Source: Hyphomonas chukchiensis (GTDB lineage Bacteria > Pseudomonadota > Alphaproteobacteria > Caulobacterales > Hyphomonadaceae). Taken from it: a DNA stretch of 64,000 nucleotides. Location: contig NZ_AWFG01000002.1 in NCBI RefSeq assembly GCF_000682695.1, forward strand, positions 1 to 64,000, written 5' to 3'. Shown piece after piece: positions 1 through 64,000 of the stretch. Each line of letters starts with the position of its first letter. Position 1 is the stretch's first letter. The notes under the pieces were generated by a model. The model ran no database searches. It was not told where the DNA came from and saw nothing but the letters and a program-made list of their open reading frames with translations. The translations under genes were made by a program, and so were the position numbers.

Positions 1-118
1 CGTGAAATGCCGTCGCAGCTGGAAATACTTCGATCCGGCAACCGCTGACCCGGCTTTCCCGGACATCACGCCCCGCGATGCCCTGGCCGTGAAGGCCTGG
101 GACGCAATGCACGACTGA
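1..118 (+). CDS. ileS: Isoleucyl-tRNA synthetase, C-terminal end (partial)
   Basis: Only the last 39 codons are inside the window, ending at TGA 116-118. The residues KCRRSWKYF and the tail ending KAWDAMHD resemble the zinc-finger end of bacterial isoleucyl-tRNA synthetase, which charges tRNA-Ile in the cytosol. A Cys followed by a Trp-containing basic stretch is usual at this end of the protein. The ileS-lspA order is common in proteobacteria and supports the call. The fragment is short, so the identification rests partly on context. Confidence 0.7.
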   Translation, partial: VKCRRSWKYFDPATADPAFPDITPRDALAVKAWDAMHD

Positions 119-126
119 TCAGGGGC

Positions 127-266
127 GGCCCTCACCTCCCATCGCTTTGCGATGGGCCCCTCCTCTCCCAGAGGGAGAGGGGTTTGACGGCTCTGAACCT
201 CTTACCCCCTCTCCCGCTTGCGGGAGAGGACGGGCCTGCTGCCGAAGGCAGGGGGAGGTGAGGGCC
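127..266. repeat. Compound palindromic intergenic repeat
   Basis: A 14-bp perfect inverted repeat (127-140 against 253-266) encloses three shorter perfect hairpins: CCCATCGC at 138-145 with 149-156, CCTCTCCC at 162-169 with 173-180, and CCTCTCCCGC at 208-217 with 220-229. Nested palindromes built from CCTCTCCC/GGGAGAGG resemble the short REP-like elements found between genes in many proteobacteria. The element lies between the stop of ileS and the start of lspA and could fold in the mRNA as a terminator or stability element. No transposase is nearby. Confidence 0.7.
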
Positions 267-319
267 CCAAGTGTACAGAATCGCTTGATCGGCTGGGCGG
301 GGTCTGCAATCTGCTCGGC

Positions 320-847
320 ATGAAGTTCAATCCGGCTAATATCTGGGCGCTGGCCCTGGTGCCCGTCGTCATCCTGGCTGACCAGGTGTCGAAGTGGCTG
401 ATCCTGTCCGAGCCGCGTTTCAATGCGCTCGACTGTCTCAACGCGCCTGTGCCGTGCGGCCGTATTCCGCTGCCGGGGCCTGTCGACTTCAGCATGCTTT
501 GGAACCGGGGCATGAGCTATGGCTTCCTGCAGTCCGAAGGCTTCATGCGCTGGGTGCTGAGCGGCGTCATGCTGTTGATTGCGCTGGGTTTTCTGGTCTG
601 GCTGTTGCGCGCCGAGGGCCGCATGCTCAAGCTGTCGCTGGCCATGGTCGTCGGCGGGGCCTTTGGCAACCTGATCGACCGGGTGCGTTTCGGGGCGGTT
701 GTCGACTTTATCGACGCCGGCGCACTGTATTTCCCGTGGGTCTTCAATGTGGCCGATGCTGCGATTAGTGTTGGTGCGGTCTTGCTGTTTGTGGATCAGT
801 TCTTACTGTCGGGCCGAAAGCAGCCTAAGGCCGCTAATGAGAATTAA
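320..847 (+). CDS. lspA: Lipoprotein signal peptidase (signal peptidase II)
   Basis: This 175-residue inner-membrane aspartic peptidase cleaves the signal peptide of prolipoproteins after diacylglyceryl transfer. It has the family landmarks: ADQxSK near residue 20, GNLIDR at 116-121, and the two catalytic aspartates in VVDFID (about D129) and FNVADAAI (about D146). Four hydrophobic segments are visible. The frame stays open upstream to 218, but that part runs through the palindromic repeat, so ATG 320 is chosen because the first transmembrane helix begins there. Several lipoproteins in this window are potential substrates. Confidence 0.95.
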   Translation: MKFNPANIWALALVPVVILADQVSKWLILSEPRFNALDCLNAPVPCGRIPLPGPVDFSMLWNRGMSYGFLQSEGFMRWVLSGVMLLIALGFLVWLLRAEGRMLKLSLAMVVGGAFGNLIDRVRFGAVVDFIDAGALYFPWVFNVADAAISVGAVLLFVDQFLLSGRKQPKAANEN

Positions 848-880
848 ACCGATGCCAACCGGAGGCGAGGACGCCCTATC

Positions 881-1375
881 ATGATGAAACCAGTTCTTTT
901 GATCGCGGCCGGCGCGGCCCTTGCGGCCGCCACGGCCTGCACATCCGGCGGTGGCGGGTCGCGTACGCCTGACGAATTTCGGGTTGTCACCAAGGCGCCG
1001 CTGATCGTGCCACCGGAATATGGCCTGCGTCCACCTCCGGCCGGTGGCTCGCTGCCAGCGGAAGTCGATTCGGCCCGCGCCGAAGTCGCGACCGCTTTCG
1101 GCACCACGGTCGGCAAGGATGCCAGCAAGTCCGAGCGTGCGCTCGTGGCCGCAGCCGGTGCCAATGCGGTCAACCCGATGGTCCGTTCGCAGGTCGACTA
1201 TGAAGAGACCAAGACGATCCGCAAATCCACGGGCGTGGTCGACAAGATCCTGTTCTGGCGCAAGGACAATGCGGAAGACATCGAAGCCGCCAGCACCGAT
1301 AACGCCACCGGTGGCGGTGCTGTCGAGATCGTGAAGGCCAAGCAGGGCGCCCGCCTGAAACTGCCGGGAACCTGA
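881..1375 (+). CDS. DUF3035-type lipoprotein
   Basis: The protein has 164 residues and an N-terminal lipoprotein signal ending AATAC, with the Cys at about residue 20. It continues with a Gly/Ser-rich stretch and PDEFRVVTKAPLIVPPEY, which I recall as the hallmark of DUF3035 proteins found next to lspA in alphaproteobacteria. The rest is low-complexity and probably periplasmic. It starts 33 nt after lspA, with GGAGG/GAGGA sequences upstream, so the two are probably cotranscribed. A second ATG follows immediately at 884. Function is unknown; an envelope role is inferred from the signal and neighbours. Confidence 0.8.
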   Translation: MMKPVLLIAAGAALAAATACTSGGGGSRTPDEFRVVTKAPLIVPPEYGLRPPPAGGSLPAEVDSARAEVATAFGTTVGKDASKSERALVAAAGANAVNPMVRSQVDYEETKTIRKSTGVVDKILFWRKDNAEDIEAASTDNATGGGAVEIVKAKQGARLKLPGT

Positions 1376-1422
1376 TCCAAGACTGATAAATGCGCGCAAG
1401 AGACGACCAGAGGGAGTAGCCC

Positions 1423-2778
1423 ATGAAACGGATAATCACCGGAGGGCTGCTCGCGGTCGCTCTCTTCTGCGGAGGCGCTTCAGCCGAAGACGCCGCCTGG
1501 ACCCCAGAGACATTCACGCTCGACAATGGCATGCAGGTCGTTGTCGTGCCGGACCATCGCGCGCCCGTCGTGACGCACATGGTCTGGTACAAGGTTGGCG
1601 CCGTTGACGAGGAGCCGGGCAAGTCCGGCCTTGCGCACCTGTTCGAGCACGTCATGTTCAAGGAGACCAAGAACCTTGGTCCCGAAGAGTTCACCACGAT
1701 CGTCCAGCGCAATGGGGGCCAGCTCAACGCTTTCACAAGCTGGGACTATACGGCCTATTTCGAGCGCGTGGCCAAGCCGCAGCTGAAGACCATGATGGAA
1801 CTTGAGGCCGAGCGCATGCGCAACCTCAAGATCAATGATGATCCCAAGGGCCCCTTCATTTCCGAACGCGACGTCGTGAAGGAAGAGCGCCGCCAGCGGA
1901 TCGACAATGATCCGGGCTCCATCCTGCAGGAACAGGTCCTCTCCGAACTCTGGAAGGGCCACCCCTACGAGATCACCGTCATCGGCAAGATGGACGAAGT
2001 GGCCAAGCTCACGCCCGCCGATGGCATGGCCTTTTACCACAAGTATTATTCGCCCGAGAACGCGATCCTCGTTGTCGCCGGAGACGTGACGACAGATGAA
2101 GTCCGCACGCTGGCCGAGGAAACCTATGGCCAGATCGAGCCTACGGGCACGGTCGACGGCACACGCAAATGGGCGCCCGTGCCGCTGTTGACCGAGAACA
2201 AGCTGCTCGTCCATTCCGACCCCAAGGTGCGCCAGCCAAGCTGGAGCCGCTATTATAGTGGCCTGTCGGAATCGCGTGAACGCCGCGAATCCTATGCCCT
2301 GGATGTCGGCCTCGCGGTTCTGGGCGGCGGCATGACCAGCCGTCTCTATCAGGCACTGGTCGAAGACGAACAGATCGCCATTGATGTCAGCACCGCCGCA
2401 TGGACCACGCTGCACGACGAAGGCCCGGCCGTCATCAGCGCCAGCCCCGTGGACGGTGTCTCGCTGGATGAACTCGACACGGCCGTGATGGCCGAGGTCC
2501 GCAAGGTGCTCGCTGAAGGCTTTACCGATGCCGAAGTGGAGCGCGCTCGCAACTCGCTGGCTGCCCGGGCGATCTATGGCCGCGACAGCCAGTCCAACAT
2601 GGCCAACACGTTTGGCTCGACACTGGCGCTGGGTGGCACCATCGATGACATCCTCGACTATCCTGACACCATCAAGTCGATCACGACCGAAGAGGCGCTT
2701 GCAGCCGTTCGCACCGTGTTCGGCGAGGACCGGCATTATATCGAAGCGGAACTCATTCCAGCCGAAGGAGACCAGTAA
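1423..2778 (+). CDS. M16 family zinc metallopeptidase, catalytic subunit
   Basis: A secreted 451-residue protein with a signal peptide ending GGASA at about residue 21. The inverted zinc motif HLFEH spans residues 72-76, and the downstream glutamate lies in KEERR at about 154, giving the complete HxxEH...E site of the pitrilysin/mitochondrial-processing-peptidase family. The second half carries the usual non-catalytic M16 domain with GGGMTSRLYQ. It is likely a periplasmic peptidase working with the product of the next gene, which starts 1 nt after its stop. GGGAG stands just before ATG 1423. Confidence 0.93.
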   Translation: MKRIITGGLLAVALFCGGASAEDAAWTPETFTLDNGMQVVVVPDHRAPVVTHMVWYKVGAVDEEPGKSGLAHLFEHVMFKETKNLGPEEFTTIVQRNGGQLNAFTSWDYTAYFERVAKPQLKTMMELEAERMRNLKINDDPKGPFISERDVVKEERRQRIDNDPGSILQEQVLSELWKGHPYEITVIGKMDEVAKLTPADGMAFYHKYYSPENAILVVAGDVTTDEVRTLAEETYGQIEPTGTVDGTRKWAPVPLLTENKLLVHSDPKVRQPSWSRYYSGLSESRERRESYALDVGLAVLGGGMTSRLYQALVEDEQIAIDVSTAAWTTLHDEGPAVISASPVDGVSLDELDTAVMAEVRKVLAEGFTDAEVERARNSLAARAIYGRDSQSNMANTFGSTLALGGTIDDILDYPDTIKSITTEEALAAVRTVFGEDRHYIEAELIPAEGDQ

Positions 2779-2779
2779 G

Positions 2780-4174
2780 ATGACCTACCTTAAGCTGATG
2801 ATGGGCGCCGCCAGCGCGCTCGTGCTTGCCGCCTGCGCCTCTGCCCCGGTGACTGAACCGGTGCCCGAAACGCTCGTCGAGACACCGGCCGCCGAACCGG
2901 CCATGACGGTCGACGTCCACAAGGGCGACTTTGTCGAGATCCAGCAATTCGTGACGCCCGGCGGCGTATCGGTCTGGCTCGTGTCCGAACCATCCATTCC
3001 GATTGTCTCGGTCGAGATGGCCTGGAAGGGCGGCGAGACGTCCGATCCGGAAGGTCTCGAAGGCCTGTCCGACGCCGTCGTGTACAACATGAATGAAGGC
3101 GCGGGCGACCTGGACTCGCTCGGCTTCCAGACTCGGATGGAAGAGCTGAACATGAGTTTCGGCTGCTCCACCGGCAATGACTGGACGAGCTGTTCAGCTT
3201 CCATGCTGAAGGAAAACGCGCCCGAGGCTATGGGCCTGATCGCGACGGCCTTCGACGCGCCGCGTTTCGATACCGGCCCGTTCGAGCGCTTCCAGCGGGA
3301 AAACCTGATCGGCATCAAGCAGCGCGAAACGAGCGCCGGCTGGCTCGCCCGCAAGGCCATGACAGACGCGCTCTATCCCGATCATCCCTATGCCCGTCAG
3401 ACCAGCGTCGAGAGCATCACGGCCCTGACACCGGAACTGGCGCGCGAACAGATGCGCAAGCTGATGGTCAAGGACCGGCTTCTGGTAACCGCCGTTGGCG
3501 CGGTGTCGCCGGAGGAACTCGCGCCGATGATCGACATGGCCCTTGGTGGCCTGCCGGAGACGAGCGAGCTGCCGCCTGTCGCCGATATCACGCTGCCCAC
3601 ACCACCCGCCGAGCCCATCGTGGTGGACCTGCCGCAGCCGCAGAGCCTCGTGATGTTTTCCGCGCCCGGCCTTGAGCGTCATGACCCGGATTTCTTCGCC
3701 GCCTATGTGCTGAACTACACGGTCGGCGGCGGTGGTTTCGAAAGCCGCCTGATGAAGACACTGCGCGTCGACAAGGGCCTGACCTACGGCGTCAGTACGG
3801 GCCTTTCCACGTCAGACCATCTCGACACATGGACGGGCGGTGGCCAGACAAAGAACGAGAGCGCGGGCGAATTCCTGGCCGGCATCCATGACGAGCTGAA
3901 CCAGTTCGTTGCCGATGGCATGACGGAAGAGGAACTCTCCGACGCCAAGGCCTATCTCACCGGTTCCTACGCGCTCGGCTTCGATTCCAATGCGAAGATT
4001 GCCGATCAGATCATGTCGGTGCGCCAGCAGGATCTCGGCATCGACTATTTCGACACGCGCAATGCGAACATGAATGCCGTGACGCTGGACGATGTGAACC
4101 GGGTGGCGAAGGAATATCTCTCGCCGGATAATTTCATCTACGTCGTCGTCGGCGAGCCCGAAGGCGTGGAATAG
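2780..4174 (+). CDS. M16 family peptidase homologue, inactive lipoprotein partner
   Basis: This 464-residue M16-fold protein begins with a lipobox (LVLAACA) and so is probably anchored to a membrane facing the periplasm. Where the preceding M16 protein has HLFEH, this one reads LSDAVVYN, so both zinc histidines and the catalytic Glu are missing. The C-terminal half keeps the conserved GGGGFESRLMKTLR segment. Active/inactive M16 pairs encoded in tandem are known to form heterodimers, the inactive one helping to shape the chamber. The frame is open further upstream inside the preceding gene, but ATG 2780 gives the lipoprotein signal. It ends one base before the stop of the convergent nrtR-like gene. 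Confidence 0.9.
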   Translation: MTYLKLMMGAASALVLAACASAPVTEPVPETLVETPAAEPAMTVDVHKGDFVEIQQFVTPGGVSVWLVSEPSIPIVSVEMAWKGGETSDPEGLEGLSDAVVYNMNEGAGDLDSLGFQTRMEELNMSFGCSTGNDWTSCSASMLKENAPEAMGLIATAFDAPRFDTGPFERFQRENLIGIKQRETSAGWLARKAMTDALYPDHPYARQTSVESITALTPELAREQMRKLMVKDRLLVTAVGAVSPEELAPMIDMALGGLPETSELPPVADITLPTPPAEPIVVDLPQPQSLVMFSAPGLERHDPDFFAAYVLNYTVGGGGFESRLMKTLRVDKGLTYGVSTGLSTSDHLDTWTGGGQTKNESAGEFLAGIHDELNQFVADGMTEEELSDAKAYLTGSYALGFDSNAKIADQIMSVRQQDLGIDYFDTRNANMNAVTLDDVNRVAKEYLSPDNFIYVVVGEPEGVE

Positions 4175-5119
4175 TCAGTCCGGCGTCTTGCGCGGTGTCG
4201 CAAGGCCCGGGGCGGCAATGCCCCTGACATAGTCCCGGCGGAATGCGTAAAGCTCCGCCGGGCGCCCGCCCGTCCCGGTCTCAAGACGGCCTGTGCCCTC
4301 GACGAGTCCGGTCTTGTCCAGTGCACGGCGGAAGTTCTGCGTGTGCAGGGAGAGGCCAAGAATGCCCTCCACGGCGCGTTGCAGCGATGACAGCGTGAAT
4401 CGATCCGTCAGCAATTCAAACACGACAGGCCGGTACTTGATCTTGCCGCGCAGGCGCGACAGCGCGGTGGCGAGGATGCGGCGGTGGTCGGAAGCCATCG
4501 GCGCGCCGAGCGTCACGGCGGGCTGCGGCAGGCCGGCATCGCGCGCGCATTCGGCGACGAGCCCGGCTTCATAGAGCAGCTCGTAGCGTTCCAGCACGCG
4601 CTCTTCCACCCAGCGGGCCCCATCGAGGCCGAATGCGATGCGGGCACGGTCCAGCCGCTTCGGATTGCCGGCAGCCCATGTGTAGAGATGCGGCGCGAGC
4701 TCGCCATCAATCATGGCCGGGCGCCCATTGCGGTGGTCTTCCCACGGGAAATAGCGGTACCAGCCCTGCCAGCGCGCCTCGAACGCCGCGCCGGTGGGCG
4801 CAGCATCCGGCATCAGCGCAAGATAGCCGACGGAGATCACACGCGCGGCAGGCGGCGCATCTGCCAGCGTCGCCTCGGGCGTGTCGCGGTCCTTGTCGCC
4901 GAACGTGTAGAGCTGTTCGACATAGCCGAGCTCGAATCCGGTCTGCTCGCGCACCCAGCCGCGCAGCGACAGGTCGAACGTGCGGTGGCGTTCCGGGTCG
5001 AACGGGCCGAAGGGCAGGGCGTCCTCGCCCGTCTCCCGGGTTGTGATCAGCACAAGCGGGTCGCCATCATCAATGGCGACCATTACGGCGGACAGACCGA
5101 TCAGGACGGAAAGGGTCAT
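4175..5119 (-). CDS. NrtR-like NUDIX-fold transcriptional regulator
   Basis: The 314-residue protein has an N-terminal NUDIX-like domain (about 1-150) with a degenerate NUDIX box around RGWVREQTGFELGYVEQ, which lacks the full GX5EX7REUXEEXGU pattern. The C-terminal domain (about 225-300) looks like a winged helix and ends with GRPAELYAF. This is the architecture of NrtR, which represses NAD metabolism genes and senses ADP-ribose derivatives, usually without hydrolase activity. Its start overlaps the stop of the HD gene upstream by 4 nt, so they are translated together. The target genes are not evident in this window. Confidence 0.75.
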   Translation of the reverse strand: MTLSVLIGLSAVMVAIDDGDPLVLITTRETGEDALPFGPFDPERHRTFDLSLRGWVREQTGFELGYVEQLYTFGDKDRDTPEATLADAPPAARVISVGYLALMPDAAPTGAAFEARWQGWYRYFPWEDHRNGRPAMIDGELAPHLYTWAAGNPKRLDRARIAFGLDGARWVEERVLERYELLYEAGLVAECARDAGLPQPAVTLGAPMASDHRRILATALSRLRGKIKYRPVVFELLTDRFTLSSLQRAVEGILGLSLHTQNFRRALDKTGLVEGTGRLETGTGGRPAELYAFRRDYVRGIAAPGLATPRKTPD

Positions 5120-5742
5120 CGGCGCTGGCTCATTTCAAAGTCATGGTGCAACTGGTTGTAGCGCGCAAGGAAAGCTTCCTGCGCTTCGGGCACGGCGAGC
5201 GGCTTCAGTTTCATGTGCATGCCTTCCGGCGGCTTGCCGAACAGCTTGTTTGATTCCTCCTCGGAGAAGCCGGCGAGTTGGACCGCTTCGAACCAGGCGC
5301 AGATAAGGTCGGCCCGTTTGATGAGTTTTTTCAGGCGCTGTGGCGTCACCGGCACGAGTTCGAATCGAATGTGGATGGCTTCCTGCAGGCGCGCCTCGAT
5401 GGATTTGTAGCTTTCGCCGAGCAGCGCCTTGAAGGGCGAGATCATGTCGCCGATCACGTATTCCGGGCTGTCATGCAAGAGGGCCGTCAGGCAGTCGCGG
5501 GGCGTGAGATCGGGATTCAGCTCGCGGCAGATGCTTTCCACAATGACGGAATGCTCGGCCACGGAGAAGGCATGGCCGCCCCTTGTCTGACCGTTCCAGC
5601 GGGCAACACGGGCCAGGCCATGGGCAATGTCCTCGATTTCCACATCCACCGGCGAGGGATGCGCAAGATCGAGTCGGCGGCCCGACAGCATGCGCTGCCA
5701 GACGCGGGGAGGCTTAACAGAACGCTTCGCGGGAGTGCTCAT
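5116..5742 (-). CDS. HD-domain phosphohydrolase (YfbR/HDDC2-like)
   Basis: A cytosolic protein of 208 residues with the HD-superfamily metal residues: HAFSVAEHS near the N-terminal third, HDSPEYVIGDM in the middle, and a later Asp (RADLICAW). The layout resembles YfbR-type 5'-nucleotidases, although the substrate cannot be read from sequence. ATG 5742 is chosen; another in-frame ATG lies three codons upstream at 5751. It is the first gene of a two-gene unit with the NrtR-like regulator, overlapping it by 4 nt, which suggests a shared role in nucleotide or NAD turnover. Confidence 0.82.
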   Translation of the reverse strand: MSTPAKRSVKPPRVWQRMLSGRRLDLAHPSPVDVEIEDIAHGLARVARWNGQTRGGHAFSVAEHSVIVESICRELNPDLTPRDCLTALLHDSPEYVIGDMISPFKALLGESYKSIEARLQEAIHIRFELVPVTPQRLKKLIKRADLICAWFEAVQLAGFSEEESNKLFGKPPEGMHMKLKPLAVPEAQEAFLARYNQLHHDFEMSQRR

Positions 5743-5751
5743 CGGGGCCAT

Positions 5752-6089
5752 CTTTAATGTATTGGTAGCAAGGGTAAAGAAACGGAGGCGATACGGTTAC
5801 AAACTGACCCCATTTCTGCCTCGATCCAAGAATGCAGTGTTAAGGCCTTTCCGGCATAAGGGTTGCACCACACCGGACAGAGACCGCTCAGCCAGATGCG
5901 GCCAGACCTAGGACAAGACATGATCGACATGATGACACAGTTCGTTTCGGGCCAGACACTGCCATTCTGCGTGTTGCTTGGGGGCTGTATCATTATGGTT
6001 GTTGAAGCGGCCCGCGCCAGCCGCCGCGCCCTCTGGGGCGACATGTTCTCCGAAGACCTGGAAGAATAGTACGTCTGCGGCTTGCCGCC
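5752..6089. other. Region between divergent and convergent genes with one doubtful small ORF
   Basis: This stretch must hold the promoter of the minus-strand HD/nrtR-like pair near 5752-5850. Its left part is relatively AT-rich around the ATTGGTAGC and GATACGGTTACA sequences, but I could not assign -35 and -10 boxes with confidence. The only possible gene is the short frame at 5920-6069. Confidence 0.4.
5920..6069 (+). CDS. Putative small membrane protein, 49 residues
   Basis: The short frame starts at ATG 5920 with AGGA about 7 nt upstream. It encodes one hydrophobic segment (LPFCVLLGGCIIMVV) followed by a charged tail (ARASRRALWGDMFSEDLEE). A single membrane helix with positive residues after it is the usual look of a genuine small inner-membrane protein. 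I recognise no family and it may not be expressed. Confidence 0.4.
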   Translation: MIDMMTQFVSGQTLPFCVLLGGCIIMVVEAARASRRALWGDMFSEDLEE

Positions 6090-7211
6090 TCAGGCCGTCT
6101 TTTCCACCAATACAGTCCCTGCCGAATAGCCTGCGCCGAATGAGCAGATCAGGCCTTTTTCGCCCGCTTTGAAATCACCCGAATGCTTGTGGAAAGCGAT
6201 GATCGATCCGGCTGACGATGTGTTGGCATAGGTGTCGAGCACGGTCGGGCTTTCGTCTTCCGTCGCCTCGCGGCCCAGCACTTTTGACGAGATCAGCCGG
6301 TTCATGTTGGCGTTCGCCTGGTGCAGCCACATGCGGCGCAGGTCTGTGCCTGACATGCCCAACTCGCCGAGATGTTCGCCGATCATGGTTGCCACCATGG
6401 GCACGACTTCGCGGAACACCTTGCGGCCTTCCTGAACGAAAAGCTTGTCCGGCGAACCGACGCCTTCCGGCGCAGCACGGTTCAGGAAGCCGAAATTGTT
6501 GCGGATATTGTTCGAGAACTCGGTCTTCAGTTTGGTGCCGAGGATTTTCCAGTAGCCAGCCGGGGCAATGCTTTCTTCTTCCACGAGCACGGCCGTGGCC
6601 ACATCGCCAAAGATGAAGTGGCTGTCGCGGTCGGTGAAGTTCAGGTGGCCGGAACAGATTTCCGGATTGACCATGAGCACAGATTTCGCGCTGCCGCTGC
6701 GGATGAAGTCTGCGGCGGTCTGGATGCCGAACGTGGCGGAGGAGCAGGCGACGTTCATGTCGAAGGCAAAGCCGCTGCACCCGAGCGCGGCCTGGATTTC
6801 AACAGCCATGGCCGGATAGGCGCGCTGCATGTTCGAGGCGGCGCAGATGACGGCGTCGACGTCTTCCGGCTTGCGGCCAGCGCGTTCCAGCGCCTGGCGG
6901 GCCGCATGAACGGCCATTTCGGCCATGACGGAGATCTGCTCGTTCGAGCGTTCCGGAATGCGGGGGGCCATGACGCCCGGATCCAGCACGCCTTCTTTGT
7001 CCATCACATGGCGGGATTTGATGCCCGAAGCCTTCTCGATGAATTCCACCGAGGAATGGGTCTTGGGCTCAACCGCGCCGTCGGCAATGTCGGTGGCGTA
7101 GGCGATATTCCAGTTGTCGGCCCACGCGTTGTAGCTCGCGACCAGTTCTTCATTGGAAATCGATTCGGGAGGCGTCCAGAGACCGGTCGCCGATATAACT
7201 GCTGTTTTCAT
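6090..7211 (-). CDS. FabH-like beta-ketoacyl-ACP synthase III
   Basis: The 373-residue thiolase-fold enzyme carries the Cys-His-Asn triad of KAS III: Cys156 in NVACSSATFG, His297 in WLHQANANMN and Asn330 in YANTSSAGS. KAS III enzymes condense an acyl-CoA starter with malonyl-ACP to prime fatty acid synthesis. At 373 residues it is about 50 longer than housekeeping FabH (about 317-330), with extra sequence in the first 90 residues. The opening ISATGLWTPPESISNEELV resembles the long FabH-like proteins such as Pseudomonas PA3286, which take medium-chain acyl-CoA. The gene stands alone, with no other fab gene nearby, so it is probably not the main FabH. Confidence 0.85.
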   Translation of the reverse strand: MKTAVISATGLWTPPESISNEELVASYNAWADNWNIAYATDIADGAVEPKTHSSVEFIEKASGIKSRHVMDKEGVLDPGVMAPRIPERSNEQISVMAEMAVHAARQALERAGRKPEDVDAVICAASNMQRAYPAMAVEIQAALGCSGFAFDMNVACSSATFGIQTAADFIRSGSAKSVLMVNPEICSGHLNFTDRDSHFIFGDVATAVLVEEESIAPAGYWKILGTKLKTEFSNNIRNNFGFLNRAAPEGVGSPDKLFVQEGRKVFREVVPMVATMIGEHLGELGMSGTDLRRMWLHQANANMNRLISSKVLGREATEDESPTVLDTYANTSSAGSIIAFHKHSGDFKAGEKGLICSFGAGYSAGTVLVEKTA

Positions 7212-7313
7212 CTTGCCCTCAGCAAGGGTGCGGCGGAATCCGCACCTCGTGTATTTCGATGCACTTGCTGTAACGCGCGTCGCGCATCCGGTCGAGAGAA
7301 GAGGTGCAGGTGG

Positions 7314-7628
7314 CTAGCGGGGCCGCTCGATCCCGGGATCGGACGATTCGCGGGCCATTTCAGGGGAAACGCCGCTGGCCACACGATCGGCTTCACGGTT
7401 TTCATACTGGCGTTGCCGTGCGGCGATGCTTTCGGCTTCGGCGCGGGCCGCCGCTTCCATCAGGGCGATCTGGGTCGTCACGCAGGACTTGCGGGCTTCA
7501 GGGCCTGGCGAGTTGGCGCAGCGCGACCAGGCAATCTGCTCACGTTCCTTTGCGATCTTGTCGGAGGCGCAGGCGCCAAGAAGCATTGTGCCGGACAGGA
7601 GGACAGTCAGTGTGAGGGCGTGTTTCAT
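7314..7628 (-). CDS. Small lipoprotein of unknown function
   Basis: The 104-residue product has a clear lipoprotein signal: a hydrophobic stretch ending LLGAC, with Cys at about residue 20. The mature part is polar and mostly helical, rich in Ala, Glu and Arg (IALMEAAARAEAESIAARQRQ), with two Cys (RCANSPGPEARKSC). I recognise no family. A second small lipoprotein gene lies just upstream on the same strand, 44 nt away. Confidence 0.7.
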   Translation of the reverse strand: MKHALTLTVLLSGTMLLGACASDKIAKEREQIAWSRCANSPGPEARKSCVTTQIALMEAAARAEAESIAARQRQYENREADRVASGVSPEMARESSDPGIERPR

Positions 7629-7672
7629 GTTGGCTCCACGGTGTTGTGGTCACAGCGGCCGGGAATGGTCGC

Positions 7673-7882
7673 TCAGTGATCAGATGCGAGGTCCGTCTGG
7701 GTGGTCGTATTGGTGGCCGTTTCAGAATCCTTCGCCTTGGTCTTCTCATAGATGCGGCAGGCCTGCTCCTCCGCCGGCGAATCGATCAGGCTGCAATCGG
7801 TGCTTTCCTGGCTCGCCGTCGTGCCTTCGGTGATGCAGGCCGTGAGCAGGAGTGCCGGAAGAAGCAGGATGGCCAAACGCAT
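7673..7882 (-). CDS. Very small lipoprotein of unknown function
   Basis: The start at ATG 7882 gives 69 residues with a signal peptide ending LLLTAC (Cys at about 16). The short mature region is polar and Thr/Glu-rich with a Cys pair (DCSLIDSPAEEQAC). An upstream in-frame ATG would add residues that spoil the signal peptide. The frame's upstream end falls close to the tag stop (7885), so it probably follows tag in one transcript. No family is recognised. Confidence 0.6.
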   Translation of the reverse strand: MRLAILLLPALLLTACITEGTTASQESTDCSLIDSPAEEQACRIYEKTKAKDSETATNTTTQTDLASDH

Positions 7883-7884
7883 TA

Positions 7885-8463
7885 TCAGGTCCTCTGTACA
7901 GCGCTGTGTCGCGGGCAATGTATCTCATGATCATTCACCATGCCAACGGCCTGTGCCCATGCGTAGACAATGGTCGGGCCGACGAATTTGAAGCCGCGTT
8001 TCTTCAGATCCTTCGACATGGCGGTCGACCAGTCAGTGAATGTCGGCGCCTTGCGGAAATCCTTCCAGCTGTTGACGATCGGATCGCCGCCGACCCAGCT
8101 CCAGCAATAGGCGGAAAAGTCTTCGCCCGCTTCGGCCATGTCGAGATAGGCGCGGGCATTGCCGATGGTCGCCTCGATCTTTTTCGGACTGCGGATGATG
8201 CCCGGATTCTGCAGGGCTTTTTCAATCCGCTTCGGTGTCCAGCGCACGAGGCGTTCGGGATCAAACCCGTCAAACTCCTCGCGGATCGTGTCGCGCTTGC
8301 GCAGGATGGTGATCCAGGAGAGTCCCGCCTGCATGCCGTCGAGCTGCAGCTTTTCCCAGAGGGCGCGGCCGTCGCGCTCAGGCACGCCCCATTCCGCGTC
8401 GTGATAGTCGCGATAGAGTTGGTCGTTCACCGGCGCCCAGCCGCAATAGGGTGCGTCAGTCAT
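7885..8463 (-). CDS. tag: DNA-3-methyladenine glycosylase I
   Basis: The 192-residue base-excision repair enzyme removes 3-methyladenine from alkylated DNA. It has the zinc ligands typical of Tag: Cys7 (YCGW), His21 (DYHDAEW), His179 and Cys183 (HEIHC), with the same spacing as the E. coli enzyme. The signature LSWITILRKRDTIREEFDGFD is also seen. ATG 8463 overlaps the end of ygfZ by 8 nt, so translation is coupled; a longer upstream frame is rejected because it runs into ygfZ and lacks family similarity. Confidence 0.95.
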   Translation of the reverse strand: MTDAPYCGWAPVNDQLYRDYHDAEWGVPERDGRALWEKLQLDGMQAGLSWITILRKRDTIREEFDGFDPERLVRWTPKRIEKALQNPGIIRSPKKIEATIGNARAYLDMAEAGEDFSAYCWSWVGGDPIVNSWKDFRKAPTFTDWSTAMSKDLKKRGFKFVGPTIVYAWAQAVGMVNDHEIHCPRHSAVQRT

Positions 8464-9265
8464 TGGCCGCCGTGAGTGCAATGAGTTCCATCTTGAGCCA
8501 TTCGGGCCGGTCGATTGTGACCGGGCGGCCGCCACAGGTGAAGGCCTTTCCCGCTGCATCGGCCTGCACCATCCGGTCGGTGCGGATCAGGGCGAGGCCC
8601 ATTTCGCCGGATACGCTGGTGACATTACCGATGGACGAGCCGGCGAGGATATCCGCGCCGCGCTTCAGGCCTTCGCCGCGCACGGGCAGCGTGCGCTTGC
8701 GCACCTTGGCCTTGCGCTTCATGCGGCTGGCGACTTCCTGGCCGACAAAGCAGCCCTTCTTGTAGTCGATCCCGCCCATGACATCGAGGTTCACATCGGT
8801 CGGGAACACTTCCGAGCCGCGATAGTCCGCGCCCCATTCGGGCACGCCGGCGGCGATGCGCGTCTTGTGCCATTCCTCATAGGACATTTCGAGGCCGATC
8901 TCGGCTGCGGGCGAAATCGCGCGGTGCGGCAGTTGTGTCGAGCGTACATCGACCCAGCTGCCCTCGGTGACAACGTCATCTGTGAGGCGGTCGATCTGCA
9001 CGTCTGAGCGCAGGCGGAACAGCTTCAGGCGTTTTTCCAGCTCGTCAGCGGCGCCGGAGTGCATATCGAGATAGATGTTCTCGAGCGACAGCATGGCCAG
9101 ATAGTCGGCAATGATCTTGCCCTGCGGGGTGAGCAGCGCGCCGTAGCGCATCTCGCCGGTGTTCCAGTTGTCGACCGAGTTGGTGACGGTGCGTTCCATC
9201 AGGGCCAGCATGTCCGGGCCGGACAGGCGAATGATGGAGCGATCGGGCAGGGCGCGTTTTGACAT
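8456..9265 (-). CDS. ygfZ: Folate-binding YgfZ/GcvT-like protein
   Basis: A cytosolic protein of 269 residues related to the T-protein of glycine cleavage. Residues 170-181 hold the YgfZ signature KGCFVGQEVASR with its conserved Cys, used together with tetrahydrofolate for the assembly or repair of certain iron-sulfur enzymes such as MiaB. It is shorter than E. coli YgfZ (about 326), as alphaproteobacterial forms often are. It precedes tag with an 8-nt overlap. The gene starts 9 nt after the stop of bioY, so bioY-ygfZ-tag may form one transcript. Confidence 0.9.
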   Translation of the reverse strand: MSKRALPDRSIIRLSGPDMLALMERTVTNSVDNWNTGEMRYGALLTPQGKIIADYLAMLSLENIYLDMHSGAADELEKRLKLFRLRSDVQIDRLTDDVVTEGSWVDVRSTQLPHRAISPAAEIGLEMSYEEWHKTRIAAGVPEWGADYRGSEVFPTDVNLDVMGGIDYKKGCFVGQEVASRMKRKAKVRKRTLPVRGEGLKRGADILAGSSIGNVTSVSGEMGLALIRTDRMVQADAAGKAFTCGGRPVTIDRPEWLKMELIALTAAND

Positions 9266-9274
9266 TTGGGTAAT

Positions 9275-9835
9275 CTAGTGTGCCCGACCCGCTTTGTCTG
9301 CGCCTTTCCATGTTGCGTAGAGGCCCGTGGCGAGGCCGCTTTTCAGGACCGAACCGATCAGGAAGGGCAAAATGCCAGCAACGATGGCGGTTTCAGCGCC
9401 GACAAAGCCCGCAAGCCAGGCTGCACCGAGGCCAAGCACGAGGCCGTGAAGGCCGAGGAAACCGGCCAGGCGCAGGGCGTGGGCGCCAATCCTGTCGCCC
9501 TTGGGCAGGTAACCGGCGAGGAAGGCTGCAATCGGGAAGGCGGCGAGATAGCCGGCCGTCGGGCCCGCAAAGGCGACGAGGCCCGATTTGCCGTCTGCCA
9601 GAACCGGGGCGCCGGTGAAGGAAAGGGCCAGCCACGAGAGCACCATCGCAGCGCCCATGCGCGGGCCGAACAGGGCGCCGAGCAGCAGGACCGTCATGGT
9701 CTGCAGCGTCACCGGGACGGGATACATGGGCACCGATATGTAGGAGGACGCTGTCAGCGCCGCGACGCCGAGGGCGCCGATTGCCAGCGGGCGCAGGGCA
9801 GGATGGACGAAAGCGTCGGTCGCAGTGTGTTTCAT
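9275..9835 (-). CDS. bioY: Biotin transporter substrate-binding subunit BioY
   Basis: The 186-residue integral membrane protein has about six hydrophobic helices and the BioY signature PVPVTLQTMTVLLLGALFG near the N-terminus, followed by the Gly-rich GPTAGYL stretch. BioY is the S-component of an ECF-type biotin importer and can work with or without the BioMN energy module. No bioM or bioN lies nearby. ATG 9835 is chosen; the open frame extends into the pyrC leader but lacks homology. It is divergent from pyrC with 112 nt between the starts. Confidence 0.93.
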   Translation of the reverse strand: MKHTATDAFVHPALRPLAIGALGVAALTASSYISVPMYPVPVTLQTMTVLLLGALFGPRMGAAMVLSWLALSFTGAPVLADGKSGLVAFAGPTAGYLAAFPIAAFLAGYLPKGDRIGAHALRLAGFLGLHGLVLGLGAAWLAGFVGAETAIVAGILPFLIGSVLKSGLATGLYATWKGADKAGRAH

Positions 9836-9947
9836 GGGTGGTCCTGTAGCTGATAAGTGGCGGTTGTGCGGTGCAGCAGGGACGAGGTCAAGCACTGCGG
9901 CAGCGTCACGGGATGACAGGCCCCGCGCACGGGAGCATAAGGGGGCC

Positions 9948-11288
9948 ATGAGCAAGACATATGACCTGATCCTGAAGAATGGCACCGTGGTGTCGCCCGG
10001 CGGCGAAGAACGCGTGGATGTGGCGATCAATGGCGAGAAGATCGTCGCGATCGGCAAGTTCGACGCGTCCCAGGCCGGGGAAGTCTATGACGCGACCGGC
10101 CTGCACATATTGCCGGGCGTGATCGACAGCCAGGTTCACTTTCGTGAGCCGGGGCTGGAATACAAGGCCGACCTCGAGACCGAGGCGCGCTCTGCGGCGC
10201 TGGGCGGTGTGACGGCCGTGTTCGAAATGCCGAACACCAATCCCTCAACCATTACGCCCGCTGCGCTGACCGACAAGCTGAACCGCGCCAGGGGCCGCAT
10301 GGATGTCGACCACGCCTTCTATGCCGGCGCGACCAATGACAATCCACACCTGCTGGCCGAGATGGAGCAGATGCAGGGCTGCTGCGGCGTGAAGGTGTTC
10401 ATGGGCGCTTCGACCGGCGACCTGCTGGTCAAGGATGACGAGGGCGTCGAAGCCGTGCTGCGCGCGATCAAGCGCCGGGCGGCGTTCCATTCGGAAGACG
10501 AATACCGCCTCGAAGAGCGCCGTTCTCTGGCCGTTCCGGGCGACTGGCAGAGCCATATCGTGGTGCGCGACGTGGAAGCGGCGGTCAGCTCGACGCGGCG
10601 CCTGCTGCGGCTCGCGCGCAAGACCGGCAAGCGTATCCATGTGCTGCATATCTCGACGGCGGAAGAGATGGAGCTGCTGCGCGATGCCAAGGATGTGGCC
10701 TCGGTTGAAGTGTTGCCGAACCATCTGACGCTGGCGGCGCCTGATTGCTATGAACGGCTGAAGGGCTTTGCCCAGCAGAACCCGCCCGTGCGCGAGCAGC
10801 GCCATCAGGATGCGCTCTGGCGTGCGCTGAATGCGGGGATCGTCGATGTGCTGGCGACCGATCATGCGCCGCACACGCGCGAGGAGAAAGAGCGGCCATA
10901 TCCGGCGTCGCCGTCGGGCATGCCGGGCGTGCAGACCTTCGTGCCGCTGATGCTGACGCATGTCGCCAATGGCAAGCTGAGCCTGCGCCGCTTTGTCGAG
11001 CTGACCAGCGCCGGGCCGCAGCGCGTCTTCGGCATCGCCAACAAGGGCCGGATCGCCGAAGGCTATGACGCCGACTTCACGGTCGTCGACCTGAAGCGCA
11101 AGGAAACCATCACGAATGAATGGGCCAAGGCCAAATGCGGCTGGACGCCCTATGACGGGATGGAAGCCACCGGCTGGCCCGTCGCCACGATCATCCGTGG
11201 CCAGTTCGTCATGCGCGATGGCGAGATCACGCAGAAGGGCGGCGGCAAGCCGGTGAGGTTCAACGAGACGCTGGAGCCTGCGGGTTGA
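9948..11288 (+). CDS. pyrC: Dihydroorotase (class I-like, pyrC-type)
   Basis: The 446-residue amidohydrolase is expected to convert carbamoyl-aspartate to dihydroorotate in pyrimidine synthesis. It shows HFREPG (64-69), VFEMPNTNP (91-99), VKVFMGASTG (148-157, with Lys149), HVLHIST (231-237) and TDHAPHT. The first metal motif reads QVH (62-64) instead of HxH, so one usual metal ligand is missing. ATG 9948 follows a GGGGG stretch. Its last 4 nt overlap a TTG start of the next gene. Allantoinase or another cyclic amidohydrolase remains possible. Confidence 0.82.
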   Translation: MSKTYDLILKNGTVVSPGGEERVDVAINGEKIVAIGKFDASQAGEVYDATGLHILPGVIDSQVHFREPGLEYKADLETEARSAALGGVTAVFEMPNTNPSTITPAALTDKLNRARGRMDVDHAFYAGATNDNPHLLAEMEQMQGCCGVKVFMGASTGDLLVKDDEGVEAVLRAIKRRAAFHSEDEYRLEERRSLAVPGDWQSHIVVRDVEAAVSSTRRLLRLARKTGKRIHVLHISTAEEMELLRDAKDVASVEVLPNHLTLAAPDCYERLKGFAQQNPPVREQRHQDALWRALNAGIVDVLATDHAPHTREEKERPYPASPSGMPGVQTFVPLMLTHVANGKLSLRRFVELTSAGPQRVFGIANKGRIAEGYDADFTVVDLKRKETITNEWAKAKCGWTPYDGMEATGWPVATIIRGQFVMRDGEITQKGGGKPVRFNETLEPAG

Positions 11289-11878
11289 TCCCACCTAGCG
11301 ACCTTCTTGACCCGCTCAAGACGCGCTACGCAGAGCCGCAGCGCCACTATCATACATGGGCGCATATCGAGGCTTTGCTGCGTCACTTCGAGCGACTGAA
11401 GCCGCACCTCAATCGGCCTGAGGCCGTGCTGTGGGCGCTCTACTGGCATGATGCGATCTATGACCCGTTGGCCAAGGACAATGAGGACAAGAGTGCCGAC
11501 TTGCTGGTGGCGGACGCAGGCCCCCATGTCGCGCCGGACGACCTTGCGCTTGCGGACAAGATCATCCGGGCGACAGCCAGGCATGTCGTACCGGAAGGGC
11601 TGAGCCCGGAGGACGAAAAAGATCTCTGCTTCTTCCTCGACATGGACCTGTCGATCCTCGCCGCGCGGCCGGACGTGTTCGACCAGTATGAGCGCGATGT
11701 GCGGGCGGAATATGCCGCTGTTCCGGCCATGGCGTTCCGAGTCGGACGGGCGATGATCCTGCAAGGCTTCCTCAAGCGGGACCGGCTCTATTTCACAGAT
11801 ACGTGCCGCGCCGAGTGGGAAGAGGCGGCCCGCGCCAATCTCGCACGTTCGATGGCGGCGCTAGAGGCATCCCTATGA
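11285..11878 (+). CDS. HD-superfamily metal-dependent phosphohydrolase
   Basis: The product has 197 residues with a metal-binding layout of HYHTWAHIE near residue 25, WHDAIYDP near 57 and a later HVVPEG/DMDLSIL pair, matching the predicted metal-dependent HD phosphohydrolases of COG4339. The start is TTG 11285, which overlaps the pyrC stop (TTGA); no ATG gives a complete N-terminus. The stop is overlapped by the potassium channel start. The substrate is unknown. Position inside a chain of four overlapping genes indicates cotranscription with pyrC. Confidence 0.83.
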   Translation: MIPPSDLLDPLKTRYAEPQRHYHTWAHIEALLRHFERLKPHLNRPEAVLWALYWHDAIYDPLAKDNEDKSADLLVADAGPHVAPDDLALADKIIRATARHVVPEGLSPEDEKDLCFFLDMDLSILAARPDVFDQYERDVRAEYAAVPAMAFRVGRAMILQGFLKRDRLYFTDTCRAEWEEAARANLARSMAALEASL

Positions 11879-12660
11879 GTGATCGCAAGGGGCTGAACCG
11901 GCAGCTGTTCTGGCTGTACGAGGGGCACGGCACGGCGCCGTTCGTGTTCCGGTGGGCGATGCTGATCTTCGACATGGTCACGATCGTCTACTTCCTGTGG
12001 GCGCCGTTCGAGGCGCGGGGGCGGACGCATTTCATTGTCGACTACATGATCGGCGGCGTGATCCTGCTCGACCTGCTGGCGCGGCTCTATATCGCCCGGC
12101 ACAAGCATCTCTTCTTCATGAAATGGATCAACTGGGCCGACATGATCGTCGTGTTGACGATGTTTGCGCCGCTGCTGGTGTCGAACTTTGCGTTCCTGCG
12201 TGTGCTGCGGGCCGTGCGGGCGGTACGGGCCTTCACGTTCGTGAAGCGGGTGCGGGTGCTGACGCCTTTCTTCCAGCGGCACGAGCGGATCATCGACAAG
12301 GTGACGAACCTGGTCGTGTTCGTGTTCATCACGGCAGCGCTGGTCTATGCGCTGCAGGTGGGGCGGCCGAACTCCAATGTGCACACCTATATCGACGCGC
12401 TCTATTTCACGGTCACCAGCCTGACCACGACCGGCTATGGCGATGTCATCCTTGAGGGCCAGCTGGGCCGTTTTGTGGCCATTCTGGTGATGGTCCTGGG
12501 CCTCTCCATGTTCCTGCAATTGCTGCGGGCCATCATCGAGCCGAGTGACAAGGTGGAATGCGAATGCGAGGATTGCGGCCTGCTGCTGCATGATCGCGAC
12601 GCGGTTCACTGCAAGCATTGCGGGCGCGTGATGCATATCGATACACGAGGGCAAGTATGA
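11875..12660 (+). CDS. Voltage-gated-type potassium channel with C-terminal zinc ribbon
   Basis: The 261-residue inner-membrane protein has six hydrophobic segments. S4 carries arginines every third residue (R109, R112, R115, R118 in LRVLRAVRAVRAF), and the selectivity filter TTTGYGD lies at 184-190, so it is a Kv-like K+ channel. After the last helix the protein ends with a short cytoplasmic module of five cysteines (C229, C231, C234, C246, C249), arranged like two zinc knuckles. ATG 11875 overlaps the preceding stop, and the last bases overlap the next start (ATGA), so translation is coupled on both sides. Confidence 0.88.
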   Translation: MSDRKGLNRQLFWLYEGHGTAPFVFRWAMLIFDMVTIVYFLWAPFEARGRTHFIVDYMIGGVILLDLLARLYIARHKHLFFMKWINWADMIVVLTMFAPLLVSNFAFLRVLRAVRAVRAFTFVKRVRVLTPFFQRHERIIDKVTNLVVFVFITAALVYALQVGRPNSNVHTYIDALYFTVTSLTTTGYGDVILEGQLGRFVAILVMVLGLSMFLQLLRAIIEPSDKVECECEDCGLLLHDRDAVHCKHCGRVMHIDTRGQV

Positions 12661-14528
12661 GTACGTCTGGCATTCCGTTTCGCGAAGTTCCCTACCTGCC
12701 GCTGAAGCTGGATGTGGACCGCCGGCCGGACGGTACGATCTACCTGAACAATGGCCAGCCGCTGAAGGCGCACCCGCCGCACATGCTGGCGCCGCTGGTG
12801 AAATGGGCGGCCGAGGCGCCGGAGCGGATCTGGCTGGCCGAGCGCGTGCCGGAAGACCCGGCCTCCGAGGGCTGGCGCGAGATGACCTATGGCGACGGGC
12901 TGGACCGTGTGCGCCGCCTGGCGCAGGCCTTCATTGACGCGGGCGCGGGGCCGGATGCGCCGGTGATGATCCTCGCGTCGAACTCCATCGACAATGCGCT
13001 GATCATGTATGCCGCGATGTGGGCCGGCAGCCCGGTCGTTCCGGTGACGCCAGCCTATGCGCTGCTGAGCGAAGACTTTGCGCGGCTGAAATATATCGAC
13101 CAGCTGACCGAGCCGAAGATCATCTATGTCGAGGACGGGGCCGTCTACCAGCGCGGGCTCGACGGCATGGGCGTCGGCGACCGGCTGGTGATCTATAGCC
13201 GCCGCGAGCCGAAGGGATGCGACAGCGCCCAGATCGGCCGTTTCGCCAAGGAGCCGACGCGGGCGGTGGACGATGCCTATGCTGCGCTGGCGCCGGATAC
13301 GGTGGCGAAATACATGCTGACATCCGGCTCCACCGGTGAGCCCAAGGCGGTGATCAACCTGCACGGCATGGTGGCGGCGAATGCCAAGATGATCCGCTCG
13401 GTATGGGACGAGGAGCGCCTCGACGCGATCTGCGGCGGGCCGCAGGTGATGTGCAACTTCCTGCCGTGGAGCCATACCTATGGCGCCCATTCCATCCTGC
13501 ACAACATGCTCGACTGGGGCGGCACGCTCTATATCGACAATGGTGCGCCGACGCCTGCGCGCCTGCCGGAGATGATACGCAGCCTGACGGAAATCGCGAC
13601 GACGCAGCACACGACCGTGCCGGCTGCATGGGCCGCGCTCGCGACGGAGCTGGAGCGCAATGACGCGCTGGCTGAGACCTTTTTCAAGCGGCTCGTGTCG
13701 ATGGCCTATGGCGGCGCCGCGATGGGGCAGGACATCTATGAGCGCATCCAGGCGGTGGCTGTGCGGGTGACCGGTGAGCGCATTTCGCTGTCGGCCGGCT
13801 ATGGCGCGACGGAGACGTCGCCCACCGCCTCGAACGTGCACTGGCCGAATGACACGATGGGCCTGATCGGCCTGCCGTTGCCGGGCAACACGTTCAAGCT
13901 GGTGCCGAATGCGCAGAAGCTGGAACTGCGGGTGAAGGGCGTGAACGTGACGCCGGGCTATTTCCGCAATGCCGAGCGCACGCTGGAGGCGTTTGACGAT
14001 GAGGGCTTCTACCGGCTTGGCGACGCGGTGCGTTTTGTCGATCCGGACCATCCGGAAAAGGGCCTCGCCTTTGACGGGCGCACGGCCGAGGAATTCAAGC
14101 TAGCGAGCGGGACATGGGTCTCGGCGGGCACGGTGCGGGTTCAGGCGGTTGCGGCGACGGGCGGGGCGCTGTCTGACGCGGTGGTCTGTGGCCTGAACGA
14201 GGATGCGATCTGCCTGCTGGGCTTCCTCAACGAGGCCTGGTGCCAGCGGCTGGTCGGGGAAGCGCTGCCGTTGGCGGAGCTGGCGCATCACCCCAAGGTG
14301 ATTGCGGCGGTCAGAGACGGCCTGCAGGCCTATAATGCCAAGAACCCGATGCCCTCGGCCCGGATCGCCCGGATATTGCTTCAGGAGACGCCGCCGCAGG
14401 CCGATGCCGGCGAGATTACCGAAAAGGGCTATATGAACCAGTCCCGGACGCTGGACCTGCGAAAAGCCGATGTTGAGCGGCTTTATGCGGGTTCTCTATC
14501 TGATGCTGTAATCGTTATTGCGAAATAA
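12657..14528 (+). CDS. AMP-forming acyl-CoA synthetase, feruloyl-CoA synthase-like
   Basis: The 623-residue member of the ANL superfamily activates a carboxylic acid with ATP and couples it to CoA. The P-loop TSGSTGEPK is at 222-230, followed by LPWSHTYGAHS, GYGATETSPT and the C-terminal FDGRTAEEFKLASGTWVSAG. The last motif and the preceding GLPLPGNTFKLVP resemble feruloyl-CoA synthases, which start side-chain removal from hydroxycinnamates. No enoyl-CoA hydratase or vanillin dehydrogenase gene is present here, so the substrate stays open. It ends the four-gene overlapping chain from pyrC. Confidence 0.8.
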   Translation: MSTSGIPFREVPYLPLKLDVDRRPDGTIYLNNGQPLKAHPPHMLAPLVKWAAEAPERIWLAERVPEDPASEGWREMTYGDGLDRVRRLAQAFIDAGAGPDAPVMILASNSIDNALIMYAAMWAGSPVVPVTPAYALLSEDFARLKYIDQLTEPKIIYVEDGAVYQRGLDGMGVGDRLVIYSRREPKGCDSAQIGRFAKEPTRAVDDAYAALAPDTVAKYMLTSGSTGEPKAVINLHGMVAANAKMIRSVWDEERLDAICGGPQVMCNFLPWSHTYGAHSILHNMLDWGGTLYIDNGAPTPARLPEMIRSLTEIATTQHTTVPAAWAALATELERNDALAETFFKRLVSMAYGGAAMGQDIYERIQAVAVRVTGERISLSAGYGATETSPTASNVHWPNDTMGLIGLPLPGNTFKLVPNAQKLELRVKGVNVTPGYFRNAERTLEAFDDEGFYRLGDAVRFVDPDHPEKGLAFDGRTAEEFKLASGTWVSAGTVRVQAVAATGGALSDAVVCGLNEDAICLLGFLNEAWCQRLVGEALPLAELAHHPKVIAAVRDGLQAYNAKNPMPSARIARILLQETPPQADAGEITEKGYMNQSRTLDLRKADVERLYAGSLSDAVIVIAK

Positions 14529-14781
14529 ACGCAAGAAAACGCGATATTTCGAGTACGGAGCGCGGATTAACTGTCGCATTTTCAAGAATGTGACCGTAAC
14601 TTGCGGGCAGAGCCGAGCGTCCACCTATATCGGCTCTAGCCAGATCCCCTTTGGCTGCGGGCGGATCGTGAACCAGTCGGCGTAAACCCCAAGTCTGCTC
14701 CGGCTGACACGATCCGTCCCGCTTTGACCCCCTCTGAAGACACGCTAAAGAAGCAGTCAAACAAAGGGAGCGACACACTTT

Positions 14782-16353
14782 ATGACAGACCAACCTGAAC
14801 GCACGATGACTGGCGCTGAAGCCCTCGTCTCGACCCTCGCCGATCATGGTGTGTCTGCCTGTTTTGCCAATCCCGGCACGTCGGAAATGCACCTTGTGAC
14901 GGCGCTTGACCATGAACCACGCATCCATTCGGTGCTTTGCCTGTTCGAGGGCGTGGCGACCGGCGCGGCGGATGGATATGCGCGCGTCTCCGGCGGCCCG
15001 GCGATGACGCTGCTGCACCTTGGCGCGGGCTACCTGAATGGCGGCGCCAACATTCACAATGCGCGCCGGGCGTGGACGCCCATGGTCAACGTGATCGGCG
15101 ACCATGCCGTGCCGCACCAGCGCTATGATGCGCCGCTCGCCTCCGACATTCGCGGCATGGCGGGGCCGAACTCGGTGTGGATCAAATCGGCTGACACGGC
15201 GGCAACGGCGGGCGAGCTGGCGGCGGAAGCCTGGGAGGCGAGCCTCGCGCCGATCTCCGGACCTGCGGCGCTGATCCTGCCCGCGGATACGGCCTGGCTC
15301 GAAGGCGGCAAGCCCGGCAGGAAGCGCGCGCGGCCGTCGCTGCGGGCGCCCGATGCGGCGCGTGTCGAGGCGGCGGCGAAAGCCATAAAGGGCGCGTCCA
15401 AACCGATGATCCTGATCAATGGCACGGCGCTGACCGAGGCGGGCCTCGCGACAGCGGCGCGGCTGAAGGCGGCGGGCGTGCGCGTGATGACGGACACGTT
15501 CTTCCCGCGTCAGGCGCGGGGCGCGGGAAGGTTCATTCCGGACCGGATGCAGTATTTTGCCGAAGGCGCGATGACCGACCTTGAGGGCTGCGACCTGATG
15601 CTGGTGGCAGGCACGCAGGTGCCGGTGGCCTTCTTCGCCTATCCGGGCAAGCCGAGCGTTCTGGTGCCCGAAGGTTGCACGCCGATGATCATTGGCGGGC
15701 CGGAGAGCGACAGTGCGGCGATCCTTGAGGCGCTGGCCGATGCCCTCGGCGCGAAAGAGGCGGCACCGATGGCGACGCTGGAACAGCCGGGCCTGCCGAG
15801 TGGCGGGCTGAATGCCGTGGCCGTGGGCCAGTCGATTGCGCGGCACATGCCGGAGGGCACGTTCGTGTCGGACGATGCGGTGTCGAACGGGCTGCCGACC
15901 TTCCTGATGACGCAGAAGGCTAGGCCGCATGACTGGATGCAGCTGACCGGCGGGGCGATCGGGCAGGGCATGCCGCTGGCGCTTGGCGCGGCGGTGGCGG
16001 CGAAGGACAGGAAGGTGCTGTGCCTGACAGGCGACGGCGCGGCCATGTATACCAACCAGGCGCTGTGGAGCATGGCGCGCGAAGGGGCGAATGTGGTGAC
16101 GGTCGTGTTCGTCAACCATTCCTACCGCATCCTGAATATCGAGCTGGCGCGCACCGGCGCGGGCAATCCGGGGCCGACGGCGAAGAGCATGCTGGAGCTG
16201 GACCAACCGGAGATTGACTGGGTGGCGCTGTCGAAAAGCCTCGGCGTGCCGGCGGTGGCGGTGGATACGGCCGAGGCTTTTGACAAGGCGCTGGAGCGCG
16301 CGTTTGCCGCTGAGGGGCCGCAGCTGATCGCGGCGCACGTGCCTGCACGATAG
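14782..16353 (+). CDS. ThDP-dependent enzyme, acetolactate synthase large-subunit-like
   Basis: The 523-residue protein has the three-domain layout of ThDP decarboxylases and ligases. Glu56 (LCLFEGVATGAADGYAR) is at the position of the cofactor-activating glutamate, and GDGAAMYTNQALWSM followed about 25 residues later by VNHSYRIL forms the GDG...N pyrophosphate-binding motif. It resembles single-gene acetolactate-synthase-like proteins of alphaproteobacteria. No regulatory small subunit (ilvN) follows, so it is probably not the biosynthetic enzyme of branched amino acids. A benzoylformate decarboxylase or hydroxyacyl-CoA lyase type reaction is possible. Confidence 0.82.
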   Translation: MTDQPERTMTGAEALVSTLADHGVSACFANPGTSEMHLVTALDHEPRIHSVLCLFEGVATGAADGYARVSGGPAMTLLHLGAGYLNGGANIHNARRAWTPMVNVIGDHAVPHQRYDAPLASDIRGMAGPNSVWIKSADTAATAGELAAEAWEASLAPISGPAALILPADTAWLEGGKPGRKRARPSLRAPDAARVEAAAKAIKGASKPMILINGTALTEAGLATAARLKAAGVRVMTDTFFPRQARGAGRFIPDRMQYFAEGAMTDLEGCDLMLVAGTQVPVAFFAYPGKPSVLVPEGCTPMIIGGPESDSAAILEALADALGAKEAAPMATLEQPGLPSGGLNAVAVGQSIARHMPEGTFVSDDAVSNGLPTFLMTQKARPHDWMQLTGGAIGQGMPLALGAAVAAKDRKVLCLTGDGAAMYTNQALWSMAREGANVVTVVFVNHSYRILNIELARTGAGNPGPTAKSMLELDQPEIDWVALSKSLGVPAVAVDTAEAFDKALERAFAAEGPQLIAAHVPAR

Positions 16354-16396
16354 TCGCATGCGCTGCGGTATTGAATGATGTGGTTAATGGGGCCAC

Positions 16397-16753
16397 ATGG
16401 GAATCATGACCCCTTACCCCACCCCCGAATATGAGCGAGACAACCTGATTCCCCAAAGGCCCGGCGTTGGCCAGATGGCCGGCCGTGTGGCCGTGGGGGC
16501 AACGCGCAGCACGTTCAAACTCGTTGCGTTTATCCTTAATTTCTTCGTTCCGGGACTCGGCACGATCTTCATCGGTCGTATCGGCACGGCGATCATCCAG
16601 CTGATGCTCATTCCCGTGGGCGTGATTCTCATTCCGTTCAGCGGATTCGGATTTCTCGTCCTGATCGCTAACTGGGTCTGGTCGCTCACCACGGTTGTGC
16701 AGGCCTGGCGCCATCCCGGCGTGATTTACGTGCGCGAGCGGTCCCGCCGATAG
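16397..16753 (+). CDS. Small TM2-like membrane protein
   Basis: The 118-residue protein has a polar N-terminus and then two or three hydrophobic segments. The first contains NFFVPGLGTIFIGRIGTAI, a Gly-rich pattern like the TM2 domain (PGxGxFxxG), and is followed by IPVGVILIPFSGFGFLVLIAN. It ends with a basic tail. The start at 16397 has GGGG shortly before it; a second ATG lies at 16406. Function is unknown and it is probably in the inner membrane. Confidence 0.68.
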   Translation: MGIMTPYPTPEYERDNLIPQRPGVGQMAGRVAVGATRSTFKLVAFILNFFVPGLGTIFIGRIGTAIIQLMLIPVGVILIPFSGFGFLVLIANWVWSLTTVVQAWRHPGVIYVRERSRR

Positions 16754-16816
16754 GGTTTTCCCTATGTTAAGATTCCTCCGTTAGCTGCCTAAAGTGGCTG
16801 CTAGAGGAGACAGGCC

Positions 16817-17536
16817 ATGGAAAACATGAGCTGGGGCGCCATCGCCTCGATTGCGCTGGTGGCGATTATCGCGCTGTCGGTCATCTATAATTTCGTCAAG
16901 GAGCGCGGATCCAGCGGCAACGGTGCGGGCACGCCCGCGCCATCTCCCACGGCTGCCGCGCCGCTGTCGCAGGCAAGTCTCGACGCGATGGTGATGTCGA
17001 GGGCTGCGGCGCATGCCTATTCGCAGGCCGGATTCCAGGAATATATTGCCGATCATACGCGCGACCAGCTGGACGAGATTCCCGTCTATGCCGTCATACA
17101 GGTCATCACGGCCTCCATGCCGTCGGACACAACGCGGTGGAAATGGATGGAGCATGTGGCGGGCGCGGTCATTGCGCGCGGGGCCGACAAGCAGATGCTC
17201 GATACGGCCGACCTGTTCTGGGACGTGAACGAGAAATGGCTTTTCAGCCAGACCGCCTTTGCCGATTTCTGCAATGATTACCTGATCGCCAACCGGAATG
17301 AGTGGCCCGCTGCCGTTCACGAACAAATCGTGCTGGCCGGATACACGGCGCTGGCCTCGCGCGACAAGGGCGACGGACCGGAGTCGCCGGACATTCTGCG
17401 GGTCGTTTCCGACTTCATGGCGGGCTTGGACATGGTCGCTGACGCCTATTTCGGCGCTGAGGCGGGGCAGGTGCGTGCGCGTTTGCAGGCCGAGGCTGAA
17501 AGGCTGGCGCCCGGCGTGCGGGCGAACATGGCCTGA
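16817..17536 (+). CDS. Membrane-anchored protein of unknown function
   Basis: The 239-residue protein has a single N-terminal hydrophobic segment (IASIALVAIIALSVIYNFV, residues 9-27), a short Gly/Pro/Ala-rich linker to about residue 50 and a mostly helical, Trp-containing soluble domain. GAGGAG precedes the ATG. It follows the TM2-like gene by 63 nt on the same strand. I recognise no family. The anchor has one basic flank after the helix (VKERG), so the soluble domain may face the cytoplasm. Confidence 0.68.
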   Translation: MENMSWGAIASIALVAIIALSVIYNFVKERGSSGNGAGTPAPSPTAAAPLSQASLDAMVMSRAAAHAYSQAGFQEYIADHTRDQLDEIPVYAVIQVITASMPSDTTRWKWMEHVAGAVIARGADKQMLDTADLFWDVNEKWLFSQTAFADFCNDYLIANRNEWPAAVHEQIVLAGYTALASRDKGDGPESPDILRVVSDFMAGLDMVADAYFGAEAGQVRARLQAEAERLAPGVRANMA

Positions 17537-17698
17537 TACTGGCGCCTGCGCCGAAAGCCGGACTGGCGGGGCCATCCGGTCTGCCTGGGCAAAAAGGGCG
17601 CGGGAGGGAAGCTCCGGGCGCGCATTGTCAGTCTGTTGGTCAGGTAGGGTAGAAGGTGCGCACCTTCGGCCTGCCATCCCGCGCCAGTCATGAACGAA

Positions 17699-17723
17699 CT
17701 GCACGAGCTGGGAACTCGTGCAG
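17699..17723. terminator. Terminator-like hairpin between convergent genes
   Basis: A perfect 9-bp stem, CTGCACGAG at 17699-17707 with CTCGTGCAG at 17715-17723, encloses a 7-nt loop. It sits in the 297-nt gap between the convergent membrane-protein gene (ends 17536) and the NYN gene (ends 17834). No run of T follows, so it could instead be another regulatory dyad. The rest of the gap shows no gene. Confidence 0.5.
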
Positions 17724-17833
17724 CCCGGTCATTATAGGCCGGGCAGGGAGAGGGCGGAGAAGATGGGCGGGATCTGCTGCCTGCGTTGGGCCATTGGCGT
17801 GGAGAGAGCGCTCAGGATGAGCCTTCGGGCGGG

Positions 17834-18403
17834 TCAGGCCTCGCCGTCGCCTTCCGGGCCGCCCTCGAAACCCTGCCTTGGGCGGGCGACGCGGTCGCCG
17901 AGGTCTTCGAGGTCGATGAAATTGTCGGCTTCGCGGCGCAGTTCGTCGCCGATCATGGGCGGGTTGGAGGCGACCGTGGAGACGACCGAGACGCGCACGC
18001 CGCGGGCCTTCACCGCCTCGACGGCCCGGCGGAAATCGCCATTGCCGCTGAACAGCACGATATGATCCACATTGGCGGCCATTTCGAGCATGTCGATGGC
18101 CAGTTCCACGTCCATGCTGCCCCGGACGCGCTTGCGGCCTTCCCGGTCGGTGAACTCGCGGGCGGGCTTCTTGATGACATTGTAGCCATTATAGGCGAGC
18201 CAATCGACCAGCGGGCGGATGGGGCTGTATTCGTCGGTTTCGACGAGGGCGGTGTAATAATTGGCGCGCAGGAGGCGGCCCTTGCCCTGGAATTCCTTCA
18301 AAAGCTTGCGGAAATCGATCTCCAGATCGACTGCACGGGCCGCTGAATAGAGATTCGCGCCATCAATGAACAGCGCCAGGCGCTCGTCCTTGTAAAAGGC
18401 CAT
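17834..18403 (-). CDS. NYN-domain (LabA/DUF88) putative nuclease
   Basis: The 189-residue cytosolic protein has a PIN-like fold. The acidic residues of the NYN active site are present: Asp14 in LFIDGANLYS, Asp98 and Asp104 in GSMDVELAIDM, and Asp123 in FSGNGDF. NYN proteins are predicted metal-dependent RNases or RNA-binding proteins. The last 15 residues are a Gly/Glu-rich tail. The gene is transcribed away from rpoZ, sharing a 157-nt divergent control region. Confidence 0.87.
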   Translation of the reverse strand: MAFYKDERLALFIDGANLYSAARAVDLEIDFRKLLKEFQGKGRLLRANYYTALVETDEYSPIRPLVDWLAYNGYNVIKKPAREFTDREGRKRVRGSMDVELAIDMLEMAANVDHIVLFSGNGDFRRAVEAVKARGVRVSVVSTVASNPPMIGDELRREADNFIDLEDLGDRVARPRQGFEGGPEGDGEA

Positions 18404-18504
18404 TGGCTTAATTCCTCAGGTAATATAGGGTATAGGCTAATAAAAACGCCGAAAATACTTATAGAACTGGCATACTCAGGCTGCGTTTCAGGCGCAAGGC
18501 CGGG

Positions 18505-18533
18505 TTGCGCCAGCTTGTTGCACTGCATATAAG
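18505..18533 (+). promoter_or_regulatory. Candidate sigma-70-type promoter of rpoZ
   Basis: TTGCGC at 18505-18510 and TATAAG at 18528-18533 are separated by exactly 17 nt. They end 27 nt before the rpoZ start, next to the ribosome-binding AAGGAG at 18544-18549. The match is fair to the housekeeping -35/-10 consensus, and this is the only visible candidate for the whole rpoZ-recO run. Confidence 0.45.
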
Positions 18534-18560
18534 GGTCGGCTTCAAGGAGATTGACTGCCC

Positions 18561-18911
18561 ATGGCCCGCGTGACCGTCGAAGACTGCATCCAGAAAGTGC
18601 CGAACCGTTTCGAGCTCGTCCTGCTCGCTGCACATCGTGCCCGCATGATCCGTGAAGGTTCGCCGCTGACGGTGGACCGCGACAATGACAAAGACCCTGT
18701 CGTGTCGCTGCGCGAGATCGCTGAAGAGTCCGTCGACCTGAAAGTCGTCAAGGAAGCGATGATTTCCAACCTGCAGGAAGTGCGCCCGAGCGAGGAAAGC
18801 GAACGCGAAGCCGACCGTATCGCGCTCATGTCCGGCCCGGCTGCGACCGAAGACGACGTGATGCGTGCCTATCAGGCTGAAATCGAGTCCGGACGCGACG
18901 ACCGACTCTAG
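18561..18911 (+). CDS. rpoZ: RNA polymerase omega subunit
   Basis: The 116-residue omega subunit helps assemble and stabilise RNA polymerase through the beta' subunit and forms part of a ppGpp site in proteobacteria. The opening [24 protein letters not shown] carries the family signature (VEDC, NRFELV). The C-terminal half is acidic and longer than in E. coli (91 residues). AAGGAG stands 11 nt before the ATG. It is followed 8 nt later by spoT, a conserved pairing with functional sense through ppGpp. Confidence 0.96.
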
Positions 18912-18919
18912 GAGGCTCC

Positions 18920-21173
<2,254 letters not shown>

Positions 21174-21184
<11 letters not shown>

Positions 21185-21755
21185 AGACGTACTCGCGGTG
21201 TTTCGCGAGGCAGGTGCCCTCCTGGAGGGGCATTTTATCCTTTCCTCCGGACGACGCAGCCCCGTCTTCCTGCAGAAGGCGCTCGTCTTTTCGCAACCTG
21301 ACCTGTCGGAAAAGCTGTGCAAGGCGCTGGCGTCAAAGCTGACGGCGACATTCGGCAAGATCGACGTCGTGGCCGGGCCCGCCGTGGGCGGCATCATTCC
21401 GGGCTATGAGCTGGCGCGGCACCTGAACGCGAGGGCGATCTTTGCCGAGCGCGTCGACGGCAAGCTGCAATTCCGACGCGGCTTCTCGATTGCCGAGGGC
21501 GAGCGCGTGCTGATCGCCGAGGATATCGTGACGACGGGGCTGTCCTTCCGCGAGACGGTCGAGGCGCTGGACAGGCTGCCGGGCGAAGTGGTTGGCGGGG
21601 CGTGCATCATCGACCGTTCCAACGGCAGGGCCGATGTCGGCTGCAAGCTGGTCTCTCTGGCGGCGGTGGACTTCCCCGACTATGCGGCAGACGACCTGCC
21701 GCCGGAACTCGCCGCGATGGAAGCGGTGAAGCCCGGTTCGCGGGGCCTTGCCTGA
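21174..21755 (+). CDS. pyrE: Orotate phosphoribosyltransferase
   Basis: The 193-residue cytosolic enzyme makes orotidine monophosphate from orotate and PRPP. The PRPP-binding loop [13 protein letters not shown] lies near residues 110-122, and [15 protein letters not shown] contains the other phosphate-binding stretch. It starts inside the end of spoT (11-nt overlap) and its stop overlaps pdxJ by 1 nt (TGATG). A second pyrimidine gene, pyrC, lies about 10 kb upstream in another operon. Confidence 0.95.
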
Positions 21756-22498
21756 TGGCGGAGCGGATACGCCTCGGCGTGAATATCGACCATGTGGCAA
21801 CGATCCGGAATGCGCGCGGCGGCGCACACCCTGACCCGATGCGCGCGGCGCTGATGGCGACGGAGGCGGGCGCCGACGGCATCACGCTGCACCTGCGCGA
21901 GGACCGCCGGCATATTCGCGACGGTGACCTGACGGAAATTCGCAACGCAACGGCGCTGCCGATCAATATGGAAATGGCGGCGACCGAGGAAATGCTCGAG
22001 ATTGCGCTGAAGTTCAAACCCGAGACGGCCATGTTCGTGCCGGAAGAACGCGCGGAGCTGACGACCGAAGGCGGCCTCGATGCCGCGCGGGCGCACAATC
22101 ATCTCGCGCATTTCGTCCGCCAGCTGAACAAGAATGGTAGCCGCGTCTCCTTCTTTATCGAACCGGACATGGTGCAGCTGCATGCCGCCCATGCGCTGGG
22201 CGTTCAGATCACGGAATTCCATACGGGCCGTTACGTGGAGCTGGTGCAGGCGGGCGAGGCGAAGCTGGCCGAGCTGGAGCTGGACCGGATCCGCAACTGT
22301 GCCGAGGAGGCCCGGCGGATCGGAATCGAGCCGCAGGCGGGTCACGGCCTGACGTTTGATACGGTGAAGCCGGTCGCGGCCATTCCGCAGATCACCGAGC
22401 TTAACATTGGCCACTTCCTTGTCGGCGAGGCCATCTTCATCGGCATGCCGGCCGCGATTGGCGAGATGCGCCGCCTGATGGACGAGGCGCGCGCATGA
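21755..22498 (+). CDS. pdxJ: Pyridoxine 5'-phosphate synthase
   Basis: The 247-residue TIM-barrel enzyme joins 1-deoxyxylulose 5-phosphate and 3-amino-2-oxopropyl phosphate in vitamin B6 synthesis. Signatures are [17 protein letters not shown] at the N-terminus, [16 protein letters not shown], and the C-terminal [19 protein letters not shown] 21755 shares its first base with the pyrE stop. The next gene acpS overlaps it by 4 nt; pdxJ-acpS is a widely conserved pair. Confidence 0.97.
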
Positions 22499-22899
22499 TC
22501 ATCGGGATCGGCAACGACCTCTGCAATATCGAGCGGATCGAGAAGACGCTGGCCCGTTTTGGCGAGCGGTTCGAGAAGCGCGTCTTCACCGAGACAGAGA
22601 TTGCGCTGGCCCGTCGCCGCAAGCTGACAGCCGAGACCTATGCCAAGCGCTTTGCCGCAAAAGAGGCCTGCGCCAAGGCGCTGGGCACCGGCGTGCCGCG
22701 CCGGGGCGTGCACTGGCAACATATGGGCGTCGTCAATCTGCCGAGCGGCAAGCCGACCGTGGCGCTGACCGGTGGCGCGGCTGCGCGGCTCGCGGCGATG
22801 ACGCCGGAGGGCCATACGGTCGTCATCCACCTTACCATCACTGATGACCATCCGTGGGCGGAAGCCCAGGTGATTATCGAAGCCCTGCCGGCCGTCTGA
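22495..22899 (+). CDS. acpS: Holo-[acyl-carrier-protein] synthase
   Basis: The 134-residue enzyme transfers 4'-phosphopantetheine from CoA to ACP. The Mg-binding [13 protein letters not shown] (4-16) and the [14 protein letters not shown] motif (53-66) are both present. It starts with a 4-nt overlap with pdxJ and its stop overlaps the rnc start (TGATG). In many alphaproteobacteria lepB sits between acpS and rnc, but here it is absent. Confidence 0.96.
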
Positions 22900-23654
22900 T
22901 GAAACCCGCCCGTCCCAAACGCGCACGCCAGCGCGCCGCCGCGAAAGCGCACGTGCCGAACCTGTCGGACGCGGACGTGAAGACGATCCAGGAGCGGATC
23001 GGCTATAGTTTCAAGGACCGTGACCTGCTGGTGCGCGCGCTGACGCATCCGAGCGCCGTAGCGTCGGCGGACTCCGTGCGCCTGTCGAACCAGCGGCTGG
23101 AATTCCTGGGCGACCGTGTGCTGAACCTGACCATTGCCGAGCGCCTGATCGAGCGCCGCAAGACCGAGAGCGAAGGTGATCTCGCCCCGCGCCTCAACCG
23201 GTTCGTCAGGAAGGGCGCCTGCGCCGAGGCCGTGCGCCATTTCGGGCTACAGGACTATATCATCCTGTCCGATGGCGAAGTGGCCTCCGGCGGCCGCGAC
23301 CGTGAATCGACGCTGGGCGATGCCTGCGAGGCCATGATTGGCGCGATTTACCAGGATGGCGGGCTATCTGCCGCGCGCAAGTTCATCGAGCGTGGGTGGG
23401 CACAGCAATTCGAGTCCGCCCCCGTGGAAACGCGTGATCCGAAGACACTGTTACAGGAATGGGCGCAGGGCCAGGGCCTGCCGCTGCCGAAATACAGCGT
23501 CGTTAGCCGTTCGGGCCCTGACCATGCCCCTGTTTATGAGATAGAAGTACAAGTGGCGCCCCATGGCGAGGCAACGGCCACCGGATCCTCCAAACGCGAC
23601 GCCGAGCGCAATGCAGCCGCCTTGCTGCTGAACACCCTGACTGGAACACAATGA
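22899..23654 (+). CDS. rnc: Ribonuclease III
   Basis: The 251-residue enzyme cleaves double-stranded RNA in rRNA and mRNA processing. The catalytic signature QRLEFLGDRVLNL is near residue 66, with a second acidic site in DACEAMIGAIYQDGG near 147. A double-stranded-RNA-binding domain lies in the last 75 residues (DPKTLLQEWAQGQGLPLP ... KRDAERNAAALLL). The basic N-terminal extension of about 20 residues is unusual but common in this group. The era start overlaps the stop by 4 nt. Confidence 0.96.
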   Translation: MKPARPKRARQRAAAKAHVPNLSDADVKTIQERIGYSFKDRDLLVRALTHPSAVASADSVRLSNQRLEFLGDRVLNLTIAERLIERRKTESEGDLAPRLNRFVRKGACAEAVRHFGLQDYIILSDGEVASGGRDRESTLGDACEAMIGAIYQDGGLSAARKFIERGWAQQFESAPVETRDPKTLLQEWAQGQGLPLPKYSVVSRSGPDHAPVYEIEVQVAPHGEATATGSSKRDAERNAAALLLNTLTGTQ

Positions 23655-24598
23655 CCGAAACCGAAATCACCCGCGCAGGTTTTGCCGCCATTATCGGCGC
23701 ACCGAATGCGGGCAAGTCCACGCTGACCAACCGCCTCGTCGGCGCCAAGGTCGCCATCGTGACGCACAAGGTGCAGACGACGCGCTTTCCCGTGCGGGGC
23801 GTCGCGCAGGTGGGCGACGCGCAGATCGTGCTGGTCGATACGCCCGGCATCTTCGTGGCCAAGCGCCGGCTCGACCGGGCCATGGTGAAAGCAGCCTGGA
23901 GCGGCGCAGCGGACGCCGATGCCATCGTGCACCTGATCGACAGTTCGGCCTGGGTGGCTGACAAGGCAGGCAATGCCACCGGCGCGCAGAAGATGTCTAT
24001 TGCCGACGACCTGCGCGTGATCGAGCAGCTGAAGCTCACCGAGAAGCGCGCTTTCCTCGCGCTCAACAAGATCGACCTTTTCCCGCATGACCAGGTGTTG
24101 CCGGTGATGGGCGAACTGAACGATACGGGCGTCTACGACGAGATATTCATGATCTCGGCCGAGAATGGCGATGGCGTCGGCCGGTTGTCGGCTGCGCTGG
24201 CCGACCGTATGCCAGCGGGCACGGCGCTCTATCCGCCGGACCAGACGGCTGACCTGCCGATGCGCCTGCTCGCTGCTGAAGTGACGCGCGAGAAGCTGTT
24301 GCTGCGCATGCACCAGGAACTGCCTTACCAGCTGATGGTGGAAACAGAGAGCTGGGAAGAGCGCAAGGACGGGTCCGTCCGTGTGCAGCAGGTGATCATT
24401 GTCGGGCGCGATGGCCACAAGGCCATGGTGCTGGGCAAGAATGGCGCGTCGATCAAGGAGATCGGGCGCATGGCCCGCAAGGAACTGATCGAAATGCTCG
24501 ACCGGCCTGTGCACCTCTTCCTGTTCGTGAAAGTGGACGAGAAATGGCAGGAGCGCCGCGACAGCTATTCCGGCATCGGCCTGGAGTTTGATGTCTAG
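23651..24598 (+). CDS. era: GTPase Era, ribosome assembly factor
   Basis: The 315-residue protein has the G1 motif GAPNAGKSTL near residue 16, DTPG near 64 and NKID near 139, followed by a C-terminal KH RNA-binding domain (IIVGRDGHKAMVLGKNGASIKEIG). Era binds the 3' end of 16S rRNA and is needed for 30S maturation. The rnc-era-recO order is typical of proteobacteria. The 4-nt overlap with rnc implies coupled translation. Confidence 0.97.
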   Translation: MTETEITRAGFAAIIGAPNAGKSTLTNRLVGAKVAIVTHKVQTTRFPVRGVAQVGDAQIVLVDTPGIFVAKRRLDRAMVKAAWSGAADADAIVHLIDSSAWVADKAGNATGAQKMSIADDLRVIEQLKLTEKRAFLALNKIDLFPHDQVLPVMGELNDTGVYDEIFMISAENGDGVGRLSAALADRMPAGTALYPPDQTADLPMRLLAAEVTREKLLLRMHQELPYQLMVETESWEERKDGSVRVQQVIIVGRDGHKAMVLGKNGASIKEIGRMARKELIEMLDRPVHLFLFVKVDEKWQERRDSYSGIGLEFDV

Positions 24599-24606
24599 GG
24601 CGCGGC

Positions 24607-25338
24607 ATGAACTGGACCGATGAAGGCTTGATCCTCGGCGGTCGCCGGTTTGGTGAGGGCGGTCTCATCATTGACGTGCTGACGAAAACCAGGGGCCGCA
24701 GGTCGGGCCTTGTCTATGGCGGCGCGTCGCGGGCGCGGCGGGCGCAGTACGAGGCGGGGAATACTGTTTCATTATCGTGGACAGGCCGACTGGAGGAACA
24801 GCTGGGGCGCTTTGACGTGGCCGAGGCAAGCCGTGAGCGGGCCTCGCGCGTGCTGGATGATGCCGGGGCGCTGTCGGCGATCTCGGCGGTGACGACGCTG
24901 CTGCGCGGCGCGCTGGACGAGGGCGATGCCGCCGGTTCGGCGCTCTACGAGGCCACGACGATATTGCTCGACCAGATCGAGGCGCGCGAAGTGTGGCCCG
25001 CGCTCTATGTGCGCTGGGAGCTGGGGCTGCTGTCAGCGCTGGGCTTCGGGCTGGACCTTGATGAATGCGCGCTGAGCGGGGCGAATGACGGCCTCACCCA
25101 TGTGTCCCCGAAGACGGGACGGGCGGTGCGCGGGTCTGAAGCCGAAGAGTATGTCAGCCGCCTGCTGCGCCTGCCGGGATTCCTCGTGACGCCGGGCGCG
25201 CCGGTCGGCGTGGACGACATAGCCGACGGGCTGGCGCTGACCGGCTATTTCATCGAGGCGCGGGTATTCAACGGCATGAACCGCGCCGTGCCGCCCCAGA
25301 GGGCGCAGCTGGTGGCGCGGCTGCTGAAGCGGACCTAG
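24607..25338 (+). CDS. recO: DNA repair protein RecO
   Basis: The 243-residue protein has an OB-fold N-terminus (WTDEGLILGGRRFGEGGLIIDVLT) and an all-helical C-terminal part. RecO works with RecF and RecR to load RecA onto SSB-coated DNA. No zinc-finger cysteines are seen beyond one in FGLDLDECALSG, as in many alphaproteobacterial forms. It ends the rpoZ-recO run and its stop overlaps the stop of the convergent GST gene by 4 nt. Confidence 0.94.
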   Translation: MNWTDEGLILGGRRFGEGGLIIDVLTKTRGRRSGLVYGGASRARRAQYEAGNTVSLSWTGRLEEQLGRFDVAEASRERASRVLDDAGALSAISAVTTLLRGALDEGDAAGSALYEATTILLDQIEAREVWPALYVRWELGLLSALGFGLDLDECALSGANDGLTHVSPKTGRAVRGSEAEEYVSRLLRLPGFLVTPGAPVGVDDIADGLALTGYFIEARVFNGMNRAVPPQRAQLVARLLKRT

Positions 25339-25946
25339 ACGCTGGCGCTGGGCCGGGCGCCGACTTTCTCGAACCATGCCGTGACGTTCTGGAAGGCCGG
25401 GTTCAGCGGCTGGCCGACCTGGTTGCCGAAGGCCTGGAAGCAGAACAGCATGATGTCCGCGAAGGTGAAATTATCGCCGGCGATGTAGGCGCGGCTTGCG
25501 AGCTGGCCGTCGAGGAATTTGAGCTTGTCCTGCGCGCGGGCTTTGAGGCCCGGTGCGGCGTCGGGCAGGCAGCGCGTGCGGTCCTTGAACATGGCAAGGC
25601 CTTCGGAGAAGCGGAAGCCATTGGTCATCGGGTCGAGCACGTTAAGGTCCACCCAGCGGGTCCAGCGGCGCGTCTGCGCACGTTCCTCGGGATTGGCGCC
25701 GAACAGGCTGTCGCCGGTATGGGTTTCATCAAGATATTCGCAGATCGGCCAGATCTCGGTGATGATGCTGCCATCGTCGAGTTCCAGCGCGGGCGACTGG
25801 GCGGCCGGATTGACCGAGAGATAGGACTCGCCGAGGTTTTCGCCCTTCACAATATCCACGTTCTGCGTGGGCAGGGTGATGCCGCGTTCGGCCATGAACA
25901 TGCGCACGACGTGCGGGTTGGGGCCGATGGATGTGTAGAGTTTCAT
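25335..25946 (-). CDS. Glutathione S-transferase family protein
   Basis: The 203-residue protein has an N-terminal thioredoxin-like domain (MKLYTSIGPNPHVVRMF, then VNPAAQSPALELDDG and EIWPICEYLDE) and a helical C-terminal domain with the conserved FTFADIMLF capping motif. It probably conjugates or reduces substrates with glutathione. ATG 25946 is chosen over an extended frame. It is transcribed after a MAPEG-type membrane protein, the other glutathione-related family here, with a 31-nt gap. Confidence 0.9.
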   Translation of the reverse strand: MKLYTSIGPNPHVVRMFMAERGITLPTQNVDIVKGENLGESYLSVNPAAQSPALELDDGSIITEIWPICEYLDETHTGDSLFGANPEERAQTRRWTRWVDLNVLDPMTNGFRFSEGLAMFKDRTRCLPDAAPGLKARAQDKLKFLDGQLASRAYIAGDNFTFADIMLFCFQAFGNQVGQPLNPAFQNVTAWFEKVGARPSASV

Positions 25947-25977
25947 GTGGCGCTTCCCTTTGGAATGATTGTTGTTT

Positions 25978-26406
25978 TCAGCTTGTCGCGAGGATGTAGA
26001 TTGCCCGCCCGGCAAGCGGGAAGAGCATCAGGGTCGAGGCGATGAAGAAGTAGAACCGGATCATCACCTTGTTGGCCGTGGCCTGCCAGAGCGAGTGCCC
26101 GACCCTGATGATGACGTAAGCCCACGCAAAGCCGACATCGATCATGCCTGCTGCACCGCTGACGGCGAGGGCCAGCGCCAGCGCATAGAAGATGGTCGGC
26201 TGCTCCATCAGATGATTGTAATTGTCCGAAATCTGGCGGACTTCCGAGGGCAGGGCGTTGAAGGCGTCGCTGCGTGTATGCTTGGCCTTTTCAGGGTGCA
26301 TACGCGCCTTTTGCATGGCCGGAACACGCGTCGCGAGCATCCATATCCACATCACCAGTGACCAGGCCGCGAGGACGGCGACGGGTAGAAGCATGGCATG
26401 GGTCAT
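25978..26406 (-). CDS. MAPEG family membrane protein
   Basis: The 142-residue protein has four hydrophobic segments. The central stretch with NHLMEQPTIFYALALAL and a basic, helical loop are typical of MAPEG proteins (membrane-associated eicosanoid/glutathione metabolism), some of which conjugate glutathione to lipophilic substrates in the inner membrane. A downstream soluble GST gene suggests a shared detoxification role, which is inferred. Confidence 0.83.
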   Translation of the reverse strand: MTHAMLLPVAVLAAWSLVMWIWMLATRVPAMQKARMHPEKAKHTRSDAFNALPSEVRQISDNYNHLMEQPTIFYALALALAVSGAAGMIDVGFAWAYVIIRVGHSLWQATANKVMIRFYFFIASTLMLFPLAGRAIYILATS

Positions 26407-26486
26407 TCGAAACTCCCTGATCGTCTTGTTTTCAGCAATGTAGCGAAGATTGCCGGGCGCAGAAGGGGCGACGCCGGGGCAAGGCC

Positions 26487-27170
26487 TTAGCGGCAGACGC
26501 GCCCCGGGCCCATGTCGAAGTGGAAATGGTCCTTGTGGGCGGCGTTATAGTCGGGCCCGAGGGTGACCGAGAAGATATCGCAGCCGCCATCATGGACGCG
26601 TTTCAGGAATTTCGCTTCCTTTCCGCCCTGTTTCCAATGGGTTTTCACGTCTATCAGGCGGCCATCTTCCAGCCTGAAGCCGGAAATATCGACCGCATTG
26701 GCATGGGCATGCTGGGAAAGGCGGCTGCTGCCGGCGATGTTGCGGCAGGAGAAGCTGCCATAGGTCTCGATCCGCGCGATGGGAGAGCCGAAGATTTCCA
26801 CAGCCGCAGGCCGGGCGACATGGCGCTCCCATGTGTAGACGGCGGCGGTCTCTGCGCAGGTCATGCTGAGCGTGGCCGAATAGGGCGTGAGGGTGCGATC
26901 AAGCGTCAATGCGTTGTAAAGACCGCATTTTTCGCCTTCGTTTGCGTCTTCCAGCGGCGTGTAAAGCACACCCGCATCGTCCAGTGCCTTGAAGCAGACT
27001 TCGCGCTGGTCGCGGGCCCGCTGCAGCTTGGCGTGCGTGGCGAGGCCGATGCGGTCGGTCAGGTCTATCGGCGCAAACGGGTTATGCCGGGGCGGGGCCA
27101 GCCATACCAGCATGGCCACCAGCAGGAGCGGTACGCCGAGAAGGAGGAGCCAGGCCCGAAACTCAGTCAT
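26487..27170 (-). CDS. Extensin-like (ExtD-type) D,D-peptidase-fold protein
   Basis: The 227-residue protein has an N-terminal membrane segment (AWLLLLGVPLLLVAMLVWL, residues 6-24), then an extensin-like C-terminal domain. The metal-binding layout of M15-type peptidases is visible: SQHAHANAVDISGF with conserved His and Asp, and KDHFHFDMGPG near the end. Six cysteines suggest disulfides in the periplasm. It is probably an anchored cell-wall hydrolase. ATG 27170 places the helix at the N-terminus. It is divergent from parC with about 120 nt between starts. Confidence 0.85.
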   Translation of the reverse strand: MTEFRAWLLLLGVPLLLVAMLVWLAPPRHNPFAPIDLTDRIGLATHAKLQRARDQREVCFKALDDAGVLYTPLEDANEGEKCGLYNALTLDRTLTPYSATLSMTCAETAAVYTWERHVARPAAVEIFGSPIARIETYGSFSCRNIAGSSRLSQHAHANAVDISGFRLEDGRLIDVKTHWKQGGKEAKFLKRVHDGGCDIFSVTLGPDYNAAHKDHFHFDMGPGRVCR

Positions 27171-27291
27171 GTGCTTGCGTTTTACCCATTCCTTAACCAA
27201 ACCGCCGTCTTTGTTAATGCTGCGCAGCGGCCCGAGTCGGTATAGATTCGGTCCTGCACCAGAATGTGGCACGAGATGCAAAGAGGCCAGA

Positions 27292-29526
27292 ATGTCCGAC
27301 CTGCTAGATGACGGCCCGGAAGACCGGATCATAAACGAACCCATGAGCGAGGCGCTGTCGAAGCGCTATCTCGCCTATGCGCTGTCGACCATCACCTCCC
27401 GCGCCCTGCCGGATGTGCGCGACGGGCTGAAGCCTGTCCAGCGCCGCATCCTGTATGGCATGCGCGAATTGCGGCTGGACCCTGAAGGCGGCTTCCGCAA
27501 GTGCGCCAAGATCGTCGGCGACGTGATGGGTAACTGGCACCCGCATGGTGACAGCTCGATCTATGACACGCTGGTGCGCCTGGCGCAGGATTTCAACGTC
27601 CGTTACCCGCTGGTCGATGGCCAGGGCAACTTCGGCAATATCGACGGGGACAGCGCGGCGGCCTATCGTTACACCGAAGCGCGGATGACCCATGCGGCCG
27701 AGCTTCTGCTGGACGGCCTCGACGAGAACGCGGTCGATTTCCGCGCCAACTATGCCGAGAATGATGAAGAGCCGGTCGTGCTGCCGGCCGGTTTCCCGAA
27801 CCTACTCTGCAATGGTGCGACGGGCATCGCGGTGGGCATGGCGACAAGCATTCCGCCACACAATGCGGCCGAAGTGATCGACGCGGCGCGCTTCCTGATC
27901 GAGACGCCGAAAGCGACGACCGAACAGCTGATGGGCTTCGTGAAGGGGCCTGACTTCCCGACCGGCGGCGTGATCGTCGAGACGCAGGAAGCCATGCTGG
28001 ACGCCTACGAGACGGGCCGTGGCAGTTTCCGCATGCGCGCCAAGTGGGAAGTCGAAGACACGGGCCGGGGCACCTACCAGATCATCGTGACGCAGATTCC
28101 GTATCAGGTGCAGAAGTCGCGTCTGCTGGAGAAGCTGGGCGAACTGCTGGAGCAGAAGAAGCTGCCGCTGCTGGACGATGTGCGCGACGAGAGCGCCGAG
28201 GACGTGCGCCTTGTTCTGGTGCCCCGCGCCAAGACGGTCGAGCCGGACGTGCTGATGGAAAGCCTGTTCAAGTCATGCGACCTGGAAACGCGCTTCAGCA
28301 TGAACATGAACGTGCTGCACAAGGGCGCGCCGCAGGTCATGGGCCTGAAGGATGTGCTGAAGGCCTATCTGGAGCATCGGCGCGAAGTGGTGGTGCGCCG
28401 GGCCGAGTTCCGCCTCGACAAGATCGAGAAGCGCCTGCACCTGCTCGACGGCTACCTGATCGCCTATCTCAATATTGATGAAGTGATCCGCATCATCCGC
28501 GAGGAAGACGAGCCGAAACAGGTGATGATCGCCCGGTTCGGCATTACGGACATTCAGGCCGAAGCCATCCTCAACCTCCGCCTGCGTGCATTGCGCAAGC
28601 TGGAAGAGATGGAAATTCGCGGCGAGCACGCGAAACTGGTCGAAGAGCGCGACGAGCTGGTCAAGCTGATCGGATCGACCGCGCGCCAGTGGACGAAAGT
28701 GTCCAAGGAACTGAAAGCCGCGCGTGACACTCTGGGCCCGGATACCGAGCTTGGCCGCCGCCGCGCGCAGTTCGAGGACGCGCCGGACGTGGACCTCGCC
28801 GCTGCACTGGAAGCCTCCAAGCCGAAGGAGCCGCTGACGGTGGTTCTCTCCGCGCAGGGCTGGATCCGCGGCATGAAGGGCCACGGGCTCGACCCGGATT
28901 CGACCAAGTTCAAGGATGGCGACGAGCTGTACCTGAGCGAGGAAGTGATGAGTACGGACAAGATTATCCTGATGGCGTCCGATGGCCGCGCCTTCACGCT
29001 GATGGCCGACAAGCTGCCGGGCGGACGCGGACATGGCGAGCCGATCCGGCTGTCCATCGACCTGGAAGACAATGTCGATATCGTTGCCATGTTCCGCTAC
29101 GAGGAAGGCCGCAAACGCGTGATGGCCTCGACGGTCGGTTATGGTTTCGTAGTCGACGAGAAGGAGCTGGAGTCCAACCGCAAGGCGGGCAAGCAGGCGG
29201 TAAACCCCGGTGACGGCACGCTGAATGTGTGCATCCCGGTTGAGGGCGACATGCTGGCCGTGGTCGGCACCAACCGCAAGATGCTGATCTTCCCGCTCGA
29301 CGAGCTGCCGGAAATGGCGCGCGGCAAGGGCAACAAGCTGCAGGCCTATCGCGGCAAGGATGCGATGGCCGACGTGATGACCTTCGACAAGGAAGACGGC
29401 CTGATCGTGATGACGGGCGGTCGCCACCGTGCCTTCCCGGAATGGCAGGAATGGATCGGCAAACGCGCCCAGGCCGGCAAGACCGTGCCGAAGGGCTTCC
29501 CGAAGTCGGGCACGTTTAATGGCTGA
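27292..29526 (+). CDS. parC: DNA topoisomerase IV subunit A
   Basis: The 744-residue type II topoisomerase subunit decatenates replicated chromosomes together with ParE. The catalytic tyrosine is Y125 in [12 protein letters not shown], and the region that determines quinolone response reads [15 protein letters not shown], with Ser88 and Asp92 in the usual sensitive states. The C-terminal part has a reduced set of beta-pinwheel repeats, typical of ParC rather than GyrA. ATG 27292 follows AGAGG. No parE is nearby, as usual in alphaproteobacteria. Confidence 0.95.
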
Positions 29527-29935
29527 TACACTGATGCGGCAGCGCATCATGGCGCTGACCCTGGTCGTGCCGGAATATGAGGCGGGACTTGCCTTCTATG
29601 TCGGCAAGCTCGGCTTTGACCTGCTGGAAGACACAGACATGGGCGGCGGCAAGCGCTGGGTGCGCGTGCGGCCGAAAGGCGGAGATACTGAACTGCTGCT
29701 GGCGCGCGCCGTGAACGATGACCAGCGCGCGGCGATTGGCAACCAGACCGGCGGGCGCGTGTTCCTCTTTCTTGAGACGGATGATTTCGACCGGGACTAT
29801 GCAGCCTACGTTGCGGCGGGCGTCACGTTCCTCGAAGCGCCGCGCAGTGAGCCTTATGGTAAAGTCGTCGTGATGCAGGACCCGTTCGGCAACAAGTGGG
29901 ACTTGCTCGAACCTGCAGATGACGGCTCATCCTGA
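29519..29935 (+). CDS. VOC-superfamily (glyoxalase/bleomycin-resistance-like) protein
   Basis: The 138-residue protein has two beta-alpha-beta units of the vicinal-oxygen-chelate fold, beginning MALTLVVPEYEAGLAFYVGKLGFDLL and ending VVVMQDPFGNKWDLLEP, with a conserved Glu of the metal site. It overlaps the end of parC by 8 nt, so translation is coupled. The substrate is unknown; many such proteins are lyases or dioxygenase-like. Confidence 0.83.
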   Translation: MADTLMRQRIMALTLVVPEYEAGLAFYVGKLGFDLLEDTDMGGGKRWVRVRPKGGDTELLLARAVNDDQRAAIGNQTGGRVFLFLETDDFDRDYAAYVAAGVTFLEAPRSEPYGKVVVMQDPFGNKWDLLEPADDGSS

Positions 29936-30015
29936 GCGCCCACTGAACCTCCACCCTTCCTGAACGATGGTTGCACACCTAAATGGTAGCCAGTGTTATT
30001 GAAGAGGAGACAGCC

Positions 30016-30876
30016 ATGTCCCAGCCAAAGCCTGTCCTGCGGCTCCACCCTGCCGAACGCGATGATATCGCCGATCTGGTGACGCGGCGGCCTGTGCCGG
30101 GGCGTGGCATCAACAATGTCGGTGCCTTCCTTTTCCTCAATCATCATGGGCCCCAGACCTACAAGCCGGGCAATCGCGGCCTGCCATTCGGGCCGCACCC
30201 GCATCGCGGGTTCGAGACGGTGACGTTCATTCTCGAGGGCGACCTCGCGCACCGCGACAGCGCCGGGCATGAGAGCATCATCAGCCAGGGGGGCGTGCAA
30301 TGGATGACGGCTGGCAGCGGCCTCGTGCATGAAGAAGTCTCGCCGGAAGCGTTCAAGCGCAACGGCGGACCGATGGAGATCCTGCAGCTATGGGTGAACC
30401 TGCCCTCGAAACTGAAAATGGTTCAGCCGCGTTATGTCGGCGTGCAGGCCGACCAGATTCCGGTGGTGGAATCAGACGGTATGAAGCTGCACCTCGTCTC
30501 GGGCGACTGGCAGGGCACGGCCGGGGCGATCGAGTCGCTGACGGGCGTGTTCATGACATGGTTGGAGATGAAAGCGGGCAGCCGCATCGCGTTTGACGCG
30601 CTGGCGGGCCGCGATGTGTTCGCCTATGTCGCGCGCGGCGAAGTCAGCATCAACGGCACGGCGGTGAAGGGTTTCAATCTCGCAGAACTCGGCGCGGGCG
30701 ACAGCGTGGAACTGGTCGCCGGTTCTGAGGCGGTGGTCCTGTTCGGCCATGCCGAGCCGATTGACGAGCCGATCGTTTCGCATGGTCCGTTCGTGATGAA
30801 CACGGTCGCGGAAATCCACGAGGCCTATGCGGACTATCAGGCGGGCAAGTTCAGCGCACCGGTGAATGTGGGTTAG
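30016..30876 (+). CDS. Pirin family protein
   Basis: The 286-residue bicupin has the pirin metal ligands His61, His63, His105 and Glu107 (GPHPHRGFETVTF, SGLVHEEVS), matching human pirin. Bacterial pirins have been linked to quercetinase activity and to pyruvate dehydrogenase control. ATG 30016 has GAGGAGA upstream. It follows the VOC gene by 80 nt on the same strand. Confidence 0.93.
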   Translation: MSQPKPVLRLHPAERDDIADLVTRRPVPGRGINNVGAFLFLNHHGPQTYKPGNRGLPFGPHPHRGFETVTFILEGDLAHRDSAGHESIISQGGVQWMTAGSGLVHEEVSPEAFKRNGGPMEILQLWVNLPSKLKMVQPRYVGVQADQIPVVESDGMKLHLVSGDWQGTAGAIESLTGVFMTWLEMKAGSRIAFDALAGRDVFAYVARGEVSINGTAVKGFNLAELGAGDSVELVAGSEAVVLFGHAEPIDEPIVSHGPFVMNTVAEIHEAYADYQAGKFSAPVNVG

Positions 30877-30928
30877 GCAGGTTGTCCGAACGGCTCGCCT
30901 TGAATGGTCTCAGGATGAGCGTGGCTAT

Positions 30929-31456
30929 TTAAATGGGTCTGCTTCGGGCAATCGCGGCCTGTTCAAAACCGTTCTTCAGTCGATCCCGGAATACGAAGAG
31001 GCACAGCGGCCAATAGAAGGCGAGTAGAGTGTAACCAACTGTGCCGGATACAGTCTTACCGAGGCGTTCTCCAATCTGGCAAAGCAGCAGAAGATATAGT
31101 GTTGCATATGCTGCGATAGCCAATGCGGAGACATCCGGGGAGGGTTCCGGGATGCCGTCGAGCAAAATAGTGAGCGGGAAGGCCGTAAAAAACAATACGA
31201 AAAAGATGGCTGCAAACACTGCATAGAGTTTGACGGGAAGCGTCCATCTCTCTTGCAGGAGGAGGTAAGTGCTTAGCGCCCAGAACGCCTGCACAAGCAT
31301 TCCGGACCCGGTGCCGATTATCACTCCGATAGAGTCGCCTGTCCTGAGGCGGCCGCCTAACAGCTCGGCAACCCCGAAGGGGATAAGCATGATGCAGGCA
31401 AGCAGGACAATCATGAGAATATGATTGGCCAGAAGATTGCGAAGTTTGGCCGTCAT
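30929..31456 (-). CDS. Polytopic membrane protein of unknown function
   Basis: The 175-residue protein has four to five hydrophobic segments (IVLLACIMLIPFGVAELL, GMLVQAFWALSTYLLL, LYAVFAAIFFVLFFTAF, YATLYLLLLC, LLAFYWPLCLFVF). Codons are less GC-biased than in neighbours, by eye. Its start overlaps the Sir2 stop by 4 nt (ATGA), so both are expressed together. No family is recognised. Confidence 0.65.
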   Translation of the reverse strand: MTAKLRNLLANHILMIVLLACIMLIPFGVAELLGGRLRTGDSIGVIIGTGSGMLVQAFWALSTYLLLQERWTLPVKLYAVFAAIFFVLFFTAFPLTILLDGIPEPSPDVSALAIAAYATLYLLLLCQIGERLGKTVSGTVGYTLLAFYWPLCLFVFRDRLKNGFEQAAIARSRPI

Positions 31457-32205
31457 TTGGTGTACAGAAGCTCAAGCACGTCGCTCATTAACGGCCCGAT
31501 CTCGGTGTGGAGCACCAAGTCGGCCATCAGGTCCTGATCAGTCGCCTCGCGGTTCACGATGACGAGTTTGGCGCCATTGCGTTTGGCCTCCAGCGGGATG
31601 CCGGCGGCGGGGTAGACGACGAGGGATGAGCCAAGCACAAGGCAGAGGTCGCAGAGCAGCGCCTCTTCGGCGGCGCGGGCCATTTCGGCTTCCGGCATGG
31701 CCTGTCCGAACGAGATGGTCGCGGTCTTGATGAGGCCCTTGCAAAAGATGCAGGTGAGGTCTTCGCCCGCTTCCCAGCGGGGTTTGAGCTTTTCGATCTC
31801 GTAGCGCTTGCCGCAATTGAGGCAGCGGGCATAGGTGGCGTTGCCATGGATTTCGATCACCTGATCGGCCGGCACGCCGGAATCCTGATGCAAATTGTCG
31901 ACATTCTGCGTGACGACCGCGCCGACCTTGCCGGCGGCGACGAGCTTCGCAATGGCGTTGTGCCCGGCATTGGGACTGGCGCCTGTCCATCCGGCGGAGC
32001 GGTTGAAGACGCGTGTCCAGGCCTCGCGGCGCTTCCCGGCGGAGGAGACGAAGTCCTGGAAATAGATCGGCGTCATCTGGGACCAGACGCCGCCGGGACT
32101 GCGGAAATCCGGGATGCCGCTCTCCGTGGAAATGCCCGCGCCTGTGAAAACCATCACGCGGTTGGCGGCGTCGATCATGCGCGCGAGGGTGGCAGCATCG
32201 GACAT
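31453..32205 (-). CDS. Sir2-family NAD-dependent deacylase
   Basis: The 250-residue sirtuin has GAGIS (22-26), TQNVDNLH (99-106) and the catalytic His120 in IEIHGNATYARC. The zinc finger uses Cys128 and Cys131 (CLNC) and Cys152 and Cys155 (CIFC). It removes acyl groups from lysines while consuming NAD. ATG 32205 is chosen; an in-frame ATG 27 nt upstream would add MLKMCSIRA before the conserved start. It leads into the membrane protein with a 4-nt overlap. Confidence 0.93.
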   Translation of the reverse strand: MSDAATLARMIDAANRVMVFTGAGISTESGIPDFRSPGGVWSQMTPIYFQDFVSSAGKRREAWTRVFNRSAGWTGASPNAGHNAIAKLVAAGKVGAVVTQNVDNLHQDSGVPADQVIEIHGNATYARCLNCGKRYEIEKLKPRWEAGEDLTCIFCKGLIKTATISFGQAMPEAEMARAAEEALLCDLCLVLGSSLVVYPAAGIPLEAKRNGAKLVIVNREATDQDLMADLVLHTEIGPLMSDVLELLYTK

Positions 32206-32260
32206 GGCCCTGATGCTACACATTTTGAGCAACCTTGCTACCGGGCGCGCAAATTAGATT

Positions 32261-32716
32261 CTATTTATACATGCCCTCGCGCAGGTTGAGCCCATGCTCG
32301 AGATAAGCCTTCATGGCACAGATCATTTGCGACCAGCCCATGCAATTGCCATAGGATGACTTCAGGCCCGCAGGCGTTTCGCGCCAGCCTTCCTCGGCGA
32401 TGGTGACGATGGTGCGGCCATCATCGGTCGGCTCGAAGCGCATCGTGACGGTGGTTTCGTAGGGCGCAGGCGTTTCCGGATCATTGGCGCCCCATTTCAG
32501 GATGATGCGCTTGTCCTTCTCCACCTCGACGACATGGACCGGGAAGGCGCCGGGAAAATCGTGGAAGTCCCAGGTGACCGTGGCGCCGGTTTCGAGCCGG
32601 CCCTTCGCGCCGCCGGTGGTGAAATAGCCGGACAGCTTGTCCGGGTTCACGACGGCTTCGAACACGTCGGATACCGGGCGGCTGATACGGCCGCTGACTT
32701 CGAATTTCAGGTCCAT
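32261..32716 (-). CDS. SRPBCC/AHSA1-family protein
   Basis: The 151-residue protein has the START-like fold, with ISRPVSDVFEAVVNPDKLSGYFTTGG at the N-terminus and the Trp-containing GWRETPAGLKSSYGNCMGWSQMI at the C-terminus. It is divergent from an ArsR-type regulator with 46 nt between starts, a common pairing for AHSA1-like proteins. The shared dyad upstream may regulate both. The role is unknown; ligand binding is likely. Confidence 0.87.
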   Translation of the reverse strand: MDLKFEVSGRISRPVSDVFEAVVNPDKLSGYFTTGGAKGRLETGATVTWDFHDFPGAFPVHVVEVEKDKRIILKWGANDPETPAPYETTVTMRFEPTDDGRTIVTIAEEGWRETPAGLKSSYGNCMGWSQMICAMKAYLEHGLNLREGMYK

Positions 32717-32744
32717 GACATCACTCCTTGTCTTGGCTTCAATC

Positions 32745-32764
32745 ATGTTATAAAAAAGTAACAT
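32745..32764. promoter_or_regulatory. Candidate ArsR operator
   Basis: A 6-bp dyad, ATGTTA at 32745-32750 and TAACAT at 32759-32764, is separated by 8 nt of A-rich DNA. It overlaps the ArsR start codon and the divergent control region of the SRPBCC gene. The spacing and position fit an autoregulatory site of a dimeric winged-helix repressor. Confidence 0.5.
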
Positions 32765-33107
32765 GTCAAGCGACGATCAAACCGACTTGGTCTTCAGGGC
32801 CCTCGCTGCGCCGATAAGGCGTGACCTGATGGATGCCCTGAAGGACAATCCGCAGACCACAGGCGAGCTGTGCGCGCGCTTCGATACGCTGAACCGCTGC
32901 ACGGTGATGCAGCATCTCGGCGTGCTGGAGGAAGCGGGCCTCGTGATTGCCCGCAAGCAGGGCCGCCAGCGCTGGAATTATCTCAATGCCCTCCCGATCA
33001 AGCAGATCCACGACCGCTGGATCGGTGCCTATGCCTCCGGCGCCGTCGACCTGCTGGCCCGCATGAAGGACGACATGGAGAGCCTGCCGGTCAGCCAGAA
33101 AGCCTGA
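32763..33107 (+). CDS. ArsR/SmtB-family transcriptional regulator
   Basis: The 114-residue winged-helix protein contains VFRALAAPIRRDLMDAL and the recognition region ELCARFDTLNRCTVMQHLGVLEEAGLVIARKQGR. It lacks the usual ELCVCDL-type metal-binding helix, so it may respond to a signal other than a metal. It is divergent from the SRPBCC gene and a dyad overlaps its start. It probably represses itself and that neighbour. Confidence 0.88.
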   Translation: MSSDDQTDLVFRALAAPIRRDLMDALKDNPQTTGELCARFDTLNRCTVMQHLGVLEEAGLVIARKQGRQRWNYLNALPIKQIHDRWIGAYASGAVDLLARMKDDMESLPVSQKA

Positions 33108-33127
33108 CGACACTTGCCTTGAGGCCG

Positions 33128-33150
33128 TTCAATCGATAAAATCGATTGAA
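33128..33150. promoter_or_regulatory. Perfect 10-bp dyad upstream of the YeiH-type exporter
   Basis: TTCAATCGAT at 33128-33137 and ATCGATTGAA at 33141-33150 form a perfect inverted repeat with a 3-nt AAA spacer. It lies 94 nt before ATG 33222 and 17 nt before the possible TTG 33168. It is AT-rich with no GC stem or T run, so an operator is more likely than a terminator. The LysR regulator encoded downstream is the obvious candidate binder. Confidence 0.55.
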
Positions 33151-33221
33151 AATATAAAGATACCTCGTTGGAAAGATTGATCGTGGCTCTGTATCTCCAA
33201 GGCATTCCCGTGAAGGCCGAG

Positions 33222-34268
33222 ATGATGCTGACCCTGTTCCACACTGAAACCCATGCGCCGAAAACGATTGAGCGCGCGACGCCCGGCATCCTGCCTGGCC
33301 TTTTGCTGGCGACGCTGATTGCGGCGGGGGCCTTTGCGCTGCGGGCGCTTCCGGGTGTCCACGCGCTCAGCCCGCTGATCCTTGCGATCCTGCTCGGCAT
33401 GGCTTTCCATAACGTGATCGGCACGCCTGCCAGCGCCAAAGCCGGCGTCAAGTTCAGCCTGAAGCGTGTGCTGCGCGCCGGCATCGTGCTGCTCGGCCTG
33501 CAGCTGACGCTGTCGCAGGTGGTGGCTGTGGGCGGCATGGGCGTGCTGGTGATTGTGGTGACGCTGGTCTCGACATTCGCCTTTACGGTCTGGCTGGGGC
33601 GCATGCTGAAAGTGGATGCGCGGGTGACAGAGCTGATTGCAGCAGGCACGTCGATCTGCGGGGCGTCGGCGGTAATTGCCACCAATACGGTGACGCGGGC
33701 GCGCGACGAGGATGTGGCCTATGCGGTGGCCTGCGTGACCGTTTTCGGGTCGTTGTCGATGATGCTTTACCCCGTGCTGGGCGGCCTGATGGACCTTGGC
33801 CCGCACGCCTTTGGCCTCTGGGCGGGCGCATCGATCCATGAAGTGGCGCAGGTCGTTGCGGCGGCTTACCAGCGCGGCACCGAGGCCGGGGAATTCGGCA
33901 CGATTGCCAAGCTGACCCGCGTGATGATGCTGGCGCCCATGGTGCTGGGCCTCGGCGTGCTGGCCGCGCGCCGCGTCAAGGCATCGGGCGGGGAGGCAAG
34001 CCGCACCGCGCCGCCGCTGCCATGGTTCGTGTTCGGCTTCATCGCCATGGTCGCAGTCGCCAGTCTTGGTGTTGTTCCGCATGCGGTGTTGCAGCCGGTC
34101 TCCACCGCCACGCAATTCCTGCTCGCCATTGCGCTTGCCGCGATGGGCCTTGAGACAGACGTGCGAAAGCTTGCGGCCGAGGGCTTTCGCCCGGCGCTTG
34201 TCGGCGCGGGCGGGTGGATTTTCATTACGCTGGTCAGTCTCGTGCTGATCCGGCTCACGACGGGATGA
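33222..34268 (+). CDS. YeiH/UPF0324 family putative sulfate exporter
   Basis: The 348-residue polytopic inner-membrane protein has about ten helices. It shows the family stretches [34 protein letters not shown] and [12 protein letters not shown]. YeiH-type proteins are annotated as sulfate or sulfite exporters. The start is uncertain: ATG 33222 is chosen, while TTG 33168 would add 18 residues. The LysR gene follows 7 nt later, matching the YeiH-YeiE pairing of enterobacteria. Confidence 0.85.
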
Positions 34269-34275
34269 GACACGC

Positions 34276-35175
34276 ATGACGCTCGAACAGCTTCGCATCT
34301 TCGTCGCCGTCGCCGAGCGGGAACACATGACCCGCGCCGCCGAGGCGCTGAACCTGACGCAGAGTGCAACCAGCGCCGCGATTGCTGCGCTGGAAGAGCG
34401 TCATGACGTGAAACTGTTTGACCGGATCGGGCGGCGCATTGTGTTGACGCAGACCGGGCATGCCTTCCTTGACGAGGCGCGCGCCGTGCTGGCCCGCGCG
34501 ACACTGGCGACGCAGGCGCTGGACGATCTTGCGGGCCTGCGCCGGGGGCAGCTGCGCCTTGGCGCGAGCCAGACCGTGGCGAACTATTGGCTGCCGCCGC
34601 TGATGCAGGCTTTCAGGCTGGCGCATCCCGGCGTGACGCTGGACCTGCAGATCGGGAATACCGAGCAGATCGCCGAAGCCGTTGCGGACCTGTCGGTCGA
34701 TCTCGGCATCGTGGAGGGCAAACCGCAGCGCAATGACCTGAACCAAACGGCTGTGACCGGCGACCGGACAGCGCTTATCGTGCCGAAGGGCCATGAGTGG
34801 ACCGGGAAGCCCCCGCGAACGGGCAAGGATTACCGCGCGGCGCGCTGGGTGTTGCGCGAGCCGGGGTCCGGCACGCGGGCGATGCTGGAAGACCTGCTGG
34901 CCGGGCATGGCCTCGGCCTTGGCGATCTCGATGTGGCGCTGGAACTGCCCTCGAACGAGGCCGTGCGGGCCGCCGTGCAGGCAGGGGCAGGCGCGAGCCT
35001 GTTGTCGATTCTCGTGGCCGAGCCGTCGATCATGGCCGGCACGCTGTGCGAAGTGGCGGTCGATCTGCCGCCGCGCAGTTTCCACATCCTGCGCCACAAG
35101 GAACGTCATGAAACCGGGCTGGAACAGGCCTTTATCCGCCTCGCCGACGCGCAGGGCCCAAAGGCGGAAGCCTGA
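34276..35175 (+). CDS. LysR-family transcriptional regulator, YeiE-like
   Basis: The 299-residue protein has a typical LysR helix-turn-helix (EHMTRAAEALNLTQSATSAAIAALE, about residues 16-40) and a periplasmic-binding-like effector domain beginning near residue 90. The effector pocket region has LRLGASQTVANYWLP. It starts 7 nt after the YeiH-type gene. YeiE in enterobacteria responds to sulfite and sits beside yeiH, so a sulfur-related inducer is inferred. Confidence 0.87.
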   Translation: MTLEQLRIFVAVAEREHMTRAAEALNLTQSATSAAIAALEERHDVKLFDRIGRRIVLTQTGHAFLDEARAVLARATLATQALDDLAGLRRGQLRLGASQTVANYWLPPLMQAFRLAHPGVTLDLQIGNTEQIAEAVADLSVDLGIVEGKPQRNDLNQTAVTGDRTALIVPKGHEWTGKPPRTGKDYRAARWVLREPGSGTRAMLEDLLAGHGLGLGDLDVALELPSNEAVRAAVQAGAGASLLSILVAEPSIMAGTLCEVAVDLPPRSFHILRHKERHETGLEQAFIRLADAQGPKAEA

Positions 35176-35249
35176 CATTCTAGGCGTCACTTGCCTCTGC
35201 GGCAGATGGCGGTTACGCCTGACATATCGTTTTTGTGGAGGGACGGCCC

Positions 35250-35813
35250 ATGAGCCCCATTCTGATCGTACTTGCGGTCGCAGTCGCCATCGTCGGCTTT
35301 ATCATCCTGATCTACAACGGACTGGTGATGAAGCGCCAGCGGGTCAACCAGGCCTTTGCCGACGTGGACGTTCAGCTGAAGCAGCGCCAGAACCTGATCC
35401 CGAATCTGGTCGAAACCGTGAAGGGCTATGCCAAGCACGAGCAGGAGACGTTCCAGCAGGTGATCGCGGCGCGCGCGGCGGCCCAGTCGGCCTCGACACC
35501 GGCCGAAATGAGCCAGGCCGAAGGCATGCTGACCGGCGCGCTGGGCAAACTGTTCGCGCTGGCCGAGGCTTATCCGGACCTAAAGGCCAACCAGAACTTC
35601 ATCCAGCTGCAGAACGAGCTGTCGACCATCGAGGACAAGCTGGCCGCGGCGCGGCGCTTCTACAACTCGGCCGTTCAGGACTACAACACGTCCCGCGAAC
35701 AGTTCCCGGGGTCTGTCATCGCCGGCATGTTCAGCTTTGAACCGCGTGACTTCTTCGACGTGGGCGTGGAAGGCCGAGAGGCGCTCTCGACGCCGCCGGA
35801 AGTGAAGTTCTAA
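35250..35813 (+). CDS. LemA family protein
   Basis: The 187-residue protein has an N-terminal membrane segment (ILIVLAVAVAIVGFIILIYNGLV) followed by helical coils: QRQNLIPNLVETVKGYAKHEQ, FALAEAYPDLKANQNFIQLQNEL and RRFYNSAVQDYN are the LemA signatures. ATG 35250 has TGGAGGGACGG upstream. LemA is often next to a TPM or M48 protease gene, but here it stands alone, so its partner is elsewhere. Confidence 0.93.
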   Translation: MSPILIVLAVAVAIVGFIILIYNGLVMKRQRVNQAFADVDVQLKQRQNLIPNLVETVKGYAKHEQETFQQVIAARAAAQSASTPAEMSQAEGMLTGALGKLFALAEAYPDLKANQNFIQLQNELSTIEDKLAAARRFYNSAVQDYNTSREQFPGSVIAGMFSFEPRDFFDVGVEGREALSTPPEVKF

Positions 35814-35864
35814 TCTGATCCTTTATCATGTAGTGTGCCTCCCATGCCTGTCGTGGGAGGACGC

Positions 35865-36197
35865 ATGATGAAACCCTTTATACTTGTCTCGGCCATGCTG
35901 CTGGGGGCGTGCGTCAGTTCCGGCGCGAGCTGGAGTGCATCGACATGGGACGGTCTCGTGCCGCAGACGATTGCGACGCAGAACTATGCCTTCATGGCCG
36001 CGCCGATGGCCGGACAGGGCTTCAAGCTGAAACTCACGGTCAAGACCGATGGCAGCTTCGGCGTCGCCAATGCGGGCCCGGCGACGGATGACCAGCTGAC
36101 AGAGGCCGCCATCGTCGCCGCGCCGGATGGCTGTACGTTCGTGTCGCTGGAACGCACGCCGGATGGCGGGGCGGAAGCGGCGTATGATTGCAAATAG
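35865..36197 (+). CDS. Small lipoprotein of unknown function
   Basis: The 110-residue protein has a lipoprotein signal ending MLLGAC, with Cys at about residue 15. The mature part is beta-rich, contains GQGFKLKLTVKTDGSFGVANAG and ends with two Cys (PDGCTFVSL ... AYDCK). ATG 35865 follows GGGAGG by 4 nt, and 35868 is an equally near second ATG. No family is recognised. It is 51 nt after lemA. Confidence 0.65.
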   Translation: MMKPFILVSAMLLGACVSSGASWSASTWDGLVPQTIATQNYAFMAAPMAGQGFKLKLTVKTDGSFGVANAGPATDDQLTEAAIVAAPDGCTFVSLERTPDGGAEAAYDCK

Positions 36198-36220
36198 GTT
36201 GACCTTCTGACTTCATCCGC

Positions 36221-36297
36221 AGTCCCGGCGAATGCCGGGATCTCAGGCAATTGAAGCAGGAAGCCAGCCGCAAGAGACCCCGGCGTTCGCCGGGGGT
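36221..36297. repeat. Inverted pair of palindromic intergenic repeats
   Basis: Two near-identical palindromic units lie in opposite orientation. The first, TCCCGGCGAATGCCGGGA (36223-36240), is followed by TCTC. The second has GAGA before CCCCGGCGTTCGCCGGGG (36278-36295). The reverse complement of the second differs from the first at only a few positions. It fills the gap between a lipoprotein gene and the convergent aminotransferase and could act as a bidirectional terminator. Confidence 0.65.
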
Positions 36298-36306
36298 GCG
36301 GAATTA

Positions 36307-37476
36307 TTATAGGGATTGAGCCTGGCCCCGCGCCCTGAACCAGGGCGTGATGCGCTCGAGGGCATCTTCGAGTTCCGGCGTTGAGACGGCGAACGAGAAG
36401 CGCATGAACTTGTGGCCGTTGATCGGGTCGAAATCGACGCCGGGGGCCGTGGCGACGCCGGTATCCTTCAGCAGCTGCATGCAGAAGCCGAGGCTGTCAT
36501 CGGTGAAACGCGAGATGTCCGCATAGATATAGAAGGCGCCGTCAGGCGGGGCGATGCGTTCGAGACCGAGCGCCGGGAGCGCTGCGAGCATCAGGTCGCG
36601 GTTGCGGCGATAGGTGTTGAGGTGGCCTTCCAGTTCGTCGCGGCAGTCCATGGCGACGAGGCCTGCGTGCTGGGAGAGCGACGGCGCGGTGAGGAACATG
36701 TTGCCGATATAGGCGGCCGTGCGGCTGGCCATGCTGTCAGGCGACACGATCCAGCCAAGGCGCCAGCCCGCCATGGAAAAGTATTTCGAGAAGGAGTTGA
36801 TGACATAGGCGTCGCTCGTGTGTTCGAGGACGGACGCCGTGCGCGGGCCGAACGACAGGCCGTGATAGATCTCGTCGGAGATGATGCGGATGTTGCGCGC
36901 GGCGCAGACCTTGACGATGGCGGCGAGTTCGTCGGCGGGAAGGATGGTTCCGGTCGGGTTCGCGGGGCTGGCGATGATGAGACCGGCAGGCGCGGGTTCG
37001 AGCGCGGCGATCTGGGCGGCGGTCAGCTGGAAACGCGTTTCCTCGCCGCATTCGATCTCGAGCGGGACCATTTTGAGGGCCTTGATCGTGCCGCGATAGG
37101 CGACATAGCCGGGGCGGGCGAGGGCAACCTGATCGCCGGGATTGAAGGCGGAGGAAAGGGCCAGCACCAGCGCAGGCGAGGCGCCACAGGTGATCGCAAG
37201 GCGGCGGGGCGCGACCTCGACGCCATAGGTGTCGCCATAGTGCTGGCAGATGCGCGCCTTGAGCTGGGGGCTTTCCCAATAGCCCATGGATTCTGCATCG
37301 AGCACCGCGTGCGCGGTCTCGACGGCGCGTTTCGGGGCGCCGGTCGAAGGCTGGCCGAATTCCATATGGATGACCGAGCGCCCGGCCGCCTGCAGCTCAT
37401 GCGCAAGACGGCTGACCGCAATGGCCTGGAACGGGGAGACCTCGCCACTCAATTGGCGGCGAGGCTGGGCAGCCAC
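36307..37476 (-). CDS. PLP-dependent aminotransferase, class I/II
   Basis: The 389-residue enzyme is fold-type I. PLP-binding residues are visible: the internal-aldimine Lys in NSFSKYFSMAGWRLGW, the ring-binding Asp in RIISDEIYHGL, and the conserved ANPTGT and FSFAVS segments. The GTG start at 37476 overlaps the end of the TRAP large-permease gene by 28 nt. The link to a 2-oxoacid-like TRAP transporter suggests the enzyme converts imported oxoacids or amino acids, which is inferred. Confidence 0.9.
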   Translation of the reverse strand: MAAQPRRQLSGEVSPFQAIAVSRLAHELQAAGRSVIHMEFGQPSTGAPKRAVETAHAVLDAESMGYWESPQLKARICQHYGDTYGVEVAPRRLAITCGASPALVLALSSAFNPGDQVALARPGYVAYRGTIKALKMVPLEIECGEETRFQLTAAQIAALEPAPAGLIIASPANPTGTILPADELAAIVKVCAARNIRIISDEIYHGLSFGPRTASVLEHTSDAYVINSFSKYFSMAGWRLGWIVSPDSMASRTAAYIGNMFLTAPSLSQHAGLVAMDCRDELEGHLNTYRRNRDLMLAALPALGLERIAPPDGAFYIYADISRFTDDSLGFCMQLLKDTGVATAPGVDFDPINGHKFMRFSFAVSTPELEDALERITPWFRARGQAQSL

Positions 37477-39032
37477 GTGGCGAGGGCGGGAACGAAACCG
37501 ACGAGAATGATCATGGCGATCTGTAACCCGATGAAGGGCACAGCGCCACGCCAGATGTCCATCGTGTTGATTTCGTCCGGGGCCGCGCCGCGCAGGTAGA
37601 AGAGGGCAAAGCCGAAGGGCGGCGTCAGGAAGCTGGTCTGCAGGTTCAGCGCCATCAGGATGGCGAGCCAGACCGGATCAAAGCCGAGCATGATCAGCGG
37701 CGGCGCCACAAGCGGCACGACGACGAACACGATCTCGATGAAGTCGAGGAAGAAGCCGAGAATGAACATGACGAGCATGGTCATGGCGAGGGCGCCCCAT
37801 TTGCCGCCGGGCGCCTGATGCAGCAGCGCGGCCACCATCTCGTCGCCGCCATAGCCGCGGAAGACGAGGCTGAACAGCGAGGCACCGATCAGGATGAGGA
37901 AGACCATGCTGGTGATATGCGTGGCGCTGGTGAGCGCGGGCAGGAGCTGGCGCATCTTGCGCAGCACGAGGAGGCCCGCAGCGACACCCGCGAAGAAGAC
38001 GAGGCTGGCAAGGATCGTGAGGATGATGCCGATGGAGTTTGCGCCGCTGATGGTGGCGACGCCCGCGCGCAGGTCCATCGTGTTGCGCAGGACGAGGATG
38101 GCGATGATGCTGCCGAGACCCGCGAGGATGAGCGGGGCGAGGCGGCTTTTGGCTTCGTCGGCAAGGCGGATGCCCGCGAGCAGGACAGCGCCCGCTGCGC
38201 CGATGGCAGCGGCTTCGGTCGGAGGCGCAACGCCGCCAAGGATGGCGCCGAGCACGGCTATGATGAGCAGGAGCGGCGCGCCGAGACCGAAGGCGACCTC
38301 TTTGACGGTCAATGGTTGGGTGTCTTCAGCGAGCGTCACCGGCGGGCATGTCGCAGGCTTCAGCCAGGCCATGGCCGCGATATAGAGCAGGTAGAAGACG
38401 ACCAGCAGCACACCGGGGATCAGCGCACCGGCGAACAGGTCACCGACCGAGACGACGCCGGAGCCTGCGCCCTTGAGGCTGGCCTGACTGGCGGCATTGG
38501 AGACGGCATCGGCGAGCAGGATGAGCACGATGGAGGGCGGGATGATCTGGCCGAGCGTGCCGGACGCGGCAATGGTGCCGGTGGCGAGCTTGGGGTCATA
38601 GCCCTGACGCAGCATGGTGGGCAGGGCGATCAGCGTCATCGTGATGACGGTGGCGCCGACAATGCCGGTCGAGGCAGCGAGCAGCGCACCGACGAGGACG
38701 ACGGCGTAGCCGAGGCCGCCGCGCACACGGGCGAGCAGGCGGCTGGCAATGTGCAGCAGGTCTTCTGCCACGCGGGAGCGTTCAAGGATGACACCCATCA
38801 GCACAAAGAGGGGCACGGCCACGAGCGTCTGGCTCTGCATGATCGAGGCGCCCTGGATGCGGCTCGGGAAAGCGATCAGGAAGGAGGGCGAGAAGGTGCC
38901 GGTCGCGATGCCGACAAGGGCGAAGAGGAGGGCGACGCCGCCGAGCGTGAGGGCTACGGAATAGCCCGCCAGCAGGCCGAGAATGGCGCAGGCGAACATG
39001 GCGACGGCGAGGATGATTTCAAACTCCATCAT
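37449..39032 (-). CDS. TRAP transporter large permease subunit (DctM family)
   Basis: The 527-residue inner-membrane protein has about 14 hydrophobic segments. Motifs include the MQSQTLVAVPLFVLMGVILERS region near residue 65, PPSIVLILLADAV and GVAPPTEAAAIGAAGAV. It is about 90 residues longer than usual DctM proteins, with two extra hydrophobic segments after residue 290, as in the FcbT3 (COG4664) branch. Its start overlaps the small permease end by 14 nt, and its stop overlaps the aminotransferase start. Confidence 0.92.
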   Translation of the reverse strand: MMEFEIILAVAMFACAILGLLAGYSVALTLGGVALLFALVGIATGTFSPSFLIAFPSRIQGASIMQSQTLVAVPLFVLMGVILERSRVAEDLLHIASRLLARVRGGLGYAVVLVGALLAASTGIVGATVITMTLIALPTMLRQGYDPKLATGTIAASGTLGQIIPPSIVLILLADAVSNAASQASLKGAGSGVVSVGDLFAGALIPGVLLVVFYLLYIAAMAWLKPATCPPVTLAEDTQPLTVKEVAFGLGAPLLLIIAVLGAILGGVAPPTEAAAIGAAGAVLLAGIRLADEAKSRLAPLILAGLGSIIAILVLRNTMDLRAGVATISGANSIGIILTILASLVFFAGVAAGLLVLRKMRQLLPALTSATHITSMVFLILIGASLFSLVFRGYGGDEMVAALLHQAPGGKWGALAMTMLVMFILGFFLDFIEIVFVVVPLVAPPLIMLGFDPVWLAILMALNLQTSFLTPPFGFALFYLRGAAPDEINTMDIWRGAVPFIGLQIAMIILVGFVPALATWLPSLAAN

Positions 39033-39693
39033 GGCCTCCCCCGGTTTCGCCTTCGATGGGCGTGGCCGCTGGCGGCAGCTTGCCGGTAAGGCGCAAGGCG
39101 GCCTTCAGCGCGACCGAGAGACCGGCGGTCATCAAGAGGACCGCGAAGACCGGCACCAGCGTCTTGAACAGGAAGAGGATCGGCAGGCCGTCGGATTCGC
39201 GCGAGCCTTCGAGCAGGCTCCACGAGCGCGTCAGGCCCTGCTCGCCATTGGTGATGAGCCGCAGGCAGATCGGGAAGAGGAAGAGGTAAGTGCCGACCAG
39301 TTCGATCCAGTTGCGGCCTGCCTCGCCAAAGCGCGGGCGCAGGATGTCGACGCGGACATGGGCATCGTCGCGCAGGGCGGCGGCCGAGCCGAGCATGAAC
39401 ATGGCCGCGAAGGCATAGATCACGATCTCGCTGAGCCAGGTGAAGGAGAGGCCGAAGGCGTAGCGCAGGATCACGACGGCGAGCTGGGCGAGGACGAGGA
39501 TCAGCGCGCTGGCAATGGCGAGGCCCAGCGCGCCGCCCGACAGCACGTCGAGGAAGGCGATCATGCGCTTGGCAAAGCGGTCGATCAGGCCGGGAAAGGC
39601 GAGGGTAACAAGCGGGACGGCGAAGAGGGGCAGGCAGAGGACGCCGAGGACTTTCAGCCAGGCACCGAGGTAGAGGAAAAACGTCGGATCCAT
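39019..39693 (-). CDS. TRAP transporter small permease subunit (DctQ family)
   Basis: The 224-residue protein has four to five hydrophobic segments. LAVVILRYAFGLSFTWLSEIVIYAFAAMF and the DDAHVRVDIL segment are the DctQ signatures. With the large permease it forms the membrane part of a sodium-dependent importer. Its end overlaps the large-subunit gene by 14 nt, and it begins 17 nt after the binding protein gene. Confidence 0.9.
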   Translation of the reverse strand: MDPTFFLYLGAWLKVLGVLCLPLFAVPLVTLAFPGLIDRFAKRMIAFLDVLSGGALGLAIASALILVLAQLAVVILRYAFGLSFTWLSEIVIYAFAAMFMLGSAAALRDDAHVRVDILRPRFGEAGRNWIELVGTYLFLFPICLRLITNGEQGLTRSWSLLEGSRESDGLPILFLFKTLVPVFAVLLMTAGLSVALKAALRLTGKLPPAATPIEGETGGGHDGV

Positions 39694-39710
39694 GTTGCCC
39701 CCCAGCCAGC

Positions 39711-40820
39711 CTATTTGCCGAGTTCGCGGGCGGGATAATAGGCGCCGTCGGAGACCTTCGCCCAGCCGCGCATCAGCTTGAGGCTCGCCTCGAAGCTTTC
39801 GTAGATGCGCTTTTCGATGCCGTCCTTGCCGCTGGCGGCGCGCACGTCATAGGCGGCTTCCGACATGGCCTTGACGACTTCCGGCGGGAAGGAGCGCAGC
39901 TGCGTGCCGTGCTCGCGCACCAGCAGGTCGAGGTAGACGGAGTTCTGGTAGGTGAACTCGCCGAGCGATGTGTGGTTGGTGGACTCGCAGGCGGCCTTGA
40001 TGATGGCCTGCTCGCCGGCCGTGAGGCTTTCCCACACTTTCAGGTTCATGCCGACAGCGAGGCTTGCGCCGGGCTCGTGGAAGCCGGGTCCGTAATAATA
40101 GGGCGCCTCGCGGTGGAAGCCGAGCGAGTAGTCGTTCCACGGGCCGACCCATTCGGTGGCGTCGATGGAGCCGGTCTGCAGCGCCTGGTAGATTTCGCCG
40201 CCCGAGAGCGCGATGGCCGACCCGCCGAGGGCGCGCAGCACGTCGCCGCCTTGCCCTGGAATGCGCATCTTGAGACCGACCAGATCGTCGAGGCTGTTGA
40301 TTTCCTTGCGGAACCAGCCGCCCATCTGGTGGCCGGTATTGGCGCCCTGAATGGCTTTCACGCCGAACTGGCCGGAGAGTTCGTCCCAGAGTTCCTGACC
40401 GCCGCCGAAATCGATCCAGCCCATGATTTCCTGCGCCGTCATGCCGAAAGGCACGGCGGTAAAGAAGGGGAAGGCGGAGGACTTGGCCGTCCAGTAATAT
40501 TCGGCGCCGTGATACATGTCGGCCGAGCCGTTCGCGACAGCATCGAAGCTTTCGAAGGCGGGGACGAGTTCACCGGCGGCGAAGACCTTGATCTCCATCA
40601 GGCCGTCGGACATGGCGAACACACGTTCTGCAACGCGTTCGGCGGCGCGGCCGAGGCCGGGCAGGCCTTTGGGCCATGTGGTGACCATGTTGAACTTGCG
40701 GCGGTTGCGATTGATCTTGGCGGGCGCGAGGACCTGCGCGGCTTCAGGATTGGCAAAGGCAGCGGCTGCGCCAGCTGCGCCGAGGAGGCCGGCGCCGACG
40801 ATATTGCGTCGGTTGATCAT
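39711..40820 (-). CDS. TRAP transporter substrate-binding protein (TakP/FcbT1-like)
   Basis: The 369-residue periplasmic protein begins with NRRNIVGAG, a twin-arginine-like signal followed by an Ala-rich stretch. The mature part has MVTTWPKGLPGLG, NGSADMYHGAEYYW and SIDATEWVGPWND, which resemble TakP, the 2-oxoacid-binding TRAP protein of Rhodobacter. Substrates such as pyruvate or branched 2-oxoacids are inferred from this and from the aminotransferase at the end of the operon. Confidence 0.88.
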   Translation of the reverse strand: MINRRNIVGAGLLGAAGAAAAFANPEAAQVLAPAKINRNRRKFNMVTTWPKGLPGLGRAAERVAERVFAMSDGLMEIKVFAAGELVPAFESFDAVANGSADMYHGAEYYWTAKSSAFPFFTAVPFGMTAQEIMGWIDFGGGQELWDELSGQFGVKAIQGANTGHQMGGWFRKEINSLDDLVGLKMRIPGQGGDVLRALGGSAIALSGGEIYQALQTGSIDATEWVGPWNDYSLGFHREAPYYYGPGFHEPGASLAVGMNLKVWESLTAGEQAIIKAACESTNHTSLGEFTYQNSVYLDLLVREHGTQLRSFPPEVVKAMSEAAYDVRAASGKDGIEKRIYESFEASLKLMRGWAKVSDGAYYPARELGK

Positions 40821-40863
40821 CAGATGTCCTCCCAGAGAGCCCCGCCCTGCACTCCGTCAGGGT

Positions 40864-41622
40864 CTATTCGTCGTCTCTTAGCGTCCGCCACTGGTCGCCG
40901 TCCAGCACTTCAAGGGGCTTGTAGCGCCGTTTATAGTCCATTTTCGGACTGCCTTTGACCCAATAGCCGAGATAGACGTGCGGCAGGCCCCGGTCCTGGG
41001 CATGCTGGATATGGTCGAGGATCATGTAATGGCCGAGGCCGCGCGATTCCTGCTCGGGGTCGAAGAAGGTGTAGACCATCGAGAAACCGTCGCGCAGCAC
41101 ATCGGTGATCGAGACCGCCAAGAGGGGCGAGTCTTCGTCCGGACCGTCGCGGTATTCGAAGATCAGGCTCTGCACCGGGCTGCCGCCGACCATGGTGGCA
41201 TAGTCGCGATAGGTCATCTCGGACATGCCGCCCTTGTCGTGGCGGGTCTGGACATAGGTCTTGAGCAGGCGGAACTGTTCGCGGGTCGCCTCGGCCTTGA
41301 CCGGCGTGCGGATCAGGCCGGCATTGCGGGCAATGGCGCGGCGGTCATTGCGCGAGAAGGCGAATTCGCGCGTCGGTACACGCACGCTGCGGCAGGCATT
41401 GCAGCGCGGGCAGGCGGGCCGGTAGGCGATTGTCTGGCTGCGGCGGAAACCGGCCTGGCTGAGCGAATTATGGATGGAATCGGAGTCCGGCACCGAGAGA
41501 TTGGTGAACGCCTTGCGCTCGCGCAGCCCCGGCAGGTAGGGGCACGGCGACGGGTTCGTCACGTAGAAACGGAGCGACCTTTCGAGCCCTGCAGGCAGTA
41601 TCTGGGAGTCCATGAACTTCAT
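40864..41622 (-). CDS. bpt: Aspartate/glutamate leucyltransferase (Bpt-type)
   Basis: The 252-residue enzyme adds leucine from Leu-tRNA to N-terminal Asp or Glu of proteins, marking them for ClpAP degradation by the N-degron pathway. Family marks are RACPRCNACRSVRVP-like cysteines near residue 75, GHYMILDHI and YLGYWVKGSPKMDYKRRYKPLE near the C-terminus. It lies between the TRAP operon and the SLC13 gene on the same strand. Confidence 0.94.
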   Translation of the reverse strand: MKFMDSQILPAGLERSLRFYVTNPSPCPYLPGLRERKAFTNLSVPDSDSIHNSLSQAGFRRSQTIAYRPACPRCNACRSVRVPTREFAFSRNDRRAIARNAGLIRTPVKAEATREQFRLLKTYVQTRHDKGGMSEMTYRDYATMVGGSPVQSLIFEYRDGPDEDSPLLAVSITDVLRDGFSMVYTFFDPEQESRGLGHYMILDHIQHAQDRGLPHVYLGYWVKGSPKMDYKRRYKPLEVLDGDQWRTLRDDE

Positions 41623-41639
41623 GATTTGGGACGATACAC

Positions 41640-43487
41640 TTACAGATCAAACCGCCAAGAGGCGAACAGCGTAAAGACACACCAAAGCAATAAAACGAGC
41701 GGAACGCCAAATTTCATGAAATCGCCGAACTTGTAGTGTCCGGGGCCCATTACGAGCATGTTTGTCTGGTAGGCGAAGGGGGTCGCGAAGCTGCAATTGG
41801 CCCCGTAGATGACGGCCAGAAGGAAGGGCAGCGGGTCGTGCACGCCGAGTTCAGTGGCCGCCGAGAGGGCGATCGGCGAGAACAGGATGGCGGTGGCGGC
41901 ATTGGTCAGCAGGTTGGTCAGGATGGCGACGCTGAGGAACAGGGCCGACAGGACCGCGAGCGTGCCATAGGGCGCCGCATAATTGACCACAGCATGCGCA
42001 ATCGCAGCAGCAGCGCCGGTTTTCTCCAGCGCCATGCCCATGGCGAGGGCGGCGCCGATGACGAGGAAAATGCGCAAGTCGAGCGAGCGGCTGGCCTGGC
42101 GGGTGTTCACGCAGCCGACCACGAGCATGGCCACGGCGGCGAGCACCGAGGCGTGCAGGATGGACAGGAGGCCAGTCGCGGCGAGGCCGACCATGCTGAG
42201 CGCAATGACGCGGGCGGCGACGGCGCGTGTGGTCAGCGGGATTTCGGTCTGGGACCATTCGAGCAGGATGATGTCGCGGCTGGAGCGCAGGTCGACAAAG
42301 GCATCGACCGGGCCGCAGAGGAGCAGCGTATCGCCGGACTCAAGACGGATTTCGCCGAGCTTGGTGCGAATCATCCGGCTGCGGCGCTGGATGCCGAGGG
42401 TCACCGCGCGGGTCAGGCGGCGGAAACCGAGCATCTCGACCGTCCGGCCCACCATGCGCGAGCCGGGGGCGATGACGGCCTCTGTCAGGGCAAGCGCGCC
42501 GGAACGGCTGTTCTCTTCGAGGTCGCCGCCGGCCGATTCCCAGACCTGCTGGAGGAAATCCGGCTGGCGGGCGAGGACGTTCTGGAGCGCGGCGCGGGTG
42601 GCGGCGACGATTACAAGGTCACCCGGCTGGAGCGTGATGTCTTCATAGGGGGGCAGGAAGGCCCGCTCGCCGCGCTGGATCATGCGGACGGTCATGTCGG
42701 GCAGGTCGGCGAACATGCCGGCGACGGGCTTCTTGCCCTTCAGGAAGTGGCCGAACGTGACCTCGATCTGCGCCACGAACTGCTTGCCGGAGGGCTGGGC
42801 CAGCTCGTCGCTGAGGCCGCGGCGGTTGGGCAGCAGGAATTTCGAGAAGATGGCGATGTAGAGGAGGCCGGTGCCGGCGAGGATCAGGCCCATGGGCGTC
42901 TGGTCGAAGAAGCCGAGCGTGCGCCCGTCGATGCGCTGGAAGGCTTCGGCGGCGAGCAGGTTGGTCGAGGTGCCGATCAGCGTGGTCATGCCGGCGAAGA
43001 TCGAGGCGAAGCTGAGCGGCATCATCAGCTTGGACTGCGAAGCGTTCATGCGCTTGGCGATGGCGCTCATCACCGGCAGGAACATGATCACAATGGGCGT
43101 ATTGTTGACGAAGGCGCTGGTGACGAAGACCGCGAGGAAGGCGAGCACGAGCGTGGTGACGGGGCGTTTCTCATAGCCGCCGACAAGGGCCTTGGTCGGG
43201 CCTTCCAGGGCGCCGGTCTGGAACAGGCCCTGACCCACGACCAGCAGGGCCATGATCGTGATCAGCGCCGGATTGCCGAAACCCGACAGCAACTCGGCCG
43301 CGCTGACGGGCGTGCCGTCCGCCCCGTAGGCACCTGGAATGGTGAACAGGAGAAGCAAAGCCGCAATGACGCCGACAGAGACAAGCTCCATCGGCCAGCG
43401 GTCCGACATGTAGAAACCAATTGCAGCAACAATAACCGCGAGGCTTGCCCACATGGGCCAGTGGGCCAGGAAATCAGCGATCATCAA
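41640..43487 (-). CDS. SLC13-type anion permease with TrkA-C domains
   Basis: The 615-residue protein has an N-terminal transporter half (about 1-220), two cytoplasmic TrkA-C/RCK-C-like domains in the middle (about 225-420, with ITLQPGDLVIVAA and IRLESGDTLLLCG) and a second transporter half. The helical-hairpin stretches VNNTPIVIMFLPV and LTNAATAILFSP are typical. Such proteins are annotated as sodium/sulfate or dicarboxylate carriers. The substrate is undetermined. The gap to the motB stop is 41 nt. Confidence 0.88.
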   Translation of the reverse strand: MMIADFLAHWPMWASLAVIVAAIGFYMSDRWPMELVSVGVIAALLLLFTIPGAYGADGTPVSAAELLSGFGNPALITIMALLVVGQGLFQTGALEGPTKALVGGYEKRPVTTLVLAFLAVFVTSAFVNNTPIVIMFLPVMSAIAKRMNASQSKLMMPLSFASIFAGMTTLIGTSTNLLAAEAFQRIDGRTLGFFDQTPMGLILAGTGLLYIAIFSKFLLPNRRGLSDELAQPSGKQFVAQIEVTFGHFLKGKKPVAGMFADLPDMTVRMIQRGERAFLPPYEDITLQPGDLVIVAATRAALQNVLARQPDFLQQVWESAGGDLEENSRSGALALTEAVIAPGSRMVGRTVEMLGFRRLTRAVTLGIQRRSRMIRTKLGEIRLESGDTLLLCGPVDAFVDLRSSRDIILLEWSQTEIPLTTRAVAARVIALSMVGLAATGLLSILHASVLAAVAMLVVGCVNTRQASRSLDLRIFLVIGAALAMGMALEKTGAAAAIAHAVVNYAAPYGTLAVLSALFLSVAILTNLLTNAATAILFSPIALSAATELGVHDPLPFLLAVIYGANCSFATPFAYQTNMLVMGPGHYKFGDFMKFGVPLVLLLWCVFTLFASWRFDL

Positions 43488-43528
43488 GGCTCCGGTTCAT
43501 CCGTCCGTCCTGATCCCTCTACAGGTTA

Positions 43529-44212
43529 TCAGTCGTTTGTGTGAACCAATATGCTGACCCGGCGGTTCGCTGACAAGTGCGGCTGACCGGCATCAAGGGG
43601 GTGCGTGTCGGCGAGACCCGTGACGGCGCGGATGCGCGAGGGGGCCAGACCGGCGGCAATCAGGGCGCGGCGCGCCTCGTTGGCCCTGTCTGCCGAGAGT
43701 TCCCAGTTGGAATAGGCAGTGCCGACAGCGCTGAAAGCGTCGGTATGTCCCTCGATGGATACCCCTTCGGAAAAGTGTGAAAGGGCTTCACCCGCGGCCG
43801 TCGCAAGGGCGAGACCGTCTTGCGTGAAGGCGCCGCTGCCCGAATCAAACAGGGGCCGGCGGGCGCTGTCGACGAGATCGATGCGCACGCCATCAGCTTC
43901 GCGTGTGAGGAGAACGCTGTCACCCGCATCGGTGAGGCCGGATTGGGTCTTCAGGGTGGACATCAGCTGGCTGGCCGTGGAATCGGGCAGAACGGCCGTC
44001 ATTGTCAGGGTGGGGGCAGCCTTGTTGTGGAATGTGGCGGCAATCTCGGCCCGGTCATCAGCGGACACGCCGCTGACCAGCCACATGATCAGGAAGAAGG
44101 CCATAAGCGCGGTCAGGAAGTCGGCATAGGCCATCTTCCATGTGCCCGTTTTACGGGCGGGCGCGACGGGCATTCTGCCCGCGTATCGCCGAGAGTGAGT
44201 GGCAGTTGCCAT
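43529..44212 (-). CDS. motB: Flagellar motor protein MotB-like
   Basis: The 227-residue protein has one N-terminal helix (MAYADFLTALMAFFLIMWLVS) with the proton-conducting Asp in YADF, and a C-terminal OmpA/MotB peptidoglycan-binding domain containing IEGHTDAF, NWELSADRANEARR and NRRVSIL. It is shorter than most MotB proteins (about 270-310). No motA is adjacent. ATG 44212 is chosen; another in-frame ATG lies 30 nt upstream. Confidence 0.84.
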   Translation of the reverse strand: MATATHSRRYAGRMPVAPARKTGTWKMAYADFLTALMAFFLIMWLVSGVSADDRAEIAATFHNKAAPTLTMTAVLPDSTASQLMSTLKTQSGLTDAGDSVLLTREADGVRIDLVDSARRPLFDSGSGAFTQDGLALATAAGEALSHFSEGVSIEGHTDAFSAVGTAYSNWELSADRANEARRALIAAGLAPSRIRAVTGLADTHPLDAGQPHLSANRRVSILVHTND

Positions 44213-44427
44213 GCGCTCGAAACCGATCCTTCTGATCAACACTCACAGTCATAGCAGGGCTTGGTGAAGGTCAGCTCTAGGCGGAACGGTGGATTTCGAT
44301 GAAATTTCAACGAATTCTGGCCTGTGGATGGGGCACGACCTATGTTCAGGGCAGTGGTTCCCCGGGCGACGCCTTGAAGTCATTCGGCGAAGGCGTCACT
44401 GATGGCAAAGACACAGGAGACACTTGT

Positions 44428-45291
44428 ATGGCGCGGACGGCATTTCTTGGACTGGGCGTGATGGGCTTTCACATGGCGGGCCACCTCGCCCGGGCGGGCC
44501 ATCAGGTCAGCGTGTGGAACCGGACAGGCGCCAAGGCCGCCAAGTGGAAGAAGGATCACAAGGGCGAAGTGGCGAAGGACCCGGCGACGGCGGCCTTCGG
44601 TGCGGAATTCGTGTTCCTCTGCCTCGGCGACGACCCGGACGTGCGCACCGTGTTCGATGCGCTGGAGCCGAGCCTCGGCGCCGGCATGATCGTGGTCGAC
44701 CACACAACGGCCTCGGCCGGTCTCTCGCGGGAACTGCATGAACGCTGCAAGGCCAAGGGCGCGCACTTCATTGATGCGCCGATCTCGGGAGGCGAGGCAG
44801 GCGCCATCAACGGCAAGCTGACCATCATGTGCGGCGGCGAGGAAAGCGCCTTCGCGGCGGCTGAGCCGGTTATGGCGGCGTTCGGCAAGAAGATGACTCT
44901 GATCGGGGAGAGCGGCGCGGGGCAGCTGGCCAAGTCCGTCAACCAGATCTGCATTGCGGGCATTGTGCAGGGCCTCGCCGAAGGGCTGCACTTTGCCGAG
45001 AAGGCGGGGCTGGATGCGGCCAAGGTGATCGAGGCGATCACCGGCGGCGCGGCCCAGAGCTGGCAGATGGAGAACCGCTGGAAGACGATGGTCGAGGGGC
45101 ATTTCGAGCATGGCTTCGCGGTTGACTGGATGCGTAAGGACCTGCGGATCACGCTGGAAGCGGCGCGCGAGAATGGCGCCAGCCTGCCGCTGACGGCGAC
45201 AGTGGACCAGTATTATGCCGACGTGCAGGCCATGGGCGGCGCACGCTGGGATACGAGCAGCCTGATCGCCCGCCTGACCCGGGACGCGTAG
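44428..45291 (+). CDS. Beta-hydroxyacid dehydrogenase (3-hydroxyisobutyrate dehydrogenase family)
   Basis: The 287-residue NAD(P)-dependent enzyme has the Rossmann motif GLGVMGFHMAGHL (8-20), the DAPISGGEAGA substrate loop (116-126) and the catalytic Lys169 in LAKSVNQI. Possible substrates include 3-hydroxyisobutyrate, tartronate semialdehyde or succinic semialdehyde. The frame is open upstream to 44299, but ATG 44428 begins the conserved fold. It is divergent from motB with about 215 nt between. Confidence 0.9.
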   Translation: MARTAFLGLGVMGFHMAGHLARAGHQVSVWNRTGAKAAKWKKDHKGEVAKDPATAAFGAEFVFLCLGDDPDVRTVFDALEPSLGAGMIVVDHTTASAGLSRELHERCKAKGAHFIDAPISGGEAGAINGKLTIMCGGEESAFAAAEPVMAAFGKKMTLIGESGAGQLAKSVNQICIAGIVQGLAEGLHFAEKAGLDAAKVIEAITGGAAQSWQMENRWKTMVEGHFEHGFAVDWMRKDLRITLEAARENGASLPLTATVDQYYADVQAMGGARWDTSSLIARLTRDA

Positions 45292-45295
45292 GCGC

Positions 45296-46297
45296 ATGCG
45301 GCGCCTCGATATCCACCTCGCACAGGATGCCGCCTGCGACACGGTGATCAGCGCCATCAAGGCGGCTGACCCGATCGACTATGTCGTCATGGAGACCGAG
45401 CAGACCGACCGGTGCATGATTTCCGTGTTCATGCGCGACGGCACCAACCAGACGCTGATGGACAATATCCAGATGGCGCTGGAAGGCCGCAATGACTGGC
45501 GCGTGGCCGTGCTGCCCATCGAGGCGACTGCGCCGAAACTGGAAGAGGCCAAGGGCGAGAAGGCCATCAATGCCGACCAGGCGACCCGCGAGGAATTGTT
45601 TTCGGACATTTCGGACGGCGCGCGGCTGGACCGGAATTTCGTCATCATGGTCGTCCTGTCGACCATCGTGGCGGCGATCGGCCTGAACTCGGATGGCATC
45701 GCGGCCGTGATCGGCGCGATGGTGATTGCGCCATTGCTGGGCCCGATCCTCGGCTTTTCGATGGGCGCGGCGCTTGGCGATTTCGACCTGCTGAAGCGGG
45801 GCTTCATTACGCTCGCGGTGGGGATATTCACGGCGCTGGCCGTGTCGTTCGCGATCTCGTTCATGCTGCCGCTGAACCTGCAGAGCCACGAGCTGATGTC
45901 GCGGGCCGAAGTGCGCGTGGACGGGCTGGCGCTCGCCATGGCGGCGGGTGGCGCGGCGGCGCTGTCGCTGACACGCGGGCAGGCCGAGGCACTGGTCGGC
46001 GTGATGGTGGCCGCGGCGCTGTTGCCGCCGGGCGCGGCGCTGGGCCTGTTTGCAGGCGGCGGGGAATATGACCTCGCTTTGCGCGCGGCCCTGCTGCTGG
46101 CGCTGAACGTGGCGAGCCTGATCCTGTCGGCGCTGCTCGTGTTCCGGCTGCGCAAGATCCGCCCGCGCAAGTGGATCGAGCAGAAGAATGCGACCTGGGC
46201 CGTGTGGCTGAATGCCGGTCTGTCCGCCTTTTTCCTGATCGTCGCGGCGACACTGATTGTGCTGCTTGACCTCGGGGCCAAGGTCGAAATCGGCTAA
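45296..46297 (+). CDS. DUF389 membrane protein
   Basis: The 333-residue protein has a soluble N-terminal domain (about 1-110) with the DUF389 style of MRRLDIHLAQDAACDTVISAI, then six or seven hydrophobic segments beginning FVIMVVLSTIVAAIGLNSDG and AVIGAMVIAPLLGPILGFSMG. Family members are integral inner-membrane proteins of unknown activity. It starts 4 nt after the dehydrogenase stop, so they are likely cotranscribed. Confidence 0.87.
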   Translation: MRRLDIHLAQDAACDTVISAIKAADPIDYVVMETEQTDRCMISVFMRDGTNQTLMDNIQMALEGRNDWRVAVLPIEATAPKLEEAKGEKAINADQATREELFSDISDGARLDRNFVIMVVLSTIVAAIGLNSDGIAAVIGAMVIAPLLGPILGFSMGAALGDFDLLKRGFITLAVGIFTALAVSFAISFMLPLNLQSHELMSRAEVRVDGLALAMAAGGAAALSLTRGQAEALVGVMVAAALLPPGAALGLFAGGGEYDLALRAALLLALNVASLILSALLVFRLRKIRPRKWIEQKNATWAVWLNAGLSAFFLIVAATLIVLLDLGAKVEIG

Positions 46298-46378
46298 GTG
46301 CAGGATATTTTGGACTTTTTGGGCCTGTGGCTGTAAGGTAACACTAACTTTCACTTCAAAGGACTGTGTCACCCACCC

Positions 46379-46813
46379 ATGACCGTTGTAGAACCCGTCG
46401 CTAATGTCTCCCAATCCCGTGTCGAACGCTATATTTCCACTCTCGATGATCCGCAGCGCAAGGCGGAATCGGAAGCCCTGCTGGCCCTGTTTGCCCGTGT
46501 GACGGACCTCCCAGCCATGATCTGGGGGACGCACAAGGTCGGCTATGGCCGCTATGCCTATACGATGGATGGCGGGCGCAGCAGCGAGTTCATGATTGCC
46601 GGGTTCGAGCCCGCCAAGAAGCATGTCATCGTCTACCTGTCGCCGGACTTTGAAGAGTTCACGGCGCCGCTGGAAATCCTCGGCAAGCATGAGAAGGGCA
46701 AGTCCTGCATCTTCATCAAGGCGCTCAAGGACGTGAACCTGGCCGCGCTGGAAGAAATGGTGCGCCTCGGCATGGCCTCCACCGAGAAGAACTACAAGAC
46801 AAGCGAGAGCTGA
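46379..46813 (+). CDS. DUF1801 (YdhG-like) protein, first paralogue
   Basis: The 144-residue protein has the DUF1801 pattern: a helical N-terminus with SRVERYISTLDDPQRKAE, then MIWGTHKVGYGRYAYTMDGG and IVYLSPDFEEFTAPLEILG. The fold is small alpha/beta and the function is unclear. The next gene is a paralogue of the same length, 11 nt away. Confidence 0.85.
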   Translation: MTVVEPVANVSQSRVERYISTLDDPQRKAESEALLALFARVTDLPAMIWGTHKVGYGRYAYTMDGGRSSEFMIAGFEPAKKHVIVYLSPDFEEFTAPLEILGKHEKGKSCIFIKALKDVNLAALEEMVRLGMASTEKNYKTSES

Positions 46814-46824
46814 GGCCGGGGGCG

Positions 46825-47259
46825 ATGGGGAAAGCCGCGAACAAGACGCAGCAGACCACCCTTTCGCCCGAGGCTTTCATTGCCGGCATTGAGTCTCCGC
46901 GCCGCAAGGCCGACGCGGAGACCCTGCTCGTGTGGTTCGGCGACGTCACCGGCCTGAAGCCGAAGATGTGGGGTCCGTCGATCATCGGCTATGGCCGCTA
47001 TCACTACAAATATGAGAGCGGCCGCGAAGGCGACATGCTGATGACCGGCTTCTCGCCGCGCAAGGCCTCGCTCGTGCTTTACATCATGCCCGGCCATGAG
47101 GGCATGGATGCGTTGCTCGCCCGCCTCGGCAAGCACAAGACCGGGGCAGGTTGCCTCTATATCAACACGCTGGCCGACGTGGATATGGACGTGTTGCGCG
47201 AGATGGTCGAAGAGGGCGTGGCGCATATGCGCGCCACCTATGAGACCTGGGACGAATGA
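46825..47259 (+). CDS. DUF1801 (YdhG-like) protein, second paralogue
   Basis: The 144-residue product aligns with the preceding protein along its whole length: both have MWG/IWG, IIGYGRYHYKYESG and LVLYIMPGHEG segments, showing a tandem duplication. Its stop overlaps the GNAT start by 4 nt (ATGA). Confidence 0.85.
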   Translation: MGKAANKTQQTTLSPEAFIAGIESPRRKADAETLLVWFGDVTGLKPKMWGPSIIGYGRYHYKYESGREGDMLMTGFSPRKASLVLYIMPGHEGMDALLARLGKHKTGAGCLYINTLADVDMDVLREMVEEGVAHMRATYETWDE

Positions 47260-47810
47260 GCGAGACTTTTGTATTCCGTCACCGCGTTGCGACGGAAGAG
47301 GACATACCGGCCATCGTGGACCTGATGAAGGCCTCGATTGCCGAGAACATGAAGGCCTTCCTGTCGGCTGAGGAAATCGCCGCCGCGCAGGAGTCGATGG
47401 GGCTCGACCGCTCCTTGATCAATGATGGCACTTATTTCGTGATCGAGACGGACGTGGACGGCGCGACCGTCATGGCGGCGTGTGGCGGCTGGGGCAAGCG
47501 CCGCACGCTCTATGGCGGCGACCAGACGGCGGGCCGCGACGACTCGCTGGCCGACCCGGCGATCCATGCCGCGCGCATCCGCGCCATGTATACGCATCCG
47601 GGCTGGACGCGGCGGGGCATCGGCTCGCTGCTGCTGGACCTTGGCGAGGGCGCGGCGCGGGAAGCAGGGTTCAAGACGATCGAGCTGGGCTCCACCGTGC
47701 CGGGCTATCCGCTTTATCTGGCGCGGGGGTATGAGCCCTATCACACCGAGGAACAGGTCGCCTCGAACGGTCAGGTGAAGACTGTCATCCATATGCGCAA
47801 GACGCTCTAG
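47256..47810 (+). CDS. GNAT-family N-acetyltransferase
   Basis: The 184-residue protein has the acetyl-CoA-binding motif A, MYTHPGWTRRGIGSLLLDLGE (R/Q-x-x-G-x-G/A at RRGIGS), and a C-terminal YLARGYEPYHTEEQ segment. The substrate is unknown. It is the last of three overlapping or closely spaced genes starting with the DUF1801 pair, and its stop overlaps the convergent flavodoxin gene by 4 nt. Confidence 0.9.
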   Translation: MSETFVFRHRVATEEDIPAIVDLMKASIAENMKAFLSAEEIAAAQESMGLDRSLINDGTYFVIETDVDGATVMAACGGWGKRRTLYGGDQTAGRDDSLADPAIHAARIRAMYTHPGWTRRGIGSLLLDLGEGAAREAGFKTIELGSTVPGYPLYLARGYEPYHTEEQVASNGQVKTVIHMRKTL

Positions 47811-48292
47811 AACGCGCCCATGGCGAGGCCGGCGCCAAGGGCCTGGCCGAGATTGGCGCAGCGTGTGAGGCCCGCCTCGGGAATGGTCTTTGGCGCGAGG
47901 ATGTCTTCCTGCGTCTGCGCATTGGTGCAGATGATGATTGGCGGCTGGGCTTCCTTGAGCCGCCAGCCCATCGCGATGCGGCGGATCTGGCGGGCGGCAT
48001 TCTCGCCATCTGACCCTGCGCAAACCATCTGGGCATAGGGACGGCCCTCGACCTGACCGAGCATCGGGTAATAGCAGCGGTCGAAGAATTCCTTCATCTC
48101 GCCGGAGAGGCCTGCGAGATTTTCCGGCGCGGCGAAAAGGAAGCCGCTGGCGGCGAACATGTCGAACGGGGTCGTGTCTTCGGCGCGCTTGAGGATGGTC
48201 TCGGTTTCGGCGCGCGCAGCTTCGGCGGCCGCCTCTGCCATTTGCAGGGTGCCACCAGTGCGGGAGTGCCAGACGATAAGGAGTTGCGCCAT
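47807..48292 (-). CDS. Flavodoxin-like/NADPH-dependent FMN reductase family protein
   Basis: The 161-residue protein begins MAQLLIVWHSRTGGTLQMAEAAAEA, where SRTGGT is the FMN-phosphate-binding loop. FAAPENLAGLSGEMKEFFDRCYY follows as the second flavin loop. It is likely a small flavin-dependent reductase. ATG 48292 is chosen because the upstream frame lacks homology. It is convergent with the GNAT gene. Confidence 0.86.
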   Translation of the reverse strand: MAQLLIVWHSRTGGTLQMAEAAAEAARAETETILKRAEDTTPFDMFAASGFLFAAPENLAGLSGEMKEFFDRCYYPMLGQVEGRPYAQMVCAGSDGENAARQIRRIAMGWRLKEAQPPIIICTNAQTQEDILAPKTIPEAGLTRCANLGQALGAGLAMGAF

Positions 48293-48413
48293 GTTCGCGT
48301 CATAAAACGAAATGTGCGGGATAGGCAATCCGGCCGATGGCGAGAATGTACAATCCCCGCGCCGCGGCGACAGGCAGCATGGTCTCAAGGATACCATGAC
48401 GGGGGAACGGACA

Positions 48414-50312
48414 ATGTCGCAGGCCTGGAAATCGATTCTTCAAACACTCGGCACGGCGATTGCCCTGATGGCGCTGGCGCCGTCCGCGTTGGCGGAATCA
48501 ACCGATGCCACGCTCAAGGCGGACATGGCCGCCTGCAAGCAGGCGAACGACAACAAGGCCTGCGAGGAGGCCTATGACTATTACGACGCCCGACTGGACG
48601 ATGCGAAGGGCAAGAAGGCGGCGGGTTACGTGGCCGAGATGGTCGTGCTGGCAGATACGGGGTGTGCTGCAGGCAATGGCTGGCTCTGCACCGAAATCGG
48701 CGTGTCGTACAAGAACGGTTACAAGGGGCGGGCCGAGGACCAGGTGCTCGGGCTGCAGCATAATCTGAGGGCCTGCGATCTCGGCAATGGTCTTGGCTGC
48801 GCCCGGACGGGGCAGGCGTATCAGACGGGAAAGGGGGTCGCGAAGGACGAGGCGGAGGCGACGCGATATTATCTGAAGGGCTGTGAGCTGGATGGTTCGA
48901 ACGGCTGCCAGTATCAGGCCTATCTCGTGCTGCTGCAGTATCTGAACAGGATACCCTATTCCAAGGATGCCATTGAAACGCTGAAGGGCCGGTGCGCCGA
49001 TACGGGCCTTGACGGGGCGGCATGTGTCGAACTCGGCAAGGCGTCCTTCTACGGTGCCTACGATATGCCGGAGGACGAAAAGCAGGCGCGAATATACTGG
49101 GGCAAGGCCTGCGCGCGCGCCGTTTATGCGCCCGGGTGCACGCTGCGCGCGCTGCTCGTGCTGAGTGATACGGACATGAGGGAGCCGCATTCGCCGGACA
49201 ATCTGAACGGTATACAAAGCCTTTATCGCGGCTGCCTGCTGGGTGACCTTCCGGCGTGCGAATTCATGGTTTTCGCCGGGCAGGAATATGCATGGGACTA
49301 TGAGGACGTTGTTGCACAGGGCATGTATGGCCGCTGCCTGGCGAAGCCGTCCGTCGAGGACTGTACGATGTCGGGCAAGGCGTTCAGGAACTACAGATTT
49401 CCGGACCATCCGCTGAAGGGTGAAGTAGCGAGCGACAAGTCGATGCGAGCCCTGACGACGGCGTGCAGGGAATTCAACGTCGCATGCGTCGATGTCGCCA
49501 ATTCCTATCTGGAAGATCAGAAGTTTACCATGGGGTCCGCCAACCTCGCCATCGGCGTGCTGGAATCTGCTTGCGAAAAAGGCGACGCAGCGGCCTGCGC
49601 ACGCAAGGATGAAGTGGTCGCGGAAACCGGCGGCGTCACGGGCAGCTATATCGACCCCATGCTGAACGATGACGAGCGCTTCCTGCTCGCGCGGTTCGAC
49701 ATCGAAAGCGGTGAGACACAGCGAGGCCGGGAGACGATGCAATGGCTGGCCTTCATGGGCCACACGCACGCCCAGCTCTACCTCGCCTATGCCTACGAGA
49801 ATGGCCTGAGCGTGGCGCAAAAGGATGCAAGCGGACGGATGCCGGACCTGCCCTATACGGTCAGCGACAAGGAGAGAATGATCTACGAGCTGTTCGATGC
49901 GGCAGCGAAGAAGGGCGTACCCGACGCGGCCATGAAGGTTGCCGTAATCAAGTATTCCGAGAACGACCACGAGGGCAGCGACAGCTATGAGAGCGCGATT
50001 TACAACGCGCTCTATCTCGGTGCCGACGGCGCCCAGCAGTTCTACGATGCCGTCATCGCCCAGAACAAGGCGCGGACCGAGGCCCAACTCGCAGCGATCC
50101 GCGAGATGAACCGCCAGAACATCCAGTCGCGCGACAACATGGATCGCCAGACGGTGCAGAGCGCGTGGGACCAGTATTACAAGCGCCAGGAAGAGCGGAA
50201 AGAAGCCGAGGGCGGCGAGGTCTGCGGCACGGTCTATGGCGAAGGCAACTCGACCTATCGCACGTGCATGTCACGGGCGACGGCGATGAAACATTATCGC
50301 GGGAATTTCTGA
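48414..50312 (+). CDS. Secreted Sel1/Hcp-like protein with ten cysteine pairs
   Basis: The 632-residue protein has a signal peptide (residues 1-27, ending PSALA). Between about 41 and 394 it contains ten cysteine pairs, for example 41/50, 84/92, 121/129, 157/165, 194/204, 233/242, 274/282, 307/316, 350/357 and 386/394, spaced 7-10 apart and repeating every 33-43 residues. GKGVAKDEAEATRYYLKGCELDGSNGC is close to disulfide-bridged Sel1-like repeats of Helicobacter Hcp proteins. The rest is helical, ending in a charged segment and a last Cys pair. The start is ATG 48414 after GGGGGAACGG; ATG 48396 is possible. Function unknown; envelope location inferred. Next gene starts 2 nt later. Confidence 0.78.
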   Translation: MSQAWKSILQTLGTAIALMALAPSALAESTDATLKADMAACKQANDNKACEEAYDYYDARLDDAKGKKAAGYVAEMVVLADTGCAAGNGWLCTEIGVSYKNGYKGRAEDQVLGLQHNLRACDLGNGLGCARTGQAYQTGKGVAKDEAEATRYYLKGCELDGSNGCQYQAYLVLLQYLNRIPYSKDAIETLKGRCADTGLDGAACVELGKASFYGAYDMPEDEKQARIYWGKACARAVYAPGCTLRALLVLSDTDMREPHSPDNLNGIQSLYRGCLLGDLPACEFMVFAGQEYAWDYEDVVAQGMYGRCLAKPSVEDCTMSGKAFRNYRFPDHPLKGEVASDKSMRALTTACREFNVACVDVANSYLEDQKFTMGSANLAIGVLESACEKGDAAACARKDEVVAETGGVTGSYIDPMLNDDERFLLARFDIESGETQRGRETMQWLAFMGHTHAQLYLAYAYENGLSVAQKDASGRMPDLPYTVSDKERMIYELFDAAAKKGVPDAAMKVAVIKYSENDHEGSDSYESAIYNALYLGADGAQQFYDAVIAQNKARTEAQLAAIREMNRQNIQSRDNMDRQTVQSAWDQYYKRQEERKEAEGGEVCGTVYGEGNSTYRTCMSRATAMKHYRGNF

Positions 50313-50314
50313 CA

Positions 50315-52297
50315 ATGGGGATGCGCATGATCCGGATGATTGGGGCGATGTGGCTGGCGCTCGCCATGGGGATGTTTGCAACCGCGATTGCCCAGGAGCC
50401 AGGGACGCCTCCCGTAGCGCAAGTCGCGCTTGATCCGGGTGTGCCATTGAAGGCGCCGAAGAATGGTACACTGAGCGCCCTGTCGCCGATCGGAAAAGTG
50501 CTGGTCGGGTGGGAGGCGAAGAAGAAATGGGGACTGGAGCGCGGCGACGCAGTGCCCTTCCATTATGCGCGCTACACGGTGAGCGCCGACACCAAGGTCA
50601 AGAAGGGCACCGCCCGCGCCGGCACTGACCTCTACGGCATCTATTACAAGAGCGCCAATGGCAGCTCGAAGAAGGATGGCGACTGGGTGGTCAAACCGGA
50701 ATGGTCCGGCCTTTTTCCGCTGAACACAGACCAGATGCTGGTGCGGGCACCGGGGACGGAGACCTGGTATGTGCTGCGCCTGTCGAACGGCAAGCTCAAG
50801 CAGCTCGACGATGGCGAGATTGCAATCACCCATATCGTGGATGAGGAAGTGACCGATCTCGTCAATCTCTATGGCGATGAGCTCTATTATCTTGTCACCG
50901 CCGACAATGGCACGAGCCAGACGATCCGCCTTCTCAGCTGGAACGCGTTCGAGCAGGAATTCTCGCTGCGCGCGCCGATCGACAATGTCGTGCCAGCCGC
51001 GACGCTTGGCGAGCCTCCGGTCAAGGTGACGATGCATCAGGATTTCTTCGTGCGCCGCTACAAGGCGGACGGATCGGCCTATGATTTCGTGGTCGTCAGT
51101 GACCCGGCTTCGACAAAGAATGTCCAGCCGCGTGTCGCATCGACACTGGAGGTGACCTACCCGTTCAAGCAGGCGATGTATGTGCTGGATGCCGAAAAGC
51201 AGCTCTATCTGCCGGTCGAGGATGAAATGTCACTGTCAGCCATGAGAAACGCGCAGGAGAACAATCCGGATTTTCTCGGTGTGCGCCCGGTTGGCCTCGG
51301 CGTGACGACCGGCACCAGGGAACATCCGCTGGAAGCCTACAAGGATGGCTTCATGGTCGCCGTGTGGAACACGCCGAAGGGCGAGCGCCTTGCCGTGCTC
51401 AAGCCCGACTGGCGCAGCTACATGTATTCCATCGATACCTGGAGCGCGGCCTACAAGCCGGAAAGGTCGACCTATTATTTCAACTATCTGAATCCGCATC
51501 ATGCCGCGGCTTCGAAATCATGGGCAGCCTATAGCGAGATCTATCCGATCTACATACCCGACGAGGTTCGCAATGACCCCGATCCGGAGCTCGCCATATA
51601 CAGTGGCATTTATTGCGTGGGGCCCGATGGGACCGTCGATGTGAACGTGGTGCAGGCCGGTTTCGCTGACGGCTGGTACTTCCGCGCCAACCCGGAACGG
51701 CTGGAGGACATGGACGCGGCGCGCGAATTCGTTGCGCAGGCCATGACGGTTGAGGGACGCCGCGCCGTGCATGCCCATCTGGGGAAACTGATCGCTGACA
51801 AGCAGGACAGGATTGCCGCCTCGGAACTTCGCAAGAAGGAGGCTGAGCAGGCAGCGATCGTGGCGCGCCGCGAGGCCCAGGAGAAGGCGCTCGAGGCCAA
51901 GCATGGGGAGATCAGATCCCTCCTGGCAAGGGGAGACTATTACCGCGCACTGGACCTTGCCTATATCGAACCCCGTTTCCTGCCCGAGGCCATCAAGGCG
52001 ACGATGGATGCGGGCTATGAAAACCTGGTCACGCTCGAGATGGCCGAGTCCTGCATGTACTGGGCGGACAACTGGCAGGCCGCCTATTGCGGCAACCGGA
52101 TCTGGAAACTGAAGCCGCCATCGAACCGGACGGTGCAGTACGGCCCGGCCTATTCAGGCTCGTCGAGCGGCTCATCGGCCGCAGCAGATACCAGCCAGTA
52201 TGACATCATGGAGGCGGCCCGCCAGAGCTCGCGCGATGCCTACAATAGCGGCCGTACTGGCAGCTATCTCTGCGGCTCTGGCCAGTCCTGCAACTAG
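50315..52297 (+). CDS. Secreted protein of unknown function with coiled-coil and Cys tail
   Basis: The 660-residue protein has a signal peptide (MIGAMWLALAMGMFATAIAQ). The first 430 residues are beta-rich, with segments such as DGDWVVKPEWSGLFPLNTDQ and WYVLRLSNGKLKQLDDGE that resemble WG-type beta-propeller repeats, an inference only. A charged helical stretch follows (LIADKQDRIAASELRKKEAE) and looks like a coiled coil. The Ser/Gly-rich tail ends LCGSGQSCN. It starts 2 nt after the cysteine-pair gene, so it is translated with it; ATG 50315, 50321 and 50327 are all possible starts. Family unknown. Confidence 0.72.
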   Translation: MGMRMIRMIGAMWLALAMGMFATAIAQEPGTPPVAQVALDPGVPLKAPKNGTLSALSPIGKVLVGWEAKKKWGLERGDAVPFHYARYTVSADTKVKKGTARAGTDLYGIYYKSANGSSKKDGDWVVKPEWSGLFPLNTDQMLVRAPGTETWYVLRLSNGKLKQLDDGEIAITHIVDEEVTDLVNLYGDELYYLVTADNGTSQTIRLLSWNAFEQEFSLRAPIDNVVPAATLGEPPVKVTMHQDFFVRRYKADGSAYDFVVVSDPASTKNVQPRVASTLEVTYPFKQAMYVLDAEKQLYLPVEDEMSLSAMRNAQENNPDFLGVRPVGLGVTTGTREHPLEAYKDGFMVAVWNTPKGERLAVLKPDWRSYMYSIDTWSAAYKPERSTYYFNYLNPHHAAASKSWAAYSEIYPIYIPDEVRNDPDPELAIYSGIYCVGPDGTVDVNVVQAGFADGWYFRANPERLEDMDAAREFVAQAMTVEGRRAVHAHLGKLIADKQDRIAASELRKKEAEQAAIVARREAQEKALEAKHGEIRSLLARGDYYRALDLAYIEPRFLPEAIKATMDAGYENLVTLEMAESCMYWADNWQAAYCGNRIWKLKPPSNRTVQYGPAYSGSSSGSSAAADTSQYDIMEAARQSSRDAYNSGRTGSYLCGSGQSCN

Positions 52298-52305
52298 CGT
52301 CCGCG

Positions 52306-52983
52306 CTAGTCGTCAAAGCCCCGGAACACGGCCGCTTCGTCGACGGACTTGCGGGTTGAGACGACGGCGTTGGCGGGGAAGCTGTCGTCTGGCCAGCCCA
52401 TGGCGACGCAGGTCTGGATGACCTGATCGTCGGGGATGCCGGCATGTTCGCGCACGACGGGGCTCTGCATGATGCCCTGCGAGTTGATCACACAGCCAAG
52501 GCCCCTGGACCATGCGGCGTTGACGAGGCAGTTGACCACGCCGCCGCAGTCGAAGGGCGCGATGTCGCTGCCCTGAATGGACTTGTCATAGGTGATGACG
52601 ATGGAGACCGGCGCGTCGAACTGGCGGAAGCCGCGCAGCACCCAGTCATGGCGCTTTTCCTTGTCGTGACGCTCGATGCCCATGGCTTCGAAGAGCTGGA
52701 TGGCGATGCCGATCTGGCGCTCGCGGTGGACGCCTTCATAGCCGGGGCCCATGCGAAATTCGCGACTGTCGGGCACGCCGGCAAGGTTGCGTTCGACATT
52801 GCCTTCGCGGATCTTGTCGAGGACGTCACCGGCGACGACGTAGAAGTTCCAGGGCTGGGTGTTGAGCGAGGTGGGCGCGCGCATCGCGAGTTCAAGCACC
52901 TCGCGGATCAGGGCCTTGGGAACGGGTTTCTTCTGGTAGCCGCGAATGCTGCGCCGGCCCATGATCACGTCATCGAATTCCAT
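52306..52983 (-). CDS. Nitroreductase family protein
   Basis: The 225-residue FMN enzyme begins MEFDDVIMGRRSIRGY, with the FMN-binding RRSIRGY motif, APTSLNTQPWNFYVV and the C-terminal VAMGWPDDSFPAN typical of the NfsB/oxygen-insensitive group. It uses NAD(P)H to reduce nitro compounds or quinones. It ends 8 nt from the stop of the convergent secreted gene and is the next gene after the GMC oxidoreductase on the minus strand, 73 nt away. Confidence 0.92.
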   Translation of the reverse strand: MEFDDVIMGRRSIRGYQKKPVPKALIREVLELAMRAPTSLNTQPWNFYVVAGDVLDKIREGNVERNLAGVPDSREFRMGPGYEGVHRERQIGIAIQLFEAMGIERHDKEKRHDWVLRGFRQFDAPVSIVITYDKSIQGSDIAPFDCGGVVNCLVNAAWSRGLGCVINSQGIMQSPVVREHAGIPDDQVIQTCVAMGWPDDSFPANAVVSTRKSVDEAAVFRGFDD

Positions 52984-53056
52984 CTGGAAGCTCCCTTATT
53001 TTATTGTGCCTGTTTAGGCATATCGGGGCGGGCTCGCCACCCTGCCGTTGCGACAA

Positions 53057-54655
53057 TCAGCCGACCATCTGCCGCGAGACCTTGTCGGCGATCATGATGG
53101 TGGGCGTGTTCGTGTTGCCGGACGTGATGGTCGGCATGACCGAGGCGTCGATGACACGCAGGCCCGTGGTGCCGATGACGCGCAGGTCGCTGTCGGTGAC
53201 GGCGAGCGGATCATCCGGGCGGCCCATGCGGGCGGTGCCGACGGGATGGAAGATGGTCGTGCCGATGTCGCCTGCAGCGCGGGCGAGTGATGCGTCGTCA
53301 TCACCAACGGCGGGGCCGGGCAGGATTTCGGCGGGGCCGTAGGGCGCGAGCGAGGGCTGTGCCATGAGGCGGCGGGTGACGCGGATGGCGTCGGCGGCGA
53401 CACGGCGGTCGTCTTCGGTCGCGAGATAGTTTGGCGCGATGACGGGCCTGGCGTGTGGGTCAGCGGAGGGGACGCGGACCTCGCCGCGCGAAGTGGGGCG
53501 CAGGTTGCAGGCGCTGACGGTGATGGCGGGCGTGCGGTGGAGCGGCGAGCCGAACTTGTCGAGCGAGAGGGGCTGGACGTGGAATTCGAGATTGGCGCGG
53601 GCCTGTGAGGGATCGGAACGCGTGAAGATGCCGAGCTGCGACGGGGCCATGGTGAGCGGGCCGCGCTGGCGCAGGGCATAGTCGAGGCCCATCAGGGCGC
53701 GGCGGGGCAGGGAGTGGTAGGTCTCGTTCAGGGTGCGGGCGCCGGTGACGGCATAGATGGCGCGCTGCTGCAGATGGTCCTGCAGGTTGCGGCCAAGGCC
53801 GGGGCGGTCGATGCGGGTTTGGATGCCCGCGGACTGGAGCGCGGCGCCGGGGCCGATGCCGGAGCGCTGGAGGATCTGGACCGAACCGATGGCACCGGCC
53901 GAGACGATGACCTCGGCGCGGCAGCGGGCGGTGTGGCGGGCGCCGTTCTGGATATACTCGATGCCGACGGCGCGGGTGCCGTCCATGACGAGGCGGTCGG
54001 CGAGGCAGCCGGTCTCGACGCGGAGGTTCGGCCGTTTGCGGGCGGGCCGCAGGAAGCCGCGCGCAGCGGACCAGCGGAGGCCCCGTTTCTGGTTCACATG
54101 GAAATAGGAGGAGCCTTCATTGTCGCCTGTGTTGAAGTCCGGCACGGCCGGCACGCCCATGTCGCTGGCGGCGCTGCGCACGGCGTCGAGGATGGGCCAG
54201 GTGACGCGCGGGGCCTCGACACGCCACTCGCCGCCAGTGGCGTGATGGTCGCTGTCGCCGAGGAAATGATCCTCGATGCGGCGGAAGACGGGGAGGACAT
54301 CCGACCAGCTCCAGCCGGGCAGGCCAAGGCTCGCCCAATGGTCATAGTCGGCAGCCTGACCGCGCATCGAGATCATGGCATTGATGGCGGACGAGCCGCC
54401 GAGCACCTTGCCGCGCGGATAGGCGAGGGCGCGGCCATTCAGGCCGGGTTCGGCCACAGTCTCGAACATCCAGTCGGCGCGCGGATTGCCGATGGCGAAG
54501 AGATAGCCGACGGGAATGTGGAACCAGATCCAGTTGTCGGCGCCGCCTGCCTCCAGCAGGAGGACGCTATGCCTGCCCGATGCGGAGAGGCGGTTGGCGA
54601 CGACGCAGCCGGCGGAACCCGCGCCGACTATGATGTAATCGTATTCGGTTTGCAC
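53057..54655 (-). CDS. GMC-family oxidoreductase (choline dehydrogenase-like)
   Basis: The 532-residue FAD enzyme has the dinucleotide motif GAGSAGC (11-17), LGGSSAINAMISMRG, and a C-terminal FHPVGTARMG and TNTPTIMIADK with the active His and Asn of the family. It oxidises an alcohol substrate. The GTG start 54655 has AAGGCAGG upstream. ATG 54697 would add 14 residues and overlap the AraC gene by 29 nt. The substrate is unknown. Confidence 0.9.
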   Translation of the reverse strand: MQTEYDYIIVGAGSAGCVVANRLSASGRHSVLLLEAGGADNWIWFHIPVGYLFAIGNPRADWMFETVAEPGLNGRALAYPRGKVLGGSSAINAMISMRGQAADYDHWASLGLPGWSWSDVLPVFRRIEDHFLGDSDHHATGGEWRVEAPRVTWPILDAVRSAASDMGVPAVPDFNTGDNEGSSYFHVNQKRGLRWSAARGFLRPARKRPNLRVETGCLADRLVMDGTRAVGIEYIQNGARHTARCRAEVIVSAGAIGSVQILQRSGIGPGAALQSAGIQTRIDRPGLGRNLQDHLQQRAIYAVTGARTLNETYHSLPRRALMGLDYALRQRGPLTMAPSQLGIFTRSDPSQARANLEFHVQPLSLDKFGSPLHRTPAITVSACNLRPTSRGEVRVPSADPHARPVIAPNYLATEDDRRVAADAIRVTRRLMAQPSLAPYGPAEILPGPAVGDDDASLARAAGDIGTTIFHPVGTARMGRPDDPLAVTDSDLRVIGTTGLRVIDASVMPTITSGNTNTPTIMIADKVSRQMVG

Positions 54656-54668
54656 GTCGCGGCCTGCC

Positions 54669-55514
54669 TTACCCGACGAGGCTGAAGGGGGATTCATGGG
54701 CGATCTGGAGGCGTTCCTTCAGGGTCTGGCGGACGAGGAGGTGCGCGCCCTTTATGAACTCGCTGGGTGTGCGGCCGTTGAAATGCTTGAACTCGCGAAT
54801 GAAGTGCGACTGGTCGAAATAGGCCGTGGTGGCGATGTCGCGCCAGTCTGTCAGTTCCTGCCAGGTCAGGCGATTGGCGGAGTGGAGGGCGCGGAACTTG
54901 CGGTGGAGGCGCTTGGGCGCGCTGCCGAAATAGAGCTTGCAGAGGCGCTCGACCTGGCGGGCCGAGATGTCGGTGGCGGCTAGGAGGTCTTCCAGTTCGT
55001 TGGGCTCGGGATCGGTGATCCATCGGGTGGCGAGGGCGAGGAATTCCTCGTGGACGCGGCGGGCGGGATCGTCCAGCGCGGCGAAGAGCGTGTCGGCGGC
55101 GGCCGCGCGGCTGGCGGCATCGGGGGCGTCGAAGACGGGCTGGATATGGTGCAGGCATTCCGGTGGCACATGGTCGGCGAACGGCACGGTGCGGTCTGCC
55201 AGCGTGTCCGCAGGAATGCCCAGCATGCGGGCCCAGCCGAGCGGCGTGACCGCAGCGCCGAAGATGAGCGTGTCATCGTCAAAGCCGACACTGCACCATT
55301 TATAGGTCGGGCCGCAGAGCAGGGCCGAGCCGGCGGGAAACGTTTCCGGCTTGCCGTTCATGTTGGTGCGGACGGCGCCCCGGATGACGAAGCGGACATT
55401 GGCGATTTCGGCGCGCATGACATCGTCGAAGCCGACGGGGATGGTGGTGTCATAATAGCTGCCGACAAGGGCGCGGATATCGGCGCGGGGGAGGACATAT
55501 TCGAACTGCATCAT
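54669..55514 (-). CDS. AraC-family transcriptional regulator
   Basis: The 281-residue protein has an N-terminal effector domain and a C-terminal double helix-turn-helix (LEDLLAATDISARQVERLC and ATTAYFDQSHFIREFKHFNGRTPSEF). It lies just upstream of the GMC oxidoreductase on the same strand, 13 nt apart with GTG 54655, and probably controls it. ATG 55514 is chosen; a second ATG follows at 55511. Confidence 0.88.
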   Translation of the reverse strand: MMQFEYVLPRADIRALVGSYYDTTIPVGFDDVMRAEIANVRFVIRGAVRTNMNGKPETFPAGSALLCGPTYKWCSVGFDDDTLIFGAAVTPLGWARMLGIPADTLADRTVPFADHVPPECLHHIQPVFDAPDAASRAAAADTLFAALDDPARRVHEEFLALATRWITDPEPNELEDLLAATDISARQVERLCKLYFGSAPKRLHRKFRALHSANRLTWQELTDWRDIATTAYFDQSHFIREFKHFNGRTPSEFIKGAHLLVRQTLKERLQIAHESPFSLVG

Positions 55515-55935
55515 GGGTATACGCTCCCTCTCGCAGGCCTGATGCCCGTCCTGGTTCTGATGCAAGTTGAACAGGATGGCGAATTTATACAATCCCGGAT
55601 TCGGATTTGCGGAAATAATCCCTGATCGCCCATCCGGTTCGGATGCCCGTCAAGGCCGAGCTGGACAGGCGTTTCGCAAGGGGGATTCCTTGCTTCTGCC
55701 TGCCTGGGGATAGGCGGCGGGAGGCGTGAGTGAGCGCCGAACGGAATGAGCTGGTTAAGGGGACGCACCGCTGTGGATCGGGACCGATAGCCCGCGCCAC
55801 GGTGACCACTGCGATCATTCGCAGTGGTCAGCTCACTTCGGTCGCTTCACCGACTGACATGACGACCAGCACATGCGGCCGGCATGGCGAGGCCATCCGG
55901 TTGCGTGAGTATGGGGTTTGGCAGGCAGGGAGGCG
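55515..55935. other. 421-nt intergenic region
   Basis: The stretch contains the promoter zone of the AraC-GMC genes and a perfect 12-bp hairpin at 55803-55830. I see no convincing gene in any frame. Confidence 0.6.
55803..55830. repeat. Perfect 12-bp inverted repeat
   Basis: TGACCACTGCGA at 55803-55814 and TCGCAGTGGTCA at 55819-55830 form a perfect dyad with the 4-nt loop TCAT. It lies downstream of the minus-strand hypothetical gene (55936) and about 290 nt upstream of the AraC start. It lacks a T run, so it might be a terminator, attachment site or operator. Confidence 0.6.
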
Positions 55936-56289
55936 TCAGGACGTGTCGGGCGCCTGGCGGGCCGGAATCAGATGCCATTCGCAGAGAGGCAGGACGGGCG
56001 CCGGACGCGCAGGCCGGGCCACAGCCGCGACGGTTTCAGGCATGTCGGATGCGAGGCCGGGCGCGGCCCATGCGGGCACGGACGGGGCCTCGTAAGTATA
56101 GCGTGAGGGATCGCGCGGGGCGTCGCTGATGAAGTCCACATGGAGATTGCCGAAGCGATCGACGCGGAAGAGCACGTCGCGCTTGGTGGACTGTATCCAC
56201 GTCCCAAGGCGCCAGAGCTGGAACCATAGCCATGGCCAGCAGAGCGGATACACGAAGGCATATACACGGGCGCGGGCGGGAAGATCCAT
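55936..56289 (-). CDS. Hypothetical membrane-associated protein
   Basis: The 117-residue protein opens with a Trp-rich segment (VYAFVYPLCWPWLWFQLWRL) that could insert in a membrane, then a charged segment with FRVDRFGNLHVDFISDAPRD and a Pro/Ala-rich tail. The pattern of an in-membrane start and conserved-looking polar core suggests a real gene. No family is recognised. Confidence 0.55.
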   Translation of the reverse strand: MDLPARARVYAFVYPLCWPWLWFQLWRLGTWIQSTKRDVLFRVDRFGNLHVDFISDAPRDPSRYTYEAPSVPAWAAPGLASDMPETVAAVARPARPAPVLPLCEWHLIPARQAPDTS

Positions 56290-56599
56290 GCGTGCATTCT
56301 AGGCCGGGTCCAGAGGGGGGTGGACAAGTTTTGAGGCACGGCCCGTGGGCCTTGCAGGATGCGGGCATGTACGTGTGGGAAAGGCCGCCTCATTGTCGCG
56401 ATTGCCCGGACTCGGATCATTTTTTCCAAAAAAATATTGCGCCGTGATCTGTCAAAATAAATAAAAATTGTAGCGAAAACAGGTGCGTCAACTTTCCGTC
56501 AGATGGAAATCAGGCAGACTTCCGGACAAGGATTTACTGATGGGTGAGAGTGGCGAGACAGCAAAGGAACTGTCAACACGCACTCAGGAAACTTGTCTC
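56290..56599. other. 310-nt intergenic region with AT-rich island
   Basis: The interval holds the control regions of the minus-strand hypothetical gene and of the UrcA-type gene. Its right part (about 56410-56480) is strikingly AT-rich for this genome, with a short hairpin of T and A runs. It may contain promoters, but I could not assign boxes. Confidence 0.5.
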
Positions 56600-56935
56600 A
56601 TGCCCAGCCTCTTCAAAACATTGATCGCCGCTTCCGCCCTTGTCGCCCTGACGGGCGCGGCGTCGGCAGATGAAACATTCATTGCCGATTTTGAATTCAC
56701 CCCCGACGCCCCCGTTGATGTCACTTATGCGAACTTCGAGAAAACGGCGAAGAAGGCCTGCCGTGTCGAAAGCCGCATGGTGGGCGGCATCGCAGCACGC
56801 GTGCAGATCGAGAAACTCTGCCGCGAGCATCTGATGACCGACGCGGTGGCCGCCACGAAAATGGACGCGCTGATCGCCTATCACGAGGGGCGCACCCTGC
56901 CCGAAACAAAACTCGAGCTCGCAAGCCGGAACTAG
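56600..56935 (+). CDS. UrcA-family secreted protein
   Basis: The 111-residue protein has a signal peptide (residues 1-23, ending AASA). The mature part has FEFTPDAPVDVTYANFEKTAKKAC followed by CREHL, typical of UrcA proteins, which are small periplasmic proteins of unknown role common in Caulobacterales and Sphingomonadales. ATG 56600 is preferred to the upstream ATG because only it gives a clean signal peptide. Confidence 0.75.
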   Translation: MPSLFKTLIAASALVALTGAASADETFIADFEFTPDAPVDVTYANFEKTAKKACRVESRMVGGIAARVQIEKLCREHLMTDAVAATKMDALIAYHEGRTLPETKLELASRN

Positions 56936-56974
56936 GGTTCTCCAACCCGACCTCAACTGTTCCGGCCCGAAAAG

Positions 56975-57000
56975 AAGGGGCGCTCGCACGGGCGCCCCTT
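56975..57000. terminator. Bidirectional terminator-like hairpin
   Basis: AAGGGGCGC at 56975-56983 pairs perfectly with GCGCCCCTT at 56992-57000 across an 8-nt loop. It sits between the convergent UrcA-type gene (ends 56935) and the cytochrome b561 gene (ends 57010), with A and T runs flanking the GC stem. Confidence 0.7.
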
Positions 57001-57009
57001 CGATGCATT

Positions 57010-57687
57010 TCAGTTGCCGGTGAACCAGACGGCGCTGACGGCCCCTAAGGCGAGCGCGGCCGAGAGGATGACGCGGAGCCAGGACGCGCGGGAATCGGTG
57101 GGAACGTGTGGCGCGAAGTCCGCCTCGCTGCGCCGGCCGGTGAGCATGGGGCTGACGAGATTGTCCCGGAAGACAAGGTAATAGGCGGCGATCGCCACGA
57201 CGTGGAGGGCGATCAGGGCGAGGAGGACGTTGAAGCTCGTCTCGTGGATTTCGGCGAAGAAGCGGCCTGTTTCGAAGGAGACCTTGCTGGCGAGCGGGCC
57301 GGATTCGAGGCCGTCCACATCGACAGAAAAGAGGCCGGTCGAGACCTGCGTGACGAGGGCGAGCAGCATGGCGATGACGCTGAGCGAGCCGACGGGATTG
57401 TGGCCCGCATGCGGGGTGTGGCGCCGGCCCAGCAGGTCACGGACATAGGCAACAAGGGCGCCCGGCGAGGGCACGAGGCGGGACAGCCGGACCGTTCCCG
57501 GACCAATCGTGCCCCAGACAAGGCGATAGGCGAGGAGGCCGAGCAGGACGAGGCCGACCCGCCTGTGCCAGTCCATCATGCCCTGTTCGGCCGTCCACCA
57601 CATGGTGGCGACGCCGACCACGATGAGCCAGTGGAACAGACGGATCGTCCAGTCCCAGACGAGGACGCGCTTGCCGGGGGCCGTCAT
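57010..57687 (-). CDS. Cytochrome b561-family protein
   Basis: The 225-residue protein has four membrane helices with histidines placed for b-type haems: RLFHWLIV, MDWHRRVGLVLLGLLAY, GHNPVGSLSVIAML and a C-terminal LIALHVVAIAAYYLVFR. It resembles the cytochrome b subunits that pass electrons to small cytochromes c. The cytochrome c' gene is 6 nt upstream, so they probably form one unit. Confidence 0.9.
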   Translation of the reverse strand: MTAPGKRVLVWDWTIRLFHWLIVVGVATMWWTAEQGMMDWHRRVGLVLLGLLAYRLVWGTIGPGTVRLSRLVPSPGALVAYVRDLLGRRHTPHAGHNPVGSLSVIAMLLALVTQVSTGLFSVDVDGLESGPLASKVSFETGRFFAEIHETSFNVLLALIALHVVAIAAYYLVFRDNLVSPMLTGRRSEADFAPHVPTDSRASWLRVILSAALALGAVSAVWFTGN

Positions 57688-57693
57688 CAGGCG

Positions 57694-58209
57694 CTAGTCG
57701 TCTGCGCGATAGGTTTCGTGGCAGGACTTGCAGGTGGCGCCGGTGGCCTTGAAGGCCTCGCTGATGGCGGCGATGTCGCCCGCCTCGGCGGTAGAGGCCA
57801 GTGTGGCAGAGGCGGCGTGGAAATCGGCGATCTTGGAATCGAAGTCCGCCTTGTTTTCCCAGATGGCGGGGAGGGCATCAGTCTTCACGCCGGAAGCCGG
57901 GCCGGAGCCTTCGGGGAACCAATCGCCCATGTCGGCGGTCTCGGTCGGCACGCTGGCGGCGGCCGCCTGGATGGCGGCCATGTCGGGCTCGCTGGCCTTG
58001 AGATTGTCGCTGATGGTCTTGAAGGCCTTGCCGACGGCTTTCAGGTGAGTTTGGCGGGCGTCGACGACTTCGGAGACCGTCATGCCATTGTCGAGGACCG
58101 TGGCGGTTTCGGCTGCCGGAGCGGCCGGGGCGTCGCCCGAGCCGCAGGCGCCAAGCAGGGCAAGGCCGGCAAGGGCAGCAAGGGTGAGGCGGGTATGGCG
58201 AATCGTCAT
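57694..58209 (-). CDS. Cytochrome c', lipoprotein form
   Basis: The 171-residue protein has a lipoprotein signal with Cys22 (LALLGAC) and a four-helix cytochrome c' domain with the haem-binding CKSCH at 160-164 near the C-terminus. Cytochromes c' bind NO or CO and can protect against nitrosative stress. The membrane anchor is not usual, since most members are soluble. It is followed 6 nt later by the cytochrome b561 gene. Confidence 0.9.
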   Translation of the reverse strand: MTIRHTRLTLAALAGLALLGACGSGDAPAAPAAETATVLDNGMTVSEVVDARQTHLKAVGKAFKTISDNLKASEPDMAAIQAAAASVPTETADMGDWFPEGSGPASGVKTDALPAIWENKADFDSKIADFHAASATLASTAEAGDIAAISEAFKATGATCKSCHETYRADD

Positions 58210-58635
58210 GTGGCTCTCCGTTCGTGGACTTGCCCCAGTGGTAGGCAAAGTGTGTGACGGGCGCAATCTCCGCCGCGCGAGGCAGGGCGGGAATCCGGAA
58301 TGCGCGTGAAATCCGGGCAGGGGCGCGAGTCGGCCGGGTGATTTACAGGGACGGTCAGAGGCAAGTAATCGCCCGCAATACAGGGGGCAGCGCTGTTTTT
58401 TATTAAAAATATCGATCAGAATTATTTGCTCATGGACGGATGCGATCCGTAATTTCTTCCCTGACTGGACGGATGCATGACGGTTTCCTGCCCTTGAGTT
58501 GAGCAATTCTGCAAAGGAATGTTTTGGTTGCATCGTCTGCAAGCACAGGAACGGGTGGCCTCCTGCCCTCGGAGGTGCGTACATACGGGTTATGGGATAT
58601 TTCTCCCTCAAAAAAATGTCCGGGGGGACGCGCAA
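58210..58635. other. 426-nt intergenic region upstream of the CadC-like gene
   Basis: The stretch separates the divergent cytochrome c' and regulator genes. It includes an AT-rich area around 58395-58430 and the tandem TGGACGGATGC repeat at 58433-58476. I see no coding frame with good support. Confidence 0.6.
58433..58476 (+). promoter_or_regulatory. Direct repeat, candidate regulator site
   Basis: TGGACGGATGC occurs at 58433-58443 and again at 58466-58476, 33 nt apart or about three helical turns. The first copy also takes part in a small dyad, ACGGAT at 58436-58441 with ATCCGT at 58445-58450. It lies 160-200 nt before the TTG start of the winged-helix regulator, so autoregulation is likely. 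Confidence 0.45.
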
Positions 58636-60534
58636 TTGGAAGATCCGTCGCTCGCAAATCTGGGCCTGGCCCCTTTCCTGATCGGTGACGTTACCGTCAC
58701 GCCGTCAGCCTTGCGCCTGTCGGGGCCGAAAGGGACGTGCCAGGTGGAGCCAAAGGTCATGACCCTGCTGGTTGTCATGGCGCGGCGGCCGGGCGAGCTC
58801 TGGCTGCGGTCTGACCTGATCGACAATGTGTGGCCGGGCGATCTTGGCAGCGACCAGAGCCTGTCGCGGGCCGCTTCGCACCTGCGCAAGGCGCTGAGCA
58901 ATCCGCATGGCATGGGCGATGCGATCGCGACCGTGCCAAAGCTCGGCTACCGGCTGGATGCGAAGATTGCGACGCAGCCGGGGCAGACGCGGGTGGCCGT
59001 ATTGCCATTCCGGTCGCTGTCGAAGGATGGTGACCAGGAATATTTCGCCGATGGTCTTGTGGATGAGCTGATCGCACGGCTGGTGCAGGTGCCCGAGCTG
59101 ATGGTGGCGGGGCGCACCTCGTCTTTCCAGTTCCGCAATTCCGAATTGATCCTGCCGGATATTGCCGCGCGGTTGCGGGTCGACCACCTGATCGAAGGCA
59201 GCGTGCAGCATCAGGACGAGCATGTGCGCATCGACATCTGCCTGATTGACGGCAAGACCGGGTTCGAGACCTGGAGCTACCGCTATGCCGGCAAGGTTGG
59301 CGACATGTTCGTGTCGCGCGATGAAGTGGCGGCTGCCGTGACGGCTGGCCTGAGCGAGGCGCTGAACGTGGCCCAGCCCGCGCTGAAGCCGCGCCCGATG
59401 ACCGATAACCGGCTGGCCTATGGCCTCTACCTGCAAGGCCGGGCGCTGACCAATCGTGCGTTTGGCGATGGCTTGCTGGCGAAGGCCATCGATCTGCTGG
59501 AGCAGGCGCTGGAACTGGACCCGAACTTTGCCGAATGCTGGACGGCGCTGGCCGAGGCGCATGTCTACAGCGTGGTCTATACGCCCTGCCTGGACAGGCT
59601 GGGCGAGACCGAGATCATGGCAGACTGCGCGCGCCGGGCGATTGCGCTGGACCCGTCGCAGGGCCATGCGCGCTCGATGCTGGCGTTGCAGTGCTGGACG
59701 CAGAATGATGCGGTCGGCGCCCTGGACCTTGCCTATGAGGCCTACCGGCTGGAGCCGGAGAACCCGGATGTGATTGTCCGGCTTGGTTCGTTCCTGCTCT
59801 ATTGCGGCCGCACGGCGGAGGCCTTGCCGCTGATCGAGGCGGCGATCGACCGCGACCCGGTGCATGGGCGCAACTATGGCATGCTGTGTATCGCCCATCT
59901 CAACCTTGGACATGCCGAGGAAAGCATTGCGGCCGGGCAGCGCATGGTCGACCTGGGCTTTCCGTCCATGTTCCTGGCGACGGCGACGGCCACGGCGGGC
60001 GAGCGTGACCTGGCGGTGCAGCAATACTGGCAGACTCGCCTCTTGATGAACTCGGTGATCTTCCCGCCGGTGGGCAGTACGCCGCTGGATGCGGAAGGGC
60101 TGGACGCCTATTGGATGATGGCAGCGAAGGGTGTTTGCAGCGGGCTGGAAGAAGACCGCAACGTGTATTGCCAGCTTCTGGAAATGCTGCATGCGACGCT
60201 GCACGATCCGTTCGACCCGAGCATCGTGATGCCGGCTGTGTGGATGGGCAACGCGCCGATGGTGTTCAAGACACTGGGCAAGCAGATCACGCCCGCCAAC
60301 ATGATCAGCCTGATGCTGATCTGGGCAGATGTCGATCCGATCCGGAGCGTTTGGCAGCACCCCGATTTCATGCGCTTTGCGACGCATATCGGCCTCGTGG
60401 CGGCATGGGACAAATATGGCTGGCCGGACCTGTTGCCGAAGCCAAAGGACGGGACCGGCGCGAGCCTTCCGAAACGCGCAGCCAGGGTGACCGGGCAAAG
60501 CCAGCAAACCGCCGGAATACGCGGCCGACGCTAG
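58636..60534 (+). CDS. Soluble CadC/HilA-like winged-helix regulator with TPR repeats
   Basis: The 632-residue protein has an OmpR-type winged helix at the N-terminus (about 10-105, with PKVMTLLVVMARRPGELWLRSD and DQSLSRAASHLRKAL), then a TolB-like domain (RVAVLPFRSL ... EYFADGLVDELIARLVQ, about 115-240), followed by TPR repeats from about 270. No membrane helix lies between them, so it differs from CadC. The start is TTG 58636, preceded by GGGGGGA nine nt upstream; an upstream ATG would add a stretch without homology. Confidence 0.82.
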   Translation: MEDPSLANLGLAPFLIGDVTVTPSALRLSGPKGTCQVEPKVMTLLVVMARRPGELWLRSDLIDNVWPGDLGSDQSLSRAASHLRKALSNPHGMGDAIATVPKLGYRLDAKIATQPGQTRVAVLPFRSLSKDGDQEYFADGLVDELIARLVQVPELMVAGRTSSFQFRNSELILPDIAARLRVDHLIEGSVQHQDEHVRIDICLIDGKTGFETWSYRYAGKVGDMFVSRDEVAAAVTAGLSEALNVAQPALKPRPMTDNRLAYGLYLQGRALTNRAFGDGLLAKAIDLLEQALELDPNFAECWTALAEAHVYSVVYTPCLDRLGETEIMADCARRAIALDPSQGHARSMLALQCWTQNDAVGALDLAYEAYRLEPENPDVIVRLGSFLLYCGRTAEALPLIEAAIDRDPVHGRNYGMLCIAHLNLGHAEESIAAGQRMVDLGFPSMFLATATATAGERDLAVQQYWQTRLLMNSVIFPPVGSTPLDAEGLDAYWMMAAKGVCSGLEEDRNVYCQLLEMLHATLHDPFDPSIVMPAVWMGNAPMVFKTLGKQITPANMISLMLIWADVDPIRSVWQHPDFMRFATHIGLVAAWDKYGWPDLLPKPKDGTGASLPKRAARVTGQSQQTAGIRGRR

Positions 60535-60562
60535 TCACAATCCGTGGCGAGCTAGGCCGGAC

Positions 60563-61417
60563 CTATTCGGCGGCGACCAGGGTGAACTCTTCCTTCCACT
60601 TCGCCATGACATCGCGGTTGTCATGGTCCCATGGGTGGAAGCCGGGTTTGAACCAGGACAGCCAGACTTTCCAGCCCTTGCCGAAGAGGGCGGGTTTCTT
60701 CCAGAGGAAGGCCTTCACTTCGCGCAGCCCTTCTTCATAGCTGTAGCCGTCGGCGACCAGCAATCTGGCCGCATGATCGGCCACATGGCTGGTGAAGTGG
60801 TGCGTGATGATGCACATCGACAGGCAGCGGCGGAAATAGCGCCGGAAGGGCGGCCAGTCCTTGGTGGCCTCGAGGAAGACGTCATAGGCGACGGCCTTGT
60901 GCTCGGTTTCTTCCATTGCGTGCCAGCGCCAGAGGCGCTCCAGCGCGGGATCCGTCTTGCTGAAGAGCGGCTCGCCGTCGATTTCGAGGCCTGTCATCAG
61001 GTCTGCCATCATGGATGTGAAATGCTCAAGGCAGATTGTTGCCATCAGCATACGGATCGGACCGCCGGAGCGGCCGAAGGCAATGCGCTCGCGGATTTCG
61101 GCCTCGATCTCGTCGACGGGATATTTCGCGCGGTCGATCTTGTTGTTGAGCAGGTGGTGCTCGCGTGAATGGATCGCTTCCTGGGAGATGAAGTCCTTCA
61201 CGTCCTGCGCCAGCTTGCCGCTGACCTGACTGCGATGGGCCTTCACGGCATCGATGAAGAGGCGCTCGCCATCCGGGAAGGTGAGCGACATGGCGTTGAA
61301 AATGGCGGTGGCAACCGGGTCGCCGTCCAGCCAGGGGCCGTTGTCGGCGCCGTCCATGCTGAAATGGAGATCGCGGGGCAGAATCGTCACATCTTCAGGT
61401 GTGCGCTTGTTCGTCAT
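60563..61417 (-). CDS. PF10118-type metal-dependent hydrolase
   Basis: The 284-residue protein belongs to a group of predicted metal-dependent hydrolases (COG3687). It has histidine- and glutamate-rich motifs that look like a diiron, ferritin-like site: QEAIHSREHHLLNN, CLEHFTSMMADLM and WHAMEETEHKAVAYDVFLE. It is divergent from a TetR gene with a 69-nt gap, so TetR likely controls it. The substrate is unknown. Confidence 0.85.
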   Translation of the reverse strand: MTNKRTPEDVTILPRDLHFSMDGADNGPWLDGDPVATAIFNAMSLTFPDGERLFIDAVKAHRSQVSGKLAQDVKDFISQEAIHSREHHLLNNKIDRAKYPVDEIEAEIRERIAFGRSGGPIRMLMATICLEHFTSMMADLMTGLEIDGEPLFSKTDPALERLWRWHAMEETEHKAVAYDVFLEATKDWPPFRRYFRRCLSMCIITHHFTSHVADHAARLLVADGYSYEEGLREVKAFLWKKPALFGKGWKVWLSWFKPGFHPWDHDNRDVMAKWKEEFTLVAAE

Positions 61418-61478
61418 CGTTATTAGTGCCTTTTTAGAGCGGAACCGTTACTGAACATGTAGCCAAGATGGATACTAC

Positions 61479-61492
61479 TGACAAAAATGTCA
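61479..61492. promoter_or_regulatory. Candidate TetR operator overlapping its start codon
   Basis: TGACA at 61479-61483 and TGTCA at 61488-61492 form a perfect dyad with an AAAA spacer. The site overlaps the TetR ATG (61487) and lies in the divergent region to the hydrolase. Its position suits repression of the regulator and its neighbour. Confidence 0.4.
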
Positions 61493-62089
61493 ATAAAGAA
61501 TAAACCGGCCCCGCGCATTCGCCGCTCTCCCGAGGAGTCGCGCAGCAATATCCTGTCGGCGGCGGAATCGCTGTTGGTGCAGCAGGGGCCGCAATCGCTG
61601 CGGCTGGCGGACGTGGCCAAGGCGGCAGGCGTGGCCAATGCCACCGTGCTGCACCATTTCGGCTCGATCGATGCGGTGCAGAAGGCGCTGATGGAGCGGA
61701 TGATCGGCGACCTTGTGGACGCGATCATGGCGATCGAGGTGCCTGCCGACGCGCCCGCGACGGCGCGGGCGACGGGGCTGAAAACGCTGTTCGATGCGTT
61801 CGAGACGCGCGGCGCGGCGCGGCTGGCGGCGTGGCTGGAGCTGACCGACGAGACGAGCCGGCTGACGCTGGTGCGCGAGGCGGTGCAGGAAGTGGCGCAG
61901 AAGAAGATTGCGAACACGGGCGTGCCGGCCGAGATGGCCGAGGAGCTGATCCTGCTGAGCGTGACGCTGGCGGTGGGCGTCGGCCTGTTCGGGCCGTCGC
62001 TCAGCACACTGATCGGCAAGCCGCCGGAGCGGGCGCGCGAGCTGACGCTGCAGATGCTGCTGGCCTATTTGCAGAGCCTGTCGGCCTGA
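61487..62089 (+). CDS. TetR-family transcriptional regulator
   Basis: The 200-residue protein has the N-terminal helix-turn-helix LRLADVAKAAGVANATVLHHFGS (about 39-61) after ESRSNILSAAESLLVQQG. The C-terminal ligand domain has no recognised relatives. It is divergent from the PF10118-type hydrolase gene. Confidence 0.88.
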   Translation: MSIKNKPAPRIRRSPEESRSNILSAAESLLVQQGPQSLRLADVAKAAGVANATVLHHFGSIDAVQKALMERMIGDLVDAIMAIEVPADAPATARATGLKTLFDAFETRGAARLAAWLELTDETSRLTLVREAVQEVAQKKIANTGVPAEMAEELILLSVTLAVGVGLFGPSLSTLIGKPPERARELTLQMLLAYLQSLSA

Positions 62090-62165
62090 GGGCCTCCCGC
62101 TTTCCGGCTTTTGTTGCACTATTTCGTATTCGCCCTAGATTGCTTTAAAAATAGGGGGAGACGTT

Positions 62166-62651
62166 ATGTTACGTATCGTGAAAATGCTGCTGATCCTGAG
62201 TGTGGCCGCATGGGCGCTTATTGGCGCGCTTGGCAATGTCATCGACTGGGGTGGAACAACCGGCGCGGTTGCAGCGGCAACGTCGATGTCGACATTTGAC
62301 ACTGTGCCGGCGAGTGCGCGGGCGACGTCGAACCCGGCGGTGATACTGATCGGTGCACTGTTGATTACGACCTTCAAGATCGGCGTCGGCGCCCTCTGCC
62401 TTTTGGGGGCGTGGCGCATGTGGGATGCGCGAAGGGGTGATGCCGCGGATTTTGCCAGGGCGAAGTCACTTGCGCTGACCGGCTGCGGTGTCGCCATGTT
62501 CATGCTGTTCGCGGGGTGGATCGTGATTGCGGAGACATGGTTCGAGCTGTGGCGCTCACCGGTGCTGCTCGACCCTGTGCTGGGATCGGCCTTCCGGTAT
62601 GGCGGCTTTATCGCGGTTATTGCGCTGTTTGTCGGGGCGCGGGAAGAGTAG
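62166..62651 (+). CDS. DUF2165 small integral membrane protein
   Basis: The 161-residue protein has four hydrophobic segments (MLLILSVAAWALIGALGNVIDW, NPAVILIGALLITTFKIGVGALCLLGAW, ALTGCGVAMFMLFAGWIVIAETWFELW and FIAVIALFVG). The order and W-rich segment resemble DUF2165. Function is unknown. It precedes a convergent small secreted gene. Confidence 0.8.
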   Translation: MLRIVKMLLILSVAAWALIGALGNVIDWGGTTGAVAAATSMSTFDTVPASARATSNPAVILIGALLITTFKIGVGALCLLGAWRMWDARRGDAADFARAKSLALTGCGVAMFMLFAGWIVIAETWFELWRSPVLLDPVLGSAFRYGGFIAVIALFVGAREE

Positions 62652-62658
62652 CGCCCCG
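62633..62658. terminator. Terminator-like hairpin between convergent genes
   Basis: CGGGGCGC at 62633-62640 pairs with GCGCCCCG at 62651-62658 across a 10-nt loop, spanning the DUF2165 stop. The neighbouring genes converge here (62651 and 62661), so it may serve both. Confidence 0.55.
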
Positions 62659-62660
62659 CG

Positions 62661-63017
62661 CTATTCCATCGGCAGTTCCAGGAAGTCGAGCGAGCGTTCC
62701 ATGACGACGGTGCCGAGGTGTTCGCCGTAGACGCGCATGGCGTATTCGAACATGGGCGAGCCGACCTCGTTGAAGCCGACGCCGCAATTGCCGGCGGCGC
62801 TCATGCCGGCCGTCATCATCAGCGAGCCGAGCACGCCGGTGGCCTCCTGCTTCTTCTCCTGCAGGGCCAGCAGCATCAGCTGTTTCATCTGGGCAATGTC
62901 GGCCTCTGTCGCATTGGCGACCATGCAGGCGGCGACCTCGTCGGCGCGGTCCTCGGCCAGGGCCGGGGCGGCGGTGAGGCATGTGGCAGCAAGGGCAAGG
63001 CAAAGCGTGCGGATCAT
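62661..63017 (-). CDS. Small secreted protein of unknown function
   Basis: The 118-residue protein has a signal peptide (MIRTLCLALAATCLTAAPALA) and a mature helical part with VAACMVANATEADIAQMKQL and a GNCGVGFNEVG segment, hence at least two Cys. ATG 63017 is chosen because it gives the signal peptide. No family is recognised. Confidence 0.7.
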   Translation of the reverse strand: MIRTLCLALAATCLTAAPALAEDRADEVAACMVANATEADIAQMKQLMLLALQEKKQEATGVLGSLMMTAGMSAAGNCGVGFNEVGSPMFEYAMRVYGEHLGTVVMERSLDFLELPME

Positions 63018-63154
63018 GGGAGGACTCCTGAATGTGACCGCCGAGGGATAGGGGCGGATCGTGGCAGGAATGAGATGGAACTGCGCGTGTGAACCGGAGG
63101 TGAAGCCGCGCATTACGGTTGCGTTAGGCTCATGCATTCAAGCCGCGCAGGAGC

Positions 63155-63556
63155 TTAGTCTCCGTAGAAATTCAGTTCCAGAAGTACGCCGTTCGGCTCG
63201 CTGAAGAAAATCTGGCGGAGATTTACCGAAGGAATGTCGTTGGTCCGGAAGTCGATGCTGTGTTCCTTCAGGCGCGCGGAAAATCCTGCATGACCAGTAC
63301 AGGCAAGAGCGACGTGGTGGATGGCGCCAGTTGCCGGACCAGCCGGTGTTTCACGCTGGAAGGCTTGCGGCGCGGATTTGGAATTGATGTGGAAGATGGC
63401 GCGGTTGTTTTCGTCATAGAGCCATTGGTAATGTTCGGGCGGCAGTGGCGCCGGTGCGTCACGGACATCGAGATCAAAGATTTCTACAAAGAAGCGGACG
63501 GTTCCGGCAAGGTCGTCGGTTATAATGTTGACGTGATCGAGTGCGTTGACCTTCAA
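63155..63556 (-). CDS. VOC-superfamily protein
   Basis: The 133-residue protein has the VOC fold: KVNALDHVNIITDDLAGTVRFFVE at the N-terminus, AIHHVALACTGHAGFSARLKE and the C-terminal FSEPNGVLLELNFYG. The His and Glu of the metal site are present. Codon use is somewhat less GC-biased than neighbours, by eye. It is 30 nt downstream of hemB on the same strand. Confidence 0.82.
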   Translation of the reverse strand: MKVNALDHVNIITDDLAGTVRFFVEIFDLDVRDAPAPLPPEHYQWLYDENNRAIFHINSKSAPQAFQRETPAGPATGAIHHVALACTGHAGFSARLKEHSIDFRTNDIPSVNLRQIFFSEPNGVLLELNFYGD

Positions 63557-63586
63557 TGTGTGTACTCCCTGTTCAAGTATGACGTT

Positions 63587-64000
<414 letters not shown>

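Follow-up and report, generated by a model that had tools for sequence, protein, structure and literature searches.

Gene layout of the locus

The window analyzed here, a stretch of 64,000 nucleotides from the genome of Hyphomonas chukchiensis (G000; contig NZ_AWFG01000002.1), holds two neighbouring intact open reading frames of 632 and 660 residues, designated P1 and P2 (Table 1). A first-pass annotation had described them as a coupled pair of large secreted proteins, and the frames and coordinates it gave (48414-52297) were correct. The gap of 2 nt that it reported between the genes holds if P2 starts at 50315, but not if the ATG at 50321 is used, which fits the start of the orthologue in genome G014 better; in the orthologous pair of that genome the gap is 28 nt. 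Both N-termini (MSQAWKSILQTLGTAIALMALAPSALA in P1 and MGMRMIRMIGAMWLALAMGMFATAIA in P2), read by eye, have the appearance of Sec-type signal sequences, in agreement with the earlier proposal that the two proteins would be exported. Downstream, a convergent nitroreductase gene ends 8 bases beyond P2 and is followed by genes for a GMC oxidoreductase and an AraC-type regulator. The G+C content of the pair (0.59-0.64) bears no mark of foreign origin, and promoter- or terminator-like sites at the locus were not in excess over shuffled sequences.

Table 1. Features of the P1-P2 locus (positions in the window; residue numbers of the encoded proteins).
Feature	Coordinates	Strand	Basis
P1, putatively secreted Sel1-repeat protein of the Hcp-like class, 632 aa	48414..50312	+	ORF, Pfam Sel1, HcpC 1ouv match
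P1 putative signal sequence, residues 1-27, cleavage after ALA	48414..48494	+	by eye
P1 predicted disulfide solenoid with ten Cys pairs, residues 41-395	48534..49598	+	cysteine alignment; helix pairs in low-confidence model
P1 Cys-free helical part, residues about 405-516	49626..49961	+	low-confidence model, secondary structure
P1 long helices, coiled-coil-like, residues about 525-598	49986..50207	+	low-confidence model
P1 C-terminal tail, residues 600-632, Cys pair 604/618	50211..50309	+	four-sequence comparison
P2, putatively secreted protein, no known family, 660 aa	50315..52297 (or start 50321)	+	ORF, family searches
P2 putative signal sequence, residues 1-26	50315..50392	+	by eye
P2 helical/coiled-coil segment, residues about 463-598, incl. 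Cys pair 580/592	51701..52108	+	model, alignment
P2 C-terminal tail, residues 625-660, ending Y-x-C-G-S-x-x-x-C-x	52187..52294	+	alignment
AraC-type regulator, possibly linked	54669..55592	-	relatives beside P1 in G014 and beside P1 remnant in G011

Cysteine pairs, folds and relatives of the two proteins

P1 carries ten pairs of cysteines placed 7-10 residues apart (41/50, 84/92, 121/129, 157/165, 194/204, 233/242, 274/282, 308/317, 351/358 and 387/395). When the mature protein (residues 28-632) was shuffled 20,000 times, close pairs numbered 2.1 on average and 8 at most, and no shuffle reached ten. This confirmed the regular ten-pair pattern described in the first-pass annotation, although the total is eleven, with a further pair (604/618) near the C-terminus; the spacing between first cysteines, 34-43 residues, is close to the 33-43 given there. 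All 22 cysteines are invariant across the four aligned sequences, P1 and three orthologues. The Sel1/Hcp-like class that had been proposed for P1 was also borne out, both by Pfam Sel1 (PF08238; 41.9 bits for the whole protein, cut-off 30.7, in three stretches) and by alignment with HcpC (1ouv), its best solved relative (E 4.1e-24, and 1.6e-33 with a four-row profile), to whose repeats those of P1 align with the cysteines in register. A poor model built from a two-sequence alignment (mean pLDDT 49.3) consists of successive helices, with helix pairs in the Cys-pair region; its C-terminal part comprises the long helices listed in Table 1 and a terminal hairpin around 604/618. The solenoid is an ordinary member of the Hcp class, and the C-terminal part of P1 lies outside the coverage of the family. 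In PHROGs, residues 86-171 matched phrog_8741, of unknown function (E 2.4e-5), and PADLOC gave no match for P1 or P2. A second large Sel1 protein, of 709 aa and with many Cys pairs, is encoded in the same genome (L050 3847-5976, G000:C11).

P1 belongs to the same disulfide-rich repeat class as HcpB, whose structure paper, going by its title, reportedly deals with binding of cell-wall or penicillin-like ligands. By that analogy P1 could bind such ligands with P2 as an incidental neighbour; against this, no cell-wall domain was found in P2, and we consider this explanation very improbable.

The Helicobacter cysteine-rich proteins HcpB (1klx) and HcpC are secreted and built of disulfide-tied Sel1-like repeats, an arrangement that P1 would share. 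P1 is longer than either, with ten pairs in 632 aa and a Cys-free helical part; it also has the long C-terminal helices of the low-confidence model and a conserved tail with cysteines, and an orphan gene lies next to its own. Two other proteins share part of this architecture: E. coli c5321 (4bwr), with eleven Sel1 repeats in one superhelix, but without the disulfides predicted for P1 (PMC3851747), and Csep1P of Campylobacter concisus, which has solenoid hairpins with disulfides between cysteines 9 residues apart, yet only three such pairs and a sequence in which no Sel1 repeats were found (PMC12904459). Both papers present Hcp solenoids as stabilised by their disulfides (PMC3851747, PMC12904459), and one describes the roles of most solenoids of this type as poorly understood (PMC12904459).

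P2 matched no family above the cut-offs of Pfam or NCBIfam and none in PHROGs, and its best matches among solved structures had E values of 0.1 and 1.3. Its model (two-sequence alignment) has a mean pLDDT of 38.0, with a clear rise only at residues 501-580 (block means 59-87). The propeller assigned to P2 in the first-pass annotation found no support here or in further comparisons: no internal repeats appeared when P2 was compared with itself (hhalign, five-row alignment), and its likeness to WG-repeat proteins (PF14903) is limited to one short stretch, residues 116-130, that resembles a WG repeat below significance. A WG-repeat propeller was discarded after hhalign against two WG-like proteins of relatives gave nothing significant; PF14903 is present in 2 of 21 genomes, and the window's genome has none at E 0.01. 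The coiled coil that had also been suggested is plausible, given the long helices that the poor model predicts at about 463-598. Weak Pfam matches, below cut-off or single, were dropped, both for P2 (HTH_Tnp_Mu_1, E 0.029) and for other members (Caf1, 0.067; DUF7091, 0.34).

The Cys pair noted earlier at the C-terminus of P2 is indeed present, but it is one of two conserved pairs, 580/592 and 653/659, and these four cysteines are retained in the four close P2 sequences. C434, also found in P2, is absent from the G014 protein, and a remote relative in G011 retains C-G-S together with the last two cysteines (653 and 659). A secreted-looking protein of 651 aa with a C-terminal Cys pair, encoded in G012 near the leucyl aminopeptidase and HolC core genes (L126 1311-3266), was at first sight similar to P2, but the similarity score was equalled in 24 of 100 shuffles and the protein was rejected as a member; it showed no Pfam match and no significant likeness to P2.

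Distribution, movement and divergence of the pair

Searches of 105 genomes of the family located the P1 C-terminal profile in four, namely the window's genome, Hyphomonas oceanitis SCH89 DNA (G002), G014 and G011, and full-length P2 in five, i.e. the same four, with only 24% identity in G011, and G090, which belongs to another genus (g14). A decayed 3' end of P2, of the G011 type, makes G028 the sixth. Among 398 genomes drawn from the order, a draw that did not include G014, P2 was detected in five and the P1 profile in nine, but one and six of these, respectively, were set aside: the P2 match in G246 (E 1.8e-4, residues 461-534) was taken as coiled coil, and the six P1 matches, partial and with E values of 9e-5 to 9e-4, as general Sel1. 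Only the window's own genome had P2 among 385 drawn from the class. A peptide-pattern scan of genome contigs for P2 returned one locus, that of H. oceanitis; plasmid records, phage records and viral contigs contained no P2 relatives, and viral contigs no P1 C-terminal part.

The first-pass annotation had proposed one two-component system, for which homologues of the two genes should occur together, and they do: close homologues of P1 and P2 are adjacent in all three genomes that hold both (the window's genome, H. oceanitis and G014), a proportion that becomes three out of four if the 24%-identical P2 relative of G011 is counted, since in G011 P1 is at one site and this relative on another contig. 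The placement of the pair is less sure in G014, a genome assembly 93% complete with 9% contamination, where it lies on a 9.2-kb contig. The proposal is supported only in part: adjacency speaks for it, and against it speaks that G011 has P1 with no P2 beside it and G090 has P2 but no P1. From these two cases it follows that neither protein depends on contact with the other. P1 and P2 are a rare, fast-changing accessory pair, often but not always found together.

In G011 (L045 5558-8304, G011:C1), P1 and a small convergent gene are inserted between two genes that we take to encode leucyl aminopeptidase and HolC. Comparison of L045 with L121, L122, L123, L124, L125 and L126 showed that the gap between these flanking genes measures 3, 3 and 5 bases in the window's genome, G033 and G012, and about 155-160 bases in H. 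oceanitis and G014, and that in G028 it is occupied by a 142-aa frame; it is possibly an insertion hot spot. The small gene has a relative in G014, convergent to P2, that is 62% identical to the G011 copy convergent to P1 and has no Pfam match. Members of this small family start with M-[NS]-LETIYYIGQT (L048 686-1168, plus strand; L045 7656-8177, minus strand). Besides the decayed P2 of G028, 3' remnants were found of P1 in G011, beside a truncated AraC gene, and of P2 in G014. The nitroreductase gene is present in 29 of 41 genomes searched, with P2 within 1.5 kb only in the window's genome and H. oceanitis.

According to leucyl aminopeptidase, the window's genome, H. oceanitis, G028, G033 and G014 group with G011 (89-91% identity to it), and the other Hyphomonas compared reach at most 83%. 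For P2 of the window, in turn, identity is 71% to the G090 protein and only 56% to the protein of G014, a member of its own clade. This conflict with species relationships points to transfer, as judged from protein identities rather than from a tree or the core identity of G090, and with G014 perhaps contaminated. Just before the tail of P1 in H. oceanitis, 124 bases (L051 8944-9067) differ from G014 by one mismatch, although overall identity between the P1 proteins of these two genomes is 53%; the window departs from them in the same stretch at 17 and 18 positions. This stretch is likely a recombination tract. The insert in G011, the 3' remnants in three genomes and the conflicting similarity of P2 point to P1-P2 as an accessory unit that moves between sites and undergoes decay, all inside a single clade of Hyphomonas.

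A relative of the AraC-type gene stands divergently beside P1 in G014, and matches to it were obtained in ten of the 105 genomes: the window's genome, H. oceanitis, G014, G028, G011 (a fragment) and five of genus g14 including G090. No Hyphomonas that carries P1, P2 or remnants of them lacks the gene or a piece of it, although these five genomes fall in one group of six, whose sixth member, G033, has no match. It lies beside the GMC gene, without P1, in G028, and far from P2 in G090. A functional link between the regulator and the pair is possible, and is confounded by kinship.

Between the window and H. oceanitis, protein identity is 87% for P1 and 77% for P2, compared with 93-96% for six neighbouring genes, and dN/dS (NG86) is about 0.20 and 0.23, compared with 0.08-0.17. 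Both genes are under purifying selection, yet they change faster than the six neighbours tested. Synonymous divergence amounts to 0.63 in P2, 0.38 in P1 and 0.22-0.38 in the neighbours. In the C-terminal tail of P1, 26 to 33 of the 33 residues agree whichever two of the four sequences are compared, and the rest of the protein is 48-86% identical; in distant pairs, where identity outside the tail drops to 48-51%, no other part is nearly as well kept. For P2, identity over the last 36 residues is 75-92% within the set of four close sequences (rest, 54-77%) and 31-36% in comparison with the remote relative in G011 (23-25% outside the tail). Between the window and H. oceanitis, other stretches of both proteins vary as little as the tails.

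These patterns bear on two further explanations. P1 and P2 could be unrelated secreted accessory proteins that share an operon with no physical contact, their adjacency reflecting joint transfer. Each has been found without the other, and P2 may have followed a separate history, judging from its closeness to the G090 protein and from a synonymous divergence above that of P1 and the neighbours; on the other hand, the three adjacent pairs share gene order, with no more than 28 bases between the two genes, and occupy two different sites; this amounts to at most two independent placements, given that the pair sits at a common site in the window's genome and in H. oceanitis. We regard this explanation as a serious candidate, short of an even chance. 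The pair could also consist of a toxin, P2, and a Sel1-type immunity protein, P1. Immunity proteins with Sel1 repeats exist, such as Sel1E, which acts against VgrG4 of Klebsiella (PMC7108748), and fast change and patchy distribution would fit such a role. But both proteins are apparently exported by the same cell, P2 persists in G090 without P1, its C-terminus is conserved rather than variable among close sequences, and no toxin, defence or phage family in Pfam, NCBIfam, PADLOC or PHROGs matches it, all of which makes a toxin-immunity pair improbable.

A possible scaffold and its facultative partner

Our best guess, which we put forward tentatively and rate only just above two co-travelling proteins that do not interact, is that P1 is an exported, disulfide-locked scaffold that binds peptides, with P2 as its facultative partner. 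After export, to the oxidising periplasm or beyond the cell, P1 would take the shape of a long alpha/alpha superhelix of Sel1 repeats in which ten disulfides lock the hairpins, and would act as a passive scaffold for a peptide or protein. P2 would be the co-encoded, exported partner, with its helical C-terminal part and Cys-bearing tail as the likeliest contact, and the conserved tail of P1 itself could vie for the same groove. In crystals of c5321 and HcpC, a C-terminal tail touches the concave groove of the molecule next to it (PMC3851747). Also in favour are the register of the P1 and HcpC cysteines, the adjacency of close homologues in three genomes, purifying selection combined with fast change, the better-kept tails and the insert in G011. 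Against this reading weigh the genomes in which P1 and P2 occur apart, the low tail identity of the remote P2 relative, the stretches that vary as little as the tails, the poor models of both proteins, a G+C content that does not mark the pair as foreign, and the confounding of the AraC link by kinship. The accessory unit would sometimes reside near an AraC-type regulator, and we would guess that its biological task is an envelope or surface interaction. A more elaborate version, in which the pair is a mobile, fast-diversifying envelope assembly where the P1 solenoid grips the Cys-bearing tail of P2, the tails serving as conserved docking signals and the bodies diverging, seems to us rather unlikely.

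If P1 and P2 make no contact, the finding is that of an ordinary accessory gene pair. P2 would in itself make a small new family, here confined to Hyphomonadaceae-type genomes of the family searched. If the scaffold and partner interpretation is true, a co-encoded partner with a kept tail would provide an Hcp-type solenoid with a testable ligand.
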